A stretch of DNA of 64,000 nucleotides, taken from assembly GCF_000427095.1 (NCBI RefSeq), contig NC_021487.1, positions 1,990,674 through 2,054,673 of the forward strand. The letters are read 5' to 3'. The DNA is from Chthonomonas calidirosea T49 (GTDB lineage Bacteria > Armatimonadota > Chthonomonadetes > Chthonomonadales > Chthonomonadaceae). The notes beneath the pieces were generated by a model. The model was not told where the DNA came from and did no database searches. It saw nothing but the letters and a program-made list of their open reading frames with translations. Below are positions 1 to 64,000 of the stretch, piece after piece; the first letter of the stretch is position 1; each line of letters starts with the position of its first letter. Both the position numbers and the translations under genes were made by a program.

Positions 1-135
1 GATGACGATTCGATTCGCAAGGCTTTACGTCAGAAAGGGTATGCTAATGTAGCACGCTTCTCTTGGAAAAAGGCTGCTGAAGAGACTTTGGCGCTCTATA
101 AAGCCGTATTATACAACTCGAATAGGAAAGGGTAG
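1..135 (+). CDS. C-terminal end of a glycosyltransferase (5' cut by window edge)
   Basis: An open frame runs from base 1 to the TAG at 133-135 and gives 44 residues. The tail reads FSWKKAAEETLALYKAVL, the helical end typical of GT4-type (GT-B fold) glycosyltransferases, where a final helix packs back on the fold. The next gene is another GT4 enzyme 4 nt downstream, so both probably belong to one polysaccharide operon. Only the tail is visible, so the donor and acceptor cannot be named. Confidence 0.6.
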   Translation, partial: DDDSIRKALRQKGYANVARFSWKKAAEETLALYKAVLYNSNRKG

Positions 136-139
136 ACCG

Positions 140-1378
140 GTGCGCATTCTCCTGCTGACAACCTATTTCCGACCAGAAAGCGCCACCAATGCCATTCTTA
201 TGACGCTTTTAGGAGAGGAGCTGACACGCCAGGGGCATGAAGTTTTCGTGATTACCGGTATGCCTCATTACGACCAAAACTGCATCTGGCCAGCCTATCG
301 AGGCAAACTGTGGATGCGAGAGCAAATAGGCTCTATGCGAGTCTATCGTGTCTATCTCTATGTGCCTTCGAAAAAGACAAGTTTTTGGGGCAGGCTGCTA
401 AACTATCTCTCCTTTAACCTCACCTCTGGCATTGCAGGATTGCTCATTGGGCGCTTCGATGCCATCCTTGCTCCCTCCCCTCCGCTCACAAACGGTATCA
501 CCGCGTGGGCATTGAGCCGCATTAAAGGCGTACCATTTATCTACAACGTTCAAGACATCTATCCTGATGTAGCCGTTCGCCTTGGTGTGTTGCAAAACAG
601 AGCGGTCATCCGTTTTTTTGAACAGGTGGAACGCTTTGTCTATCGAAAAGCAGCTGCGGTCAGCGTTATTTCAGACTGTTTTAAGGCCAATCTCCTGCGC
701 AAAGGGGTTCCTGAGTGGAAAGTTGAGGTCATTCCCAACTTCATTGATGAGAACTTTGTACGACCTCTACCACGCCACAACGCCTTCAGCAAAGAGCATG
801 ACCTCGATGATAAGTTCGTGGCGCTTTTTGCCGGAAACGTCGGGCTTTCGCAGGGCCTGGAGACGTTATTAGAAGCAGCTCTCTGCCTTCAAAATCTGCA
901 AGACCTCCGCATCGTCATTGTTGGCGATGGAGCCTCTAAAACGGCCCTTGTAGAACGCGCTCATGCCCTAGGGCTTAACAACGTGATCTTTCTGCCCCTT
1001 CAACCGTACGAACGCGTACCAGAGCTCTACTCCGCAGCCGATGTGGGACTGATCCCATTACGTAGAGGACTTACGGAGGATTCGGTTCCTAGCAAACTTT
1101 TTACCATCATGGGGGTGGGGCGTCCCGTTATCGCTGGTGTTGACCCAGAAAGCGACACGCATCGCGTGATTCAGACGGCAGGCTGCGGGTTATGCATCCC
1201 TCCCGAAGACGCCAAAGCGCTCGCTTCTGCGCTGCAAGGGCTTTATGAAGATCGCGCTTTAGCTGAAAAAATGGGGCGTGCCGGTAGAGACTATGTGGTA
1301 CAACACTTCACCTGTCAGAAGGTCGCCCAGCGCTATAGTGCCCTTTTTGAAAGCCTAAAGTCTCGATCCGTACACTGA
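140..1378 (+). CDS. GT4-family glycosyltransferase (WcaI/WbuB-like)
   Basis: A 412-residue GT-B glycosyltransferase, expected to move a sugar from a nucleotide sugar to a lipid-linked glycan at the inner face of the membrane. The N-terminal domain opens with RILLLTTYFRPES and carries YNVQDIYPDVAV near residue 135. The C-terminal donor domain begins near residue 230 (FAGNVGLSQGLETLLEA) and has the PSKLFTIMGVGRPVIA block where GT4 enzymes hold the nucleotide. The GTG start at 140 is preceded by GGAAAGGG with 7-nt spacing. Family placement is firm; substrate unknown. Confidence 0.85.
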   Translation: MRILLLTTYFRPESATNAILMTLLGEELTRQGHEVFVITGMPHYDQNCIWPAYRGKLWMREQIGSMRVYRVYLYVPSKKTSFWGRLLNYLSFNLTSGIAGLLIGRFDAILAPSPPLTNGITAWALSRIKGVPFIYNVQDIYPDVAVRLGVLQNRAVIRFFEQVERFVYRKAAAVSVISDCFKANLLRKGVPEWKVEVIPNFIDENFVRPLPRHNAFSKEHDLDDKFVALFAGNVGLSQGLETLLEAALCLQNLQDLRIVIVGDGASKTALVERAHALGLNNVIFLPLQPYERVPELYSAADVGLIPLRRGLTEDSVPSKLFTIMGVGRPVIAGVDPESDTHRVIQTAGCGLCIPPEDAKALASALQGLYEDRALAEKMGRAGRDYVVQHFTCQKVAQRYSALFESLKSRSVH

Positions 1379-1510
1379 GAACTTCTACTCAAAAGCCGGA
1401 GTATAATAAAAATAACCTAAACAATGAAGCTACTTCTACAGTCTAATCTCTTAGGACAGGTAAAGCTAACAGCGTCGCGTCCATTGTCAAGACTGTGAAG
1501 GGAGGCACGA

Positions 1511-2881
1511 GTGAAAAAGTTTTTGCGCCGTCTCGGTGCAGTTACGGGTTTGGTTGGAGTAACGGCAGGCGCTTTTTGGGTTGGGCGCCAAATGGCCTCG
1601 CACGCAGACACCTCTTTGTGGAGTCTACAGCGGCTGATCGCGACAGACCGACGGCACCTTGCCAGCATCGAGCTAGCAGATGGGCGTTTCGCCTTACAAG
1701 ACGTAAACGTTCCCCCAGCTGAGGTTTTCGAAAGTGTGCTTGAACATGTGCGGCACGACTACGTGCGTAGCTACGGCACGGAGACCTCCTTGGGCGACGG
1801 TGCCCTCTCAGGCATGTTTGCCTCCCTCAACGATCCCAAAACGGACTTCCTGAAACCTTCGTTAGGGCAAGCACATACCGATGCTCTGCAAGGCCGTTTT
1901 TACGGTATCGGGGTCGTGCTGAATGTCCTGCAAACCAAACAGAAGGACGTAGACTATCGTTACCTCACCGTTACCGATGTTATGCCCAATAGCCCTGCGC
2001 AAAAGGCCGGTCTGCAAGATGGCGACCGCATTACCCATATTGATGGGCACTGGATTATCGCCTACTCTATCCTCGACGATGTGAACCGCATTCAAGATGA
2101 AACCGGCAAAAGCGACGCGGACAAACAGAAAGAACTTGAGGTCGTTGCCAATAAATTCAAAGATGGCTACTCCCTCTCTAAAGCCATAGAACTTCTCACT
2201 ACAGGAATCGGACAAACCCACCAGCTCACCATTGTACGCCCCGGTGAGGCTGCCCCCCTTACAAAAACCGTTACCACCGCACTTACCGTGGTGCCCTCGG
2301 TATCCTACCGCCTTCTTGGCGACGGAATAGGCTATCTGCGCATCCAACTTTTCAACCAGGAGAGCGAAAAAGCCTTCCAACAGGCCTTGGCAAATATAGG
2401 CCCCCTCAAACAACTGATCGTTGACCTACGTCAAAACCCAGGAGGGGTGGAGGCTATCAACACGCCTAATCTTGACGGATGGCACGCAGCACAGACTCTT
2501 ATCGGAGAGCTCACCGGTGGCGGAAAAGCTGGAATTATAGAAAAGCACCCTAATGACCGCTCGCCCATCATGATAGCGGCTTCCAAAAAGCTCCCTGTCC
2601 AAAAGATCACCGTGCTTGTAGACGCCGGCACAGCTAATATCGCCGAGTTTGTGGCAGCAGCCCTACATGATCTCGCTCACGCTCAAATCGTGGGCACCCA
2701 TACCGAGGGTGATGATGTGCTGCAACTCTACGCCCCGCTCCCTGATGGGGCCGCCATAGAGATCGCCACAGCGCACCTTTTAACGGCAACAGGTACCGAC
2801 CTAAGCCGTGGGCTAACACCGGATATCTCTTTAACGCCCAACCAAGTGGATACCGATGCGGCCATCCAACGTGCAGAATAG
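1511..2881 (+). CDS. S41/CtpA-type protease paralogue, catalytically dead
   Basis: A 456-residue exported protein with CtpA layout: N-terminal membrane/signal segment, PDZ domain (VMPNSPAQKAGLQDGDRI, about residues 155-175) and an S41 core (LIVDLRQNPGG, VLVDAGTANIAEF). In active CtpA enzymes the nucleophile is the first Ser of SASE and the base is a Lys 25 residues later. Here those positions are Asn376 and Asp401, so the Ser-Lys dyad is gone while the fold is kept. GTG start with GGGAGG at 1500-1505. It lies directly upstream of an intact S41 gene, so it is probably an adaptor or regulator of that enzyme; the role is inferred. Confidence 0.85.
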   Translation: MKKFLRRLGAVTGLVGVTAGAFWVGRQMASHADTSLWSLQRLIATDRRHLASIELADGRFALQDVNVPPAEVFESVLEHVRHDYVRSYGTETSLGDGALSGMFASLNDPKTDFLKPSLGQAHTDALQGRFYGIGVVLNVLQTKQKDVDYRYLTVTDVMPNSPAQKAGLQDGDRITHIDGHWIIAYSILDDVNRIQDETGKSDADKQKELEVVANKFKDGYSLSKAIELLTTGIGQTHQLTIVRPGEAAPLTKTVTTALTVVPSVSYRLLGDGIGYLRIQLFNQESEKAFQQALANIGPLKQLIVDLRQNPGGVEAINTPNLDGWHAAQTLIGELTGGGKAGIIEKHPNDRSPIMIAASKKLPVQKITVLVDAGTANIAEFVAAALHDLAHAQIVGTHTEGDDVLQLYAPLPDGAAIEIATAHLLTATGTDLSRGLTPDISLTPNQVDTDAAIQRAE

Positions 2882-2914
2882 GCCGAAAGCAAAGAGGTCG
2901 TGAAGGAAAAACCT

Positions 2915-4321
2915 ATGAAACGAGAGATCGTGAGTCCTCTAGTCGTTAGTGTTGTTTTTCTGGCATTGTTGGCCGGTTTTGCCAGCAAAAGCCTTTCGCA
3001 GTCTGCCCTTCAACCAGGGTTCCATTCGGCTCGCTTCCTCCAGAGCGACGATGCCACGCAAAACCCACAGAATGCAAAAAACTCGGCCGATGCCGAGGCG
3101 ATGTACGCCGAAGGACTATCGCTGCTACGCAAATACTACTATGGCAGTATAGGCGAAAACAAAACCCGCCAACTCACCTACGATGCCATTCGTGGCATGC
3201 TGTTGACACTTCACGACCCCTTTACTAGCTTCCTCGACCCAGACGAGTGGCTGCAGTTTCAAGAGACAACCACTCGTGGCGATTTTGAGGGTATTGGCAC
3301 CATGCTCCGAGCCGACCCACCACGCGTGATCGTAGATGAGGTGATCGAAGGCGGCCCGGCCGAACATGTTGGAATGAAAGCGGGTGATATCATCACTCGC
3401 GTTAACAACACCTCCGTTGTTGGCATGGATATCAACGATGTGGTGAAACTGATCAAAGGACCGGCAGGGACCAAAGTGCACATCACGGTGACGCGTGGAA
3501 ACAAGACCATCGAATTTACTATCACTCGTGCACGTGTGGAACCGCCTGTTGTTAAGTATTGGATGGAGGATCCAAAATACAAAATCGGTCACATCTACCT
3601 CTCCGAGTTCAACGAAAAGAGCCTGGAACAGCTCAACAAAGCCTTCTCGGCCCTTCAAGCTCAAGGCATGCGGGCCCTTGTTTTCGATCTCCGCTCCGAC
3701 CCAGGTGGGCTGCTGGAAAAGGCTGTGGAGATCGCCTCCATCTTTATTCCGAAAAACAGCGTGCCTGCTCTCCACAATAACGTGGTGATCATCCATGAAG
3801 GGGACGGTGAGGAGCAGGGCCGAAAACTCGAAAACGTGGATACCACCTACAAACATCGTGTGCCGCTTGTCGTTTTGGTGAACGATTCTAGTGCCTCCGC
3901 CTCCGAAATCGTTACCGGTGCTATTAAGGATTATGGAGCAGGAACTATCATCGGGCAGCGCACCTATGGGAAAGGCTGCGTGCAAACGCTTTTTCAACTC
4001 GACGACGGCTCCTGTCTCAGGCTTACCACCGCGCTCTACTACCCCCCAAAGCACTACGATATCAATTATCAGCAGGATGAAAATCACAACCGTATTCCCG
4101 GTACTGGCGGCATTCTGCCCGATATCGAGGTGCTGCCGGAGCCGAATTGGCAAGGCCTTAACGATAAAGCCCACGACCGACAGCTGCAGGCCGCTCTCGC
4201 CTTCCTGCGAGACCGCCTCAACGGCATGAGCATTATGCAGGCAACGACAGCGGTAAAAGAGGCCTTTAGTCCGAAAACGACAGCCGATGCAGCCAAACCG
4301 ATAGCCATAGGAGGGAAGTGA
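2915..4321 (+). CDS. C-terminal processing peptidase, S41 family (active)
   Basis: A periplasmic serine protease of the CtpA/Prc type, 468 residues from ATG 2915. This start is preferred over in-frame GTG 2900 because AAGGA at 2903-2907 has 7-nt spacing. Order: signal anchor (residues ~5-25), PDZ (VIEGGPAEHVGMKAGDIIT), S41 core (VFDLRSDPGGLLEKAVE). The dyad is intact: Ser328 in SSASASE and Lys353 in RTYGKGCVQ. It is second in a three-gene unit, between a dead paralogue and an exported thioredoxin-fold protein starting 3 nt after its stop. Such enzymes trim or degrade envelope proteins; the target is unknown. Confidence 0.93.
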   Translation: MKREIVSPLVVSVVFLALLAGFASKSLSQSALQPGFHSARFLQSDDATQNPQNAKNSADAEAMYAEGLSLLRKYYYGSIGENKTRQLTYDAIRGMLLTLHDPFTSFLDPDEWLQFQETTTRGDFEGIGTMLRADPPRVIVDEVIEGGPAEHVGMKAGDIITRVNNTSVVGMDINDVVKLIKGPAGTKVHITVTRGNKTIEFTITRARVEPPVVKYWMEDPKYKIGHIYLSEFNEKSLEQLNKAFSALQAQGMRALVFDLRSDPGGLLEKAVEIASIFIPKNSVPALHNNVVIIHEGDGEEQGRKLENVDTTYKHRVPLVVLVNDSSASASEIVTGAIKDYGAGTIIGQRTYGKGCVQTLFQLDDGSCLRLTTALYYPPKHYDINYQQDENHNRIPGTGGILPDIEVLPEPNWQGLNDKAHDRQLQAALAFLRDRLNGMSIMQATTAVKEAFSPKTTADAAKPIAIGGK

Positions 4322-4324
4322 GCC

Positions 4325-4894
4325 ATGCAGACAAAGAGCTACTCAAAAGGGACTTTAGGTGCACTATGGGGTGGTGTTTTGGTGATGCTTTTAGCACTCA
4401 GTTCACTGGCCAAACCCGATAGTCCCTACAAAGCTGGCGATAAAGTGGATTTTAGCCTTCGCAATGCGGAAGGCAAACAGGTAAGCCTTTCCCAGTTCAA
4501 AAACAAGATCGTCGTGCTCGATTTTTATGGCTACTACTGAGGAACCTGCAATGAGGAGGCTCCTCATGTGGAAAAAGAGATTTGGCAAGCTTTTAAAAAG
4601 AGAGGCGTGCAGGTGCTTGGCATCGCCGTTCCCGAAGGGGCTAATCCAACACAGGAGCAGCTCCTAAGCTTCAAGAAACGCCATGGCCTTACCTACCCTC
4701 TCTTGGCTGATGACGATGGCAAGGTAGCAACCCGTTTTGGAGTGCAGGGAATACCGGATATCCGCATTCTCGATAGAGACCATCGTTATGTGGGGCAAGC
4801 CCAAGATGTGTCACAAGCCGTCCAGATGGTTCAGCGGCTATTGAATCTAAAAACCTCTGCAGACAAACCCCAAAAACCTCGCTCCTCCCCATGA
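4325..4894 (+). CDS. Exported thioredoxin-fold (AhpC/TSA, TlpA-like) protein, predicted selenoprotein with UxxC
   Basis: The frame opens at ATG 4325, meets TGA at 4538-4540 and continues without shift to TGA 4892-4894. Read through, it is 189 residues with the internal TGA as residue 72. Residues ~8-28 are a hydrophobic signal segment. VVLDFYGYY-U-GTC-NEEAPH places the TGA at the first Cys of the redox CxxC, with Cys75 kept; GIPDIRILD supplies the cis-Pro (Pro144). Everything after the TGA is well-formed thioredoxin sequence, so decay or simple termination is unlikely. A hairpin follows 10 nt after the TGA. ATG is 3 nt after the ctp stop, suggesting coupling. Predicted periplasmic thiol/selenol oxidoreductase or peroxidase. 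UGA decoding as Cys is the alternative. Confidence 0.88.
4538..4567 (+). promoter_or_regulatory. SECIS-like element: in-frame TGA plus downstream hairpin
   Basis: TGA at 4538-4540 is followed by 10 nt and then a perfect hairpin: ATGAGGA (4551-4557), loop GGC (4558-4560), TCCTCAT (4561-4567). Bacterial SECIS elements lie just downstream of UGA inside the coding region, with a short stem and a G in the first loop positions; here the loop begins 17 nt after the UGA, close to E. coli fdhF. A weak lower stem can extend with one bulged A. The same design occurs at 63847-63876 with one compensated pair change. Confidence 0.82.
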
Positions 4895-4947
4895 TAAGAA
4901 GTTCAGCGTAAAGCGAGCGTTTATCTCGAATAGATAGTCGTGTCGTC

Positions 4948-4980
4948 ACCCGCACGTTTTACGTGCGGGTGTTGTGTTTC
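4948..4980 (+). terminator. Rho-independent terminator of the ctp/selenoprotein operon
   Basis: A perfect 11-bp hairpin, CACCCGCACGT / ACGTGCGGGTG with a TTT loop, spans 4948-4972 and is followed by TTGTGTTT. It sits 53 nt after the selenoprotein stop and before the aldolase gene. The U tract is imperfect. Confidence 0.75.
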
Positions 4981-5132
4981 ACTAAGGCTACGCGCCTACC
5001 CTGAGTTATCTAATCCAAGTCCTTTGACTCGGAAAATACCTCCCTCAGCCTGAAGGAAACATGCAGTTTTAAGACGTATTAACAGAAAGAGGCGATGGTG
5101 CATCTGTAGAAAGGAGCGAGTAGGAGAACAGG

Positions 5133-6047
5133 ATGACGGAGCGTGTGAAAGAGATCTTAAGCTGGTACAGCAGCGATAACCCCGGTACCCTCACCAACCT
5201 GGCGCGGTTGTTGAACCATGGGCGTTTGGCGGGAACGGGACGACTGGTGATTCTTCCGGTAGATCAGGGCTTTGAACATGGGCCTGCGCGCAGTTTCGGC
5301 CCGAACCCACCGGCCTACGACCCGCGCTACCATTTTGAGCTGGCCATTGAGGCCGGCTGCAATGCCTATGCCGCCCCTTTGGGCTTCCTCGAAGCCGGTG
5401 CACGCGAATATGCCGGTGAGATTCCACTCATTCTCAAGCTCAACGACCATGATGTACTGTACGACGAAGCGGACCCCAACCAGGCTCTCACGGCCAGTGT
5501 GGCCGATGCCCTGCGGCTTGGGTGTGTGGCCATTGGGTTTACTATCTACCCGGGTTCAGCCCATCGGCTCGAGATGTACAGTCAAATCCGTGCCTGTGCT
5601 GAGGAGGCCAAACGCCATGGGCTTGCCGTGGTCATCTGGTCTTACCCGCGCGGCTCCGGGCTAAGCCAACAGGGCCAGACCGCCATAGATGTGGTGGGCT
5701 ATGCGGCCCATATTGCCGCACAACTAGGTGCGCACATTATTAAGGTGAAATTGCCAACCGCCTATATCGAGCAGGAGGCGGCACGAAAGGTCTATGAGGC
5801 GCAAAAAATCCCTATTGAGACGCTAGCCGACAGGGTGCGCCATGTGGTGGACTGCGCCTTCAAAGGGCGGCGCATCGTTATTTTCTCCGGTGGGGCTTTT
5901 GAAACGGAGGAAAAGCTCCTAGAAGAGATACGTGCTATCCGTGAAGGGGGCGGCTTTGGCTCCATCATCGGCCGCAATAGTTTCCAGCGTCCTAAACCAG
6001 AGGCCGTTCGGCTGCTGCATAAAATTATGGACATCTATGCAAGCTAG
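5133..6047 (+). CDS. fbaB: Class I fructose-bisphosphate aldolase, DhnA/FbaB type
   Basis: A 304-residue cytoplasmic TIM-barrel aldolase that cleaves fructose-1,6-bisphosphate to DHAP and glyceraldehyde-3-phosphate in glycolysis and gluconeogenesis. LVILPVDQGFEHGPARSF (about residues 38-55) is the family signature. AHIIKVKLP carries the Schiff-base lysine (Lys204 or Lys206), and IFSGGAFETEE forms a phosphate-binding loop near the C-terminus. Length and ends match the archaeal-type class I family. It appears to be monocistronic, with a terminator before it and about 140 nt of spacing after. Confidence 0.93.
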   Translation: MTERVKEILSWYSSDNPGTLTNLARLLNHGRLAGTGRLVILPVDQGFEHGPARSFGPNPPAYDPRYHFELAIEAGCNAYAAPLGFLEAGAREYAGEIPLILKLNDHDVLYDEADPNQALTASVADALRLGCVAIGFTIYPGSAHRLEMYSQIRACAEEAKRHGLAVVIWSYPRGSGLSQQGQTAIDVVGYAAHIAAQLGAHIIKVKLPTAYIEQEAARKVYEAQKIPIETLADRVRHVVDCAFKGRRIVIFSGGAFETEEKLLEEIRAIREGGGFGSIIGRNSFQRPKPEAVRLLHKIMDIYAS

Positions 6048-6189
6048 AGAAAAGAGATTTTCGTAAAAAGTTGGCACATCAAGATAACTTCGAGGGGCCC
6101 GCATCGTCTATCTATTTTGAAAGGTGCTTCGAACTGCAGGTAAGCGGCCTGCGATCCCAAGTGTGCCTGCGATATTGGGAGGATGAAAA

Positions 6190-6756
6190 GTGAAGTCAGG
6201 GCTATCAGAACAAGAGCTGGCGCAAAGATGCCGCGAGGGCAGTATGGAGGCTTTTGAAGAGCTTTATGCCCGCTGCTCGCGCGCCGTCTATCGCTATGCC
6301 TACCGCATGCTCAACGATGCCGATGAGGCCGACGACGTGATGCAGGAAACCTTCGTGCGTGCCTTTCGTATGTTGCCACATTTTCGTGGGGAGTGCAACC
6401 TGTTGACTTGGCTCATCAAGATCGCCAGCAACCTCTGTCGTGATCGCTATAAAACACGCATGCGACGGCGTGAAGTTCCCTTTGACGACCAGCTCGCCAA
6501 TCGGCCCGACAACTCCCTTTGGGGCCGTGACCCGGCCGATATCATTGTGCAACAAGACCTCCAAGAACGCGTGCGTCGCGTGCTGGCCGCCCTGCCGGCG
6601 GCACATCGAGAGGTTATTGTGTTGCGTGACTTTGAGGATTTGAGCTATCAAGAGATAGCCCAAATCCTCGATTGCTCTATCTCCAGCATCAAACTCCGTC
6701 TGTTTCGTGCACGACGCGCCTTTAGGGAGAGGCTCGAATCGCTTTTGAAAGCCTAA
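6190..6756 (+). CDS. ECF-type RNA polymerase sigma factor
   Basis: A 188-residue sigma-70 family factor with region 2 (DADEADDVMQETFVRAFR, about residues 43-60, binding the core enzyme and -10) and region 4 (AHREVIVLRDFEDLSYQEI, then the HTH at 155-175). No regions 1 or 3, so an ECF (RpoE-like) factor. GTG start: GGGAGGA at 6177-6183 gives proper spacing and TGA at 6184-6186 closes the frame upstream. The next gene is a zinc anti-sigma, so the factor is expected to be held inactive at the membrane until an envelope signal arrives. Confidence 0.93.
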   Translation: MKSGLSEQELAQRCREGSMEAFEELYARCSRAVYRYAYRMLNDADEADDVMQETFVRAFRMLPHFRGECNLLTWLIKIASNLCRDRYKTRMRRREVPFDDQLANRPDNSLWGRDPADIIVQQDLQERVRRVLAALPAAHREVIVLRDFEDLSYQEIAQILDCSISSIKLRLFRARRAFRERLESLLKA

Positions 6757-6778
6757 TGGAGACGGGAGAGGATAAACC

Positions 6779-7573
6779 ATGCGAGATTTTGAAAATTTAA
6801 CTTGCCGCTCCACCCAACTGCTGTTGTGGGACTATCTTACAGGGCGCTTGCCTGAAGAGCGTATGGAGGATGTTGAACGCCATCTTGCCGCATGCGAAAG
6901 CTGCCGTGTCGAACTTGAAAGCATGAAAGAGACACACCAATGGCTTCGAATCGCTTATTCCTCCGAAGTGCCCGAACCGCGCTCCGGTTGGCATACCCTG
7001 CGTGCACGCCTCGTACAAGAAGAGCTGATTCCGGCAACCTCCAAAAGGCACACGGTACCTGTGGTGCTGCTCGCCCTGCTTTTCCTTTTACCGGGCTTTT
7101 TGGCCGGGCGTCTTCTCCCGCATGAGCGGACTCCAAAACCGACGGGGCTTGCAAGCACCTCTGTTCCCTCACCCGGTCTCACTTCGGAGCCAAGCATTAT
7201 CGCACCTCCTCACTCCGACACCGTTGCTAGTAGCTTGCTTGGATTAGATAACCCAACCATCTCCACAGCTGAAGACGACACGGTAACAGCGCCACCTGTA
7301 AAGAGGCATCAGAGCACCAAATCGGAAGAACATCATCCGCACAAGCATAGCAGTGCTCCTAAAAACGTGCCGACAACGAAGCCTTTTAAACGTCATTCGT
7401 CTGTCGTTCCAACTTCCAACGCCCCTGTGCTAGCAAGTAAGTCCGAGGCCTCTGCAATGACATCGAGCCAGGTGGCCAAGGCACCTTCCGCTACTCAAAA
7501 TACAACGGCAGAAGCCCAGTTTGTTCTAACGAGTCTACAGCCCGACTCGCCAGACCGACAGACGATCTATTAA
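6779..7573 (+). CDS. Membrane anti-sigma factor with zinc-finger (ZAS/zf-HC2) domain
   Basis: 264 residues. The N-terminal cytoplasmic ZAS domain has Cys9, His35, Cys39 and Cys42 (HLAACESC), the zinc-binding pattern of RsrA/ChrR-type anti-sigmas. A single membrane span follows (VPVVLLALLFLLPGFLAG, about residues 97-115). The rest is a long Ser/Thr/Pro/Lys-rich periplasmic tail without recognisable fold. It lies 22 nt after its ECF sigma gene and before a degenerate HtrA-type protein, so it probably sequesters that sigma factor and is released by a periplasmic cue. Confidence 0.88.
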   Translation: MRDFENLTCRSTQLLLWDYLTGRLPEERMEDVERHLAACESCRVELESMKETHQWLRIAYSSEVPEPRSGWHTLRARLVQEELIPATSKRHTVPVVLLALLFLLPGFLAGRLLPHERTPKPTGLASTSVPSPGLTSEPSIIAPPHSDTVASSLLGLDNPTISTAEDDTVTAPPVKRHQSTKSEEHHPHKHSSAPKNVPTTKPFKRHSSVVPTSNAPVLASKSEASAMTSSQVAKAPSATQNTTAEAQFVLTSLQPDSPDRQTIY

Positions 7574-7603
7574 ACTTTTTTGAAAGCAGGTGCTCTTGCA
7601 ACC

Positions 7604-8968
7604 ATGCGTCGAAAGCGTTTTGTGTTTGTTGCTTTGCTCACGCTGTTGGTGTTGGGGAGGCCGCTGTTATTAGAGCGAAGTTTTGCAGCGCCACAGTCCC
7701 CTCCCCCTCAACAAGGCTCGTCTACCGACACGCATATCCTGCAAGAGCTTTCCGATGAGCTTGCGCAACTCATATCTAAAACCCGCGTTTGTGTGGTAAC
7801 CATTCGTGGCTGGGCACGTCCGTTCGGTGGCCCAGACAAACCTCCTTTTCCTCCTCCGCAAGGTTTTTCTCCAGAGCCGGGCTCCTTTCCATTCTTCTCT
7901 CCAGGCCCTCCACCCCCGCCAAAAGGACGCGATTTTAAGTCGTCTAAACCCACCTCTGCACAAGCCGATGCAGTCTATGCCAACGATATGCCACCGATAA
8001 GGCTTACGGGTAGTGGATTTTTCATTCAAAAAGACCTAGTCGTTACAACGGCAGAAGTAGTCGGCTGTATGGCCCATCCCATTGTTATCACAGACTCAGG
8101 GAAATGGGTGCCTGCCGTCGGCATGAATGTAGACTATAAAAATAATGTGGCCGTTCTTCGCCTGCCCAGAGACACCGACATTCCAACCCTCGATTGGGGC
8201 GAGGACAGCGCCGCACCACCTGGTTGTCTGGTGCTTGTGTTTGGCAACCAGGCTGGCTTTTCACAAGTGCCTACCCTGGGTATGGTAACGGCCCATAACT
8301 TGTGGGCACGCTCTCCGGACGGTCGTTTCCACTACAACAATCTCCTTCAACTGCAAGGGGTGGTTGGGCCAGGCGCCAGTGGCGCTCCGGTTATTGACGC
8401 CCAGGCGCATGTGATAGGCATGGTGGTTGGGGCGCTAAATGGGCCTCCAAACGATTTCATTCACCCATTTCAAGCACCCGGCCCTCCTCCTAATGGCACT
8501 ATAGACCCTATGCTTGGGAGAATCACCGCCATCGGTTTTGCCCTGCCGGCAGATACCCTTAAAGCCGAGGTGGCCAAACTCGCTGTGGATATTCGTCCGC
8601 TGCCCCCCCTCGGCTGGTTTGGCTTCATACCGGGAAAGGCGGATGAGCACGGCATACAGATTGACACCGTGTTTATCGGCGGTCCTGCCGATGTTGCGGG
8701 GCTACGTCCAGGCGATTGGATTACCGCTATAGATGGACGCCCCTTACGAGGGCGCTTTGAGATTCCAGCCCTCAGCGAAACACTACCCGTAGGCCAAAAA
8801 CTTCAAATACGAGCAGAGCGAGACGGTAAGCCTTTCTCAACCACGCTGATCGTTCAGGCGCGGCCGGACGACCAACAGCTTCAGCAGATGCAACGCTTAC
8901 GCCTACCGCATGAGGAGATGCTCAACAGAGAGCATCGTGGGCAGCGAAGAGAGCAACATAATCCATAG
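7604..8968 (+). CDS. HtrA/DegP-type trypsin-like PDZ protein with broken catalytic triad
   Basis: Exported protein of about 454 residues from ATG 7604 (a TTG at 7580 is possible but has no ribosome site). Signal peptide, Pro-rich linker, trypsin-like domain (GSGFFIQKDLVVTT), then a PDZ domain (IDTVFIGGPADVAGLRPGDW). In HtrA the triad is His in TNxHV, Asp in TDLAVLK and Ser in GNSGGP. Here these are Glu151 (VTTAEVVG), Asn181 (KNNVAVL) and Ser259 (GASGAPV). Two of three residues are lost, so it should not be a protease. Third gene of the ECF module, it may sense unfolded envelope proteins for the anti-sigma. The function is inferred. Confidence 0.8.
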   Translation: MRRKRFVFVALLTLLVLGRPLLLERSFAAPQSPPPQQGSSTDTHILQELSDELAQLISKTRVCVVTIRGWARPFGGPDKPPFPPPQGFSPEPGSFPFFSPGPPPPPKGRDFKSSKPTSAQADAVYANDMPPIRLTGSGFFIQKDLVVTTAEVVGCMAHPIVITDSGKWVPAVGMNVDYKNNVAVLRLPRDTDIPTLDWGEDSAAPPGCLVLVFGNQAGFSQVPTLGMVTAHNLWARSPDGRFHYNNLLQLQGVVGPGASGAPVIDAQAHVIGMVVGALNGPPNDFIHPFQAPGPPPNGTIDPMLGRITAIGFALPADTLKAEVAKLAVDIRPLPPLGWFGFIPGKADEHGIQIDTVFIGGPADVAGLRPGDWITAIDGRPLRGRFEIPALSETLPVGQKLQIRAERDGKPFSTTLIVQARPDDQQLQQMQRLRLPHEEMLNREHRGQRREQHNP

Positions 8969-8979
8969 AGGAGTTCGAC

Positions 8980-9837
8980 ATGACGCGACAGAGTGAATGG
9001 AAAGGCAAGGTCTCCCGCCGAACGTTGTTGGGAGGAACCGGTGCGATGGTTGTCGGAGTGGTGGCACAGGGGGCCGGCGCCCAAGATGCACCTGGTCAGG
9101 GGCTTCACGACCCGAATCTGATCAAACACGAGATCGAGGTAGAGGACAAAGCACAAAACGTTCATTTTCGCGGTCTTCTCGTGCAACCTAAAGAGGAGCA
9201 AAAACGCGGCAGCGTTATCGTTATCCATGAGATCTTTGGCTTGACCGAGCATATTCGCGATGTGGCCTGTCGCATCGCTTCAGCCGGTTACAACGCCTTG
9301 GCTCCCGATCTGTTTACGCGAGAAGGGCATCCACCATCCGGCTTTGGAGCGCTTTTGGAATTCGTTAATAAAATCCCCGACCAACAGATCTTAGATGACC
9401 TTAAGGGTGCCGCTCGCTATTTGCGTCAGCTACCCACATCTAATCAAAAAGTAGGGGTTGTCGGTTTTTGTTGGGGTGGGCGTTTCGCTATGCTTTTGGC
9501 GGCCGAAGACCCCACTCTCAACGCGGTGGTGGCTTACTATGGGCGCATCTCCGGCACACCTACTCCGAATCAGCCTCAATACCCCATTGATGTGGTTTCA
9601 AAAATGCAGGTTCCCCTCATGGGCCACTTCGGTGAAGAGGACCAGGCGATCCCTCCTTCGGAAGTTAAAAAGCTACAGGAGGCTCTGGCGGCTGCACATA
9701 AAACAGCCGAAATCTATGAATACCCGGGGGCCGGCCATGCCTTCAATAACGATACCCGCGATACCTATCGGCCGGAAGCTGCCAAACTGGCCTTTCAAAG
9801 AACACTAGATTGGTTTGCCAAGTACCTCAAGGGCTAA
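8980..9837 (+). CDS. Dienelactone hydrolase family protein, Tat-exported
   Basis: 285 residues, alpha/beta hydrolase fold. The N-terminus KVSRRTLLGGTGAM is a twin-arginine (Tat) signal, so the enzyme is exported folded. Catalytic features of the family: Glu in VIHEIFGLTEH, nucleophile Cys in VVGFCWGGRF, Asp in GEEDQAIPP, His in YPGAGHAFNND. Family members hydrolyse dienelactones and other small esters or lactones; the substrate here is unknown. Its ATG is 11 nt after the HtrA-like gene, so it may share the ECF transcript. Confidence 0.9.
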   Translation: MTRQSEWKGKVSRRTLLGGTGAMVVGVVAQGAGAQDAPGQGLHDPNLIKHEIEVEDKAQNVHFRGLLVQPKEEQKRGSVIVIHEIFGLTEHIRDVACRIASAGYNALAPDLFTREGHPPSGFGALLEFVNKIPDQQILDDLKGAARYLRQLPTSNQKVGVVGFCWGGRFAMLLAAEDPTLNAVVAYYGRISGTPTPNQPQYPIDVVSKMQVPLMGHFGEEDQAIPPSEVKKLQEALAAAHKTAEIYEYPGAGHAFNNDTRDTYRPEAAKLAFQRTLDWFAKYLKG

Positions 9838-9857
9838 CTTGAGTGCCCCATGTCCTC

Positions 9858-9887
9858 TTGACAAAGAAGGCATGAAAACTATATACT
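9858..9887 (+). promoter_or_regulatory. Sigma-70 promoter of tRNA-Pro
   Basis: TTGACA at 9858-9863, 18-nt spacer, TATACT at 9882-9887. The predicted start is near 9894, about 25 nt before the mature tRNA. This gives an internal reference for what a strong stable-RNA promoter looks like in this genome. Confidence 0.75.
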
Positions 9888-9918
9888 TCAAGATCGTCAA
9901 CGGTTTCATAGGGTCTTT

Positions 9919-9992
9919 CGGGGTGTGGCTCAGTTTGGTAGAGCGCAGCGTTCGGGACGCTGAGGTCGCTGGTTCAAATCCAGTCACCCCGA
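9919..9992 (+). tRNA. tRNA-Pro (anticodon CGG)
   Basis: A complete 74-nt cloverleaf. Acceptor CGGGGTG pairs with CACCCCG; the C1-G72 pair is typical of bacterial tRNA-Pro. D stem GCTC/GAGC, anticodon stem CAGCG/CGCTG with loop TTCGGGA (anticodon CGG, reading CCG), T arm GCTGG-TTCAAAT-CCAGT, discriminator A. The 3' CCA is not encoded; a short T run follows and may end transcription. Confidence 0.96.
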
Positions 9993-10009
9993 TTTTTCCA
10001 TCTTCTCCC

Positions 10010-11047
10010 CTATTGCTCCTCTTGCGGGTGCGAACGCAATAACTCTTCTGGTTCCAACAAGGTCTCGCGCCGCTCTTTTAGGGGGCGCAATAGCTGCCTC
10101 TCAAAATCGGGTGGGGCAGCAGGGCGTAGCAATAGACGGCTCGGACGCTTTTCTAGACCACGCAAAATCTGCCCCATAGCGGCAGCTGCTTCTTGACGCA
10201 GCGCCCGATTCCGGCCTTGCGCTAGTCTCTCCAGTGCCGGAAGCGCTTGAGGATCGCCAAGTCGGGCAAGACAGCGCACAAGCGGGATGACGATATCGAG
10301 ATGTGCCCCCTCTAAGGTCTGGAGAAGATAAGGTACGGCACGGCGATCGGAAAAGGCGGACAGAGCTTCGGCATAGGCCAAGCGACGGCGCTTCTCGCCT
10401 TGCATGAGGCCGTGCCAGAAACCCGGCAGCTCCTGCGGGGGCATGGCCGCAAGCGCTAGAGCAGCTTCATTGGCCAACGCCGCCGCATCCTGCGCATTGA
10501 GCCGCCGCATAACGCTCGGTTGCTTTAGCTCATAGAGCAGCCTACACAGCCCCTTGTGCGCTGTAGCCACACGCAGCCTTCGCACGCTCGCCATGGTATC
10601 TCGACACGTTCCTAGCAACGCCAAATAGAGCGCACAGCTTAGAAAGGAATAGTGCATGTTGGCCATACCGCGCAAGTCATTCGCGCTCTGTTCTAACAGA
10701 TCATGGAGGGCTTGTGCCACCTGCTCTAAACGCTCCTGCGGAGTTGGGGCGATGTTCTGGCCGGTAAGACGGCGCAGCAAGGCTCCGGCAAAGTGTCCAT
10801 TTCTGGGAATGTAGGCTCGATGACCATCGCCGCCTGAGAGCGCTAGGGCGGCAGCCGTGCGAACCCGCTCGTCCTTGTGCCAAAGCAGAATAAGAAGGCG
10901 GTTGAGGCTACCTTTCGCGTGGTACAGCTCCGCCCGCAATCGAGCTGGAGAGGCGTTGGCCAGGACACTACGGCCATTCGCTATCTCTTGTGCTAGCATG
11001 GGCGGTGGTAACCCAAATCCCTCTTGCGTGTGGAAAGAAGATATCAT
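10010..11047 (-). CDS. HEAT-repeat protein
   Basis: 345 residues, almost all alpha-helical, with repeated helix pairs such as DERVRTAAALALSGG, DRRAVPYLLQTLEG and DPQALPALERLAQG that match HEAT / PBS-lyase-type repeats. No enzyme motif or signal peptide is seen, so a cytoplasmic scaffold is likely. Start ATG at 11047 has GGGAGAGG with 8-nt spacing. Its 5' end lies 25 nt after the TSUP permease stop on the same strand, so the two are probably co-transcribed. Confidence 0.8.
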   Translation of the reverse strand: MISSFHTQEGFGLPPPMLAQEIANGRSVLANASPARLRAELYHAKGSLNRLLILLWHKDERVRTAAALALSGGDGHRAYIPRNGHFAGALLRRLTGQNIAPTPQERLEQVAQALHDLLEQSANDLRGMANMHYSFLSCALYLALLGTCRDTMASVRRLRVATAHKGLCRLLYELKQPSVMRRLNAQDAAALANEAALALAAMPPQELPGFWHGLMQGEKRRRLAYAEALSAFSDRRAVPYLLQTLEGAHLDIVIPLVRCLARLGDPQALPALERLAQGRNRALRQEAAAAMGQILRGLEKRPSRLLLRPAAPPDFERQLLRPLKERRETLLEPEELLRSHPQEEQ

Positions 11048-11071
11048 TGCAGAAACCTCTCCCGTGAACCG

Positions 11072-11932
11072 CTAGTGGCCAGCGGGAACGTTGCCCCCGG
11101 GCGGATGAATCAGCAGCCACAGCGTAAGCAGAAGCCCGATAACGATAATGAGCCGCCTCACGTTTTGCTGTCCCATACGTCGAGCCGTATCAGCTCCGAG
11201 GTAGCCACCAGCAATGGAGCCGCTCATCATTAACAGAGCAATAGGCCAATGGATAAGCCGATCGTGGTGAGGGCCTACCCCCTGTCCTGGTGAGGTGCGC
11301 TCGACTATAAAAACGAGAATGGCCACAAAGTTGATGAGAATGGCATTGATGTTTTTAAGCGCGTTCATCTGATGAATATTGGTAAAGCCCATGAGGCTAA
11401 GCCCGGCCAACATCAGGATGCCTATACCCGCTCCAAAGTAACCGCCATAAATAGCGATAAAAAATTGAAAAAAGCTTACCCCATACCAGGAAAGCGGAAT
11501 ATCGCGCTTTTCCTTTGCTACCAAAGCGCCCTGTTGGCGCCTCTCGCTCTGACGCTTTATCCAGTTAGACAGAGGGTTCTGCGCCATAAAAAGCAGAGTA
11601 GCCATAAAAATGAGATAAGGCACGAGATGGCTAAAGAGCGCGTTATTGGTGTGGGCAAACAGCAACGCGCCCAGTCCACCACCGATGAGGCTAGGAACGC
11701 CGAGAAACCACAATGCCGGCCCCACATTGGTTAGCTCCTTACGATACCCAAAAAGGCTACTGCAGATGCCGGGCCATAAGGCAACGGTGCTTGTAGCATT
11801 AGCCACATTGGCCAGCTCTCCACAGAACAGAAGAGCGGGGAAGGTTAGCAAGGTACCTCCGCCCGCCACGGCATTCACAGCTCCGGCGATAAAGGCGGCA
11901 CCTAGCAGCAAAAGATATTTGTGGAACCCCAT
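11072..11932 (-). CDS. TSUP (TauE/SafE) family membrane permease
   Basis: 286 residues with about eight membrane spans. N-terminal AAFIAGAVNAVAGGGTLLTF and the internal repeat FIAIYGGYFGAGIGILMLA are the paired signature of TauE/SafE proteins, which move sulfite, sulfonates or other small organic anions across the inner membrane. First gene of a probable two-gene unit with the HEAT protein. The substrate cannot be read from sequence. Confidence 0.9.
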   Translation of the reverse strand: MGFHKYLLLLGAAFIAGAVNAVAGGGTLLTFPALLFCGELANVANATSTVALWPGICSSLFGYRKELTNVGPALWFLGVPSLIGGGLGALLFAHTNNALFSHLVPYLIFMATLLFMAQNPLSNWIKRQSERRQQGALVAKEKRDIPLSWYGVSFFQFFIAIYGGYFGAGIGILMLAGLSLMGFTNIHQMNALKNINAILINFVAILVFIVERTSPGQGVGPHHDRLIHWPIALLMMSGSIAGGYLGADTARRMGQQNVRRLIIVIGLLLTLWLLIHPPGGNVPAGH

Positions 11933-12040
11933 ATGGAAAGATATTTTACCGAAAAGCCGCCCATAAAGCGTAAAAATAGGCTCTATCTTCCGCCTACGAA
12001 CCTCGATCCACTTAATGTGCAGGAGGGGCCGCCAGTGAGG

Positions 12041-12070
12041 TTGACGACTAGCCTTAGAAACGTCTATAAT
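12041..12070 (+). promoter_or_regulatory. Strong sigma-70 promoter for the sugar-transferase operon
   Basis: TTGACG at 12041-12046, 18-nt spacer, TATAAT at 12065-12070. The predicted start near 12077 leaves a leader of about 210 nt before ATG 12288. Confidence 0.65.
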
Positions 12071-12076
12071 TTTTAG

Positions 12077-12287
12077 GGGAAAATGTCATAATCTAGGGAT
12101 GTGGCCTAGAAACGATCGTATCTAGTACACTTCGCATGGTGCATCCCTCTTAAAGGCGCTGCACTGTAGTCAGTCTGAGCAAATACCCATGGGGCGAAAG
12201 TCAACCTAGGTAGGTGCTATTTGTGCCTGTAAACCCCGCAAAAATACGGGTCAGAACCTAGTAGGTCGAGAGAGGAGAACTTCAGGC
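12077..12287 (+). promoter_or_regulatory. Long structured 5' leader of the sugar-transferase gene (riboswitch-like candidate)
   Basis: The leader can form hairpin TCTAGG/CCTAGA (12092-12110), helix GGTGCA/TGCACT (12138-12165), and a three-way junction closed by CTAGGT (12206-12211) with ACCTAG. That junction encloses AGGTGC/GTGCCT (with two wobble pairs) and CCCG/CGGG. A competing pairing of GGGG (12191-12194) with the CCCC near 12234 is possible. The closing helix ends just before GAGAGAGGAG, the ribosome site. I do not recognise it as a known riboswitch class. Regulation is inferred from the promoter position and folding only. Confidence 0.4.
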
Positions 12288-13040
12288 ATGGACGGGTTAG
12301 AAAGAAGTAACAGCCAAAATCCGCTTCCCCCCAAGCCCGAATATGAGTTCGTTAAGCGTCTTCTCGACGTTAGTGTTGGTTTGACTCTGTTGGTTCTGTT
12401 GGCCATTCCCCTCCTCTGTATCGCAATCGCCGTCTATGTCTCCTCTCCCGGAGGCGTTTTCTATCGGCAAAAACGCGTTGGACGGCACAACCGCATCTTC
12501 GAGCTTTACAAATTTCGCACGATGTATGCCGGGGCCGATCAAAACGGGCCTCTTTGCACTGCTGCCAACGATTCGCGCATCACCCCTTTAGGCCGCTTCC
12601 TACGTCGCACAAAACTCGATGAACTGCCTCAACTCATCAACGTGGTGAAAGGAGATATGAGTTTAGTAGGCCCCCGCCCCCAGGTTCCTCGATTCGTGGA
12701 GAAGTTCCCGCCCGAGCAACGCGATATTGTCTTAGCTGTCCGCCCGGGCATCACGGGTCCAACTCAACTGATGTTTCGTAACGAGGAAGAGCTGCTAGTG
12801 AACGTGGAGGAGCGCGAGCAGTTTTATATCGAAGAGCTGCTGCCCATCAAGTGCCAAATGGATGTGAACTATGTAACCCAGCGCTCCCTGCTGCAGGATG
12901 CAAAAGTGCTTTGGGATACGGCGAAAGTGCTGATTAGTGGTTCCCTCATCGAAGAGCCGCTCACCTCTCTAGCTATCACACAACAGCGGGTTACTCCAAG
13001 AGACGAAACCGGCGACGCCAACCTCATCGGTTGGAAATAG
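12288..13040 (+). CDS. Polyprenyl-phosphate sugar-1-phosphate transferase (bacterial sugar transferase)
   Basis: 250 residues with one hydrophobic hairpin (VGLTLLVLLAIPLLCIAIAV, about residues 30-50) and the catalytic core QKRVGRHNRIFELYKFRTM, LRRTKLDELPQLINV and MSLVGPRPQVP. This is the short single-domain type of monotopic phosphoglycosyl transferase. It starts exopolysaccharide or glycan synthesis by moving a sugar phosphate from a nucleotide sugar to undecaprenyl phosphate at the inner membrane. A long leader precedes it. Sugar specificity unknown. Confidence 0.9.
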   Translation: MDGLERSNSQNPLPPKPEYEFVKRLLDVSVGLTLLVLLAIPLLCIAIAVYVSSPGGVFYRQKRVGRHNRIFELYKFRTMYAGADQNGPLCTAANDSRITPLGRFLRRTKLDELPQLINVVKGDMSLVGPRPQVPRFVEKFPPEQRDIVLAVRPGITGPTQLMFRNEEELLVNVEEREQFYIEELLPIKCQMDVNYVTQRSLLQDAKVLWDTAKVLISGSLIEEPLTSLAITQQRVTPRDETGDANLIGWK

Positions 13041-13146
13041 CATCGAGCGCGCTCTCGTTGCTCCTTTCTGGCTGAATGAAGGATATTTCTACGAAAATGC
13101 CGAAATAGGGTTTTGCCAACACTCTTTTGCAAGGAGGAGAAACCCA

Positions 13147-14133
13147 ATGAAAATCGGAATTTTTACGGCTCTTTTCCACGATCGCCCCATTGAGCAGGCG
13201 CTTGATTATATCGCTGAGGCCGGCATTCAAACGGTGGAGTTCGGTGGCGGCGCTTATCCCGGTTCTCGCCATCTTAATGACCTTGGCGGCGTTCAAACCC
13301 TTATCGAAGATGAAGGTGCCCGCAAACGGCTGCTAAAGATGTGCGAAAGCCGCGGTTTAGAGATATCCGCTATCTCCGTACACGGCAACCCGCTTCACCC
13401 CGATAAGACAATCGCGCAAGAGCACCACAACGCCTTTCGCAACGCGGTGTTGCTTGCAGAGAAGCTAGGAGTCGGCGTGGTCAACGGATTCAGCGGTTGC
13501 CCTGCCGGTGGGCCCGACGACAAAAACCCCAACTGGGTCACCTGTGCCTGGCCCGATGAGTATCGTGATATCCTGGACTACCAGTGGAACAAGGTGGCCA
13601 TCCCTTACTGGAAGGAACAGAACACCTTCTTGAAACAGCACAACGTGAAGTTTGCCATTGAGGCCCATCCCGGCTTCATCGTCTACAATCCGGAGACTGT
13701 GATCAAGCTGCGCGAGGCGGCCGGTGAGCAGATAGGCTGCAACTTCGACCCATCGCACTTCTGGTGGCAAGGCATTGAGCCGCTCAACGCCGTGCGCTAT
13801 CTTGGCCCCAAGGGTGCTATCTTTCATGTTCATGCCAAAGACACGCGCATAGATCCCATCAATTCGGCCATCAACGGCAATCTCGATGTCAAAAGCTATG
13901 GTGCCATCGCAGAGCGCAGTTGGGTGTTCCGCTCCGTAGGCTATGGGCATAGCCAACAGTGGTGGAACGATTTTGTTACCACCCTCCGCATGGTGGGTTA
14001 CGACTATGTGCTCTCCATTGAGCATGAGGATGGCATGATGAGCACCCGCGAAGGGCTTACTAAAGCGCTACAGACCCTGAAAGTGGCCGTGGTTCAGGAA
14101 AAGCCAGGGGCGATGTTCTGGGCACGCGAATAA
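13147..14133 (+). CDS. Sugar phosphate isomerase/epimerase (xylose-isomerase-like TIM barrel)
   Basis: 328 residues. MKIGIFTALFHDRPIEQALDY opens a TIM barrel. Metal-binding landmarks include Glu in VKFAIEAHPGF, Asp and His in CNFDPSHFWWQG, His in IFHVHAKDT and Glu in YVLSIEHEDG. This is the AP_endonuc_2/IolE-like sugar isomerase family, acting on a sugar or inositol derivative in the cytoplasm. AAGGAGGAG precedes the ATG. The next gene is a sugar-binding-like lipoprotein 11 nt downstream, suggesting a small sugar-uptake or sensing unit. Confidence 0.88.
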   Translation: MKIGIFTALFHDRPIEQALDYIAEAGIQTVEFGGGAYPGSRHLNDLGGVQTLIEDEGARKRLLKMCESRGLEISAISVHGNPLHPDKTIAQEHHNAFRNAVLLAEKLGVGVVNGFSGCPAGGPDDKNPNWVTCAWPDEYRDILDYQWNKVAIPYWKEQNTFLKQHNVKFAIEAHPGFIVYNPETVIKLREAAGEQIGCNFDPSHFWWQGIEPLNAVRYLGPKGAIFHVHAKDTRIDPINSAINGNLDVKSYGAIAERSWVFRSVGYGHSQQWWNDFVTTLRMVGYDYVLSIEHEDGMMSTREGLTKALQTLKVAVVQEKPGAMFWARE

Positions 14134-14144
14134 GGAAAAAATCC

Positions 14145-15224
14145 ATGTTTCACCGACATGTCCGCTTTCGGAAGCCTGGCATAACCCAAAGCGGACATGT
14201 CGCCTGGCTTTGGCCGAAAAAAATCGGACTGCTGACCGGTGCCTACTTTCTTATCCTGTTAACCGGCTGTCGCCTCGATGTGAATCGGTTGGTCGTGCCC
14301 GATCTTACCTGGACATCCCCTATCAAAAGCTCGACGGCCGAAGAGAAAGATCCTTTGGAATCGGTTCAGATTCCCCCTAGAGATCTTGAATTGATGCCGC
14401 CGGCCCCTATGCCATGGCGCATTGCACTCGTACTGCCCTCCCAAAGCTCCAGCCTCGACCTCCCGGCGCTTACTCAAGGGTTTTTAGCCCTATGCCACGC
14501 CCTAAAAGTGATCCCCGTAACCAGTGCAAATCTTTCGGCCGCTTTGGCCTCTCGTCCTAACGCTCTCTGCGTTGTAGCCCCCGCCACATCCTTGAGCGCT
14601 ATCACAGTCCAAGCCCACAAAGGAGGAGCGATCTGCGTTTTCTGCGACGCCAACAACGGTCGAATCGTCTCAATGGCCGTGCAAAAGCTTCGCCAGGCTG
14701 CAGGCACCTCAGACTTCGATGGCTTTGTGGGAACCGATGCCCTCTCCGCGGGACGAATGTGCGGTCTGGCTATGATGGACCTCTTGCCAAATGGGGGCAA
14801 AGTGTTGGCCATCGGTCCCGCTCTGTCCTCGATGGAGGGGTTTATCTCTATTACCACCGGCCAGCTCGAGGTGGAAAACTCGACGCAAATGCCACCGGCA
14901 AGCGCATCCCTAGTTACCTTTCAGGGATTTACCTGCCTCGATCCCTCACAGATGCCTAAGCTGCAGCGGGCTTTAGTGGCTTCCCCTAAGCTACGCACCA
15001 AGCCGGTTGTTGGCTATGGTGACACACCAACGATGCGTTCTCTCTTTGCGATGGGTCGCTGCGAAGGGTTGGTTGCTCCGCCTTCGACGGGCTTAGGAGA
15101 AGCCCTCGCCGCCCTCACTGTTGGACTGCTAGAGAACAGATTGCCGAAAGGTCGGCAGGTACTTCTCGCTTCCGAAGGTTACCTTAGGCCTCCGCCTTCT
15201 AGTTCCGCGCCTCCCACTCGGTGA
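14145..15224 (+). CDS. Lipoprotein with periplasmic sugar-binding-like (LacI/PBP1) domain
   Basis: 359 residues. A cationic N-terminus and the hydrophobic stretch LLTGAYFLILLTGC give a lipobox with Cys near residue 44, an unusually long N-region. After a linker, WRIALVLPSQSSSLDLPAL and later VVGYGDTPTMRSLFAMGRCEGLV match type I periplasmic binding folds (Peripla_BP_4). No ABC permease genes follow, so it may sense rather than feed a transporter. AAGGA with 8-nt spacing supports ATG 14145. A long inverted repeat lies within the first codons, so a downstream start cannot be excluded. Confidence 0.7.
   Translation: MFHRHVRFRKPGITQSGHVAWLWPKKIGLLTGAYFLILLTGCRLDVNRLVVPDLTWTSPIKSSTAEEKDPLESVQIPPRDLELMPPAPMPWRIALVLPSQSSSLDLPALTQGFLALCHALKVIPVTSANLSAALASRPNALCVVAPATSLSAITVQAHKGGAICVFCDANNGRIVSMAVQKLRQAAGTSDFDGFVGTDALSAGRMCGLAMMDLLPNGGKVLAIGPALSSMEGFISITTGQLEVENSTQMPPASASLVTFQGFTCLDPSQMPKLQRALVASPKLRTKPVVGYGDTPTMRSLFAMGRCEGLVAPPSTGLGEALAALTVGLLENRLPKGRQVLLASEGYLRPPPSSSAPPTR
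14154..14202 (+). repeat. Perfect 15-bp inverted repeat at the 5' end of the lipoprotein gene
   Basis: CGACATGTCCGCTTT (14154-14168) and AAAGCGGACATGTCG (14188-14202) are exact inverse copies separated by 19 nt. In RNA they would form a long hairpin over codons 4-19 of the lipoprotein reading frame, just after the start. Confidence 0.8.
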
Positions 15225-15420
15225 GCGCTCTCTCAACCGAATAGCCCTGATATTGCCAATGATCGGCCGCTACGGATTCATCCAGAGACTGCCAGTCCCG
15301 GAGAGCTTCATGGCGTTCTTAAGGAGGGCAAAACCCGCTCGGGGGAGATTAGCTTACCGACTTCCTTACCTCTCTTATCCATTGAGGAGCATCGCCTTTA
15401 AGTTGGATGAGCGGGAACTA

Positions 15421-15449
15421 TTGACAGGTTCGTTATAGTCTGATATACT
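15421..15449 (+). promoter_or_regulatory. Near-consensus sigma-70 promoter of a candidate RNA gene
   Basis: TTGACA at 15421-15426, 17-nt spacer, TATACT at 15444-15449. The -10 equals that of the tRNA-Pro promoter in this window. The predicted transcription start is near 15456. No gene longer than 50 codons follows before a strong terminator. Confidence 0.75.
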
Positions 15450-15455
15450 AAAAGT

Positions 15456-15745
15456 GAGATAGATGCCGAAAATAGAGCGTAGATATTATCGATCTGTCTC
15501 TTAAGAGAAAAACACCGTACGCATTGAGTGCAAAACATGATGGCGGCCTATAAAGCGACAACTTTAGACAGCCCTTCTGACCGTCGGCGGGAACATACCG
15601 GTTCGCAAAAACCGCGATATCGTGCCGGGGCGGATCGTCTGCGCTATTTACGCTACCTAAGTCATCACTTGCATCGCCATGCGCCTTAATATGAGTCAAT
15701 AAGACCCGCTCCGTAAATCTCGACGGTGCGGGTCTTATAGTTTTC
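15456..15745 (+). ncRNA. Candidate structured non-coding RNA (6S-like rod) or small-protein transcript
   Basis: The interval between a consensus promoter and a strong terminator folds as a rod. ATTGA (15523-15527) pairs TCAAT (15696-15700) and ATGGCG (15540-15545) pairs CGCCAT (15675-15680). Then comes an open central region, then GACCG with CGG-A-TC, CGGC/GCCG and the apical hairpin CGGTT/AACCG (15599-15614). A closing stem, central bubble and upper arm over about 180 nt is the plan of 6S RNA, though the predicted transcript (~290 nt) is longer. An alternative product is a basic 50-residue ORF at 15537-15689 (MMAAYKATTLDSPSDRRREH...), whose ribosome site is weak. I favour RNA. Confidence 0.45.
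15700..15745 (+). terminator. Terminator of the candidate RNA gene
   Basis: TAAGACCCGC (15700-15709) pairs with GCGGGTCTTA (15728-15737); an inner CCG/CGG pair shortens the loop. TAGTTTTCT follows. Confidence 0.75.
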
Positions 15746-15801
15746 TAGGGGGAACAGTTCTTAAGAAAAATACCGATTAGAAAGGATTTAGGAATACCGA
15801 G

Positions 15802-16332
15802 ATGAACCAAGAGGTGCTCGTTCTCAACAGTGACTATGAGCCGTTGAATGTCTGTTCGGTACGGCGCGCCATTGCCCTCGTCTTTTTAGGAAAAGCAGAC
15901 ATCCTGCATACCGAAGATGGACAGACCATTGTGGGTGCTGAGCGCACCTTTGCGGTTCCCTCGGTCGTGAAACTGCGTCACCATGTGCGTCGCCCCCTGC
16001 CCGAGCTTAAGCTCACTCGACGTACCATCTTCGCCAGAGACAACTATACCTGCCAGTATTGCGGCACCGTGACCAAAGAGCTCACCATAGATCACGTCAT
16101 ACCGCGTCGCGCTGGAGGTCAAGCCACATGGGAAAACCTTGTTACCTGCTGCCGTCGTTGCAACATTCGCAAGTCGGATAAGTTGCCGCATCAGGTCGGC
16201 ATGCGGCTTATTCGCCCTCCACGTAGACCGCGCTACACGCCCTACATAAGCCTTACGAAGTATATCTTGGGGCGGCAAAATGCCGTATGGCGTACCTACT
16301 TGCCCACCTTTGCCGACTTCCCAGAAAGCTAA
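15802..16332 (+). CDS. HNH endonuclease family protein
   Basis: 176 residues. N-terminal NQEVLVLNSDYEPLNVCSVRRA is the recurrent lead of the HNH_5 family. The nuclease core has two CxxC zinc ligands (CQYCG and CRRC) around LTIDHVIPRRAGG (His/Asp of the HNH metal site) and WENLVTCCRRCN. It probably cuts or nicks DNA. The family is widespread as a stand-alone housekeeping gene in several phyla and its in vivo role is not settled. No mobile-element context is seen. Confidence 0.9.
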   Translation: MNQEVLVLNSDYEPLNVCSVRRAIALVFLGKADILHTEDGQTIVGAERTFAVPSVVKLRHHVRRPLPELKLTRRTIFARDNYTCQYCGTVTKELTIDHVIPRRAGGQATWENLVTCCRRCNIRKSDKLPHQVGMRLIRPPRRPRYTPYISLTKYILGRQNAVWRTYLPTFADFPES

Positions 16333-16402
16333 CGCCTTCTGGCCTCGATATCGCCTACCCTTCTGCTGCTTATCTTAAGCCAGGTTGCCGGGCAGTAGGA
16401 GT

Positions 16403-17260
16403 TTAGTAGGGAGGAAACAGTGGGGCTGCCGCTCGAATGAGATAATAGGCACAGAGCACAGCACCACAAGCTGCAAAAAAATTAACCACATCGTTGGTTA
16501 CCCAATGCCATCCACGAATCTTTGCATTGGGCTGGCCATCCGCCGAGCGAGGGCGCTCCGTCTCTCGCCCGGTAATCGCATCGCGATACTGAGCCTGTAA
16601 GCTCGCTCCTAGCAAACTATCTATACCACATCCCATGAACCCCGCCCAGGTCACTAAAACAAACTCCGCCACATTAAGGTGCCACAACGGCCATGACACC
16701 AGCGGAATAAATATTGCTCCCAGCAGCCCCCCCAAAGTGCCTGGCCAAGAGATCGCGCCCGAAATCCCTGGTGCCACGGGCTGCCAGTTGCGCAAAGACC
16801 GCGGCTTCACCCCAAAGAAAGTACCGATCTCCGTAGCCCACGTATCCGCGTTCACTGCAGCGATGCTGCTGAGAAAAAGAAGTTGGACGGCCTCTAGGCG
16901 ATAGGCCGGCAGATGGTGACGCGCATAGAAATGAAAATAGAGGGCTATGAGAGTGGGAACGCCTCCATTTGCAAGCACCTGCACCGCATCGCGTCGCTCT
17001 CCTTTTGCCCCCAGTGCCACACTGTGGAGACGCGCTTTCGGTTTGGCCCATTTAGAGAGAAGCGAGGCACTAAGGAAAAAAGCAAGCAGAGGCAAAATGG
17101 CTCGTGCCCCTCCATCACCGTAGATGATGGTGCCACATAGGACAGCCGCGATCGCCCCATCCCACGATAGCAGTCGCCCCAAATATGCCAAACCAGCGCA
17201 GAGCGCCATTAAGAGAAACGCAACCCACCAGGGCGGTGCAAATAACATCGTGCTTAACAT
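16403..17260 (-). CDS. DUF92 family integral membrane protein
   Basis: 285 residues with about six to seven membrane spans. The conserved block SSIAAVNADTWATEIGTFFG and PGISGAISWPGTLGGLLGA identify DUF92 (TIGR00297), a family related to CTP-dependent phytol/prenol kinase-like membrane enzymes. Its start overlaps the 3' end of the mpg gene by 7 nt (17254-17260), so translation is probably coupled. The biochemical role is inferred from the family only. Confidence 0.85.
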   Translation of the reverse strand: MLSTMLFAPPWWVAFLLMALCAGLAYLGRLLSWDGAIAAVLCGTIIYGDGGARAILPLLAFFLSASLLSKWAKPKARLHSVALGAKGERRDAVQVLANGGVPTLIALYFHFYARHHLPAYRLEAVQLLFLSSIAAVNADTWATEIGTFFGVKPRSLRNWQPVAPGISGAISWPGTLGGLLGAIFIPLVSWPLWHLNVAEFVLVTWAGFMGCGIDSLLGASLQAQYRDAITGRETERPRSADGQPNAKIRGWHWVTNDVVNFFAACGAVLCAYYLIRAAAPLFPPY

Positions 17261-17937
17261 AGGGCTTCTCTCTCTTCCCGCTTCGGAGGGCGCGATATAA
17301 ACGGACTATCGGCCCGCAGAAAACGCCATTGCCGATCACGCCCCTGCCTTATCCCTATACGACCAGTGGCAATAATGGGCGCGTTCACCACCTCTGGCTC
17401 GCGCTCCTTGGCCAAAAAGAGCGGACTATGTGGGTCTGTCAGATCCACTCCGTTGAAGGTGGTATCTATTCCGAAGGCCTCACACAGGCGTGCTGGGCCG
17501 CTACACAGCGCACGTAGCAACGGTTTTTGTGTAAGCAGTTCCGATAGAATAACGCCTTTCTCGCTTAGACGCCGGCGAAGTGCCATCTGTTCCTGTCCGC
17601 AAAGCGGCTCAACAGCGCGTATTAAAACGGCCTCCCCCCTTCCTTCTTCGCCCGTCACTACGTTGAAGCAGTGGTGCATGCCGTAGATTCGATAGACATA
17701 GGCCCGCCCTGGAGGCCCAAACATCCACCGATTGCGACCTGTGAGCCCGCGATAAGAGTGGCTTGCCGGGTCTTCCTGCGTATAGGCCTCCACCTCACAG
17801 ATACGCCCAACAAGCAGGGCTTGAGGCTCTTGCCGTATCAATAACACGCCCAGAAGGTGCCTAGCGACCTCTAAAGTCGTCGCATGGAACAGCTCTTTAG
17901 ACACAGGCACCCAGGCGACATCTTTGCTCCCTTTCAT
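17254..17937 (-). CDS. mpg: 3-methyladenine DNA glycosylase (AAG/Mpg type)
   Basis: 227 residues. The AAG fold signature is clear: RICEVEAYTQEDPASHSYRG (catalytic Glu in EVEAY), RNRWMFGPPGRAYVYRIYGM and HHCFNVVTGEEGRGEAVLIR. The enzyme removes alkylated or deaminated purines in base-excision repair. The full family length is present. It overlaps the downstream DUF92 start by 7 nt. Upstream lies a hairpin-rich, repeat-bearing gap. Confidence 0.94.
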   Translation of the reverse strand: MKGSKDVAWVPVSKELFHATTLEVARHLLGVLLIRQEPQALLVGRICEVEAYTQEDPASHSYRGLTGRNRWMFGPPGRAYVYRIYGMHHCFNVVTGEEGRGEAVLIRAVEPLCGQEQMALRRRLSEKGVILSELLTQKPLLRALCSGPARLCEAFGIDTTFNGVDLTDPHSPLFLAKEREPEVVNAPIIATGRIGIRQGRDRQWRFLRADSPFISRPPKREEREALC

Positions 17938-17944
17938 AAAATGT

Positions 17945-18230
17945 GCGCGCAGGGGATGCGCGCCCTCCCTTCGTCGTTAGGTAGGAGCGCAGGGCCCTGC
18001 ACCCCTACCTTCACACCTGTCCGGTTTGCGGACGCAGTGCGAAAAAGCACTGCAAAACACAGGCGTCTTTTGTCTGCCCATTCCGTGGCTTGGCCGACGG
18101 ATAGGATCGCGGCCAGCCCTATGCCCTTCGGGCCGCTGTAAACCAGCGATATAGCTTGGAGGCAGCTTTATCTGTTGCGCTAGAGCAAAGCCGCCGCCTT
18201 TAGAGCGCGGTCGTTTACCTCCAATGCTAA
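17945..18230 (+). repeat. Hairpin-rich intergenic block with dispersed repeat copy A
   Basis: This 372-nt gap (17938-18309) has no convincing gene. It holds GCGCGCA/TGCGCGC (17945-17963), a palindrome from 17981 to 18008 (GTAGGAGCGCAGG / CCTGCACCCCTAC), and GCAGTGC/GCACTGC (18034-18053). From 17981 to about 18222 it aligns with the minus strand of 39845-40012. Shared segments include the palindrome, CGGGCCGCTGTA, and AGCCGCCGCCTTTAG followed by GCGCGGT. Reading frames are not conserved between copies, so this is a non-coding dispersed repeat. Copy A has about 55 nt extra after the palindrome. Confidence 0.65.
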
Positions 18231-18309
18231 TAATACCTAATAGCGGCTTCTCAGCGCTTCAACAGCAGGGAGACATAGGCACAACTAAACGGATGCTGTC
18301 GTGAGATAT

Positions 18310-19206
18310 CTATTCGCCCAGTGCTTCCCGCACACGTCCGCCAGCGGCTTGAAGGCGCGCCCTTGCGGTGGCGGCATCCACACGGCTTCGAAGCATAACG
18401 ATGGCCGTTTTACACTCCCAATCACAGGCCTCTAGCGCTCGCTCGGCCTGCTCTCTATCGGTGCCGGAAGCCTCAACAACGATACGAATGGCCCTATCGC
18501 GCAGTTTGGTATTGGTCGCCTTAAGATCTACCATGAGGTTCTGATAGGCTTTACCCATGCGCACCATGGCGCCGGTGGTGATAAGGTTTAGGATCATCTT
18601 CTGCGCTGTGCCGGCCTTCAGCCGTGTGGAGCCCGTAAGCGCTTCAGGGCCGGTGATGGCCGCCAGGGTGAACTGGGCATATCGGCTCATAACGGCCTCA
18701 CGCACATTTACAACAGCCGCAGTAACGGCTCCGCTTGCCTGAGCCGCCTCAAGCGCACCGATCACAAAGGGAGTGCGACCGCTCGCGGCGATGCCTACCA
18801 CCACATCCTTAGGCCCTATACCTCGTGCGCGTATCTCGGCAGCTCCCGCTTCCCTATCGTCCTCAGCTCCTTCAACGGGTGTGGTAAGGGCTTTCGGCCC
18901 GCCAGCAATAATGCCCTGCACCATCTCCTGAGGCACTCCAAAAGTCGGATGGCACTCGCTCGCATCCAGCACACCCAACCGGCCGCTCGTGCCAGCACCA
19001 ACATAAAACAGCCGTCCCCCGTTGGTAAGACGTTGGGCCACAACTTCCACCAGTTGGGCGATGTGCGGTAGCAACGGCTCAACCGCCTCGGCCACCTTGT
19101 AGTTTTCGCGATGCAGGGCCTCCACGAGAGCTAGGGGCTCGAGCCTATCAAGGTCAAAGGTAGCGGGGTTTCGCGCCTCGGTTTCAAGTTTTGCCAGTTC
19201 CGACAT
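18310..19206 (-). CDS. murQ: N-acetylmuramic acid 6-phosphate etherase
   Basis: 298 residues of the SIS-domain family. LFYVGAGTSGRLGVLDASEC with ECHPTFGVPQEMV holds the catalytic Glu region, and GIAASGRTPFVIGALEAA and TGSTRLKAGTAQKMILNL are diagnostic of MurQ. It cleaves the lactyl ether of MurNAc-6-phosphate to GlcNAc-6-phosphate during peptidoglycan recycling in the cytoplasm. The C-terminal helical tail is present and length is normal. No MurP or AnmK gene is adjacent. Confidence 0.95.
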   Translation of the reverse strand: MSELAKLETEARNPATFDLDRLEPLALVEALHRENYKVAEAVEPLLPHIAQLVEVVAQRLTNGGRLFYVGAGTSGRLGVLDASECHPTFGVPQEMVQGIIAGGPKALTTPVEGAEDDREAGAAEIRARGIGPKDVVVGIAASGRTPFVIGALEAAQASGAVTAAVVNVREAVMSRYAQFTLAAITGPEALTGSTRLKAGTAQKMILNLITTGAMVRMGKAYQNLMVDLKATNTKLRDRAIRIVVEASGTDREQAERALEACDWECKTAIVMLRSRVDAATARARLQAAGGRVREALGE

Positions 19207-19229
19207 GTGCCTAAAATCCTCGGCCGTCG

Positions 19230-20447
19230 TTACACCACACCACGCCGTAGCTCATCGAGAGGATAGAGGGTACCACGCCAAACCACCCCATTTTGTCGGT
19301 AAGTCCACCAGGTGGAGCGAAGAATGACATAGACCAGTAAGAGCGCTGCAAGCGGATAGCCAAGCCCGTACTCGGTCCCAGCGCCGGAAACAGCGCGAGT
19401 GGTTCGCGCCCCCAGCATCATTGCGATGAAGCTGCCAAGCCCAAACAGGTGGGTGAGATGGCCTGGCAGCATCAGCGCTAGAATCGGATAGAGCGCAATA
19501 TAGATAAGCAGCAGACTCGAGCCGAAGGTAAGCGGCAAATTGAAATCGAAGCCGGCAAAGGCGTTTTTGGTAAGCCCGTCTACAATACCGCGCAACCCCA
19601 CCACCCAACGGACGGAGATGAGATCGCTCCCCTGCATAAGGGCGCTTCGAAAGCCGTAGGCGCGTATCATTTTACCGAGCTTCACATCGTCTATCACCTC
19701 CATGGCGAGAGCTTTGTGGCCGCCAAAACGGTGATAGGCCTCCGCCCGTACAAGATTAAAAGCTCCCAGCCCCACATAGGCACCGCTGCGTGCATCGGCT
19801 AAAGCCCAAGGGCGTGTGCGAAAGCTGAACATGAGGCTAAAATAGCTTACAAAAAGTCGCTCCCAAAAGTTATATGTTTCACATCGTGGGGCTAAAACGA
19901 GGTGATCGATCTGGCGACGACGAGCGTAGGCCACCGCTTTACGAAGCGTTTGCGGGGCATACACTACATCGGCATCCGTGAAGAGCAGCCACTCCCCCTT
20001 TGCTTGAGCACTCGCCACATGAAGCGCATGGTTCTTGCCAAGCCACCCTACCGGCAAACGATCCACATGAAACACGCGCAATCGTGAGTCCTCCTTGGCC
20101 AACCGCTCAAGAATGAGGCCGGTTGCATCGGTAGAGCGATCGTTTACCGCAATGATCTCGAGACAGGGATAATCTAAGGCAAGCAGGCTTCGCATGGCGC
20201 GCTCGATCGTGGCCTCCTCGTTGCAAGCCGGAACAAGGATGGAGAGCGTAGGGAGATTCTCCATCTCCTCTTTGGTGAAAAGGATGGAAGAGAGTTGACG
20301 ATAGAACTTTCGCCCCCAAACCAGAAGCCCTAAGGCCACCGCCCATATCACGAGAGCACCCAGAGAGAGGGCTAGATGAATAAGGCGCCACGGGAGCAGG
20401 CGAAGTAGCAGAAACAGGTGATGTATGAAAAGAAACCAGTGTCGCAT
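19230..20447 (-). CDS. Membrane glycosyltransferase family 2 (HpnB/CrtQ-like)
   Basis: 405 residues. An N-terminal membrane span, then a GT-A domain with LSILVPACNEEATIERAM, IIAVNDRSTDAT, the KNHALHVA block and the DxD-type LLFTDADVVY. Three further spans sit in the C-terminal third. This plan matches GT2 enzymes of the HpnB (hopanoid-associated) and CrtQ (carotenoid) group that act on membrane lipids. It lies 5 nt after the CDF transporter gene on the same strand. Because hpnJ and hpnK are 7 kb away, a hopanoid role is possible but not shown. Confidence 0.8.
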   Translation of the reverse strand: MRHWFLFIHHLFLLLRLLPWRLIHLALSLGALVIWAVALGLLVWGRKFYRQLSSILFTKEEMENLPTLSILVPACNEEATIERAMRSLLALDYPCLEIIAVNDRSTDATGLILERLAKEDSRLRVFHVDRLPVGWLGKNHALHVASAQAKGEWLLFTDADVVYAPQTLRKAVAYARRRQIDHLVLAPRCETYNFWERLFVSYFSLMFSFRTRPWALADARSGAYVGLGAFNLVRAEAYHRFGGHKALAMEVIDDVKLGKMIRAYGFRSALMQGSDLISVRWVVGLRGIVDGLTKNAFAGFDFNLPLTFGSSLLLIYIALYPILALMLPGHLTHLFGLGSFIAMMLGARTTRAVSGAGTEYGLGYPLAALLLVYVILRSTWWTYRQNGVVWRGTLYPLDELRRGVV

Positions 20448-20452
20448 AAAAT

Positions 20453-21427
20453 CTATTCTTTTGTCCGATTGGTCTCTGCTTCGAGACGCAGATACTGTTG
20501 CTGTAGGGCCCGCTCTTCATCCTGCTGATGGGCGCTGCGCTGGTGAGCTATTTCCATGTGATATGGCTCGATATGGATATTGATGTGAATAGAGGGCAGA
20601 GCCGCACGAATGCGATCCTCCAACTCCTCCGTAAGCGCGTGTGCCTCCACCAAGCTACACTCATCTTCTATCTGTACATGCACATCAGCGTCGCGTCGGG
20701 AGCCCATCTTTCGCGTACGAAGCTTATGATACCCTAGGACACGCGAGTCCGCTTCGAGAATGCGGCGAATAGCCGCCTCCTCCTGTTCTGGCAAACGGGT
20801 ATCCATGAGCAGTTGAAAGGCCTCCCACCAGAGTTTAAAGGCGGTAAGGATGATCCAGCTCACAATGGCCAACCCTAACAGCGAGTCAAGACGATACCAA
20901 CCGGTGAGGCGCACCAGGGTAAGAGCAATGAGCACGGTAGCGGAGGCAAGCGCATCCGAGAAGAGATGAAGGGCATCGGCTGCTAGCACAGGTGAATCGG
21001 TTTTTTGAGCCGTACGCTTGAGATAGGCCGACGCCCCAAAATCGGAAAGAGTTGACAGAGCCATCACGGCTAAGGCGTCGGTCGTTGCCGGATGGAGGGT
21101 CGCCGGATGAAGGAGATGTTGCCAGGCTTCACGCCCTACCCAAAACGCCCCTAAAAGAATAAGGCCTCCTTCTAAGAGGCTAGCCAGACTTTCGAGTTTT
21201 CCATGCCCATAGGGATGCTCCTTGTCAGGCGGACGGTCGGAAGTCGTGACGGAAAAGAGCGCAATGCAGCCGGCTAGGAGATCGGTGCCAGAATGCAGCG
21301 ATTCGGAGAGAACGCCTACAGAACCGCTCTGTAGCCCCACAAGAAGCTTTAGAGCCGTGAGGAACCCGCTCGTGAACACCGAAAGCAGGGCCGCCTTCAG
21401 CTTACGCCGCGTTGTGTCCGACATCAT
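20453..21427 (-). CDS. Cation diffusion facilitator (CDF) family transporter
   Basis: About 324 residues from the ATG at 21427 (two extra in-frame ATGs reach 21457 but encode an unlikely Arg-rich head). Six membrane spans carry the metal site HSGTD in span 2 and the HLFSD motif in span 5. A cytoplasmic C-terminal domain holds DVHVQIEDECSLVEAHAL. Such proteins export Zn, Fe, Mn or Co in exchange for protons. Specificity cannot be read; the general plan is FieF/YiiP-like. Confidence 0.9.
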   Translation of the reverse strand: MMSDTTRRKLKAALLSVFTSGFLTALKLLVGLQSGSVGVLSESLHSGTDLLAGCIALFSVTTSDRPPDKEHPYGHGKLESLASLLEGGLILLGAFWVGREAWQHLLHPATLHPATTDALAVMALSTLSDFGASAYLKRTAQKTDSPVLAADALHLFSDALASATVLIALTLVRLTGWYRLDSLLGLAIVSWIILTAFKLWWEAFQLLMDTRLPEQEEAAIRRILEADSRVLGYHKLRTRKMGSRRDADVHVQIEDECSLVEAHALTEELEDRIRAALPSIHINIHIEPYHMEIAHQRSAHQQDEERALQQQYLRLEAETNRTKE

Positions 21428-21608
21428 CCGCGCTCTCTTTCGCCTCCGCATCCCCAAACAGTGGTCTACTTCTCTCTTACGTCAATGGCTCGTCTAAAAG
21501 TGCGCCAGGAGATTATACCTACTGGGCCTCTTCGCCCTCTACCTTTTGCCAAGCGATCAAGCAAGCACGCTCTTCTTGAAGTGGATTTTTAGTTTTAAGT
21601 TTTTAGTT

Positions 21609-21888
21609 TCGAGGTTCGAACGCTCACTGCCCCAACACCAAAGCGCGTGAGATCGTGAGCAGCCTTATTAGGGAGATTACTGCGAAGGTTCCGAATAGGC
21701 TTTCTACAGAATACGCCTTGCAGGACATCTTATGCCACGGAACGGATTTGATGGGGAATAGCCGTACCGCAAGTTCCTGCCCTACTAAAAACTAGAGACT
21801 CTAGAAAACGAAGCCTCAATCCGTGCAAGGAGCGCCGGACGTCGAAGATTGGCGGCTGCCGAAAAGCCCATTCTGTAACACCAATAAC
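21609..21888 (+). pseudogene. Decayed copy of the 25614-25988 gene
   Basis: This stretch aligns along its length with 25738-25985. Shared segments include GAGGTTCGAACGCTCACTGC, GGTTCCGAAT, GAATACGCC and TCAATCCGTGCAAGGAGCG. A one-base deletion in the C run near 21631, substitutions and an inserted segment with stops near 21790 destroy the frame. The 5' part of the gene and its promoter are missing. It lies in the gap between the CDF gene and prpB. Confidence 0.8.
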
Positions 21889-21908
21889 CTTTTGAAGACG
21901 TCCTGGGC

Positions 21909-22784
21909 CTAACTATCGCCTTCGGCGATCTCCCTATCGAGGCGTTCGTAATCCGCATAGCGCAGCAACTCGTAAAGCTCCTTCCTGGTCTGCATGCGGT
22001 CGAGCAAGCTTTGTTGGGTACCTGTCTCTTTCAGGGTGCGCAGCGCCTCGCGAGCCGCGTGCATCATCACGCGAAAGGCCGTCATGGGAAAGATCACCAT
22101 GATATAGCCCATCTCGGCAAACTCCTGAGCACGGAGATAGGGCGTTTTACCAAATTCGGTCATATTGGCTAGAAGCGGGGCCGATATCGCTTTAGCGAAC
22201 GTCTCAAACTCCGCTCGACTCTGCAGCGATTCGGGAAAGATGGCATCGGCTCCCGCATCCAGATAGCGCTTTGCGCGAGCGATGGCATCCTCAAGACCGT
22301 TCACAGAACGGGCATCGGTGCGGGCAATGAGGAAAAAGCTTGGGTCGGAGCGCGCCCGGACGGCCGCACGGATCTTCTTCACCATCTCCTCCGCAGGGAT
22401 CACCTGTTTCCCATCGAGATGGCCACATCGCTTTGGCGCCACCTGGTCTTCCAAGTGCAAGCCGGCCAAGCCGGCCTGCTCAAACTCCTCCACCGTGCGG
22501 GCGACATTCAGCACCTCCCCGTAGCCCGTATCCGCATCGGCAATAACGGGGAGCTTCACCGCCCGCGCCACGTAGCGCGCCTGCTGTGCCATCTCTGTGA
22601 GCGTAATAAGCGCTATGTCGGGCATGCCGAGAAGGCTGTTGGTTACCCCAGCTCCGCTGAGGTAGAGAGCCTCAAAGCCGACCTGCTCAGCCAACAACGC
22701 CGTAATGGCGTTGAAAACGCCGGGCAAAACCAGCAGGCCTTTCTGAAGCCGTGCGCGTAGCAGCGCACCAGGCGAGAGCGTCAT
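21909..22784 (-). CDS. prpB: Isocitrate lyase / PEP mutase superfamily, methylisocitrate lyase-like
   Basis: 291 residues. Key motifs: DADTGYGEVLNVARTVEEFE (metal-binding Asp), GLHLEDQVAPKRCGHLDGK with the lyase KRCGH (Cys120), and FFLIARTDARSVNG. Methylisocitrate lyase splits 2-methylisocitrate to pyruvate and succinate in the propionate 2-methylcitrate cycle; related enzymes cleave other 2-methylmalate-type acids. ATG overlaps the end of prpD by 4 nt, so it is translated with it. No citrate synthase-type prpC is nearby, so the assignment to propionate use is likely but not certain. Confidence 0.85.
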   Translation of the reverse strand: MTLSPGALLRARLQKGLLVLPGVFNAITALLAEQVGFEALYLSGAGVTNSLLGMPDIALITLTEMAQQARYVARAVKLPVIADADTGYGEVLNVARTVEEFEQAGLAGLHLEDQVAPKRCGHLDGKQVIPAEEMVKKIRAAVRARSDPSFFLIARTDARSVNGLEDAIARAKRYLDAGADAIFPESLQSRAEFETFAKAISAPLLANMTEFGKTPYLRAQEFAEMGYIMVIFPMTAFRVMMHAAREALRTLKETGTQQSLLDRMQTRKELYELLRYADYERLDREIAEGDS

Positions 22785-24145
22785 ACGTTTTCAACCGTCA
22801 ATAGGGCCAGAAGACCGCTGAGATCGGTCTCGTTTTCGAGGTTCCAACATCGTTTTAGCACCATCGCGATACGCTCCTCCGAAAGAACGGGAGCGGCCAA
22901 GCGACGGAATTTCTCCTCAATCTCCTCGTCTGTTAAGGGATTGCGCGCGTGCCCTTTGGGAAAAGTTACCTCCTTTTCTAACACCTGCCCATTCCGCAGA
23001 CGAATCCGTAGCCGGTTAGGAATGCCCTCCGGATAGCGGGCATCGAGGGCAGAATCCACCTCCACGGCGATCTTTTGGGTCAGTTCGCGCAGCACAGGGT
23101 CATTGAGATGAGCCGCATCGAACGAGTCGAGCGTTACACGGCCTTCCTTTAGGGCTACGGCCACACAGTAGGGCAGGCTATGATCGGCGGTTTCGCGAGT
23201 GGTGGGGTGCCATTTCGCTGGCTCACTGCCGATGATTTCGGCGGCCGCCCGAAAGGTCGAGATAGTGATCTTTTCGATGGCTTCTATCGAGCCGATTTGC
23301 GGTCGCAACAACAACGCGGCATCTATGGCGCTCTGAGAGTGATACTCGGCGGGATAGAACTTGATGCAGACATCTTGTATTTTGAAGGGGGGTGCAGGCG
23401 GATCAGGCAGAGAGAGGTTGAAGGGGCCGGATATCTGCCTCCAAAACCCCATCTCGCCTTCAAAGATATCGGAGGGGCCGGTCATACCGTGACGCGCCAA
23501 CATGGCAGCGAAAACCCCGTTTCGACTCACGTTGGCAAAAGCGCATCCCTTCCAGTGCGAGAGGGTGCCCACGCGGGTTTGGCGCAGCGCATTATGAGAG
23601 ACAGCGGCGATGGCCTGCGCATGAGTCAGCTGCTCCTCATTGAGATGCAGCAGCTTTCCGGCCGCCAAACTCGTTGAGAACGAACCGTAGGTTACATGAT
23701 CCCATCCTCGCGCTCGAATGGAGGCGGCATCGCACAGGCGGCACTGAATTTCATAGGCCAGAACCGCAGCGACGATCAACTCCTTACCGGTGCGCCCCAT
23801 CGGCTCCGCAATGGCGAGAACAGCGGCGAAGTTATCGCTGGGATGAGCCGGCTCTTTAGAGAGATAGGTATCGTTATAGTCCAGATAGCGAAAGGCGACC
23901 CCGTTAGCAAAGGCGGCCATCTCGGGCGAGCTACTAAGACCTGCGCCAATGACGGTGGCGGGCAAGGCGCTACTAACGGTGCCGGCCACAGACCGCGCAA
24001 TGGAGGCCGGTTCGCTGTCGTAGGCGCCCAGAGCGCAGCCCAACGTATCTATAAAATGGCGCTTCACCGCATGAACCGTCTCAGACGGCAAAAGCTCGTA
24101 GGTTAAGCGGTCGGCATAGCGGCTAAGCTTTTGAGAAAGATTCAT
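22781..24145 (-). CDS. prpD: MmgE/PrpD family protein (2-methylcitrate dehydratase-like)
   Basis: 454 residues of the MmgE/PrpD fold: RHFIDTLGCALGAYDSEPA at the N-terminus, RYLDYNDTYLSKEPAHPSDN (the conserved D-x-N-D region near residue 90) and CIKFYPAEYHSQSAIDAAL. PrpD dehydrates 2-methylcitrate. It overlaps the E2-like gene (24142-24145) and prpB (22781-22784) by 4 nt at each end, showing a tightly coupled operon. Other family members act on related tricarboxylates, so the substrate is inferred from the prpB neighbour. Confidence 0.87.
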   Translation of the reverse strand: MNLSQKLSRYADRLTYELLPSETVHAVKRHFIDTLGCALGAYDSEPASIARSVAGTVSSALPATVIGAGLSSSPEMAAFANGVAFRYLDYNDTYLSKEPAHPSDNFAAVLAIAEPMGRTGKELIVAAVLAYEIQCRLCDAASIRARGWDHVTYGSFSTSLAAGKLLHLNEEQLTHAQAIAAVSHNALRQTRVGTLSHWKGCAFANVSRNGVFAAMLARHGMTGPSDIFEGEMGFWRQISGPFNLSLPDPPAPPFKIQDVCIKFYPAEYHSQSAIDAALLLRPQIGSIEAIEKITISTFRAAAEIIGSEPAKWHPTTRETADHSLPYCVAVALKEGRVTLDSFDAAHLNDPVLRELTQKIAVEVDSALDARYPEGIPNRLRIRLRNGQVLEKEVTFPKGHARNPLTDEEIEEKFRRLAAPVLSEERIAMVLKRCWNLENETDLSGLLALLTVENV

Positions 24146-25314
24146 AGCACTATCTCCTCAATGGCCTCGACGTTGCGGGCGACGGTTTGTAGAAACAGCG
24201 CAGCATCTACCCCCTGAACAATGCGATGGTCAAAGGTCAAGGAGATATTGGCCACCTGTTTTTCTTCTAGCGTATAGGCCGAGCCAATGAAAAGCACACC
24301 TACCGCTGGGGCCACCAAAACGGGCGTGGCATCGAGAATGTCGTAGGGGCCTAGATAGCTCAAGAGAAAATGCGTTGTCTCTGCAGCCTGGTCCTCCCCG
24401 CCACGTGCCCTTTCAATGCGCTCTTGAGCAACACGTAGGAAGTCGGTAAACGAGAGGGTATCCGCCCTAGGCACCACAGCCGTCACGAGCTCACCCTCCG
24501 GCAGGGCCACTGCAATACCGAGATTGGCATGCCGGTATTCGCGCAAGGTGGCCTCGCTGATGAGAGTAGAGCGGAAACGCGGATGCTCTTTTAGCGCTTG
24601 CGCCACGCAATAGGCAAACGTTTGAAAAGCAGTGGGTTTTAGCGCCTTCTCGGCAGGGTTCTCGCTAAGCTCCTCCTCTGCTCGCAGGCGGTCTACGAAA
24701 CGTCGAATGCGGCCCCACTCTACTACGCGCCTAGCCGAAGCAGGCACTACCGTTTGCTGGCTACGCAGCAGACGGTGAATGAAGGTGCGCTGACGCACGC
24801 TGAGAGGGCGATCGACATAGTCATCTTCCAGAGAGATGTTGCGCGTTTGCGCCGATGGCTGCAGCTGCTTTGCTTGCAAGTAGGCGTCCACATGCTCCGG
24901 CAACAGCTTCCCGGTAGGTGTGGGGATGCGGCGCATCTCCTCTTCAGAAATGCCATGTTCCTTGCAGTAGGCGCGCGTGCGGGGAGGAATCGTCACCGTA
25001 GGGGGTTGTTGTCTTTCCGTCTCTGAGGGCTGAGATAGAGGAGAAGATGTTACCGTCGCCGTGGCGAGCACTTCGATGCGGGCGATGGGAGCCCCGATAG
25101 GCAGCACAGCCCCCTCTTCTGCCAGCCATTCGCGCAAAACACCATCGTAGGGCGACTCCACTTCGAGAGAGGCTTTATCGGTCTCCATCGTGTAGAAAGG
25201 CTCATCTCGCTTCACGACATCGCCCGGCTTCTTATGCAACTTAATGATAACCACTTCTTGCAATCCCTCTCCCATCTGAGGGACATAGACCTCTTCTAGC
25301 GGCATCTTTCTCAA
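24142..25314 (-). CDS. Lipoyl-domain 2-oxo acid dehydrogenase E2-like acyltransferase
   Basis: 390 residues in E2 order: lipoyl domain (METDKASLEVESPYDG, lipoyl-Lys47), a linker, a peripheral-subunit-binding domain (TRAYCKEHGISEEEMRRIP, about residues 109-140) and a CAT-fold catalytic domain. The catalytic motif is normally HxxxDG; here it reads FDHRIVQGVDA, so His363 is kept but the Asp is Gln367. No E1 or E3 gene is in the window. First gene of a coupled operon with prpD and prpB. Either it serves an unusual acyl transfer in that pathway or acts with E1/E3 encoded elsewhere. Confidence 0.85.
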   Translation of the reverse strand: MRKMPLEEVYVPQMGEGLQEVVIIKLHKKPGDVVKRDEPFYTMETDKASLEVESPYDGVLREWLAEEGAVLPIGAPIARIEVLATATVTSSPLSQPSETERQQPPTVTIPPRTRAYCKEHGISEEEMRRIPTPTGKLLPEHVDAYLQAKQLQPSAQTRNISLEDDYVDRPLSVRQRTFIHRLLRSQQTVVPASARRVVEWGRIRRFVDRLRAEEELSENPAEKALKPTAFQTFAYCVAQALKEHPRFRSTLISEATLREYRHANLGIAVALPEGELVTAVVPRADTLSFTDFLRVAQERIERARGGEDQAAETTHFLLSYLGPYDILDATPVLVAPAVGVLFIGSAYTLEEKQVANISLTFDHRIVQGVDAALFLQTVARNVEAIEEIVL

Positions 25315-25436
25315 AAGGCTCCTTTACTGGCTAGCAAGGCCTCATAGAGTGAGGCACAAAGAGTCTTACCTTCTTTACGGCAGCTTCGCAACTTCCTACT
25401 AACAATTTAGCACCTTACACCCCGATTTTCCTCTTT

Positions 25437-25465
25437 TTGCACGTCGAGCGCATTGTAATTATAAA
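25437..25465 (+). promoter_or_regulatory. Probable sigma-70 promoter upstream of unknown gene 25614
   Basis: TTGCAC at 25437-25442, 17-nt spacer, TATAAA at 25460-25465. Predicted start near 25472 leaves about 140 nt of leader. It lies in the divergent gap after the E2 gene. Confidence 0.5.
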
Positions 25466-25613
25466 GCTTACCTCGGAGAATCTTATCTTTTCTTCCTGGC
25501 CTAGTGGAAGCAGAACGATGCAGGCGAACAGGGCGTCTGCGCTCTTTTTGAGCCCGCGCAGTTTAGAGGTACCTGCGCGCGGCACAACGGACAAACAAAA
25601 GGAGAAGAAAGGA

Positions 25614-25988
25614 ATGCACAAACGTTACCCTGTCAAGGTTCGCAGTGCCGAGCTTGCCGGAGCCCACAAAGAGACCGGCAGTACGGGCCTTCAGATTCAG
25701 ATCGCGGTGTACCAAATGAGCGATTCAACCTATGAGATCGAGGTTCGAACGCTCACTGCCCCCAACACTCAAGCGCGCGAGATCGTTGGCTGCCCCATTA
25801 GGGAGTTCACCACAAGGGTTCCGAATTGGCTTTCTGCAGAATACGCCCTGCGCGACATCTTGTGCCACGGAATGGGGTTGAAGGAGGAACAGTTCCGCAA
25901 TATCCTCACGAAGCTCCAATCCGTGCAAGGAGCGCCAGACGTCAAAGGTTGGCGACTGCCCAACAAGCCCATTTTGTACAACCATTAG
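25614..25988 (+). CDS. Protein of unknown function, 124 residues
   Basis: I do not recognise a family. Start ATG 25614 follows GGAGAAGAAAGGA; the frame is open further upstream (to 25437), but that part overlaps the promoter and reads like non-coding sequence. The protein is soluble-looking, with no signal or membrane segment. The beta-rich centre (LQIQIAVYQMSDSTYEIEV) is followed by helices (EYALRDILCHGMGLKEEQF). A degraded second copy lies at 21609-21888, so the gene has been duplicated locally and one copy lost. Confidence 0.65.
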   Translation: MHKRYPVKVRSAELAGAHKETGSTGLQIQIAVYQMSDSTYEIEVRTLTAPNTQAREIVGCPIREFTTRVPNWLSAEYALRDILCHGMGLKEEQFRNILTKLQSVQGAPDVKGWRLPNKPILYNH

Positions 25989-26117
25989 CTTAAAGCCGCC
26001 CCAAGCCGGCCGCATAGGAAGTTGCATCGAACCGGTGTGGGGCGCAAGCCCAAACTAAAAACAGATAGGAGATCAGAACAGACAATGGCATCTACAAAAC
26101 TTAAGGAGAAAATCAGA

Positions 26118-26864
26118 ATGAAACATCTCGCAATTTTCGAACGGGGGTTCACCACCGTCCTATGTGTCGCGGGCATTCTCTCCATGTCCGCCGTATTATC
26201 GGGGGCGACCCCTCCTTCAGAGAATGCAAAGAGCGATTCGGGAACCCCCATCCCGATTACCGGCACCACCGATGTCAAACCGGTACAGATCGAAAAGATC
26301 GCGGTATTTCCATGGACGTTTCAGTGGGGCACAAAAACTTCCCATGAGACCGCTCAGAACTTCCTCCACAAGCTGCTCAATAAGATGGGTATTGAAGAGA
26401 TACCGGAAGCGCGCGTCACGGCCGCTTGGCTGCAAGTCAACAATAATGAGGAGTACGAGCCAAAGTTTGATTTTATGCCCACTCCGGCTTCCATGCTGCG
26501 CGTGGGTATGGCCTTAGGAGCAGACTGGGTAATGGTACCTATGGCGTCCTGGCATTCACGCAGTATTTGGGTGGGTTTGGGACCAAAAACCAAGTCCACC
26601 TGCACGGTGAGCTTCCGCATTATAGACGTAAAAAATCGGACGGTTGCTCTCGACGTTCATGATCTATCCATGGACGATACGGCTAAAGAGGATGTGCTGA
26701 AGGCTCTGGGAACCTTCTTCATCAGTTCGCTTTTCACCGTGGTGAGCGGTGGCCCTAAAACGCCGCACGAGCAGCGCGCCGTAGAACTGGCCATTGCGAA
26801 AGCGCTTGAGCCGTGGATTGTGCAGCATCGGCAGATAGAAAAGATCGATCCGAACGCAAAATAG
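26118..26864 (+). CDS. Exported protein of unknown function with CsgG/LpoB-like features
   Basis: 248 residues from ATG 26118, chosen because AAGGAG at 26103-26108 is well spaced and the protein then opens with a signal peptide (FTTVLCVAGILSMSAVLSGA). The mature part has KIAVFPWTFQWG, then ALGADWVMVPMAS, then TVSFRIIDVKNRTV, the order seen in periplasmic CsgG/LpoB-type domains. That likeness is by eye and weak. No lipobox Cys is evident. A palindrome at 26886-26909 follows the stop. Confidence 0.7.
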   Translation: MKHLAIFERGFTTVLCVAGILSMSAVLSGATPPSENAKSDSGTPIPITGTTDVKPVQIEKIAVFPWTFQWGTKTSHETAQNFLHKLLNKMGIEEIPEARVTAAWLQVNNNEEYEPKFDFMPTPASMLRVGMALGADWVMVPMASWHSRSIWVGLGPKTKSTCTVSFRIIDVKNRTVALDVHDLSMDDTAKEDVLKALGTFFISSLFTVVSGGPKTPHEQRAVELAIAKALEPWIVQHRQIEKIDPNAK

Positions 26865-26883
26865 AACGGTCTACCCAACTACG

Positions 26884-26910
26884 GTAGGGGCGAGATGTAT
26901 CTCGCCCCTT
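26884..26910 (+). repeat. Palindromic repeat / possible terminator after gene 26118
   Basis: AGGGGCGAGA (26886-26895), loop TGTA, TCTCGCCCCT (26900-26909) form a perfect 10-bp hairpin preceded by GT. The GTAGGGGCG...CGCCCCT outline resembles the palindromes at 17981-18008 and 39986-40012. No U tract follows, so it is better viewed as a dispersed palindrome than a classic terminator. Confidence 0.6.
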
Positions 26911-27078
26911 ATCCTTAGGGAAACACACCCGCACCAGGCACCAATGTGGGTTGAAACTCACACACAGCTGCCAGGAGACAGGCTGGCTTTGTTGCGCTTC
27001 GCCCGCTCTTAAGGGTATGCTAAATAATAGAGAAAGAGAAAAGTTCTATTTTGGGATAGAGAGGAGAGAGCCGTTACG

Positions 27079-28551
27079 GTGAAGAAGACGTTGTTCCTGA
27101 ACCCCCCCTCTTTTGAGGGGTTCGACGGCGGTGCTGGTTCACGATATCAAGCCAAACGCGAGATCACCTCGTTTTGGTACCCAACCTGGCTAGCTCAACC
27201 GGCCGCTCTTGTGCCCGGCAGCAAGCTTATTGATGCGCCTCCTCACGGTATTACGGTGGAAGATGTGCTGAAGATCGCCAAGGATTACGAGCTTGTCATT
27301 ATGCACACCAGCACACCCTCCTTGCCTAACGACGTGGAGTGCGCCCGCCGTATGAAAGAACAAAACCCCAACCTCAAGGTCGGCTTCATCGGCGCCCATG
27401 TGGCTGTGCTACCAGAACAGACCCTTCGAGAAAACCCTGTGATCGACTTCGTGTGCCGACATGAGTTCGACTTTACCTGCCTTGAACTGGCTCAGGGCAA
27501 ACCTTGGGAGGAGATAAAAGGGCTCTCTTGGCGTGAGCCGGACGGCACACTTCGCCGTACACCCGACCGCGAGCTGATAGAGGACTGGGACAAGATGCCC
27601 TCCGTCTTCCCCGTCTACGCGGAAAACCTCGATATCACCAAATATTTTATCGGCTACCTCCTCCATCCTTACATCTCATTCTATACCGGTCGCGGTTGCC
27701 CAGCCAAGTGTACCTTCTGCCTCTGGCCGCAAACCATTGGTGGTCATAAATACCGTGCGAAAAGTCCCGAAGTTGTGGGACGTGAGATGGAGATGGCCAA
27801 AGCGATTTGGGGCAGCAAGGTGCGCGAATACATGTTTGACGACGACACCTTTACCATAGACCGTGCGCGTGCCGTGGAGATCAGCAAGCACATGAAGCGG
27901 CTCAAGCTCACATGGAGTTGCAACGCTCGCGCCCATGTGGACTATGATACTCTCAAACAGCTTCGAGATAATGGGCTGCGCCTCCTGTTAGTGGGCTTTG
28001 AAAGCGGCAATCAGCAGATTCTCAACCGCATCAAAAAGGGCATCAAGCTAGAGATGGCCCGCGAATTCATGAAGAACTGCAAAAAGCTGGGTATTAAGGT
28101 TCATGGCACCTTCATCATCGGGCTTCCCATAGAGACCAAAGAGACCGTGGAGGAGACCATTCGTTTCGCCAAAGAGCTCGATCCCCACACCATTCAGGTC
28201 TCTATCGCAGCGCCCTACCCCGGCACCGAGCTTTACGACCAAGCCATCGCCAACGGCTGGATCGCGCGAGATAGCCTGGTGGCTGGCTCCGGCATCCAGG
28301 TGGCCACTCTTCAGTACGAAACGATGTCCGCCGCAGAGATCGAAGATGCCGTTGAGCGCATGTATCGCCAGTTCTACTTCCGTCCCGGCCCCATCGCGCG
28401 CATCGTGGCCGAAATGCTTACCGATCGGCAGATGTTTGTGCGCCGCCTACGAGAGGGGCGCGAGTTCTTCAACTACCTGAAAGAGCGTAAAGAACAGGTG
28501 CGGCAACGCGAGCGTGAAACGAAGTCCACACCCTCTGCCTCTCAAGCCTAA
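27079..28551 (+). CDS. hpnJ: Radical SAM protein HpnJ (hopanoid cyclitol-ether forming)
   Basis: 490 residues. An N-terminal B12-binding-like domain (LFLNPPSFEGFDGG) and a radical SAM core with GRGCPAKCTFCLW, the CxxxCxxC that binds a 4Fe-4S cluster near residues 214-221. The NPPSFEGFDGGAGSRYQ opening and the IDFVCRHEFDFTCLELAQG block are typical of HpnJ. In Burkholderia HpnJ is needed to convert bacteriohopanetetrol glucosamine to the cyclitol ether. GTG start. The hpnK gene follows 23 nt downstream, which supports the name. Confidence 0.9.
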   Translation: MKKTLFLNPPSFEGFDGGAGSRYQAKREITSFWYPTWLAQPAALVPGSKLIDAPPHGITVEDVLKIAKDYELVIMHTSTPSLPNDVECARRMKEQNPNLKVGFIGAHVAVLPEQTLRENPVIDFVCRHEFDFTCLELAQGKPWEEIKGLSWREPDGTLRRTPDRELIEDWDKMPSVFPVYAENLDITKYFIGYLLHPYISFYTGRGCPAKCTFCLWPQTIGGHKYRAKSPEVVGREMEMAKAIWGSKVREYMFDDDTFTIDRARAVEISKHMKRLKLTWSCNARAHVDYDTLKQLRDNGLRLLLVGFESGNQQILNRIKKGIKLEMAREFMKNCKKLGIKVHGTFIIGLPIETKETVEETIRFAKELDPHTIQVSIAAPYPGTELYDQAIANGWIARDSLVAGSGIQVATLQYETMSAAEIEDAVERMYRQFYFRPGPIARIVAEMLTDRQMFVRRLREGREFFNYLKERKEQVRQRERETKSTPSASQA

Positions 28552-28574
28552 ATGTCGCCCATCCGGGGCTCTTG

Positions 28575-29504
28575 ATGCAACGTTTTCTTATTCTTAACGC
28601 CGATGATTTCGGCTTAAGCCCTCGGGTAAACGACGCTGTATTGCGTGCCCATACGCAGGGGGTTCTTACCAGCGCTAGCCTCATGGTGACCGAGCCGGGT
28701 TTTCACGAGGCGCTTCAAATAGCCCAAACTCATCCTACTCTGGGCGTAGGGCTGCATATTGTGGTCTCTTGCGATCATGCGCTGCTGCCCCCCAAATCTA
28801 TCCCGCACATCGTTAACTCCAACGGACGCTTTGGAGCCGACCCTCTTCGCGTTGGTCTGCGCTATGCCCTCTCGAAGGCCGCTCAGAAAGAGCTTTACCA
28901 TGAAATGGAGGCGCAGTTCGCTCGCTTCGCCGCCACCGGGCTGCCTTGGTCGCATGTGGATGGACACCAGCATATGCATCTTCACCCGGCTGTTCTCGAC
29001 CCCTTTCTCGCCCTATGTCGCGCCTACAACATCTATCGCATTCGCCTGCCCTTTGAAGAGTTCTTCGCCCATTGGCGCAACGGCGGCGACCACGTAAACC
29101 TTAATATCGGAGCCGCCCTCTTCCTAAGGCTTCTGCGACGTCGTGCCCTCCGCATTCTTCATGCGGTTCTTGCCGATAATGATCGGCAGCCGTCGTTCTT
29201 TTACTGTGATCGCGTCTACGGCCAACTGCAAAGCGGTAACATGCATCTCAACTATGTGGTGAAGCTTTTACAACGGCTTGAGGGCGCCACCAACGAAATC
29301 TACTTTCATCCAGGCACCGACTATGCTAAAAAGCTGCCCAAGGAGCTGCAACCGCCTTCAGTAGAGGATGTGGAGCTGCACGCGCTGCTGCACCCAAGTG
29401 TGCGTACACAGATCGCCGTGTTAGAGCTCCAAACGGGCACCTACATTGAGGCCGAGCAGTTTGCTAGTCGAAAGGCGATCGCCAATACAACGATAAAAAG
29501 CTGA
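28575..29504 (+). CDS. hpnK: HpnK, YdjC/ChbG-type deacetylase for hopanoid glycosides
   Basis: 309 residues from ATG 28575 (a TTG 3 nt upstream is also open). LILNADDFGLSPRVNDAVL holds the metal-binding Asp pair, LGVGLHIVVS and WSHVDGHQHMHLHPAVLDP supply the His ligands of the YdjC fold. HpnK removes the N-acetyl group from GlcNAc-bacteriohopanetetrol before HpnJ acts. The pairing with hpnJ makes this role more likely than chitobiose use. HpnH, HpnI and squalene-hopene cyclase are not in the window. Confidence 0.88.
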   Translation: MQRFLILNADDFGLSPRVNDAVLRAHTQGVLTSASLMVTEPGFHEALQIAQTHPTLGVGLHIVVSCDHALLPPKSIPHIVNSNGRFGADPLRVGLRYALSKAAQKELYHEMEAQFARFAATGLPWSHVDGHQHMHLHPAVLDPFLALCRAYNIYRIRLPFEEFFAHWRNGGDHVNLNIGAALFLRLLRRRALRILHAVLADNDRQPSFFYCDRVYGQLQSGNMHLNYVVKLLQRLEGATNEIYFHPGTDYAKKLPKELQPPSVEDVELHALLHPSVRTQIAVLELQTGTYIEAEQFASRKAIANTTIKS

Positions 29505-29576
29505 ACAATCCGGTACCCCCTACGTCTAAAGGTACAGAAACAACGCATAGGCATTGGAAACGGGAGTGAACCGGTA

Positions 29577-30182
29577 ATGACGGCAGTGGGGAGTGTTATG
29601 CACGCAGATACGGCGCTGGTACAGCGCGCAAAGGCCAACGACCGAGCCGCCTTCAACGAGATCGTCCTGCGCTATAAGGATAAGGTCTACAACTACATCT
29701 ATCGTATGGTGCGTCATGCAACGGATGCGGAAGACCTTACCCAGGAAACCTTTGTGCGCGCCTATCTCAGCTTACACTCCTTCCAAAGCCGAGCAAGTCT
29801 TAACACCTGGCTCTTTCGCATTGCCACCAACCTCTGTATTGATCATTGCCGCCGTGCGAAGCGTACTCAAGGGTTGGTAACTTCGCTTTCTCCTGACAAC
29901 GAAGAGGAAGAAGAGGGCCCTCAGCGCGACGTTCCCGATGCAACCTTCGATCCGCAACGTCTTTTGTTGAATAAAGAGCTAGGCGAAAAGTTGGAGAAAG
30001 CGCTTCAGGAGCTGCCGGAAAAGCTACGCATGGTGGTGCTGCTCTACGATGTAGAAGGGCTCTCCTACGAAGAGATCGCCGCGATTGCCGGCTGCCCGTT
30101 AGGCACGATAAAGTCTCGACTTTTCAACGCTCGTGCTGCGCTTCGGCGAAAGCTGGAGCCTTATTTGAACATAACAGTATAG
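29577..30182 (+). CDS. ECF sigma factor, second module
   Basis: 201 residues (180+ if ATG 29598, preceded by GGGGAG, is used). Region 2: DAEDLTQETFVRAYLSLHSF; region 4: EKLRMVVLLYDVEGLSYEEI followed by the DNA-binding helix CPLGTIKSRLFNARAALRR. It is RpoE/SigW-like. An acidic linker (NEEEEEGPQRD) separates the two. It heads a three-gene unit with a zinc anti-sigma and an RseB-like periplasmic protein, the arrangement expected for an envelope-stress sensor. Confidence 0.93.
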   Translation: MTAVGSVMHADTALVQRAKANDRAAFNEIVLRYKDKVYNYIYRMVRHATDAEDLTQETFVRAYLSLHSFQSRASLNTWLFRIATNLCIDHCRRAKRTQGLVTSLSPDNEEEEEGPQRDVPDATFDPQRLLLNKELGEKLEKALQELPEKLRMVVLLYDVEGLSYEEIAAIAGCPLGTIKSRLFNARAALRRKLEPYLNITV

Positions 30183-30227
30183 AATTGGGTAAGATCGATT
30201 TGGGTATAGGATGGGGGATCGAACGAA

Positions 30228-30800
30228 ATGAATAGACCTTTTGCTAGTGGGAATCATCGAGATTGTGAACGGATTCAGGGACTTTTATCGGATTATACCG
30301 ATGGAATCCTCTCAGCCCGCCAAACCTGGGAGGTAGAGTGCCATCTGGCCGATTGTCGTGAGTGTGCGGCGCAGGCACAACAGATGAAAGCCTTGGTAGG
30401 GGCGCTGCGTTCGGCAGAACGTCATAGCACACCTGACGATTTTATGCGGAAACTGCATGCCCAGCTCGATGCACTCGGCCCCGTGCCCCAAACTCAGCGC
30501 TCCGCGTTGGCACATTGGCGTGATGGGTGGCAGGCATTATGCAGCGCCTTCAGCCTGCGCCGAGTCTCCGTTGTGGGAGCCGGGCTGGCCGCGGTGGGGC
30601 TTCTGGTGTTCTTTATGGTGGGGCGGCCCACCTCCACATCCTCGTCTAACACCATGGCTACCACCAATACGGCAGCGCATCTACAACAGGCATTAGAACG
30701 CCATGTAGCTACCGCTGCCAGCGACCCGCTAGATGATCCTACAGCCGAGCGTCTTGCAGCCCCACTTAGCTTGGATAGCGAAGGGAACGGTTCGGAGTAG
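30228..30800 (+). CDS. Anti-sigma factor with zf-HC2 domain and one membrane span
   Basis: 190 residues. Zinc ligands Cys13, His39, Cys43 and Cys46 (CHLADCREC) form the cytoplasmic ZAS domain that clamps the sigma factor. One span, VVGAGLAAVGLLVFFMVG (about residues 107-126), leads to a short periplasmic tail. It begins 45 nt after the ECF gene and ends 5 nt before the RseB-like gene. Confidence 0.9.
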   Translation: MNRPFASGNHRDCERIQGLLSDYTDGILSARQTWEVECHLADCRECAAQAQQMKALVGALRSAERHSTPDDFMRKLHAQLDALGPVPQTQRSALAHWRDGWQALCSAFSLRRVSVVGAGLAAVGLLVFFMVGRPTSTSSSNTMATTNTAAHLQQALERHVATAASDPLDDPTAERLAAPLSLDSEGNGSE

Positions 30801-30805
30801 CGACG

Positions 30806-31993
30806 ATGGCTATCCCCCATACACATCCACAGAACCGTTCGGGGAGCGGGCCGCTGAGTCCGCTCCCCTCAGCAAAGGGCGCCCGTTGGCTCTGTCGTAG
30901 AGGGTTTGTGCTGGTCGTTCTAGCCCTTCTTGGCAGCCCTCTGTTTTTCTATAGGCCGGCCACAGCGCAAAAGCCCTACCGCGTTCCGCAATACCGCCGC
31001 CCAAAAGCCAGCCCACCCCGCTTTCGGCCTTCTGTTAAGCCATCGCGCCAGGTAGATCAACAAGCTATTGCGCTCCTAAAGCAGATGTTTCACCCAAGCG
31101 CCCCCTATTCCGGCTTGCAGCGAACGCAGATCGGCGACAGATACTCTGAACAGCAGATTTGGGCCGATACGCATGGGCGCATACGCATACAATATCTCGC
31201 CCCACCTCAGTTTGCCGGCGACATCATGCTCATTCTACCAGGGCATTTCTTCGACTATCACGCTCGTGAGCATCGCCTCGATGTGGCGACTTTGCCGACA
31301 AATCAGGAACAGAAGGAGATACGCCAACTGGTACAAGGCATTCGCAGCGGTCGCCTGCAGGCCGTGGTGACTGGAGAGGAGAACGTCGCCGGACGCGATT
31401 GTGCCATCGTCACCATCTTGGAAAATGTGCCTGGACAACCGATGGGAATCCCCCAACGCAAATTCTGGATTGATCGCCAAACAGGTATTGTGTTGCGCAA
31501 GGAGGTTTGGAACGCGCGTGGAATGATCTCGGCCACCTATATGGTGAATATTGCTATTGGGGAGGAAGCGGGCGTAACCCCACAGATGTTTTCGCCCTCG
31601 AGTTTGCCTCGCGTGGCCGACGTGAAGCCGCTGTTCCCCTCCGAACGTCCGCAGTTTCCCAGCATCGAGGCGGCGCAGCCTCATGTGCCCTTCCCCATCC
31701 TTAGGCCCACCCAGCTGCCGGAAGGCTACGTGCTAAGCGGCATATGGCTTTCCGACACTCCGAATAACCCTAGCGTGGTGTTGCGCTACAGTCGGGGCCT
31801 CAACTACTTCAGCCTTACCGAGCGACGCGTGCTGCGCCCCAACCCACGAGCGCGCTACGGCCCACCTGCCGTTTTACGTGGTATGGAGGCACGCTGGCTT
31901 CAACGTGCCCCCGATGGCAGCGCCATCGCCATAATCTACATCGGTCATCTTACTCCTAGCGAGTTCGCTATCGTTGCTAACTCCTTACAGTAA
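30806..31993 (+). CDS. RseB/MucB-like periplasmic regulator of the sigma/anti-sigma pair
   Basis: 395 residues. Signal segment (FVLVVLALLGSPLFFY), then a LolA/RseB-like beta domain: IRIQYLAPPQFAGDIMLILP and GRDCAIVTILENV, with FWIDRQTGIVLRKEVWNARG, the half-barrel hairpin shared by MucB/RseB and outer-membrane lipoprotein-sorting proteins. A C-terminal domain (LPEGYVLSGIWLSD) resembles the MucB C-terminal region. By analogy it binds the anti-sigma tail and senses lipoprotein or LPS intermediates. ATG is 5 nt after the anti-sigma stop. Confidence 0.8.
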   Translation: MAIPHTHPQNRSGSGPLSPLPSAKGARWLCRRGFVLVVLALLGSPLFFYRPATAQKPYRVPQYRRPKASPPRFRPSVKPSRQVDQQAIALLKQMFHPSAPYSGLQRTQIGDRYSEQQIWADTHGRIRIQYLAPPQFAGDIMLILPGHFFDYHAREHRLDVATLPTNQEQKEIRQLVQGIRSGRLQAVVTGEENVAGRDCAIVTILENVPGQPMGIPQRKFWIDRQTGIVLRKEVWNARGMISATYMVNIAIGEEAGVTPQMFSPSSLPRVADVKPLFPSERPQFPSIEAAQPHVPFPILRPTQLPEGYVLSGIWLSDTPNNPSVVLRYSRGLNYFSLTERRVLRPNPRARYGPPAVLRGMEARWLQRAPDGSAIAIIYIGHLTPSEFAIVANSLQ

Positions 31994-32039
31994 GCTGTTC
32001 TTCCTCCTTGCCCCTTCCCTAAGAGGTGAGGCCAGAGAA

Positions 32040-32070
32040 GAGAGAGATTCTCGCCTCTCGCATCTCTCTC
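32040..32070 (+). terminator. Probable terminator after the second ECF module
   Basis: GAGAGAGAT (32040-32048) pairs with ATCTCTCTC (32062-32070) around a 13-nt loop; CTCGCTCCTTTCATTCTT follows. The hairpin is 47 nt after the RseB-like stop. Confidence 0.5.
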
Positions 32071-32170
32071 CTCGCTCCTTTCATTCTTCTGCCCAATTCG
32101 GAATTTTGATATCTGCAGGAAAGATTGGGGTGTAAGAAAAATATAATTTGTCATCGAGGGAGGAGATCTT

Positions 32171-34327
32171 GTGGCAGAGACGAACGCACCGGTACTCACG
32201 TTAGAGGCCATCACGCGCGACCGAATCTTCGAGGTTAGCGTGCTGCGCCAGCCCCATTGGCTGCGAGATGGCCGCCGCTTTAGCTTTTTAGACTATGCAC
32301 CCGATTCCACCACGACCACCGTGTGGCTCTATGACATCGTCACCGGCGAACGAAAGATGGTAGTGCCTCCGGAAGCCCTCAAGATTTCGGATCCCGAAAA
32401 AACCGAGACACGTACGTTGGAGATTGTGGGCTACCAGTGGTCGCCGGATGAAAGTCGGCTGCTTTTTGCACGTATCCCTCATTGGCGCTCAGACCGTGGT
32501 GATAGAGAGGTTTTTATCTATGACATTTCCTCCGGCAAAATGGAACGGGTACTGGCCTCTTCTGAAGAGCACTATGGTGTGAAGTGGGCTCCCGATGGCA
32601 AGCATATCGGTTATGTGCGCCATGGCGACATCTATCTCTTGGAGTGCGCTTCCGGCAAGGAGTTTCGTCTCACCAACACTGCGGCACCCTTCATCTACAA
32701 TGGGCGTTTTGGATGGGTCTACGAAGAGGAGCTGGGCCTTGTAGATGGTTGGGCTTTTTCACCGGATGGCCGCTATATAGCCTACTACCAGATAGATGAG
32801 ACCCAAGTGCCGGAAATCGATCTGCCGCAATATTCCCGCCTGCATATGGAGCCCGTGCGCACGCGCTACCCAAAGGCAGGCGACCCAAACCCGTTGGTTA
32901 AGATAGGGGTCATTGCTCTTGATGGACTAGATAGCGCCGTTGTTCCTGCCACACGCTGGGTTTCCACCGGCTCCGACCCCGATATCTATATCGCGCAAAT
33001 GCAATGGACACCCCAACACCAGCTGCTTCTGCAGCGGATACCGCGCCATCAAAATCGAATCGATCTGCTCCTGGCCGACCCAGCTACCGGCGAGACGAAA
33101 ACGCTCTTTAGCGAGGTTTCCTCCACTTGGGTCGAGTCGCCTGGCGATGTCTTCTTTGTAGGGAACTCCGATCAATTCCTCTGGCCGTCCGACCGCAGCG
33201 GTTATCAACATCTCTATCTTTACGACGTAAAGGGCACTCTTCTACGCCAACTCACGTCCGGCAGTTGGGACGTAGATCGCGTTGTGGGTATAGATTCTCT
33301 TCATCGCATCGCCTTTTTTACTGCGGCGCGCCCCAACCCTACCCAACGGCATATCTACAGTGTGTTGTTGGACGGAGGCGGCGAGATAATGCAGTTAAGC
33401 GACGAGGCCGGCACCCACTCTCCTCTGTTTGCTCCCGATGGACGACACTACCTCGATACCTTCTCTAGCATCGCCTCTCCGCCCAAAATAACCCTCCACC
33501 AAGCTAGCGGACGTCCGGTCTCCACCGTGCACGAAAACCCTATGCCACAGCTGAAAAACATCCCTCTTGGAAGCTGGGAGTTGCGTACCTTTAAAACCTC
33601 CGACGGTCTAGAGCTTTATGCGGCTCTCCTTAAACCGGCCGATTTCGACGCTAATAAACGTTACCCGGTGGTGATGTCGGTCTACGGAGGGCCTGGCTCA
33701 CAAACGGTGCGTGACGCCTACGGAGGTAGCAACGGTTTTGAACAGCTTTTTGCCTCAAAAGGCTTCCTCTGCGCCATGGTAGATGGAAGAGGTACCGGCA
33801 TGCGCGGGCGAGATTTTGAAAAGATCGTCTACCAAAATCTTGGGCACTATGAGGTTGAAGACCAGATCGCAGGGGCGAAATGGCTCGGAAGCCTGCCCTA
33901 CGTTGACCCAAAGCGCATCGGCATTTGGGGCTGGAGCTATGGAGGCTATGTGGCCAGCCTCTGCATTCTTCGTGGAGCCTCCGTGTTTCGATCGGCCATT
34001 GCGGTAGCACCGGTAACTCATTGGACTCTCTACGACAGCATCTATACTGAAAGGTATATGCGACGTCCAGCCGACAACCCCGATGGCTACGTGCGCTCAA
34101 GCCCGATCACTTATGCCGAACGACTAACGGGCCATTTTCTCTTGATACACGGTACAGCAGACGATAATGTGCACTTTCAGAATAGCATGCGTCTGGCAGA
34201 GGCTCTACAGCAGGCTGGCAAAACGTTCCGTATGATGGTCTATCCAGATAAACACCACGGCCTAGAGGGAATGGCAGAGCATCTCTATAACACAATGATA
34301 GACTTTTTTATGGAGACTCTATCCTAG
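32171..34327 (+). CDS. Dipeptidyl peptidase IV-type S9 prolyl oligopeptidase
   Basis: 718 residues: an N-terminal beta-propeller (FSFLDYAPDSTTTTVWLYD, WSPDESRLLFARI, FSPDGRYIAYYQIDETQVP) and a C-terminal alpha/beta hydrolase domain. The triad is visible: Ser589 in GWSYGGY, Asp664 in GTADDNV and His696 in DKHHGL. The propeller carries the VYEEEL motif (FGWVYEEELGLVDG), the double-Glu N-terminus binder of DPP-IV. It removes X-Pro dipeptides. No signal peptide is obvious, so it may be cytoplasmic. GTG start after GAGGGAGGAG. Confidence 0.93.
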   Translation: MAETNAPVLTLEAITRDRIFEVSVLRQPHWLRDGRRFSFLDYAPDSTTTTVWLYDIVTGERKMVVPPEALKISDPEKTETRTLEIVGYQWSPDESRLLFARIPHWRSDRGDREVFIYDISSGKMERVLASSEEHYGVKWAPDGKHIGYVRHGDIYLLECASGKEFRLTNTAAPFIYNGRFGWVYEEELGLVDGWAFSPDGRYIAYYQIDETQVPEIDLPQYSRLHMEPVRTRYPKAGDPNPLVKIGVIALDGLDSAVVPATRWVSTGSDPDIYIAQMQWTPQHQLLLQRIPRHQNRIDLLLADPATGETKTLFSEVSSTWVESPGDVFFVGNSDQFLWPSDRSGYQHLYLYDVKGTLLRQLTSGSWDVDRVVGIDSLHRIAFFTAARPNPTQRHIYSVLLDGGGEIMQLSDEAGTHSPLFAPDGRHYLDTFSSIASPPKITLHQASGRPVSTVHENPMPQLKNIPLGSWELRTFKTSDGLELYAALLKPADFDANKRYPVVMSVYGGPGSQTVRDAYGGSNGFEQLFASKGFLCAMVDGRGTGMRGRDFEKIVYQNLGHYEVEDQIAGAKWLGSLPYVDPKRIGIWGWSYGGYVASLCILRGASVFRSAIAVAPVTHWTLYDSIYTERYMRRPADNPDGYVRSSPITYAERLTGHFLLIHGTADDNVHFQNSMRLAEALQQAGKTFRMMVYPDKHHGLEGMAEHLYNTMIDFFMETLS

Positions 34328-34483
34328 CGAAGAAGGTCTTTACGGGTGGCCGCTCGACGGCTGGTGAGGAGAGAACGCCTAACCATAGGGCCTCTGCTAA
34401 ACAGGTCGCTGGCCGCCCTACCCTCCAAAGGTAACCCAGCAAATGAGCCGGAGTATAGCTTAAATTCTTTCCTCATTCTCTAC

Positions 34484-35101
34484 CTACTTAGAAGGCTTCT
34501 GCAGATGGCGGTAGCGTATTCGCATGAGCCGCCGCAGAAACCCCTCTTTAATATCGGGCGCTTTCCTCTCGAGAGGTATTGCCGAAGACAGCTCGGGGAG
34601 GGCTGTAAGGGGACAGGGAAGGAACTCGGTGTCAAACGCCTCCATCTCCACCACAACGCGATAGGGAAGCGCCCTATCTACTTGGGAGGGGGGCGCTATA
34701 AGAGAGAATCGCAGCACTAGCAGGTTTACCTCGCAGAGGCGCTGCTGGTAAAGAGCGCGCATTTGAACGCACCATTGAAGGTACGCCTCGCGCGTAGCCG
34801 GCCGTATTCGTGCTGAACTCAGCACAAAACGTCGTCGCCGACTTTGTGTGATCAACTGCGCGCGCAGCAGAGCTATCTCCCTCTTAAGCGAGACGATCTC
34901 TTTCAAAAGTTGAACCCATTCCGGCAACGCGCCCACATTCCGCAGCGCGTGGTTGGCCACGCGCAGGTGCGGAGGCACGATTGCCTCCTCTTCCAACACT
35001 AGCGGCTTGCCCTTTCCTGGGAGATTATCGAATTTGCCCTGCTCGATGGCCTCCTGTATCTTTCTTTCTGCAATGAGCGCGATGACATCTGGATCGAACA
35101 T
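34484..35101 (-). CDS. DUF1992 (DnaJ-homologue C28-like) protein
   Basis: 205 residues. The first 75 match DUF1992: ALIAERKIQEAIEQGKFDNL, GKGKPL and HLRVANHALRNVGALPEWV. The rest is helical with Arg-rich segments (LITQSRRRRFVLSSARIR) and has no known motif. The domain is found in bacteria and in the mitochondrial DNAJC28 without a settled function. Stand-alone gene, convergent with the DPP gene. Confidence 0.85.
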   Translation of the reverse strand: MFDPDVIALIAERKIQEAIEQGKFDNLPGKGKPLVLEEEAIVPPHLRVANHALRNVGALPEWVQLLKEIVSLKREIALLRAQLITQSRRRRFVLSSARIRPATREAYLQWCVQMRALYQQRLCEVNLLVLRFSLIAPPSQVDRALPYRVVVEMEAFDTEFLPCPLTALPELSSAIPLERKAPDIKEGFLRRLMRIRYRHLQKPSK

Positions 35102-35162
35102 AAAAACACTCTAAAGAAAGAAGGTTTTATAGGGACATGTTACCTTAAAAGGCCTATCGGTT

Positions 35163-35192
35163 TTGATCCTCTTGGCAGCGAAGCGATAGAAT
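35163..35192 (+). promoter_or_regulatory. Possible sigma-70 promoter of the HNH-lipoprotein gene
   Basis: TTGATC at 35163-35168, 18-nt spacer, TAGAAT at 35187-35192, about 50 nt before the GTG start. The match is moderate. Confidence 0.4.
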
Positions 35193-35242
35193 ATAGGGAG
35201 ACCAATTTAGGGTATCCTTGGTGTCAACGAAGGGGGATCGAC

Positions 35243-36112
35243 GTGCGGTTAAACAAGAAAAAAATCAGAACCGGCTTCCTAAACCTTGCTCGCCCTTTCG
35301 AGGCGTGGGGGGCGTATAGCCTTGCTTTCGCATTTTTATTGGCAGGGTGTGGTGGACATCCTCGAACGCCTCTCTCCAGTCCAGCTGGCCTTCCCAATTC
35401 AGTGGTGGAAGCCGACCGAAGCCAATACGCACAGTTTTTGCCCAACCCCCAGCTGACACCGGGCGATGCTTTGCCCGTTACGGTACAGGACATCTGTACG
35501 CCGGGGTATGCCCGTAAGGTAAGAAACGTGCCCGTAGAGGTCAAGCGACAGGTCTATCAGGAATACGGCATCTATCATCACCAACCCGGCGAGTATGAGA
35601 TAGACCATCTGATCAGCCTGGAGCTTGGCGGCTCCAACAGCATCAAAAATCTATGGCCGCAGTCTTACATCACGCGTCCTTGGAACGCTCACATTAAAGA
35701 TCAGCTTGAAAACGAGCTTCATCGGGAGGTGTGCAGCGGCGAGATGGATTTGGCCGTTGCGCAGCACGATATCGCTACCGACTGGATCGCCACCTATAAG
35801 CAGGTTTTTCATACCGATCGTCCTCTTAGTCCGCAGGAGTACCGTCAGTTTATGCAAGCGGCCTCAGGCAGAACGCGTGCCGGGTTTGCGGCTCCGGTGG
35901 CCACCACTCCAGCCCCGGTTAGCACCCCAGATGTTGATGCAGACGGCGCCCCCAGCACTCCATCAAATGGAGTCGTGCGCGTGTGGGTGAACACCCGTTC
36001 TGGAAAATATTTTCTGCCTGGCTCGCGCTACTACGGGAACACCAAACGCGGCGAGTATATGACGGAAGACCAGGCGATTCGACAGGGATACGTAAAAGCA
36101 GGAGGAGAGTAA
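35243..36112 (+). CDS. Exported lipoprotein with HNH-type nuclease core
   Basis: 289 residues. Hydrophobic segment and lipobox LAFAFLLAGCGG place Cys near residue 36, so it is membrane-anchored outside the cytoplasm. EYEIDHLISLELGGSNSIKN (Asp121-His122) followed by LWPQ is the HNH/His-Me finger pattern of secreted nucleases. The C-terminal VWVNTRSGKYFLPGSRYYGN and TEDQAIRQGY form a small domain seen at the ends of exported bacterial proteins. It could act in DNA scavenging or defence at the surface; this is inference. A 97-residue gene follows 3 nt later. Confidence 0.75.
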   Translation: MRLNKKKIRTGFLNLARPFEAWGAYSLAFAFLLAGCGGHPRTPLSSPAGLPNSVVEADRSQYAQFLPNPQLTPGDALPVTVQDICTPGYARKVRNVPVEVKRQVYQEYGIYHHQPGEYEIDHLISLELGGSNSIKNLWPQSYITRPWNAHIKDQLENELHREVCSGEMDLAVAQHDIATDWIATYKQVFHTDRPLSPQEYRQFMQAASGRTRAGFAAPVATTPAPVSTPDVDADGAPSTPSNGVVRVWVNTRSGKYFLPGSRYYGNTKRGEYMTEDQAIRQGYVKAGGE

Positions 36113-36115
36113 AAG

Positions 36116-36409
36116 ATGGCACGTAACCAAAAGTTGACGAGCCTTATTCAGGGGCGTACGATAGCCTCCCTACAGCCTCAAAGCGTTCAACTACTGATAA
36201 CGTTTACCGACGGCTCGAAGATGACCGTTCGGGTTGCCGAGGTGCCGCAAAACCTACCGACAGGGGGCACGGTGAAGGCCGTACGTCAATCCGGTACCAC
36301 CCTAGAACTAGATATGGTGGATGGCAGCACCCTCGTCCTACAGACAGCTGAAGCCACCTCTTGCGTGCTTCTGCGCAACAAACACGGGGAACTGGAGTAC
36401 GCAGACTGA
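36116..36409 (+). CDS. Small protein of unknown function, 97 residues
   Basis: I do not recognise a family. It is beta-rich (SVQLLITFTDGSKMTVRV, TTLELDMVDGSTLVL), soluble and without Cys clusters or signal; the pattern suggests a small barrel. ATG is 3 nt after the HNH-lipoprotein stop, and AGGAGGAGAG within that gene's end serves as ribosome site, so the two are co-translated and likely related in function. It ends head-to-head with the minus-strand membrane gene (no gap). Confidence 0.7.
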   Translation: MARNQKLTSLIQGRTIASLQPQSVQLLITFTDGSKMTVRVAEVPQNLPTGGTVKAVRQSGTTLELDMVDGSTLVLQTAEATSCVLLRNKHGELEYAD

Positions 36410-38383
36410 TCACCAGTTTATAGGGTAGACATTGATACCCGTGAGACACCCAACAAGAGTCGTTAGTCCACCCGCAAGGAAGTCGCCGACAATCAGACCA
36501 TAGAAAAAGGGGAGGGCGCGCCGGTAGCGGTCTATGCCGCCGTAGCGAAGGATAAGCACCTTACAGAGCCAGGCAATGAGGAAAGGAAACCAAATCTGGT
36601 TCATGGTGGGCGTGTTGGCGATGGCATAGCCCACCGGATGAAAAACCCACCAGGTATAGCGCATGCGCATCATCATAAGGGCGGTGGTAATGAGGAAACC
36701 AACGCCCATGGCAATAAAACCTCGCGTATCTGGTTTTAGTGGTGTGCTCAACACGTTGGCGAGCTGGTCAAAAGGCATGCGTCCCATGTAGGTGCGCCAC
36801 GGGTCGGTTTTTGCTCCGGCTCCAAACGCATACCACACCATGAGCGCAATGGCCATGGAGATAAAGATGCCCAGCAGAGTGGAGATCACCATGGCCACGG
36901 TGAGCCGACGTTTCTCCACGCCCACCACATCTGCCATTTTGAAGGCGTCGAGCTGGTTGGGCATGGCCATGCAACGCAGGTCGTAGCTGGCGATGGCGCT
37001 GCGTAGAAAGGCCATGATAGTAAGGTCTACCGGTTGATAAAAGGCGGTACCGAAGGTTGTGGTCATGACATCGTAGGGGGTGACCGTAGGCCCAAATAGC
37101 CACGCATCGCCGGTCTCCGCGCGGATGCGCGTGGCAGCAAGGATATAGACCAGTGCCAAGCTCACAATGAGACTCGCCGGTAACAGATGCATTCCAGCGT
37201 GCAGGCTCCATGCGATCATTCCGACCAAACACATCACAAATCCCAAAAGCGCCCATCGGTAAGGCAAGGGTTCCTCCGCATCGTTGCCGCCGTGTAGCGC
37301 AATCCGCAGCACCTCCTTCAGATAGCCCCGCGCGAACCACAACCCCACGAGTGTGAGCGCGATGAAAGCTCCAGCTCCTTGATGACCCGTATAGGGCCAA
37401 GTGCTTTGAGCGCTTCCGGAGGCGCCCGCATTGATGCCTGCAGCAGCCCCAAACACCAGCTCCAGCTTGCTCACGAGCCAGAAAAACCAACAGCTAAAGG
37501 TCATATCGGTGGAGAGCAAAAAAGCGATACCGATGACGAAGGGGTAGAGGGAGAGCGGCGTAAATCCGATGGCGCTCCATGGGGGCGAGGTAAACAGATT
37601 ATGAAGGTCGGGCTGGTCGGTGGTTCGCGTAGGAAAGTAAGGGAAGGCGGGCAGATTGAGGTGCAGAGTGTTCATGACATCTATGGAGAAGGGAATAAGA
37701 AAGCCTATCCAAAAGACCCCATTGCTCAATAGGTTTGCCGGCTCTCGAATAACGGCCAACGGCACAGCCACTGTAGGAAACGCAAGGCGCTCGCGGTCAA
37801 CCCACTGGCGCCTCAGAATTGCCATGAGACAGAGGGTGGCCATGGTAAAGAGGGCAAGAAAAAGCCACCAAGAGAACAGCTGCACACGCCACAAGGCCCA
37901 AGGCACATGGGCGTTGCCGATATAGAAGCCTTTAAGGGCCAGCTGATTTTTTTGCGCGATCCAGCCGGGGATATAGCGGAGGAATTTGGAGGCCCATTGG
38001 TTGCTGCTGTCGGCATACCAAAACGCGGCAGTAACGGTGGGAATGATGAAGTGGATACCTCCCGACGAGGAGACCACCGTGGAGACGATGAGCATAACGT
38101 AGATAACCAGTAGCTCCGCCTTCGAGAGGGCTAGGGGACGGCAGAACTTAGACAGCAGAAGGTTGCAAACCACCAAAAAGAAGAGAACGTTGAAGGCCCC
38201 CACCGGAATACTGGTGTTGGCGAGGGCGGTATGGCCTCTTTCACCCAGAACGAGTTCGGCCCAGTGGATCCAAAGGTCGCAGAGGGCAGTAAATACCAAC
38301 CCTAGAAGAAGGGCTCGTGGGGTGAGGCCACTAGCACGCCAGGAGGATCGAGGAGCTGAAGAAGAGGGGTTTTCAACGGCCAC
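36410..38383 (-). CDS. Large polytopic membrane protein (DUF6785/DUF6784-like)
   Basis: About 657 residues from GTG 38383, chosen because CGGAGA stands 8 nt upstream; the frame is open to 38536 but that part overlaps the esterase gene. At least 12 membrane spans. LAFPTVAVPLAVIREPANLL, the SWWLFLALFTMATLCLMAIL span and the C-terminal VGFLITTALMMMRMRYTWWV match the DUF6785-type membrane proteins common in Armatimonadota and Planctomycetota. An oligopeptide-transporter-like role is only a guess. It starts 1 nt after the esterase stop. Confidence 0.78.
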   Translation of the reverse strand: MAVENPSSSAPRSSWRASGLTPRALLLGLVFTALCDLWIHWAELVLGERGHTALANTSIPVGAFNVLFFLVVCNLLLSKFCRPLALSKAELLVIYVMLIVSTVVSSSGGIHFIIPTVTAAFWYADSSNQWASKFLRYIPGWIAQKNQLALKGFYIGNAHVPWALWRVQLFSWWLFLALFTMATLCLMAILRRQWVDRERLAFPTVAVPLAVIREPANLLSNGVFWIGFLIPFSIDVMNTLHLNLPAFPYFPTRTTDQPDLHNLFTSPPWSAIGFTPLSLYPFVIGIAFLLSTDMTFSCWFFWLVSKLELVFGAAAGINAGASGSAQSTWPYTGHQGAGAFIALTLVGLWFARGYLKEVLRIALHGGNDAEEPLPYRWALLGFVMCLVGMIAWSLHAGMHLLPASLIVSLALVYILAATRIRAETGDAWLFGPTVTPYDVMTTTFGTAFYQPVDLTIMAFLRSAIASYDLRCMAMPNQLDAFKMADVVGVEKRRLTVAMVISTLLGIFISMAIALMVWYAFGAGAKTDPWRTYMGRMPFDQLANVLSTPLKPDTRGFIAMGVGFLITTALMMMRMRYTWWVFHPVGYAIANTPTMNQIWFPFLIAWLCKVLILRYGGIDRYRRALPFFYGLIVGDFLAGGLTTLVGCLTGINVYPINW

Positions 38384-38384
38384 A

Positions 38385-39227
38385 CTATTTTCTCCGCAAA
38401 CCCGTGAATCCGGTCTCTTGCAACCAGCGTGCACAGCGCCACGGCCAATCCTGCGCATAGGGTGTTTGCCGTGCAAGGCCATATCCATGCCCACCACCCT
38501 GGTAGATATGAAGCTCGTAGGGCACGTTCGCCTCACTTAAAGCCAAGGCCAGTTTCAGGCTATGCGCCGGAGGAACGCCGTTATCATCTACGCTATGCAC
38601 CAAGAACATGGGAGGTGTTTCAGAGGTTACACGCCGCTCTGGGGAGAGGTCTTCGAGCAGTTCTTGCGGCGGGTCATCACCTAGAAGGCACTTGCGGCAC
38701 CAGGCATGGGCGTAGCTCTCTACTAGGCTCACCACCGGATAGATGGCGATGACGAGATCGGGACGTGAGGAGACCTGCTCGATGGGGTCAGCATGGTTGG
38801 GGGTTCCGGCATCAAAGTGGGTGGCAAGGGTCGTTGCCAGGTGGCCGCCGGCAGAAAAGCCCAGCACGCCGATGCGATGGGGGTCTAGCCCCCATTGGGA
38901 GGCATTGGCCCTCACGGTGCGTACAGCGCGCGTGGCATCTTCGAGCATAGCGGGGTGCTTGGCGTGGGGGGCAAGGCGATAGTCGAGCACAAATCCAACG
39001 ACGCCGAGGGTGGTCAGCCATTCTGCCACGGGGTCCGATTCGTGGGGGGCGAGGGTAACGTAGCCCCCGCCAGGGAACACGATAATGCTCGCTCCACACG
39101 CTTTGCTGGGATAGGGCAAAAGGGCACGGAGGGTGGAAGTGGGTGCCGCCTGCTGCGATAGTTCGGCAGAAGACCAAAGGGGATGTTTACCGGCAGCTGC
39201 CCACTCTTTAAGGGCGCTCGTATACAT
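38385..39227 (-). CDS. Alpha/beta hydrolase, acetyl-esterase type
   Basis: 280 residues. IVFPGGGYVTLAPHESDPVA holds the oxyanion HGGG-like loop, VLGFSAGGHLATTLA the nucleophile Ser, HSVDDNGVPPAHS the Asp, and the C-terminal GGGHGYGLA the His. This is the BD-FAE/acetyl-xylan-esterase-like group, which deacetylates plant polysaccharides or small esters. No signal peptide is apparent. The downstream membrane gene starts 1 nt after its stop, so the pair is coupled, suggesting uptake plus de-esterification of a shared substrate. Confidence 0.88.
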   Translation of the reverse strand: MYTSALKEWAAAGKHPLWSSAELSQQAAPTSTLRALLPYPSKACGASIIVFPGGGYVTLAPHESDPVAEWLTTLGVVGFVLDYRLAPHAKHPAMLEDATRAVRTVRANASQWGLDPHRIGVLGFSAGGHLATTLATHFDAGTPNHADPIEQVSSRPDLVIAIYPVVSLVESYAHAWCRKCLLGDDPPQELLEDLSPERRVTSETPPMFLVHSVDDNGVPPAHSLKLALALSEANVPYELHIYQGGGHGYGLARQTPYAQDWPWRCARWLQETGFTGLRRK

Positions 39228-39249
39228 GGCAGTTCTCCTTAATGCTTCT

Positions 39250-39744
39250 CTAGCAGTTACTCTCGTTTTCGTCGTCCTTAATCATATCCGTGTAGATGCC
39301 AGGGCTGCTATCTGGAATAAGGGTGGCTCCGGCCACACGCGCATAAAAATCTGCAGGCCCTACTCCGCCGATAATGGCGTAGACGTAGCCCATCTCTCGC
39401 ATACCGTGAAGACAGGCGAGAAGCAGGGCTTTGCCGATCTGTTTTCCTCGTTCCGCTTCCGCTACCCCAGTGGGCCCGAAGAAGTTTCGTCGTGTAGCTT
39501 CATAGGCCGCGAAGCCGATCACCTTGCCATCACGGAGGGCGATAAAGAGAGTAACGGGCTGTCGGGCGTAGCAGGGAGTCACTTCGTCGGCCCATCCGAT
39601 GGAGAAGTGAGTTTCGATGAACTTGCGGATGGGCGTTATTTCAAAAGGGTGCGCTCGGCGAATCACCACACCCTCTTCCCGTAGTTTTTGGATGAGCGGA
39701 TCCACAGGTGGCAGTTTCAGCAGGTTCACGAACATATCGGGCAT
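39250..39744 (-). CDS. GNAT-family N-acetyltransferase
   Basis: 164 residues from the ATG at 39744, which has CAGGAGAAGG 5 nt upstream; the longer open frame to 39843 lacks a ribosome site. VIGFAAYEATRRNFFGPTGV then AEAERGKQIGKALLLACLHG is the acetyl-CoA pyrophosphate loop (Q/RxxGxG/A). The substrate is unknown. It ends 23 nt upstream of the esterase start and may be co-transcribed with it. Confidence 0.85.
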   Translation of the reverse strand: MPDMFVNLLKLPPVDPLIQKLREEGVVIRRAHPFEITPIRKFIETHFSIGWADEVTPCYARQPVTLFIALRDGKVIGFAAYEATRRNFFGPTGVAEAERGKQIGKALLLACLHGMREMGYVYAIIGGVGPADFYARVAGATLIPDSSPGIYTDMIKDDENESNC

Positions 39745-39844
39745 AGGTACCTTCTCCTGAGATAGAAGCGTTTCGATCCCTTTTCTATTTCGACGCGGGG
39801 TTAGCGTTTCCTGCATCATTTTTGCACGGGGGCGATCTAGCATG

Positions 39845-40012
39845 CAAACAACCGCGCCTAAAGGCGGCGGCTCGGCTCTGGCACGACAGGTAAACCTCCG
39901 CTGAGCCGTATAGCCAGTACAGCGGCCCGACCAGCAACAGGGCTAGCCGCGCCATACCCGCTAGCCTGACCAAACAGATGCAAATGTAGCGGTGCAGGGT
40001 CCTGCGCCCTAC
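39845..40012 (-). repeat. Dispersed intergenic repeat copy B
   Basis: Read on the minus strand, this block opens with a palindrome (39986-40012; GTAGGGCGCAGG / CCTGCACCGCTAC). It then matches copy A at 17981-18222: CGCGGC-TAGCCCT, TCGGGCCGCTGTA and AGCCGCCGCCTTTAGGCGCGG are common. The copies are in opposite orientation, both in gaps, and share no reading frame. It abuts the stop of the Cas8-like small gene. Confidence 0.65.
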
Positions 40013-40419
40013 TACCCGATCAACTCTTCCCTGCTTCTCATATCTCTTATATCGCTCTCGTCGAGCACAGGGAGCTGCGTGGCCTCTTTTGGTAAGGCAT
40101 CTGGGTGCTGCTGGAACCACCCTTTTTGGTGCAACTGTTCGATGATGCGGATCAACACGAGGTCGCGCGCCAAACGCCAATCAGGGCGCTCTACATCCTC
40201 TTCGTGCTCAAAAACAGTGACGAACTCTTCGAAGCCGATGAGGGGCTGTTGCCCCCTTTCTGCGCGGCGTACGCCGGCGCGAATGAGCAGCGCACGTAGA
40301 TGGTCATAGCGCGAACTCCACCAGAGATTCTGGAGAAGTTTTTTGTCGTTCTGCGCTAGGATCTCACCGGCAATACGGTCGGCCACAACACGGATCGTCT
40401 CAATACGTTCCTTTTCCAT
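40012..40419 (-). CDS. Small orphan protein resembling the C-terminal domain of Cas8 (Cmx8/Cas8a-like)
   Basis: 135 residues, helical. ATG 40419 has GAGAGG 9 nt upstream and an in-frame stop 3 codons before it, so this is a complete short gene and not an open fragment. RIAGEILAQNDKKLLQNLWW, then HLRALLIRAG, then WRLARDLVLIRIIEQLHQKG resembles, by eye, the tail of type I CRISPR large subunits of the Cmx8/Cas8a group. No cas gene or CRISPR array is near. It could be a remnant given its own start, or a stand-alone small-subunit (Cas11-like) protein. Homology needs a profile search. Confidence 0.5.
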   Translation of the reverse strand: MEKERIETIRVVADRIAGEILAQNDKKLLQNLWWSSRYDHLRALLIRAGVRRAERGQQPLIGFEEFVTVFEHEEDVERPDWRLARDLVLIRIIEQLHQKGWFQQHPDALPKEATQLPVLDESDIRDMRSREELIG

Positions 40420-40972
40420 AGCAAGTTACCTCTCAAATCAAGCCGTGCATAGCACTCGGAAGAGAGGTAGTAGAGCCACGCGCCGTAGCAGGTTCCCTAG
40501 GTTACCTCGCCGACGCCACCTAGCCAAACGAGGGTCTGTACCAGAGGCCTCTCTTCCAAAGCGACTTCGACGCACCCACTATGATCAATACGTATTTACG
40601 TGGTTGCCTTACTATCATAAGGCCTGTAAACTAAGATATTCTTACCACCGATCGCAATCTCTATGTAGATATCAGACGAGACATCTGTTGACGCTCATGT
40701 AACCATATGCCTTCTAGAAGTCCCAACACCCCGCTCCTAGCCACCTTTGACAGTCTATCACAGCGAGCTTATCGCTAGAGTCCAGCCACATCTGTTATCC
40801 CTTTTTCAGAGACATCGGCTTATTCTCAAATAGAAAGCTTGTTTTATATGAAACTATCTACTTCTTTTATTTATTTTATTGTGTATGCTCTGCTAAAGGT
40901 AGGACGCTCGCCGCAACTTTCATGAGAAGATGGTAAAATAGAAGAGTCGAACCTTTCAGTGAGGAAGTGAGA
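40420..40972 (+). other. Intergenic gap, 553 nt, no gene found
   Basis: Both strands lack a credible coding frame. The middle is AT-rich (for example TTTTATTTATTTTATTG near 40867). TTGACA at 40747 with TATCGC 17 nt downstream is a poor promoter match. TGGTAAAAT at 40932-40940 is an extended -10-like site that may serve the Dabb gene at 40973. Confidence 0.5.
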
Positions 40973-41269
40973 GTGATCGAACACCTCGTGCTGTTTCGAT
41001 GGAAAGAGGGCGTTTCGGAGACAACGATAGAAGAGGTGATGCGCCGATTGCGAGCTCTCCCCCAGCAGATTGAGGGCATCCTCGAGCTGAACTGCGGGCG
41101 CGATTTCTCCGGCAGATCGAAAGGCTACACGCACGCGCTTCGTGTGCGCTTTGTTAACCGTCAAGCTCTCGAAAACTACGGACCGCATCCGGCGCACCAA
41201 GAGGTCGTGCAAAAGCTTATTCTGCCGAACACCGCCGACATCCTCGCGTTCGATTTTCAAGTTGAATGA
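40973..41269 (+). CDS. Stress-responsive A/B barrel (Dabb) domain protein
   Basis: 98 residues from GTG 40973; GAGGA stands 7 nt upstream, while the alternative GTG at 40967 is too close to it. IEHLVLFRWKEGVSETTIEEV and LNCGRDFSGRSKGYTHALRV, with the C-terminal ADILAFDFQVE, give the dimeric ferredoxin-like Dabb fold. Members bind or act on small organic molecules; the specific role is unknown. The rhamnose aldolase gene starts 27 nt later. Confidence 0.88.
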   Translation: MIEHLVLFRWKEGVSETTIEEVMRRLRALPQQIEGILELNCGRDFSGRSKGYTHALRVRFVNRQALENYGPHPAHQEVVQKLILPNTADILAFDFQVE

Positions 41270-41296
41270 AATGACTATCATTGAGGACGATGACGT

Positions 41297-42121
41297 ATGC
41301 GTATTCCAGAACCTTATCCTTCCTTATCCACTCTCATGACCCTCATCGGAGAGGCCGGACAGCGGTTGGCCGAGATCGAAGCCAGTGAAGGCTCGGCCGG
41401 CAATATTTCCGTCTATCTGGGTTGGGAACTAGACCCCACAGACGAATTTCCTATCAGCGAGCCTTTTACCCTTCCAACAGCAGCCCCAGAGCTTGTTGGT
41501 CACGGCTTTTTGGTGACAGGCGCCGGTAGAAGGCTGCGCGAGATCATTCGTAACCCGCACGGAAACCTCGCCTATCTGCGTATTGAGGAGGGAGGACGAC
41601 AAGGGACGCTCTATACAGCACGGGAGCGCCTTTTCAAAACACCGACATCCGAACTGAACTCGCATATTGCCGTACATCGAGACCAGGTCACGCGGAATGA
41701 CCTGAATTTCCATGCGCTGGTGCACGCCCAGCCCTTCCATCTCGTCTATCTAAGCCACATTGCCCGTTATCAGGATTCGCTCTATCTCAGCCGTCATGTT
41801 CTACGCTGGCAACCCGAATCCATCGTTAATATTCCCGATGGCATCGGGTTTCTACCCTTTATGCTTCCGGGTTCACCGGAACTGATGCTGGGAAATGTGC
41901 GCATGATGCGTGATCATCGCATCGTAGTGTGGGGCAAACATGGTGTGTTAGCGCGCTCCGATGTCTCGGTAAAACGCGCTTGCGACCTCATTGAGTATGC
42001 GGAAACCGGTGCGCGCTACGAGTACATGAACCTGACCAACCACGGGCTTGCCGATGGTCTCTCCACCCACGAGCTTCGCATGATATGCGATGCCTTCAAC
42101 GTGGATCAACATATCTTCTGA
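41297..42121 (+). CDS. rhaD: Rhamnulose-1-phosphate aldolase
   Basis: 274 residues of the class II aldolase/adducin fold. SEGSAGNISVYLGWE is the substrate-phosphate loop; NFHALVHAQPFHLVYLSH holds two zinc His ligands, and VWGKHGVLARS the third. The insertion pattern and length match RhaD, which cleaves rhamnulose-1-phosphate to DHAP and lactaldehyde. A GH78-type rhamnosidase two genes downstream supports a rhamnose pathway. The kinase and isomerase are not in the window. Confidence 0.9.
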   Translation: MRIPEPYPSLSTLMTLIGEAGQRLAEIEASEGSAGNISVYLGWELDPTDEFPISEPFTLPTAAPELVGHGFLVTGAGRRLREIIRNPHGNLAYLRIEEGGRQGTLYTARERLFKTPTSELNSHIAVHRDQVTRNDLNFHALVHAQPFHLVYLSHIARYQDSLYLSRHVLRWQPESIVNIPDGIGFLPFMLPGSPELMLGNVRMMRDHRIVVWGKHGVLARSDVSVKRACDLIEYAETGARYEYMNLTNHGLADGLSTHELRMICDAFNVDQHIF

Positions 42122-42136
42122 ACAAAGAGAATCCCT

Positions 42137-43273
42137 ATGCGCATTCTTGCGCGCTACCTGCTACGCGAAATGACGGTGCCCTTCCTCATCGGGCAGGCCA
42201 CTATCGTTCTGCTGCTCACCGGCTCCGTGCTTTACAACAACGCGCAGGTTTTCCTTCAATTTCAGGTGCCGCTTGCCTATATCGTGCGCATCACGCTCTT
42301 TTTTATTCCGTTTCTGGTGCATATGACGATGCCGGTCGCTATGGCGGTAGGGGCCTCGTTGGCGGTAAGCCGCCTAAGCCGTGATTCCGAGATCACCGTG
42401 TTGCGTTCGGCAGGCGTCAGCGTGATGCGCATCTTTACCCCCATTTTTCTTATAGGGTTTGTGGTCTCGGTGGTGGACTTCTACTTTGGAGAGACGGTCG
42501 TGCCGGCCTCGATTATCCGCTACCAGGAGGTCGTAGGCGAGCTGATTACCCATCTCAAATCGCTTACTCCTCTAGCCGGCCAATCGTTCGTCTCTTCCGA
42601 CCAGAACTATGTGGTGGGAGTGGGCTCTATGATAGCCCATAAGGGCTACATCGAGCTACACGATGTAGAGATCAACGCCAGCGCGCGCCTTATCGGCAGC
42701 ACACAGCCGTTTGTGGCGATCGCCTCTTCCGGGCGCTATCAAAACGGCGTCTGGACTCTCTACCGACCGCTCATTATCTCCTTTGACCCCGAACATCCCG
42801 ATCGCCCATTGCTAAGCTGGCCGCAGACGGTTCGTTACACCATTCCAGCAGACCCTCAAGCATTTCAAAACGGCATGGTGCTGCAGATGCCTATGGGACA
42901 ACTAGCCACTTCCTCGATGCTGACCCTTCACCAGCTCGGCCAGCAGATCGCGGCGGAGCGTGCAAGGCATATCACGGACTATCGGCTTATTTTGGACTAC
43001 TATTTTAAGCTGTCGGTGCCCTTCTCTTGCCTGGTGATGGCGCTTTGCTGCCCTCCCATTGCCATGCGATTTGGGCGTTCTGGCGGATTTGGAGGTACAC
43101 TGCTCTCCATCTGCCTTGTCTTCGTCTACTGGAACACGCTGCTCCTAGCCCGTATTTTGGGCTCTCCCGGCCCGCAGGGCAGCCCGCCTTTGCTGCCGCC
43201 TTTAGTGGCCGCTTGGTCGCAAAACGTGCTGTTCTCCGCTTGGGGCCTCTGGATGATCGTTCGCAGTGAATAG
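42137..43273 (+). CDS. LptF/LptG family permease (LPS export)
   Basis: 378 residues. RILARYLLREMTVPFLIGQA opens the family (YxxRE near the N-terminus). Spans 1-3 surround VAMAVGASLAVSRLSRDSEI, the coupling helix that meets LptB, and a periplasmic jelly-roll-like domain fills residues ~130-270 before three C-terminal spans. It works in the LptBFGC complex that pulls lipopolysaccharide from the inner membrane. Presence here supports a diderm envelope. It sits between rhaD and the rhamnosidase gene, whose ribosome site follows its stop. Confidence 0.9.
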   Translation: MRILARYLLREMTVPFLIGQATIVLLLTGSVLYNNAQVFLQFQVPLAYIVRITLFFIPFLVHMTMPVAMAVGASLAVSRLSRDSEITVLRSAGVSVMRIFTPIFLIGFVVSVVDFYFGETVVPASIIRYQEVVGELITHLKSLTPLAGQSFVSSDQNYVVGVGSMIAHKGYIELHDVEINASARLIGSTQPFVAIASSGRYQNGVWTLYRPLIISFDPEHPDRPLLSWPQTVRYTIPADPQAFQNGMVLQMPMGQLATSSMLTLHQLGQQIAAERARHITDYRLILDYYFKLSVPFSCLVMALCCPPIAMRFGRSGGFGGTLLSICLVFVYWNTLLLARILGSPGPQGSPPLLPPLVAAWSQNVLFSAWGLWMIVRSE

Positions 43274-43289
43274 CCTTCAAGGAGGTTTT

Positions 43290-45719
43290 ATGGGACGTAT
43301 CTCTCTTTTCGACGATCCCTATGCGCAGCTTCATGCCGACAAGGGTTGGCCCGATTTCGGCACGTGGCCATGCCGGTGGATAACGCTGCCAAACCCCGGC
43401 GCCCCACCGTTTGTCGTGGCCTATCGGTGTCGCTTTGAACTTAACGAACCGGCCACGTTGCGCTTCCACGTAACCGCCGATGAGCGTTACGATCTGTTTC
43501 TCGATGGAGTGCGCATCGGTCGGGGAAGCGAGCGAGGCGATGTGCAGCACTGGTTCTTCGAGACCTATGAAGAGACCCTCTCCGCCGGGCCGCACATATT
43601 GGTGGCGCGCGTGTGGACTTTGGGGCCGCGGGCGCCCTATGCCCAAATGAGCCTTCACCATGGCTTCTTACTCTCCCCACAAGAGGAGGCGTTCTACGAC
43701 CTTATCGGCACTGGAAGGGCAGTGTGGGAGGCCAAACGGTTGGGGGGCTATACCTTCATAGACCCGCTGGCAGCCTGGGGCACAGGAGATAACCTGCTTC
43801 TAGAGGGTACGGCGTTTTCCTGGGGGTTCGAACGCGGTGAAGGCGAGGGATGGCAGCCGGTGGAGACGTTGGAGCCAGGGGTAGATGCGCGGCGGTACGT
43901 GAACGACCATGCCCCAATGCACCTGCTGTTGCCAGCCGCCTTACCGCCCATGATGGAGAGGTGTTGGGAACGAGGACGGGTGCGGCATGTGGCTGCGGTG
44001 CCCTCTTTACAAACGAGTTCCCTGCCGGTGCGTCAGGCCGATCACCTCATAGAGGAGGCGATAGCTTGGCAACAGCTTTGGAGTGCTCAGCAACCCCTTA
44101 TCGTTCCTCCAAACACGCGACGCCGTGTGTTAGTGGATCTGGAGGACTATGTGTGTGCCTATCCAGAGGTTGTGGTCAGTGGAGGACGTGGTGCGACCCT
44201 ACGCCTCCATTGGCAGGAATCGCTTTTCAACGAACCGGATGCCAAAACGAAAGGCGACCGGAACGCCATTGAGGGCAAATATTTTGTAACGCTTTGGCAT
44301 TTAAAAGAGGGTGTCGGCGATACGTTTCTGCCCGATGGGGGGCGTTCACGCCGTTTCGATACCCTATGGTGGCAGGCAGGGCGCTACCTTGAGATCGCCG
44401 TCGAAACAAAGGACGAGCCGCTTTTATTGGAGAGCCTTCGGCTCCATGAAACGCGCTATCCTCTAGAGATGGAGAGCCAGTTCTCTTGTTCCGATGCGCG
44501 TTTAGAAACGGTGACGCCGTTGGCACTGAGGGCGCTGCAGATGTGCGCCCATGAGACCTATATGGACTGCCCCTATTACGAGCAGCTGATGTACGTGGGC
44601 GACACACGCTTAGAGGCTTTGGTGACCTACGTACTTACCAGAGACGATCGTCTGCCGCGCAAGGCGCTTCAGCTTTTCGATGCCAGCCGTCTTCTGAATG
44701 GATTAACGCAATCGCGCTACCCATCACGCGTACAACAGATTATTCCGCCCTTTTCGCTCTGGTGGGTCGCGATGATCTATGACTACGCTTTATGGCGAGG
44801 TGATCCATCCTTCATTCGTTCGCTCCTTCCTGGCGCCCGCGGCGTTCTCGAGTATTTTCTGGCGCATCGAGGGGCTGATGGTCTTATGCGCGGGCCGCTC
44901 GGTTGGAACTTTTTGGACTGGGTGCCGGCATGGAGGCACGGAATCCCACCAGATGGACAGTGGGGAGCGAGCGCGCCGTTGAATTGGCAGTTGGTTATGG
45001 CGCTTAAGATGATGGAGGCCCTTGAACGCTGGCTGGATGAACCGGAGCTTGCGGCGCGCTATAAGCGACTTGCAGAGGAGCTGGCTCATACAACGGACGA
45101 GCACTTCTGGAACGAATCGCGCGGTCTTTATGCCGACGATCTAGCGCACACCTCTTTTTCCGAACATGCACAGTGTCTCGCTTTGCTTAGCGGCCTAGTC
45201 CCTCAGGAGCGCTATGAGCGATTAGGGGAAACGCTTTTTACGTCAAGCTCCACATCCTCTGCCTTGCCCGATCTGCACCGAACAACCATCTCCTTTACCC
45301 ACTATCTTTTCGAAGCCTATCGCATTCTGGGGCGACCCGATGCGCTTCTGGAACGGCTGGCGCTTTGGTTCGACCTCAAAGCGCTGGGGCTTTGCACCAC
45401 TATCGAGATGCCTGAACCAACCCGCTCCGACTGCCATGGTTGGGGAGCGCATCCGCTTTACCACTATTTCGCTACACTGCTAGGCATTCGGCCAGCACGT
45501 TTTGGATTCGACCGCGTGCGCATAGCACCGCAGCCTGGGCCGTTAAATTCGCTTGCGGGAGTGCTCGTCCATCCAAAAGGGTCTATAGAGGCCGATTTCA
45601 CTTTTACCGATGGCAAACTCCAAGGGCGTGTGGCACTGCCTGAAGGGGTAAAAGGCACGCTAATATGGGGCGGGCGAGAGCAACCGCTGTTTGCCGGCAC
45701 ACAGGAAGTGAGGCTTTGA
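43290..45719 (+). CDS. Alpha-L-rhamnosidase-type (GH78-like) glycoside hydrolase
   Basis: 809 residues from ATG 43290, which follows AAGGAGG with 4-nt spacing; the open frame from 43266 overlaps the permease. An N-terminal beta domain (RFELNEPATLRFHVTADERY) is followed by the (alpha/alpha)6 barrel with MCAHETYMDCPYYEQLMYVG, the GH78 acid-rich signature, and a C-terminal beta domain (HPKGSIEADFTFTDG). No signal peptide is seen, so it acts on imported rhamnosides. With rhaD it forms a rhamnose-release and breakdown set. Confidence 0.87.
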   Translation: MGRISLFDDPYAQLHADKGWPDFGTWPCRWITLPNPGAPPFVVAYRCRFELNEPATLRFHVTADERYDLFLDGVRIGRGSERGDVQHWFFETYEETLSAGPHILVARVWTLGPRAPYAQMSLHHGFLLSPQEEAFYDLIGTGRAVWEAKRLGGYTFIDPLAAWGTGDNLLLEGTAFSWGFERGEGEGWQPVETLEPGVDARRYVNDHAPMHLLLPAALPPMMERCWERGRVRHVAAVPSLQTSSLPVRQADHLIEEAIAWQQLWSAQQPLIVPPNTRRRVLVDLEDYVCAYPEVVVSGGRGATLRLHWQESLFNEPDAKTKGDRNAIEGKYFVTLWHLKEGVGDTFLPDGGRSRRFDTLWWQAGRYLEIAVETKDEPLLLESLRLHETRYPLEMESQFSCSDARLETVTPLALRALQMCAHETYMDCPYYEQLMYVGDTRLEALVTYVLTRDDRLPRKALQLFDASRLLNGLTQSRYPSRVQQIIPPFSLWWVAMIYDYALWRGDPSFIRSLLPGARGVLEYFLAHRGADGLMRGPLGWNFLDWVPAWRHGIPPDGQWGASAPLNWQLVMALKMMEALERWLDEPELAARYKRLAEELAHTTDEHFWNESRGLYADDLAHTSFSEHAQCLALLSGLVPQERYERLGETLFTSSSTSSALPDLHRTTISFTHYLFEAYRILGRPDALLERLALWFDLKALGLCTTIEMPEPTRSDCHGWGAHPLYHYFATLLGIRPARFGFDRVRIAPQPGPLNSLAGVLVHPKGSIEADFTFTDGKLQGRVALPEGVKGTLIWGGREQPLFAGTQEVRL

Positions 45720-45761
45720 TAGGGCAATGCCTTCTATGGGTGCCATTATCATGAGGTTGAC

Positions 45762-46625
45762 TTAAGAGTTCGAACGGTAGTTGCGCCAGGAGTGTTTGGG
45801 CTGCCAACCGAGGAGGCATTTTGCCTGACTGCAGTCTACAAGAGAGCGATAAGGGTTTTCAGCAAGATAGGCTGTCCTATCCTGCTGCCAAGGATGATCG
45901 GGGAAAAAGCGCTTGACAGCCTCTTCCGTGGGGATGGGGAGGCCTGTGTCGTCGGCAGTGAGAAGGAATCCAGCATGCAGAAAGCCTTGCGCGGTGAGGG
46001 CGAGCAGCCCAGCTTGGCATACGTCGCGCACGTCTACATAAGCAAAAAGCTCAATGCTGTAGCTCGGCCAACGCCCCTCCTCAGCTGGAAACCAATGACC
46101 AGAATAGTGGTCTTCACGAGTCACAAAGGTGGGACGTAAGCAGGCGGTCACGATGCCGTAACGCTCCGAGTAGGAGCGACAGGCCTCCTCCCCCAGATGT
46201 TTTGAGAGCTGGTAGGGAGTCATAGGGTGATGCGGATGGAAGTCGTCTACCGGCAGGTAGTGCGCCTTGCCGAATCGGCCAACGCAGCCGATGGCGTTGA
46301 TGCTAGAGTAGAACACGACCCGCCCGATTTCGGCCTCATGCGCTGCAATAAGCACATTCAAGGTGCCGCGCACGTTCACATCCAACACATCCGCCTCACC
46401 CCCATGGCGGTCGTTGGGAATAGCTGCCAAATGGACAATAGCGTCCATACCCTGTACCGCTTTACGTAGGGCATAGATGTCACGAATATCGCCGGGGATA
46501 TGCTCCCACTCGCGCTGACGCGCAGAGCGCTGATCGAAAGTTCGCACCTCATGGCCAGCTTCCAAAAGAGCGGCCACCTGTGCCTGTCCAATAAAACCTT
46601 CGCTACCAGTAACGAGCACGCGCAA
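45762..46625 (-). CDS. NAD-dependent sugar epimerase/dehydratase (extended SDR)
   Basis: 287 residues. MRVLVTGSEGFIGQAQ is the GxxGxxG Rossmann loop, IVHLAAIPNDRHGG the NAD motif, and the catalytic site has Ser in VVFYSSINAIG and YQLSKHLGEE (YxxxK). The sugar nucleotide is not known. A TATAAT at 46690-46695 on the minus strand, 65 nt upstream, may be its -10. It is convergent with the rhamnosidase gene. Confidence 0.88.
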   Translation of the reverse strand: MRVLVTGSEGFIGQAQVAALLEAGHEVRTFDQRSARQREWEHIPGDIRDIYALRKAVQGMDAIVHLAAIPNDRHGGEADVLDVNVRGTLNVLIAAHEAEIGRVVFYSSINAIGCVGRFGKAHYLPVDDFHPHHPMTPYQLSKHLGEEACRSYSERYGIVTACLRPTFVTREDHYSGHWFPAEEGRWPSYSIELFAYVDVRDVCQAGLLALTAQGFLHAGFLLTADDTGLPIPTEEAVKRFFPDHPWQQDRTAYLAENPYRSLVDCSQAKCLLGWQPKHSWRNYRSNS

Positions 46626-46796
46626 CGCTGTTTTTATCCTTTATTGGCAAATTGCTTCGAAACGATTACAGCATCGAAACCCGCCCTCTATTATACCCTC
46701 GCATTGGCGCTTTGGGCGATGAGTTTTGGTGTTAAGGAAGAAAAAAATTTCATGGGCTGCTACAGCTGGCATATTTGGAAAAAATCTCCCTTTGCT

Positions 46797-46881
46797 CTTA
46801 AGGGCAGGAAATGTCCTGCCGAAAATCTGTTTGCGCTCCGCCGATGGACGTTGGCCCATCCGTCCGTCGGCGGAGCTTCTC
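46797..46881 (+). other. Two tandem hairpins in a gene-free gap
   Basis: The gap 46626-47079 has no credible gene. GGCAGGA/TCCTGCC (loop AATG) starts near 46804. Close behind, GCTCCGCCGATGGACG pairs with CGTCCGTCGGCGGAGC (one G-U) up to about 46880, then TTCTCT. A further stem, GGGCAGGGTGC/GCACTCTGCCC, covers about 47033-47057 just before the DUF5693 gene. They could be terminators or remnants of palindromic repeats. They lie upstream of genes on both sides, so no gene obviously needs a terminator here. Confidence 0.45.
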
Positions 46882-47079
46882 TATGAAGACCGCTCCATAT
46901 TGATTTTTCCTCTTCCTTCGAGTAGAATAAGGCCTCCAACCACAGACGCCTTGGCAAGTCGAGGCTACTATTAAGTTGACCGTGGAACCGAGGCGTGCGA
47001 GATAAGTTTAGTATCTAATGGTCTATCGAGGGGCAGGGTGCGAGGCACTCTGCCCTTGAAAAATACCGTAAAACTGAGC

Positions 47080-49152
47080 ATGAGACGATCACCGATTACC
47101 TGGCTGTTACTGACCGTTGGTCTACTTGCCGCACTCATTGCCGTCCACCGACGCTTCCATGTGGAGATGGCCAATCGGCGTGTGGCGTTGGGTGTGGAGT
47201 ATGCAGAGGTGGATCAGCTTGCGCGCTTTGCAAATGTTCCACTGGCGAGCGTTTTACAGGACTTCAAACGTCAGGGACTCAGCGCGCTCATTCTTACTGA
47301 AGACACCCCCATGCTGCTCGAGACCACCGGTGCCATACGCCCTATTTACGAGCCGTTGCCGGATGGCCACTCCTACACGCTGGCCGTGGTGCGCAGTGAG
47401 GACCTTCTTACCCGCATTGGGGCGGCACTGCGCGCCCGAGGGATTACGGTCAATGACTATCCCTCCCCAGAGTCGTTTCCCGAACCGCACGCCGGCATCA
47501 CTCGGTTTATTGTGGACCCTCAGGTTGCACGCCACAGTGTCGCCTTGGAGGCTAACCTAGATTATGCCCATCTGCGAACGCTCGGCATCGGATTACCGCC
47601 CCTAGGGGTTGCCGCAGCCAAACAGGCGGGCCTACAGATCGTCGCTCGTATCGCCAACTTTCCAGGGGTCTCGACAGCTACAGCCGCTGCTGTTTTACAG
47701 AGCCTTGTTGCCCAAGGCGCCTCGGTGGTGATCTTCAATGGCGATGAGGTGCTCGGATATCGTGGGCAGGAGAAGGCTATCGCACCTTTGCTTCGACCGG
47801 CTCACGGCATCGTCTACGGCGATATCGAGTTCGGAAAGCAGAAGGGAGTGGCCGACCTCACGCAGGCCTTAAAAGGAGATTATGTGCGTGTGCACAGCAT
47901 TCTGCCGGCAGAGATGGGACAAATGACCGATTCGGCCATGGTGGAACGGTTCGGCCTTGCGGTACGTGAGCGCAATATCCGACTCTGCTACATCCATCTG
48001 CTAACCGATGCGGGCTCAAATGCGGTAGCCCAGAATGCGCTCTATATCAAACGGATCGCACGGCGCATCGAGCATGGAGGGGTGTGGACGGGCGGAGGCT
48101 TTGTTTTCGGACCGGCGCATCCCTTTCAACGACTAGAGCTGCCCGTAGGGCTTTTTGCTCTTATGGGGCTTGCCGTAGGCGCCGGCGTAGCCTGGATGCT
48201 GGCTCTTATTGTGCCGCTCTCCAAACGCCAGGATCTGGCCTTGACCGTGGGTTTAGCCGTGGTGTTTGGACTTCTCGCTCTCGTCCATGTCAAGGGGCGC
48301 CAGCTTACGGCGCTAGCCGCAGGAATCGCGTTTCCAGCCATCGCTTGTCTTACCTTTTTGCCCAACCTAGAACCGGCTACCTCGATCTACTCGAATAGAG
48401 ATTCTCTACGCCGTGCCATACGCACCCTGCTGCAGGCGAGCTTGCTCACCCTTCCCGGCATCCTGTTGGTTGTCGGCCTGTTGGCCTCACGTATCTTTCT
48501 TACAAAAACCGATCAGTTTCTTGGCATCAAGGCACAGCACGCTATCCCCATTCTGCTGATCGCTCTCGTGCTGTTGCAGGGCGGAAAGGCGCGTATAGGA
48601 GAGAGTTGGTCGGTTTGGAAGGAGCGTGCCCTTACCGGGCTGCGCCGAAATCTCAATGAGCCTGCACGCTACAGCATTCTGTTGTTAAGCATCGTGGCTT
48701 TGGCTGTGCTGGCCATTATGCTTGTTCGTACAGGCAACGATGCCGCCGTGGGGGTAAGCCCGCTGGAGCTGAAGTTCCGTGCTCTGCTAGACCATCTTCT
48801 GCCCGTACGCCCGCGCACGAAAGAGTTTCTCATAGGGCATCCTGCCTTTGTGCTGGCCTTTGCTTGGTGGTGGAGAGGGAGAAGGCGATTGGCCTTACCC
48901 ACTTTTGTGGTGGGCAGCATCGGGCAGGTCTCTTTGCTTAACACGTTCTGTCACATCCATACTCCACTCATCGTTTCGGCATGGCGGGGAGGGCTGGGTA
49001 TTCTCTTAGGGGGCCTCATCGGCGCGGCCATCTTCTTGGTGGTTGAAGCGCTCTTCCCGTTAAAACCTTCCGAGCTGGTGAAGCGCTCTGAAACGGTGAC
49101 ATCGGACGGGCGGCCTGCAGAACCGACCAAAGCCTCTCTCCCCGTCTCGTAA
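47080..49152 (+). CDS. DUF5693 family membrane protein (CsaB-linked)
   Basis: About 690 residues from ATG 47080; GTG 47038 is open too but lies inside a stable hairpin. One N-terminal span (WLLLTVGLLAALIAVHRR), a large extracytoplasmic domain of about 330 residues, then roughly eight spans (LPVGLFALMGLAVGAGVAWM onward). DUF5693 genes are typically next to csaB, as here, 9 nt upstream. A role in making or exporting pyruvylated cell-wall polymer is likely but unproven; no catalytic motif is evident. Confidence 0.8.
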   Translation: MRRSPITWLLLTVGLLAALIAVHRRFHVEMANRRVALGVEYAEVDQLARFANVPLASVLQDFKRQGLSALILTEDTPMLLETTGAIRPIYEPLPDGHSYTLAVVRSEDLLTRIGAALRARGITVNDYPSPESFPEPHAGITRFIVDPQVARHSVALEANLDYAHLRTLGIGLPPLGVAAAKQAGLQIVARIANFPGVSTATAAAVLQSLVAQGASVVIFNGDEVLGYRGQEKAIAPLLRPAHGIVYGDIEFGKQKGVADLTQALKGDYVRVHSILPAEMGQMTDSAMVERFGLAVRERNIRLCYIHLLTDAGSNAVAQNALYIKRIARRIEHGGVWTGGGFVFGPAHPFQRLELPVGLFALMGLAVGAGVAWMLALIVPLSKRQDLALTVGLAVVFGLLALVHVKGRQLTALAAGIAFPAIACLTFLPNLEPATSIYSNRDSLRRAIRTLLQASLLTLPGILLVVGLLASRIFLTKTDQFLGIKAQHAIPILLIALVLLQGGKARIGESWSVWKERALTGLRRNLNEPARYSILLLSIVALAVLAIMLVRTGNDAAVGVSPLELKFRALLDHLLPVRPRTKEFLIGHPAFVLAFAWWWRGRRRLALPTFVVGSIGQVSLLNTFCHIHTPLIVSAWRGGLGILLGGLIGAAIFLVVEALFPLKPSELVKRSETVTSDGRPAEPTKASLPVS

Positions 49153-49158
49153 ACGGTG

Positions 49159-50268
49159 ATGATGAAGCCGTGCCGATTCGTACTTTCCGGCTACTATGGC
49201 TGCGGCAATGCGGGCGATGAGGCGGTGCTTGCTGGCATTAAGGCAGGCTTTCAACGGCTAGCAGGCGATCGGGTGCAACTGCTGGTGCTGTCGCAAAACC
49301 CGCAGGCGACCGCGGCCCTCCACAACCTCGACGCGGTGCACCGAATGCAACTCGCCCCTGTAAAGCGGGCGTTACAACAAAGCGACATGTTGCTCTGTGG
49401 AGGCGGCAGCCTTCTGCAGGACGCTACCAGTCTACGTTCGCTGATCTACTATCTATTGGTCATAGCGCTAGCACTACGCCTTCGTAAGCCGGTGATGTTC
49501 TTTGCGCAGGGTTTGGGACCGCTTCATCGCGGCATCTCACGACGACTCGTACGCGCCGCCGCCGAGCGCGCGGCCTTCATCACCGTGCGCGATGAGGAAT
49601 CAGCCCACCTGCTTCGGAAGATCGGTGTGCATCATACTTCCATCGAGGTTACTGCCGACCCCGCTTTTTGCCTTATCCCCGACGCCTCTGCCAAGCCGCT
49701 GCTTGGCGAGTTGGCGGCATGCAAGCGACCACTTGTCGGAGTCGCCTTACGCCCATGGGGGGCCGCCGGTGAGCAGACCACCCGACCCTATCTCCAACTG
49801 CTCTCGGCGTTAGAGGCCGTGTGTGCGGCGCAGCCGATCCTTATCCCCATGCAACAGCCGCAAGATGTCGCCTTTGCGCGTGCTCTCATCCATCAAGGCA
49901 GCTTTTCCCAACCGCCTCTTCTCCTCGAACAGGCCATCTCCCCTCATCAACTGCTAAGTGCTATCGCCCATATGCAGGCAACGATCGCCATGCGCTTGCA
50001 CGCACTCATCTTTGCCGTCCGTGCAGCCGTTCCGCCGTTTGCTCTTCGTTACGATCAAAAAATTGAAAGCCAGATGCGCCTCTTCGGGCTAGAACAGAAC
50101 ATCGCCCACTGGCACGATTTCGACCCGCAGGACGTTGCCGAAAAGGTGAAAGAGCTGCTAGACCAGCGGGCTGCCTATCAGCAAAGGCTATCTGCTGTAA
50201 GCCAAACGATGGAGGAACGTGCTCTGCAGAATATGAAGATCGCTCTGAAGGTTATTAGCGCCTGTTAG
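49159..50268 (+). CDS. csaB: Polysaccharide pyruvyl transferase CsaB
   Basis: About 369 residues (GTG 49156 and ATG 49162 are equal options). FVLSGYYGCGNAGDEAVLAG is the family opening; LLCGGGSLLQDATSLRSLIY and FFAQGLGPLHRGISRRLV follow, and the C-terminal AIAMRLHALIFAVRAAVPPF holds the conserved His. CsaB transfers pyruvate from PEP to secondary cell-wall polymer, creating the ketal groups that SLH-domain S-layer proteins bind. The DUF5693 neighbour fits this. Confidence 0.93.
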   Translation: MMKPCRFVLSGYYGCGNAGDEAVLAGIKAGFQRLAGDRVQLLVLSQNPQATAALHNLDAVHRMQLAPVKRALQQSDMLLCGGGSLLQDATSLRSLIYYLLVIALALRLRKPVMFFAQGLGPLHRGISRRLVRAAAERAAFITVRDEESAHLLRKIGVHHTSIEVTADPAFCLIPDASAKPLLGELAACKRPLVGVALRPWGAAGEQTTRPYLQLLSALEAVCAAQPILIPMQQPQDVAFARALIHQGSFSQPPLLLEQAISPHQLLSAIAHMQATIAMRLHALIFAVRAAVPPFALRYDQKIESQMRLFGLEQNIAHWHDFDPQDVAEKVKELLDQRAAYQQRLSAVSQTMEERALQNMKIALKVISAC

Positions 50269-50318
50269 GCGAATTATATAACAACCCCTTGTGTACCCTT
50301 CTAGAAGGAGCCTTCGCT

Positions 50319-51746
50319 ATGACAAACGTGATTCTCATCAGTCTGGACACTACGCGCGCAGACCACCTCAGCTGCTATGGTTATCATAGAAAAACGAGCC
50401 CCCATCTCGATCAGATCGCTGCTGAAGGGGTGCTTTTTACGGATTTCTTTAGTCCGCATATCCCCACCTTCCCCGGCCATACCACCATGATGACCGGAAA
50501 GGATATCTATGCGCATCAGATAACAAGCCAGGCCACGCAACCCGAGCCGGCGCAGGGCGTGCGGATGTTGGCGGAAATCTTACAAGAACAAGGGTTTTTT
50601 ACGGCAGCCGCCGACAATCTAGGGCGCTGGTTTGCCCGAGGTTTCGAGTATATTGAGCCTTACGGTTGGGATACCTCTAATCGCAACGAGCTGCGTAAAG
50701 GCGAAGCCGTGTTGGCCGCGGCTCTTCGCGTGCTCACACGCGCAGCTAATCAAGATAAGCCTTTTTTCCTCTTCTTTCACTTCTGGGACCCTCACACCCC
50801 TTACCTCCCGCCGCCGCCATTTAGCCGCATGTTCTATGCAGGGGATGAAAAAGCCCCCAATAACCCTAGCATGGATGCAGTTTGGGAGTTTGAAGCCTTC
50901 AATCGCTACTTTGCTGAGTGGATGCCGGACGTTACCGATATCGAGTTTCCGAAAGCGCAGTACGATGCCGAGATCGCCTACCTCGATACCTGCCTCGCTC
51001 ATCTTATGACCCACCTCGACGCCCTCGGATTGAGCGAGGATACCTGCCTTGTCATTACGGCCGACCACGGCGAAGAGCTCGATGAGCACGGCTGTTGGTT
51101 CGATCATCACGGCCTGTACGACACAAACGTACACATCCCGCTGATCCTTCGATGCCCTGCACTCTTGCCGGCCGGCGTGCGAATCGGCGGGCTCACACAG
51201 ATGCTTGACCTCGCCCCCACTATTCTCGACATCCTCGGCTTGAGCGACCTCGCCGAACGCGAGGGCATGATGGGCAGAAGCCTTATTCCGCTCATTCATT
51301 CCCCCTCCTCTACCCAACGCGGCACTACCGACTGGATACACCTCACAGAAAACACTTGGATGAAAAAACGAGGCATCCGCACCGCAACGTGGAAGTTAAT
51401 CGTTCCGCTGGAAATCCCCGACCTCCACGGCCGCTCCGAGATCGAGCTCTACGATCTAACCAACGACCCAGGCGAGCTAACCAACGTGGCCAACACCTAT
51501 CCGGAAGTGACCGAGCAACTGAAGGCCAAGCTGGAGAGTTGGGTAGCCCGCCGCGTGGAGGAGACAGGGCTGCCCGATCCCTTGCCTATTCAACCCATTC
51601 CCCTACGGCGGATTGGGCGCATGGATGCCGCCTTGCCGCGTGATAAACGCCTCACCGGTGAAGAAAAGGAGCCAACAGGCGATGAGAAACAGCCAGAAGG
51701 GGATTTCATTGGCTACGAAAGAGACGAAACCAAGAAGACCAGCTAA
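50319..51746 (+). CDS. Sulfatase-fold (alkaline phosphatase superfamily) hydrolase with Thr in place of formylglycine Cys
   Basis: 475 residues from ATG 50319 (AAGGAG 8 nt upstream). VILISLDTTRADHLSCYG gives the first metal Asp pair and ITADHGEELDEHGCWFDHHG the second metal site. Arylsulfatases need C/S-x-P-x-R at the nucleophile; here the aligned segment is T50-F-P-G-H54 followed by TTMMTG, so no Cys or Ser for formylglycine. Thr nucleophiles occur in phosphodiesterase/phosphatase members of the superfamily. A phosphatase, phosphodiesterase or phosphoglycan hydrolase is therefore as likely as a sulfatase. No signal peptide is seen. Confidence 0.85.
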   Translation: MTNVILISLDTTRADHLSCYGYHRKTSPHLDQIAAEGVLFTDFFSPHIPTFPGHTTMMTGKDIYAHQITSQATQPEPAQGVRMLAEILQEQGFFTAAADNLGRWFARGFEYIEPYGWDTSNRNELRKGEAVLAAALRVLTRAANQDKPFFLFFHFWDPHTPYLPPPPFSRMFYAGDEKAPNNPSMDAVWEFEAFNRYFAEWMPDVTDIEFPKAQYDAEIAYLDTCLAHLMTHLDALGLSEDTCLVITADHGEELDEHGCWFDHHGLYDTNVHIPLILRCPALLPAGVRIGGLTQMLDLAPTILDILGLSDLAEREGMMGRSLIPLIHSPSSTQRGTTDWIHLTENTWMKKRGIRTATWKLIVPLEIPDLHGRSEIELYDLTNDPGELTNVANTYPEVTEQLKAKLESWVARRVEETGLPDPLPIQPIPLRRIGRMDAALPRDKRLTGEEKEPTGDEKQPEGDFIGYERDETKKTS

Positions 51747-51775
51747 ATTGATATGCGATTGAGGGTTTAATTAGG

Positions 51776-53965
51776 ATGCACCCGCGTTTCGAACAGCCTA
51801 GGAGCAAGCCGCTCGGTCTGGGAAGAGCTTTGCTGATACTTTGTTTATTGCTGCCTCTAGAGGCAACATCAGCCCCTACCGACAACACCGCCTGGATTCC
51901 AGTACCCCTTATTACGAAAACGATGCGCGATTCTGGGGTTTCACCTGGTGGAGAGGGCGCCCAGATGATCCGCACCCTCGTCATTTCCCAAACCGACCCG
52001 AACTTCCTTATGATGGGCACAGACGTAGGGGGCATCTACCGCACTCTAGACGGCGGAAAACATTGGCAGGTATGCATGGTCGGCTGGTACGCACGAGGAG
52101 GGAACTATTTTGCAATAGACCCCCGAAATGCAGACCGTGTTTTGGGTACCGGAGGCAACTCAAACGACTTCAGCGATTCCAATGGGCTCTATCTCTCCAC
52201 CAATCGAGGCGCAAGTTGGCAAGAGGTGCTGCCCCGTAAGGAGGGCAACGATGGTAACCGAATCTCTCTGGCCTACGATCCCAGTAGCTACGATTCGATA
52301 AAAGGGTTTTGTAAAGTTGCCTATTTTGATACACGCGATGGCGGCCTCTATAAAACGACCGATGGCGGCACAATCTGGACGCTCGTCAACGCCGATATGG
52401 GCGATATGAACGTGGCAGTTCATCCTACAAAAGGTTTTGTCTACCTTGCCGGTAGCGATGCCAAACACCCCGGCCTTTATCGGAGTGAGGACGGAGGCCA
52501 GAGCTTCCAACGACTTAGCGCGGAACCCATCTACGGCATCTGCGTGATCCTCACGCGCCCTAACTACATCTACATTGCGCGGAAGGGAGGGGTGTTTCTC
52601 TCTACCGATGAAGGACAGAGTTTTCATCCGGTAGGGAAAAACATTGGATTGCCAACGGATGTCCCCATCCTTAGCATTGCGGTAAGCCCGGCAGACCCCA
52701 ATGAGATGTCGTGCCTTCATGGAGGGCAACAGTGGTGGGAGCACTATGTATACTATAGCCAAGATGGGGGTAACATGTGGCACAAACCTACCTGGGATAA
52801 TACCCTGGCCTTCCTGCCCTTTACGCAGCCGGATATGCACTGCGCCTACAGCCCTAGCGACCCCCGTATTGTCTATTCCGATGCTTTGGGCGGCTGGGTA
52901 GTCCGTAGCACCGATGGAGGAGCTACCTATCACTGGTGGAGCAACGGAGAAAACGCGGTTATGGTGGGTAGCTCCTTTAACTTTAGCCCCACAGCGCCTG
53001 GAAAGCTGTTTACCTCGTTTCAGGACTATAATGCCGCCGTAACGCTAGATGACGGATTCACGTGGACGTACTGCAACGTCTCCGGACAGGGATGGGGTGG
53101 GTTCGAGTATGGCGGATATACTCCTGATGGGCAGGTTATGTGGTCGGGCGATGCGCCCTCATGGACAGGGCCTCGTACCCTTAAGATCTCCTACGACGGC
53201 GGCAAAACCTGGCAGTTTGCCCAAACCCGAGAGGGGCAGAAAGTCGTTTTCGCTGGCGCCGACGTTAGCTATAGCGACCCAACAAATCCCTCTATCTGTT
53301 TCGCTTCGAACTGGCGTAGCACGGATCGAGGGCGTACCTGGGCGCCCATGCAAGGCTGCGATGGGGTCTATATCGCCAACCCCTTACCGCCGCATCAGCT
53401 TTTTGGAAAACAGGGTAATGCCATCGTCTTTTCTATCGATCATGGGCTTACTTGGCATCGCGTAGCAGAGGTGCCTGGAGGCATAACCGACCTCGCCTAC
53501 GATGGGAAAAGACATCTTTTTTGGGTCGTCTCCGCCGATAGGCTGAAATGCCTACAGTCCAACGGCACCCTCAGCGAAGTGGAGCTACCGAAAGATCAGT
53601 ACGGCAATGTGCATGCGGCCAGCGTTGCTCTCGACCCGGGCGACCCTAACAATGTATATGTGGGTTGCCGTGCAGATCTCTATGCCTGCACGAACGCGGT
53701 TATCGCCTCTTTCGATGGGGGGCGTACATGGCAAAACCTCACTGTTCACACGCCTCTGCGTAACGGACTACAGCCTGGTGGCCCCCATGAAACGCAGTGG
53801 CTGCGGGTAGATCCTAAGACGCGCATGCTATGGGTCGGGGGGCAGTGCTACGGCTTCTGGAAGTATCCGGCACCGCATGCTGCGGTAACATTGGCATCAC
53901 GAAACCATCCTAAGCTCATCTCGCAAGCGAGAAACAGACGATTGGGATGGTGTTCTAGCCGTTAG
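51776..53965 (+). CDS. Secreted BNR-repeat glycoside hydrolase (GH74/sialidase-like propeller)
   Basis: 729 residues with a signal peptide (ALLILCLLLPLEATSA). Repeated Asp-box motifs (S/T-x-D-x-G-x-T/S-W) occur at YRTLDGGKHW, YLSTNRGASW, YKTTDGGTIW, YRSEDGGQSF, SYDGGKTW, SIDHGLTW and SFDGGRTW. These are blades of a beta-propeller, probably two seven-bladed ones as in GH74 xyloglucanases. It likely attacks plant polysaccharides outside the cell, but propellers of this type also bind sugars without cutting. The next gene is another large exported hydrolase. Confidence 0.82.
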   Translation: MHPRFEQPRSKPLGLGRALLILCLLLPLEATSAPTDNTAWIPVPLITKTMRDSGVSPGGEGAQMIRTLVISQTDPNFLMMGTDVGGIYRTLDGGKHWQVCMVGWYARGGNYFAIDPRNADRVLGTGGNSNDFSDSNGLYLSTNRGASWQEVLPRKEGNDGNRISLAYDPSSYDSIKGFCKVAYFDTRDGGLYKTTDGGTIWTLVNADMGDMNVAVHPTKGFVYLAGSDAKHPGLYRSEDGGQSFQRLSAEPIYGICVILTRPNYIYIARKGGVFLSTDEGQSFHPVGKNIGLPTDVPILSIAVSPADPNEMSCLHGGQQWWEHYVYYSQDGGNMWHKPTWDNTLAFLPFTQPDMHCAYSPSDPRIVYSDALGGWVVRSTDGGATYHWWSNGENAVMVGSSFNFSPTAPGKLFTSFQDYNAAVTLDDGFTWTYCNVSGQGWGGFEYGGYTPDGQVMWSGDAPSWTGPRTLKISYDGGKTWQFAQTREGQKVVFAGADVSYSDPTNPSICFASNWRSTDRGRTWAPMQGCDGVYIANPLPPHQLFGKQGNAIVFSIDHGLTWHRVAEVPGGITDLAYDGKRHLFWVVSADRLKCLQSNGTLSEVELPKDQYGNVHAASVALDPGDPNNVYVGCRADLYACTNAVIASFDGGRTWQNLTVHTPLRNGLQPGGPHETQWLRVDPKTRMLWVGGQCYGFWKYPAPHAAVTLASRNHPKLISQARNRRLGWCSSR

Positions 53966-54049
53966 AGCGGTCAGGGAACTAAAAGTTGGTCACTTTCTGT
54001 TACAATATACCGATTTCCCAAAAGTTTCAAGCAAGAGGGAGGATACTCC

Positions 54050-57000
54050 ATGTTAGTAAAGCGCTTTACTCATCTTCTGATCGGGCTTCTCTTCGGCTGC
54101 ATGGGCTTTTTCCTAGCCAGGCAAGCCTCTGCAGCCGATTACGTGTGGCTAGAAGGAGAGAACTTCACCGATCTCACCCCCTCCTCGTTTAAACCCACCA
54201 TTGCAGGGTGGGGGCATGCCGAGTTTCTCTCGAATAACAAATGGCTACAGATTTCCATAGACGATAATAAAGTTGAGAGCACTGTGCCCAACGGCATTAC
54301 CATCTCCTATCGCTTCGCACTATCCCATGCCGCCACCTATGAGATTTGGAACCGCATTGGCTATGAGTTTGTGCGTTCTCCTTTCCAATGGCGGATTGAT
54401 GGACGTCCTTGGGCCACCGTTTCACCCAATAGGCTAACAACGGACCTCATGGAGCTGCAAGATTGGAATGAGGTTGCTTGGCTGAAGATGGGCACGCTTC
54501 CTTTGGCGGCCGGCAGCCATATCCTGCAAATCCATCTGCCTGTTATCCACGATGCAAACGGCAAAGTGCAGCGCATCCTCTACGCCTCAGATGCGCTCTG
54601 TATCTACCCAGGTCACTTCGTCCCGAACGGAAAGTACCGCCCAGGCCAAGACTGGCGCACACCACAGGATATTCAGGCCGCCCATCAGGTTTTCTCTCTG
54701 CCAAACCCCCAAACATCAAGCGAGAGGGTAACGATAGCGCTGAAAGGCCTATGGGAGGTCTGTCGTGACGACGAAGCCTTGCCTACTGTTGTGGATGCTC
54801 CTATCAGAGACTATCCACCAAAACACCCCTTTTGGACAGCCATTCCTGTGCCGAGCGACAAAAACGAGGCGCGTCCTGACCTGCTCTTCGCCCATCGCCT
54901 CTGGTATCGTACACGAGTTTTTGTTCCTGCCACGTATGCTGGGCGTTCCTTTTACCTCGTTTTTCCGGAAAACAACCTCAATACAACCGTCTACGTCAAC
55001 GGAGTCTACTGTGGTTTCAACCCTAACCCATTTGTTCACTTCCAACTAGACATCACACGCGGCGTTCAACCCGGCAAAGTTAACACGATAGATGTGGGCA
55101 TAAGAGATGCATGGTACGGATTTGTAACCGACCCGAAAGACCCTATGGTGCTACGCAAGCAGTTCAATGTGCCCATCAACTTCGCTTATATGGGCTTTCA
55201 GCATCTTGCCTATCCTATTGGGCACGCTTTCGAGTCCGGCATACTCGCAACGCCTTCTTTGGTGGCGGCCGGCCGTGTCTACGCTGAAGACGTGTTCTGT
55301 AAACCCTCAGTAAACCAAAAGCGCTTGGATGTGGAGGTTACTCTTCGGAACGATGCTGCAAAGCCCATGGAAGGCACCGTTGTTGCCGAAGCGGTAGACG
55401 CTTCTACAGGCGCCGTTGCGCGCTCGTTCCCTGCGCAGTCTTTTCATCTCCCCGCCCAGGCCGACCAAACGCTCACACTAGGGGGCGGTTGGCCGAACCC
55501 TCATCTTTGGTGGCCGGACGATCCACATCTCTATCTCTTGCGCACCATCGTGAAACTTGATGGCAAGCCCGTTGATGTATCAGAGACCTCTTTTGGGTTC
55601 CGCGAGTGGTCTATTCAAGGAACACATCTCCTGCTGAACGGTGTGGTCTTTCACGGATGGGAGGACGGCGTAGACGGCAATACCCCAGAAGAGTGGCTCG
55701 AGAACTATCGCAAGACACATCAGACCATGTATCGGCTCTATGGAGTGTCTCAGGGAGGCTATCGTCCATTCTTCGGAATGACGCCGGATCAAGCCCTAGA
55801 TTTTATGGATCGCAACGGCGTGGTAGTGCGTCGGTGCGGAATTCTTGATGGGGAAGCTATGAACTACGATGCCGGCAACGCGCTTGTAAAAGCGGAGCTG
55901 CCCCAAAACTGGAAGCGTCAGATAGTAGCTCAAGTGCGAGCCGAGCGGAATCACCCTTCCATCATGATCTGGTCTATCGAAAACGAATGGCTCTACATCA
56001 ATGTGATCAACATGGGGCTTTGCGACTTTTGGGAGCCCATTGAAACGGAGGTCGCCCAAGCGGTCGAGGCCGCCGACCCAACCCGCCCGGTGATGAGCGA
56101 TGGTGGTGGCGCCACACTCGCCAACACGCTCCCCGTCTTTGGAAACCATTACGTGGCGTTCGACAACCCTGGTGGCATTACGGCCTATCCCGACATGGCG
56201 TATCAGGCTAACCCGAAAGGGGGTGGCCGCGGGCGTTGGGTTTGGGATGAAAAAAGACCCCGCTTTCTCGGTGAGGACTACTTTTTCACCGGGATTCATC
56301 CAGAACTGTCCTATATCGGCGGGGAGCAGGTATTTAGCGGCAAGGATGGGAATATCCCAGCCTGCGGGCTAATGGAGACCATCCTTCAACAAGGCTATCG
56401 GTGGGGCAACTATGCCGCTTGGGATTTTTATGTGGGCAACGCCGACACGGCAGGGCTTGCGCACAACTCCTTCTCGCCTCGTGCTGTCTTTTGTAGGCAG
56501 TGGGATTGGACGTTCCGTTCCGGTCAAAAAGTCTCGCGTACCATGGGCATTTTCAACGATACCCACGATAGCTCCCCGATTACCTTTAAATGGGAACTTC
56601 AGTTCAATAACCAAACAACAGCTTCCTCTAGCTCTGTACATAACGTAGCTCCTGGCGATCGCGAGGTGTTCACCATAAGCCTGCCGATGCCCCAAGTAAC
56701 CCAACGCGCCGAGGGCAAGCTGCTTCTAACGCTGCTGGTGGGCGGGCAGCCCGTTTTCCAGGATGTGAAGCAGGTCTCCGTGTTGCCAGCAGAACCCTCC
56801 AACGAAGAGCAACAGGCGTTGCACGCGCTTTCCTCGCAAAACTTCGCCGTCTACGACCCTTCTGGTGCGGTAGCCACCTTTCTACAGCAGAACGGGATCG
56901 CCTATACACCTCTTACCAGCCTGTCCCAAATTCCCTCGGATTGCCGCGTGCTGTTGGTGGGAAAGGACGCGCTGACATTGGAGGAGAGCACCTCAAGTCG

Positions 57001-59116
57001 CTTAGCGGCATTTGCTGCCGATGGTGGGCGAGTGATCGTGCTAGAACAGCGCAACCCCTTGAAGTATCAGGGCCTGCCGGTGCCGATGGAGGCTCAAGAG
57101 AACGACGGGCGCGTGGCCTTCATTGAAAACACAGCGCATCCCGTGGTGCAAGGCCTTGAAGATAAGGACTTCTTCACCTGGGGCAACGACGAGGTCGTCT
57201 ACCAAAACGCTTATGCAAAGCCATCTACCGGAGCGGCACGCTCTCTGATCGAGTGCGGAGCCGGGCTAACGAACACTGCTCTTGTGGAGATTCCGGTTGG
57301 AAAGGGGTTGATGCTGCTAAGCCAACTGCTGTTAGAAAGTAAACTGGCCGACAACACGGTAGCACAGCATCTGCTTTGGAATCTGCTGGCCTACGCAGCT
57401 AGCTACAAACAGACCTATCGCCAGGTAACGCTCACAGCGCAGGCGAACTCGGCATTCGAGCATGCGGTGAAAGCAACGGGTCTCCTCTATACCCAGGTGG
57501 ATGATCCCTTGCAAGCCATTACCCCGCCTGGCAACCGTTTGGCGCTTATTGAAGCTAGCCCGGATAATTTGAAGAAACTAGCCGATAACCTCGATGCCGT
57601 TCACGCCTTTACCCAAGCTGGTGGGTGGATCGTCTTCAATGGGCTAACTCCAGAGGGGCTGAGCGACTACAACCGCATTGTGGGCTTCGACCATATGATC
57701 CGGCCGTTCCGTCGCGAACGGGTTACCTTCGCCTACCCCCGAAACCCTTTAACCGCTGGCATGAGCGCTTCGGATATCACTATGTACTCCGATCAGCGGA
57801 TCTTTCCATGGACGGAGGGAAACTATGTGGTTTCCGATGAGTTCAGCTACGTGGTAGATTACGACGAGGTCGCCCCATTCGCCAAATTCAATAACGATTT
57901 CTACTACAACATCGTTAACGGCTTCGTCTCGGCAGACGGTTGGCCCCTCATTGTGGATGTGCCGGTTCCCAAGTCCGGCCCTCTCGACATCGAGATGGAT
58001 TTACCGAAACCACAAACCATTGTACGCTTTACCTGGATAGGCAACACCTTCTACTACCCAACAACGCAGGTGAACCTTATCTTCGACAACGATCGCAGCC
58101 ATATGGTCACCATAGATACACCACCTGACAATAACCCCCATACCTACGACATCGTTCCACCGCGTACCGGCCAGCATATTACTCTTGAACTGGCGAAATG
58201 GAAGGTTCTTCCGGGGGTAAAGCCTGTTATTGGTGTAGATAACATCTATCTGTATGCTCAACGCAGCCCAGAGTTCTATCAAAAAGTAAAGCCCCTGCTC
58301 AATATAGGTGGCATGATGGAGTACCCGCAAGGACAGGGCGGCATTCTTCTCTGCAACCTCCTTTTCAAGGATGTCGAGTCGGTTCCCGAAAACGTGGAGA
58401 AGAAGCGTCGGCTGCTAGCCGTCCTGCTACGCAATCTCAACGCTCCTTTTGCCACTGGTCCAACCATTATCGCCGGACAACCCCTGGCCTACAACCCCAT
58501 TTCTATTGCGAAGCAGGCCAACCAGTTCCGAAGCGAGTGGTTTGGCGACAAGAATCACACGTTCGCCAACCTGCCCACAGGGCGCCATACCTTTGCTGGT
58601 GTGCTCTACGACGTATACGACTTTCCTACCTCACCGGTACCTAACTGCATCATGCTGGGAGGCAACGGGGTATCGGGCAATTTGCCAGAGGCGGTAAGAG
58701 GCATCGCTGTCGGTCAGAAGGCCGATGCGTTATTCTTCCTACAAACCGCACGCATTGACCGGCGTCGCAACAGCGATGAGCTGCGACAGGGCAAGCAGTT
58801 CGAAATGGCGGACTATGTGGTGCACTACGCAGATGGGCAAACAGTGAAGATTCCTATCTATTCGGAAATAGACGTAGAGAACTACCAGCAGGCGCAGCCA
58901 ACGCCGATTGCCGGTGCTCAGATCGCGTGGGAAGGGCGCTATCCCGATGGCTCCTATGCGGTGGCCTACTCCATGCAGTGGAACAACCCACGGCCTAACG
59001 TGGAGATAAGCTCGATCGATCTGGAGTACGGCCCTGATCGCGTGGGCGTGCCCGTGCTGCTCGCGGTAACGGCAGCCACGGTGCCGGCCTCATCTCAACA
59101 GTCTGCCCAGCGATAG
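54050..59116 (+). CDS. Giant exported GH2-like glycoside hydrolase (1688 residues)
   Basis: Signal peptide at residues ~8-28, then a carbohydrate-binding-like beta domain (YVWLEGENFTDL) and GH2 sugar-binding and immunoglobulin-like domains (LWYRTRVFVPATYAGRSFYL, FREWSIQGTHLLLNGVVFHG). The TIM barrel has SIENEWLY (acid/base Glu646) and RFLGEDYFFTG (candidate nucleophile Glu742). The remaining ~900 residues include a glutamine-amidotransferase-like segment (CRVLLVGKDALTLEESTSSR) and beta domains. GH2 is well supported up to residue ~850. It is probably surface or periplasmic; the sugar specificity is unknown. Confidence 0.8.
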   Translation: MLVKRFTHLLIGLLFGCMGFFLARQASAADYVWLEGENFTDLTPSSFKPTIAGWGHAEFLSNNKWLQISIDDNKVESTVPNGITISYRFALSHAATYEIWNRIGYEFVRSPFQWRIDGRPWATVSPNRLTTDLMELQDWNEVAWLKMGTLPLAAGSHILQIHLPVIHDANGKVQRILYASDALCIYPGHFVPNGKYRPGQDWRTPQDIQAAHQVFSLPNPQTSSERVTIALKGLWEVCRDDEALPTVVDAPIRDYPPKHPFWTAIPVPSDKNEARPDLLFAHRLWYRTRVFVPATYAGRSFYLVFPENNLNTTVYVNGVYCGFNPNPFVHFQLDITRGVQPGKVNTIDVGIRDAWYGFVTDPKDPMVLRKQFNVPINFAYMGFQHLAYPIGHAFESGILATPSLVAAGRVYAEDVFCKPSVNQKRLDVEVTLRNDAAKPMEGTVVAEAVDASTGAVARSFPAQSFHLPAQADQTLTLGGGWPNPHLWWPDDPHLYLLRTIVKLDGKPVDVSETSFGFREWSIQGTHLLLNGVVFHGWEDGVDGNTPEEWLENYRKTHQTMYRLYGVSQGGYRPFFGMTPDQALDFMDRNGVVVRRCGILDGEAMNYDAGNALVKAELPQNWKRQIVAQVRAERNHPSIMIWSIENEWLYINVINMGLCDFWEPIETEVAQAVEAADPTRPVMSDGGGATLANTLPVFGNHYVAFDNPGGITAYPDMAYQANPKGGGRGRWVWDEKRPRFLGEDYFFTGIHPELSYIGGEQVFSGKDGNIPACGLMETILQQGYRWGNYAAWDFYVGNADTAGLAHNSFSPRAVFCRQWDWTFRSGQKVSRTMGIFNDTHDSSPITFKWELQFNNQTTASSSSVHNVAPGDREVFTISLPMPQVTQRAEGKLLLTLLVGGQPVFQDVKQVSVLPAEPSNEEQQALHALSSQNFAVYDPSGAVATFLQQNGIAYTPLTSLSQIPSDCRVLLVGKDALTLEESTSSRLAAFAADGGRVIVLEQRNPLKYQGLPVPMEAQENDGRVAFIENTAHPVVQGLEDKDFFTWGNDEVVYQNAYAKPSTGAARSLIECGAGLTNTALVEIPVGKGLMLLSQLLLESKLADNTVAQHLLWNLLAYAASYKQTYRQVTLTAQANSAFEHAVKATGLLYTQVDDPLQAITPPGNRLALIEASPDNLKKLADNLDAVHAFTQAGGWIVFNGLTPEGLSDYNRIVGFDHMIRPFRRERVTFAYPRNPLTAGMSASDITMYSDQRIFPWTEGNYVVSDEFSYVVDYDEVAPFAKFNNDFYYNIVNGFVSADGWPLIVDVPVPKSGPLDIEMDLPKPQTIVRFTWIGNTFYYPTTQVNLIFDNDRSHMVTIDTPPDNNPHTYDIVPPRTGQHITLELAKWKVLPGVKPVIGVDNIYLYAQRSPEFYQKVKPLLNIGGMMEYPQGQGGILLCNLLFKDVESVPENVEKKRRLLAVLLRNLNAPFATGPTIIAGQPLAYNPISIAKQANQFRSEWFGDKNHTFANLPTGRHTFAGVLYDVYDFPTSPVPNCIMLGGNGVSGNLPEAVRGIAVGQKADALFFLQTARIDRRRNSDELRQGKQFEMADYVVHYADGQTVKIPIYSEIDVENYQQAQPTPIAGAQIAWEGRYPDGSYAVAYSMQWNNPRPNVEISSIDLEYGPDRVGVPVLLAVTAATVPASSQQSAQR

Positions 59117-59136
59117 CGGGTGGAGGGGGAGAGCTT

Positions 59137-61212
59137 TTAAACTCTCCCCTCTCTCCAAAAGCGTTCCACACGAAACCATTTGCTAGCACGCGAGGCGGGC
59201 GGCAGATGGCGCACAAATTCGGCTCCATAGCCGCGTTTAATAAGGCGAGTATCTAAAATGCAGACGATGCCACGATCGGAGTGCGAGCGAATCAGCCGGC
59301 CGAAGCCCTGCTTCAGCTTGATCTGGGCAATGGGCATGGCGAGATCGCGAAACCAGTCGCCCTCTTGCTCAACGATCTCTTTTTGGCGAGCGCGCATGAT
59401 CGGCGAGTCAGGTACCGCAAAGGGCAAGCGGTCTATGATGACGCAGGAGAGCGCATCGCCGGGGATGTCTACACCTTCCCAGAACGTTTGTAACCCTAAG
59501 AGGCATCCGTTTTGGCTGTTGCGAAACGCCTCTAACAACATGCCGGCAGGCATCTCACCCTGCACGAAGAGCGGGTAGGGCACCAACAGACGCAGCCGCT
59601 CCTTCACGGCGTCGAGCATGGCGCGGGAGGTGAACAGAAGAAACGCGCGGCCCTCTGTAAGATTCAAAATCCTAACGATCTCTTCCACAACTTGCTCGAT
59701 ATAGCAGGGGGAGGGTTGGGAAGTCGGTTCAGGGAGATGTGCGGGCACGTAGAGTAACGCCTGCTCCTTATATCGGAAGGGACTTCCTACAATGCGCTCG
59801 ATAGCATCCTCAGGAATACCAAGGCGTTTTCTCAAAAACTCAAACGAGCCGGATGTGGCCAGCGTCGCCGAGATGAGGGTGACGCTTCCTGTGCGACGCA
59901 GTAGGCGCTCGCTTTGCCAAAGGGCTTTGTCCAGTACCTCAGCAATGGAGACAGGGGTACGATGTAATACCACCCGTGGCAGGGGGATATTGCTTTGAGC
60001 CTCCCTTGCTTTCGCGGTACGTACGGTCTCCCCGTAAACCTCCACCCATCGGATGTGGTTTTCCTGTTGTTCTGAAAAAAGAAGTTGCAGCTCCTCACGT
60101 GCTCTGCCGCAGAGATGGCCGAGCCCTTCAGCCACATCACGTAGGCTTTCATCTTGACGAGCGATATCTAGCAGCTCCCCCTCCAAAGCCCGTAGGCTAT
60201 TCTGCAGCAGCGCCGCCAGTTCGCTGGCTTGCTGCAGTTTCTGCTCATCCAACCCCTCTTCCAGAAGGTACTCTGAGCGTTTACCCTGCGCAAGTAGGGT
60301 AAAGAGCTCGGCATTCATCTGCTCCAACGCCTGCAGACGGGTTTTATCAATGTCGAGGTCGTTGCGATAGCCAATGCGTTCGAGGAGATTCGACAGTCGC
60401 CGCGCGCTATATTCAATGCCAAAGGTTTTCGTGGCAACGTCCTCTATGTGATGGGCTTCGTCGAGGACTACATGGTGGTAGTCCGGTAGAATACCGGCCT
60501 CCGGCTCGGTGTAGCGAAGCGCAAGGTCGCTCAAAAACAGCGCGTGATTCACCACGATGATCTCGCTCTCCGTGGCCTCGTGGCGCATACGGTAGTAGAA
60601 ACACTCTTCATAGAAACGGCACTCTTGGCCCCGACAGGTATCTACGTTGCAGGCGATCTCGTTCCATGCGGAGAAGGGGAAGGGAAGGTCGGCCACATCG
60701 CCGCTGCACCCAGGTCGGCTCTGCCAGCGCTCCACCTGTTTAAAGAGCGGATCGCCAAGGAGAAATAGGTTATGTTTCGCGTTCTCTAATTCGAGCTTGC
60801 ACAGGTAGTTGCCACGTCCCTTCATGAGGGTGGCGCGAACCCGATCTTTGGCTCCTGGGAAAAGACTGAGCGCTAAAGGAATGTCCTTTTGAATCAGCTG
60901 AGTTTGTAGCCCGATAGTGTGCGTGCTGATAACCGTTATGCGCCCTTTCAGCGCCTCCCGTACGGCAGGAATAAGGTAGGCCAAAGTTTTGCCAACGCCG
61001 GTGCCCGCCTCAACCAAACAGACCTTACCCTCCTCCATAGCCTGCTCTATGGCCGTAGCCACCTCAAGCTGTTCGGCTCGAAACTCGTAGCTTTTCAAAT
61101 GGCGGGCAAGAGGCCCGTTAGGGCCAAGCAGCTTTTCTAAAGATATGGTTTTGGCTGAGTTGTGCCCTTGCCTCCCCCCTCTATTGCCACCCGGCGTTTT
61201 CTCTTCAGACAC
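59137..61212 (-). CDS. dinG: DinG-type ATP-dependent DNA helicase (XPD family)
   Basis: 691 residues. Walker A VEAGTGVGKTLAYL (Gly-Lys-Thr 74-76), DEAH box VVLDEAHHIEDVA, and C-terminal helicase motifs EGVDIPGDALSCVIIDRLPF and KQGFGRLIRSHSDRG. Four Cys for an iron-sulfur cluster: NYLCK, then CNVDTC, RGQEC and FYEEC. XPD-type 5'-3' helicases unwind R-loops and damaged DNA. There is no exonuclease domain. GTG start after GGAGAGGGTGAG. A perfect inverted repeat lies next to its -10 box. Confidence 0.92.
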   Translation of the reverse strand: MSEEKTPGGNRGGRQGHNSAKTISLEKLLGPNGPLARHLKSYEFRAEQLEVATAIEQAMEEGKVCLVEAGTGVGKTLAYLIPAVREALKGRITVISTHTIGLQTQLIQKDIPLALSLFPGAKDRVRATLMKGRGNYLCKLELENAKHNLFLLGDPLFKQVERWQSRPGCSGDVADLPFPFSAWNEIACNVDTCRGQECRFYEECFYYRMRHEATESEIIVVNHALFLSDLALRYTEPEAGILPDYHHVVLDEAHHIEDVATKTFGIEYSARRLSNLLERIGYRNDLDIDKTRLQALEQMNAELFTLLAQGKRSEYLLEEGLDEQKLQQASELAALLQNSLRALEGELLDIARQDESLRDVAEGLGHLCGRAREELQLLFSEQQENHIRWVEVYGETVRTAKAREAQSNIPLPRVVLHRTPVSIAEVLDKALWQSERLLRRTGSVTLISATLATSGSFEFLRKRLGIPEDAIERIVGSPFRYKEQALLYVPAHLPEPTSQPSPCYIEQVVEEIVRILNLTEGRAFLLFTSRAMLDAVKERLRLLVPYPLFVQGEMPAGMLLEAFRNSQNGCLLGLQTFWEGVDIPGDALSCVIIDRLPFAVPDSPIMRARQKEIVEQEGDWFRDLAMPIAQIKLKQGFGRLIRSHSDRGIVCILDTRLIKRGYGAEFVRHLPPASRASKWFRVERFWREGRV

Positions 61213-61243
61213 CTCACCCTCTCCGAATCACAATCTTTCTATC

Positions 61244-61270
61244 ATTATACTGCCCAGCAGCGGTGGGCAG
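61244..61270 (-). promoter_or_regulatory. dinG promoter with operator-like inverted repeat
   Basis: On the minus strand TATAAT occupies 61249-61244. Directly upstream, CTGCCCA-N7-TGGGCAG (61250-61270) is a perfect 7-bp inverted repeat filling the -10/-35 spacer and -35 zone. No good -35 hexamer is visible. The position suits a repressor; the repeat is not the E. coli or Bacillus LexA sequence. Confidence 0.45.
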
Positions 61271-61682
61271 AAGGAAATTTGTGAAGGGTTAAGGTGAGAA
61301 ACATGTTTCTATAAGCAATCTGGTGGAAGGCGGTGATCAATGAATAGGTGGGTTCGGCCTGTCTCGTTCGCACGAAGAGAACGTTTCCACCTACCTAACG
61401 TATTTCAAGAAAGATGGCACTCCTCATGCTCCACTGGAGAGCAGGTATAAGTGTAAGGATGATGCCGATACCTGAAATCCGTCGCACAACGGGCAAGGTC
61501 TGCCTGAAGATCGTCGTCAAGAAGGTAGATCGTTTGTCAACAGCACTGTCAAGAGCGAAACGCAGACGGGTTGTCAAGACGGAGGCGAGACTCCATGAGA
61601 TGATCGAAGTGATGGGCGGGCGAAAAAACCCAGAAGGAGATCTTTGCCGATCCGGCAAAAGTTCGGAAATAGATAAGCCAAA
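61271..61682 (+). other. Gap before the OstA-like gene; no firm gene
   Basis: A frame at 61414-61686 (90 residues, Lys/Arg-rich) overlaps the next start as ATGA and could couple its translation, but it lacks a clear ribosome site or family. Four copies of YGTCAAS begin at 61515, 61535, 61547 and 61572. TTTGCCG/CGGCAAA forms a hairpin near 61644-61660. Confidence 0.35.
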
Positions 61683-63551
61683 ATGAAAGCGATTTATCGA
61701 AACTGGGTTCGGGTTGTTGCGGGCGTCTTAAGCGCGCTCGGCTTCATAGGCGGCCTCTACTTCGCCTATCGCTGGGCCGAGCCTTCGCCGGGGGACCTGT
61801 TTGCCCCACGCCCACAGGTTACCTCCGGCCCAGCGCTTCTGCTAACGGACGCACCCTTTGTGGCCGTTTTAGATGGCGTCGTCAACTGGTCGCTTCATGC
61901 CGACCGCGTGGAGGTCTATTCGCCGTCGGGAGGCACGCTCAATGGAGGAATACAAAATGCCACTATTGTAGGCATCCGCGATGGCAAGCTCTACCAGGTC
62001 AACACGGCGACCTCGCCATCACCTGCTCTCCTACCGCCGCGCCCTCCAGCCATTAATCCTCTTGTGCCGACCAAGCCTCCCCTAGCCTCCTTTTCTGCCG
62101 ATCAAGGACGCTACTCCACACTTGTGGATAACACAAGCCTGCCGATAGGGCTGCAGACACGCTACTATGTACGCTGGCAGTTTCGCTTAGAGGGGCATGT
62201 ACTGGTGAAGATGCAACGAGGCGAGCAGCTTACGGCTCCCTCCATCACTCTACTTCAGTTGGTTCCACGCCCATTTGGTAACCCTAAACTACTGGCCTTC
62301 TGCCATCAGGGAGCTACCTTGCTCTATAAGAACGCACAGATAAAGGTCGCCCAACTGCGTTTCGACCCGCAAACGCGTACAGCGGACTGCCACGACGGAG
62401 TGGAATTTACGCTTTCAGATCCGCATGAAGCTCCTCATGTGCTGCGATCAGATAGCGCCTTTTGGTCTTTGCCCGATCAGACTCTGCGATTTCCCAACGA
62501 GGTTACGGGTCTATGGCAGGGCATTCAGTTTGCATCACGAAATGTGGCGGTGGATATTAAACGCCAACTGCTAACCGGACTTAGCGGCGGCACAATAAGC
62601 GCCGATCTACCGATTTCGCTACCCAATGCCGCCCCTTCCCTTTCCAAAACAGATGTCGAGGTAAAACCAATGCCTATTCATGTGCTGCGCTCTTTCAACG
62701 GTAAAACTGCGGTGGCTCTCGTTGCCTTGGCCTCCACAGCGGCCTCGGCTCCCCAAACGGCAAAACCCTCGCAAAACACAACCAAAGTTCCTTTTACGCT
62801 AACCTGGACAGGCCCTTGGAGCGACTCAGCGAAAACATCTACGCGTATTGTGCATAACTTCGTCTATAAAGAGAAAGATTTCACTCTTTCCGGTGATGAG
62901 CTTGTTTGGAACTACAAAACCGATCAGATTGACGCCACGGGTCACCTCACCTACGACAGCCCTCAGTACTTCGGCTCGTGCAATAGAGCACATCTTGACG
63001 ATAAAGCCCATCAAGATGTGTTTGAAGGCAATGTGGTGCTGAAGCTGAAGCCGAAATCAAGCCCACCGGCCCCCAACAAGAGCGTTGCCAGCGCAAGCAA
63101 CACACCAGAAAATGCTAACCAGCCTACCGATACCCCTGCCAACGACATTCGCGTACATGGGGTTACTCTCTACTGTGATCGGGTAGTGGAAGATACGCAG
63201 ACCAAGTTATTTACCCTTACCGGTAACTTGCATGCCATCCAGAGCTTTACCGACTCGGATGGCAAACTGATAGAGCGTAACCTTACTGCAGCCTATGCTA
63301 AGTACAACGACACGACGCAGCAACTGACCCTCTACCCTCCCGTGGACTATAAAGACAATCAGGGTACAACTGCCCACTTCGATGCCCCTATCGTCATTGG
63401 AACGAAGGAGGGCGAGGAGACGATAAGCGGCGTTGGAGGTACCATCGAAGGCACCCGCGAAGAGGAAGAGACCTCCAAATCCAGCCCTTCTCCCTCCAAC
63501 TCAACGCTTCTTCCTCCCGCAAAGGGAGGTAACAAACCGCCGGGGAAGTAG
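61683..63551 (+). CDS. OstA/LptA-LptC-like LPS transport protein
   Basis: 622 residues. One N-terminal span (VVAGVLSALGFIGGLYFAYR), then repeated beta-jelly-roll strands of the OstA type: LTFPNEVTGLWQG-like strands, TLSGDELVWNYKTDQIDATG and AHQDVFEGNVVLKL, and a last repeat with KLFTLTGNLHAIQSF. LptC anchors to the membrane and LptA bridges the periplasm; this long protein carries both features, with Pro/Ser-rich linkers. Start ATG 61683 lacks a strong ribosome site. It is convergent with the second selenoprotein gene, stops 10 nt apart. Confidence 0.78.
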   Translation: MKAIYRNWVRVVAGVLSALGFIGGLYFAYRWAEPSPGDLFAPRPQVTSGPALLLTDAPFVAVLDGVVNWSLHADRVEVYSPSGGTLNGGIQNATIVGIRDGKLYQVNTATSPSPALLPPRPPAINPLVPTKPPLASFSADQGRYSTLVDNTSLPIGLQTRYYVRWQFRLEGHVLVKMQRGEQLTAPSITLLQLVPRPFGNPKLLAFCHQGATLLYKNAQIKVAQLRFDPQTRTADCHDGVEFTLSDPHEAPHVLRSDSAFWSLPDQTLRFPNEVTGLWQGIQFASRNVAVDIKRQLLTGLSGGTISADLPISLPNAAPSLSKTDVEVKPMPIHVLRSFNGKTAVALVALASTAASAPQTAKPSQNTTKVPFTLTWTGPWSDSAKTSTRIVHNFVYKEKDFTLSGDELVWNYKTDQIDATGHLTYDSPQYFGSCNRAHLDDKAHQDVFEGNVVLKLKPKSSPPAPNKSVASASNTPENANQPTDTPANDIRVHGVTLYCDRVVEDTQTKLFTLTGNLHAIQSFTDSDGKLIERNLTAAYAKYNDTTQQLTLYPPVDYKDNQGTTAHFDAPIVIGTKEGEETISGVGGTIEGTREEEETSKSSPSPSNSTLLPPAKGGNKPPGK

Positions 63552-63561
63552 GCATCTTCTG

Positions 63562-64000
63562 CTACTTCAGCTCGATATTAAGTTGCTTGAGAGCGCTTTT
63601 AAGCGCATTGGGGTCAAAGCCTTCCGCCCAATAACGCACAATGCCCTCTTTGTCAATCACCACGTTGGTGGGAATGGCCTCGATCAGATAGGCATCATCT
63701 ACCTTGTTGTCTGCATCGTCGAGAATGGGAAATGTGAGTTTGTGCCTTTTGCGGAAGTCTAAAATGGGTTGCAACTTCTCACCACCATCAATAAGGAGAA
63801 GCACGGCGCCCTGCTGCTTCAGTTGAGGCCAAATCTCGTTTTGTAGATGCGGAGCCTCCGCATTACAGGCGGGTCACCAAGAGGTGGAGAAATCGAGAAG
63901 AACGATCTTGCCGCGCAGGTCGTGCAGCGAAACGGTTTTACCGTCTATCGTCTTTAGGGTAAAGTCTGGAGCGGGTTTGCCAATCAGTTTGGCCGCACGT
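63562..64000 (-). CDS. Second thioredoxin-fold (TlpA-like) predicted selenoprotein with UxxC (5' end beyond window)
   Basis: The minus-strand frame is open from 64000 to the TAG at 63562-63564 except for one TGA at 63876-63874. Upstream residues GKPAPDFTLK, DGKTVSLHDLRGKIVLLDF lead into STSW-U-PAC-NAEAPH, so the TGA again replaces the first Cys of CxxC, in the canonical W-C-x-x-C setting, with the second Cys kept. Downstream: IPTNVVIDKEGIV (cis-Pro) completes a TlpA/ResA thioredoxin. It shares NxEAPH...EIW with the 4325 protein, so the two are paralogues. The N-terminus (probably a signal peptide) is outside the window. Cys insertion at UGA is the alternative. Confidence 0.88.
63847..63876 (-). 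promoter_or_regulatory. SECIS-like element of the second selenoprotein
   Basis: On the minus strand TGA (63876-63874) is followed by 10 nt and then ATGCGGA, loop GGC, TCCGCAT (63863-63847), a perfect 7-bp stem. Spacing, stem length and loop equal the element at 4538-4567. One pair is changed from A-U to C-G with both sides altered. TGTA/TACA can extend the lower stem past one bulged C. Confidence 0.82.

Follow-up and report, generated by a model that had tools for sequence, protein, structure and literature searches.

Gene organization of the locus

The window, which is the whole 64,000-nucleotide stretch of the Chthonomonas calidirosea T49 genome analysed here, carries close to its left end an operon in the order dead S41 paralogue, active Ctp and UxxC redoxin. 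A second redoxin gene with an in-frame UGA lies at the right end. The features are as follows:

1511-2881, forward strand: catalytically dead S41/PDZ paralogue, with Ser changed to Asn and Lys to Asp (alignment)
2900-4321, forward strand: Ctp, an S41 C-terminal processing protease with Ser333 and Lys358 present, and with C360 and C372 (TIGR00225, alignment, model)
4310-4314, forward strand: Shine-Dalgarno-like GGAGG, 10 nt 5' of the ATG at 4325 and within the end of the Ctp gene (sequence)
4325-4894, forward strand: selenoprotein gene for a ResA/TlpA-like redoxin with the motif U72-G-T-C75 and an N-terminal hydrophobic export signal (sequence, Pfam, AlphaFold, Foldseek)
4538-4540, forward strand: in-frame UGA, residue 72, decoded as selenocysteine (sequence, homologue alignment, Sec machinery)
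4551-4567, forward strand: bSECIS hairpin with a 7-bp stem, the 3-nt loop GGC (4558-4560) and 17 nt from UGA to loop (folding, covariation)
4947-4971, forward strand: terminator-like hairpin of 11 bp with a T-rich tail, 3' of the selenoprotein gene (consensus scan)
63562-64000, continuing past the window end to 64881 (L081:4239-5555), reverse strand: second UGA-containing UxxC redoxin, with an N-terminal DUF2092 domain (sequence, domain match)
63874-63876, reverse strand: UGA of the second redoxin, with its own SECIS (sequence, SECIS alignment)

There are 18 nt between the end of the paralogue and the start of Ctp, and 3 nt between the Ctp stop codon and the ATG of the selenoprotein gene. The ORF at 2900-4321 scored 288.7 bits against TIGR00225 (cut-off 218.6), and its Ser333 and Lys358 are invariant; the ORF at 1511-2881 reached 151.5 bits, below the same cut-off, and its two dyad residues are replaced by Asn and Asp. 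The terminator consensus scan returned 7 sites vs 5.3 expected in shuffles, and the hairpin at 4947-4971 is the probable end of the operon.

The frame at 4325-4894 is translated into 189 residues and then ends at a normal TGA stop; a standard ORF caller gives here just a 108-aa fragment starting at 4568. The domain search was run with Cys substituted at the TGA, and the conceptual protein matched PF00578 (AhpC-TSA, 1.8e-22) over residues 40-151, a region that spans the TGA; the Redoxin and Thioredoxin_8 domains also match across it. The sequence-only reading had described a single internal TGA, flanked on both sides by thioredoxin-fold sequence and placed at the first position of a CxxC motif. 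This description was confirmed, since the sole internal TGA is codon 72, the PF00578 match runs through it, and G-T-C75 follows. The N-terminus is hydrophobic and ends in SSLA-K, which suggests that the redoxin is exported.

Conservation of the UGA codon and the SECIS hairpin

Homologues were searched in 291 Armatimonadota genomes, and homologues with an internal TGA occur in related genera and families. There are 21 genes in which the TGA is aligned to the first, redox-active Cys of the homologues. Besides the gene at 4325-4894 these comprise 20 further UGA copies, of which 19 are spread over 16 other genomes and the remaining one belongs to C. calidirosea T49 itself. The homologues keep the flanking sequence on both sides as well as the TGA itself, and therefore the intact frame across the TGA is not due to chance.

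All 21 UGA genes have a 7-bp stem with the loop starting 17 nt past the UGA, and the core GGAGGCUCC is near-invariant (19/21 copies). Among the stem cells of these genes, 146 of 147 are paired, vs 80±4.5 when synonymous codons were resampled (3000 trials, maximum 96). The Cys homologues have 88 of 224 stem cells paired vs 93 expected, showing that the hairpin is absent from them, and slid registers of the stem gave at most 57% pairing in every case. Three stem pairs vary on both sides (UA/CG, GC/CG and CG/AU/GC). Moreover, the wobble base of the conserved proline codon tracks the second base of codon 77, a co-change beyond what protein coding alone accounts for. The published criteria for bSECIS elements (PMC13188914) are a loop of 3-9 nt, a stem of 4-16 bp, a spacing of 16-37 nt, a G within the first two loop positions and an MFE of at most -7.5; the hairpin at 4551-4567 falls within all of these (7 bp, GGC, 17 nt, -11.6 kcal/mol). 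No Rfam family matched the hairpin region above chance. The covarying SECIS provides strong comparative evidence of recoding.

Selenocysteine machinery of the host

C. calidirosea T49 is an aerobic thermophile (PMC4959169), and its genome was searched as a single contig of 3,437,861 bases. It encodes a tRNA-Sec with the anticodon TCA (UCA in RNA), together with selB (376 bits, cut-off 242), selA (529 bits, cut-off 268) and selD (364 bits, cut-off 125). All four components are thus present, and for this reason a missing Sec machinery, named in advance as the result that would speak against decoding, cannot be held against it. The sequence-only claim that UGA is read as selenocysteine in this organism is supported, and the proposed checks that were run all gave positive results: the machinery, the hairpin with its agreement with the SECIS criteria and its covariation across 21 genes, and the Cys opposite the TGA in the homologues. 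SelB and Sec-tRNA-Sec would decode the UGA at 4538-4540 as selenocysteine, directed by the SECIS at 4551-4567.

The selD gene is a selenoprotein gene too, with an in-frame TGA in a GUASK context (L018:1531), and the sequence 3' of its TGA differs from the redoxin SECIS. A whole-genome search with the SECIS model matched the two redoxin genes and no further selenoproteins, and the search for a formate dehydrogenase as a further Sec protein gave nothing over the cut-off. Among the genomes with UGA copies, selA was found in 13 of 17, vs 142 of 291 overall (Fisher p ~0.02, kinship ignored); the 4 in which selA was not found are all draft assemblies.

Phylogeny, fold and predicted activity of the redoxin

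In the tree of the redoxin family, all 21 Sec copies fall into one supported group (97/90) with five Cys copies inside, and three switches between Sec and Cys are needed. In the genome G208, a redoxin gene with UGA and another with TGC form a sister pair (L069, L070); the hairpin of the Cys copy is partly degraded, with 5 of 7 pairs kept, and this copy is possibly a recent Sec-to-Cys change.

The invariant positions of the redoxin are 72, 75, E78, P80 and P144, of which E78 is the counterpart of Glu80 in ResA. The AlphaFold model (pLDDT 89, pTM 0.79) has a thioredoxin fold, with U72 directly preceding the helix 73-93. The active site therefore begins the first long helix, as in the ResA/TlpA-like fold, and the conserved proline is also found. 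The nearest PDB folds in Foldseek were 2ls5, a putative disulfide isomerase from Bacteroides, and ResA. No NCBIfam model scored above its cut-off for the redoxin, and the ResA model NF002854 gave 74.1 bits, below its curated cut-off of 170. Only distant matches were returned when close relatives were sought in the collection of genome contigs; in the plasmid search, the matches listed were all distant and annotated as TlpA family.

These data make it very probable that the product of 4325-4894 is an envelope thiol:disulfide reductase and a selenoprotein. The UxxC periplasmic oxidoreductase proposed from the sequence is thus supported by the ResA-like thioredoxin fold and the motif U72-G-T-C75, together with the predicted export. 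The exported product would act as a ResA/TlpA-type thiol:disulfide reductase, in which Sec72 would attack and Cys75 would resolve the mixed selenosulfide. A membrane protein of the DsbD type would restore the reduced redoxin; a DsbD gene is encoded in the genome and is a possible electron donor. The computation shows the Sec machinery, the conserved and covarying SECIS, the fold, the operon and the joint occurrence of the two Ctp cysteines. We infer the direction of electron flow, the export and the role of Ctp as a client.

Relationship to known selenoproteins and redoxins

With PF00578 and UxxC, the redoxin belongs to the Prx-like thiol:disulfide oxidoreductases (PF00578, UxxC/UxxU), which are listed predicted selenoproteins in PMC13188914 and PMC9312934. 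Related UxxC redoxins are also found among the predicted selenoproteins of these sources and of the Sargasso Sea set (PMC1088965). The Prx-like oxidoreductases, for example WP_010940744.1, share with the present protein the Pfam family, the Sec position in UxxC, a bacterial SECIS shortly 3' of the UGA and a predicted redox role; the likeness to WP_010940744.1 is one of Pfam family and motif. The present gene differs from the listed type in its Armatimonadota host, in the near-invariant GGAGGCUCC core and in its operon with Ctp and the dead S41 paralogue, which is confined to one clade.

The UxxC thiol-disulfide isomerase-like proteins (cd02966/PF13905) and the UGC-type TlpA selenoproteins are similar in having a TlpA/ResA-like fold and an active-site Sec; the latter, however, have another motif, and the NCBIfam WAxxUGC model gave 26.7 bits vs its cut-off of 300. 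The closest named fold is that of Bacillus ResA (1st9, 4nmu), which shares the CxxC position, the Glu80 equivalent and a conserved proline ahead of the last strands. The attacking Cys of ResA is replaced by Sec in the redoxin, and the operon gives no hint of cytochrome maturation.

The sequence-only reading had stated that no described family with this operon was known. The operon indeed seems undescribed, and the operon section in the available text of PMC13188914 names no protease partner. The protein family, however, is not new, because UxxC redoxins of PF00578 are already listed as predicted selenoproteins; any novelty would lie in the link to Ctp. In a term search of the openly available selenoprotein literature, none of the papers mentioned Armatimonadota; three papers that contain both selenocysteine and Armatimonadetes deal, judging from their titles, with different topics. 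Because the standard ORF call splits the gene at the TGA, the gene adds a probably unrecognised Armatimonadota lineage of selenoproteins.

Linkage with the Ctp protease

Among the 30 genomes examined, the UxxC gene lies directly 3' of Ctp only in G000, G045, G048 and G050, and the three-gene order of C. calidirosea is kept in the last three. The linkage with Ctp and its dead paralogue that had been read from the sequence is therefore real at the level of gene neighbourhood and recurs as an operon in three more genomes; a functional link is suggested by the gain of two Ctp cysteines that coincides with it. The gene order of C. calidirosea has been described as scattered rather than operonic (PMC4959169), and the retention of an operon carries more weight against this background.

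An S41 paralogue adjoins Ctp in nearly all 30 genomes, and the orthologues adjoining the linked Ctps are likewise dead. The dead paralogue is retained next to Ctp throughout the order and beyond (1511-2881; L062, L063, L066). This lasting proximity suggests that the protease has a conserved pseudo-enzyme as its partner.

The cysteines C360 and C372, near the catalytic K358, occur together in 5 of the 30 Ctp orthologues, including the four UxxC-linked Ctps and the unlinked one of G047. In the other 25, position 360 is occupied by R, K, L or E and position 372 mostly by A or G; cysteines are few or absent in the mature domains of these proteins. The pair is thus found in 4/4 linked vs 1/26 unlinked Ctps (Fisher 1.8e-4, with kinship ignored and one event counted). 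The five Ctps with the pair form one clade (100/97), and because C360 and C372 arose in this one clade, their association with UxxC counts as just one event in evolution. No UxxC gene was found behind Ctp within 1.5 kb in G047. Since G047 is the sister of G045 within the clade, it has probably lost the linked gene.

Each of the two cysteines begins one strand of a single hairpin in the model of Ctp (pLDDT 84), C360 the strand 360-366 and C372 the strand 372-381, and according to this predicted secondary structure they should lie far apart. A disulfide switch between the two within one Ctp subunit was considered and is unlikely, because both residues start strands of the same hairpin; a guard role or a mixed-disulfide role for C360 would fit the model better. 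DsbG shields single cysteines of periplasmic enzymes against oxidation, and by analogy it may serve as a model of how a reductase could guard an envelope enzyme at a cysteine that is exposed. However, DsbG belongs to a different subfamily and is dimeric and Cys-based, and for the redoxin Ctp is a putative client.

Evaluation of alternative explanations

One objection is that translation truly stops at the TGA, or that this codon is an error of sequencing or the mark of a pseudogene, and that the product ends at residue 71. UGA is ordinarily a stop, and the 108-aa fragment from 4568 is all that a standard caller reports; however, the same TGA in 20 other genes, the covarying SECIS and the full Sec system make this explanation scarcely credible. 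The other 20 UGA copies, together with the covarying SECIS, led to the rejection of a true stop or a sequencing error, and the probability that 4325-4894 is a selenoprotein gene is put at about 0.97. The selenoprotein might also be a selenium-dependent thiol peroxidase, with Sec72 attacking peroxide and Cys75 resolving, so that the envelope is protected. AhpC-TSA as the top Pfam match and the Bcp/PrxQ-type structures among the fold matches point in this direction, whereas the redoxin lacks the TxxU motif that marks Sec peroxiredoxins, it has the conserved proline and an invariant Glu78 of the ResA type alongside UxxC, and the nearest folds and sequences are those of disulfide reductases (ResA, 2ls5) rather than peroxiredoxins. 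A peroxidase is accordingly improbable.

The role of Ctp is more evenly balanced. The redoxin might be a real UxxC reductase that is placed beside Ctp for co-expression in envelope quality control, with other clients and with no relation to the Ctp cysteines, and the chances of this are about even. It would agree with the UxxC gene standing alone, away from Ctp, in G043, G044, G052 and G038, and with the Cys pair of G047 in a genome without the linked gene; moreover, as the pair and the linkage belong to one clade, shared ancestry could suffice. In the vicinity of the UxxC gene of G043, G044 and G052 there are MacB-like transport genes, with a MacB-type permease (L064, L065, L068). Because related genera place the gene elsewhere in this way, Ctp is not the general client of UxxC. 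On the other hand, the order's other Ctps are nearly Cys-free and the two cysteines close to the active site appear in precisely the clade with the linked gene, and the operon is kept despite the scattered gene order of C. calidirosea (PMC4959169). The gain of two cysteines in the UxxC-linked lineage suggests Ctp as a redox client. It is therefore tentatively proposed that Ctp is a dedicated client of the UxxC selenoprotein in the Chthonomonas clade, where it would be the most likely single client. The redoxin would hold C360 beside the catalytic lysine, and perhaps C372, in the reduced state, so that Ctp would stay active under oxidation. The odds are somewhat against a selenoreductase devoted to the redox control of Ctp, with the Cys pair gained in the lineage in which the operon was joined. 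If it is true, the activity of Ctp would be dependent on selenium as well as on the envelope redox state; with Ctp as the client, a processing protease of a cultured bacterium would be under selenium-dependent control.

The second UGA redoxin

The active site of the second redoxin, at the right end of the window, is U-P-A-C, and the redoxin is fused to the N-terminal DUF2092 domain. This gene is also broken at its TGA by the standard ORF call.
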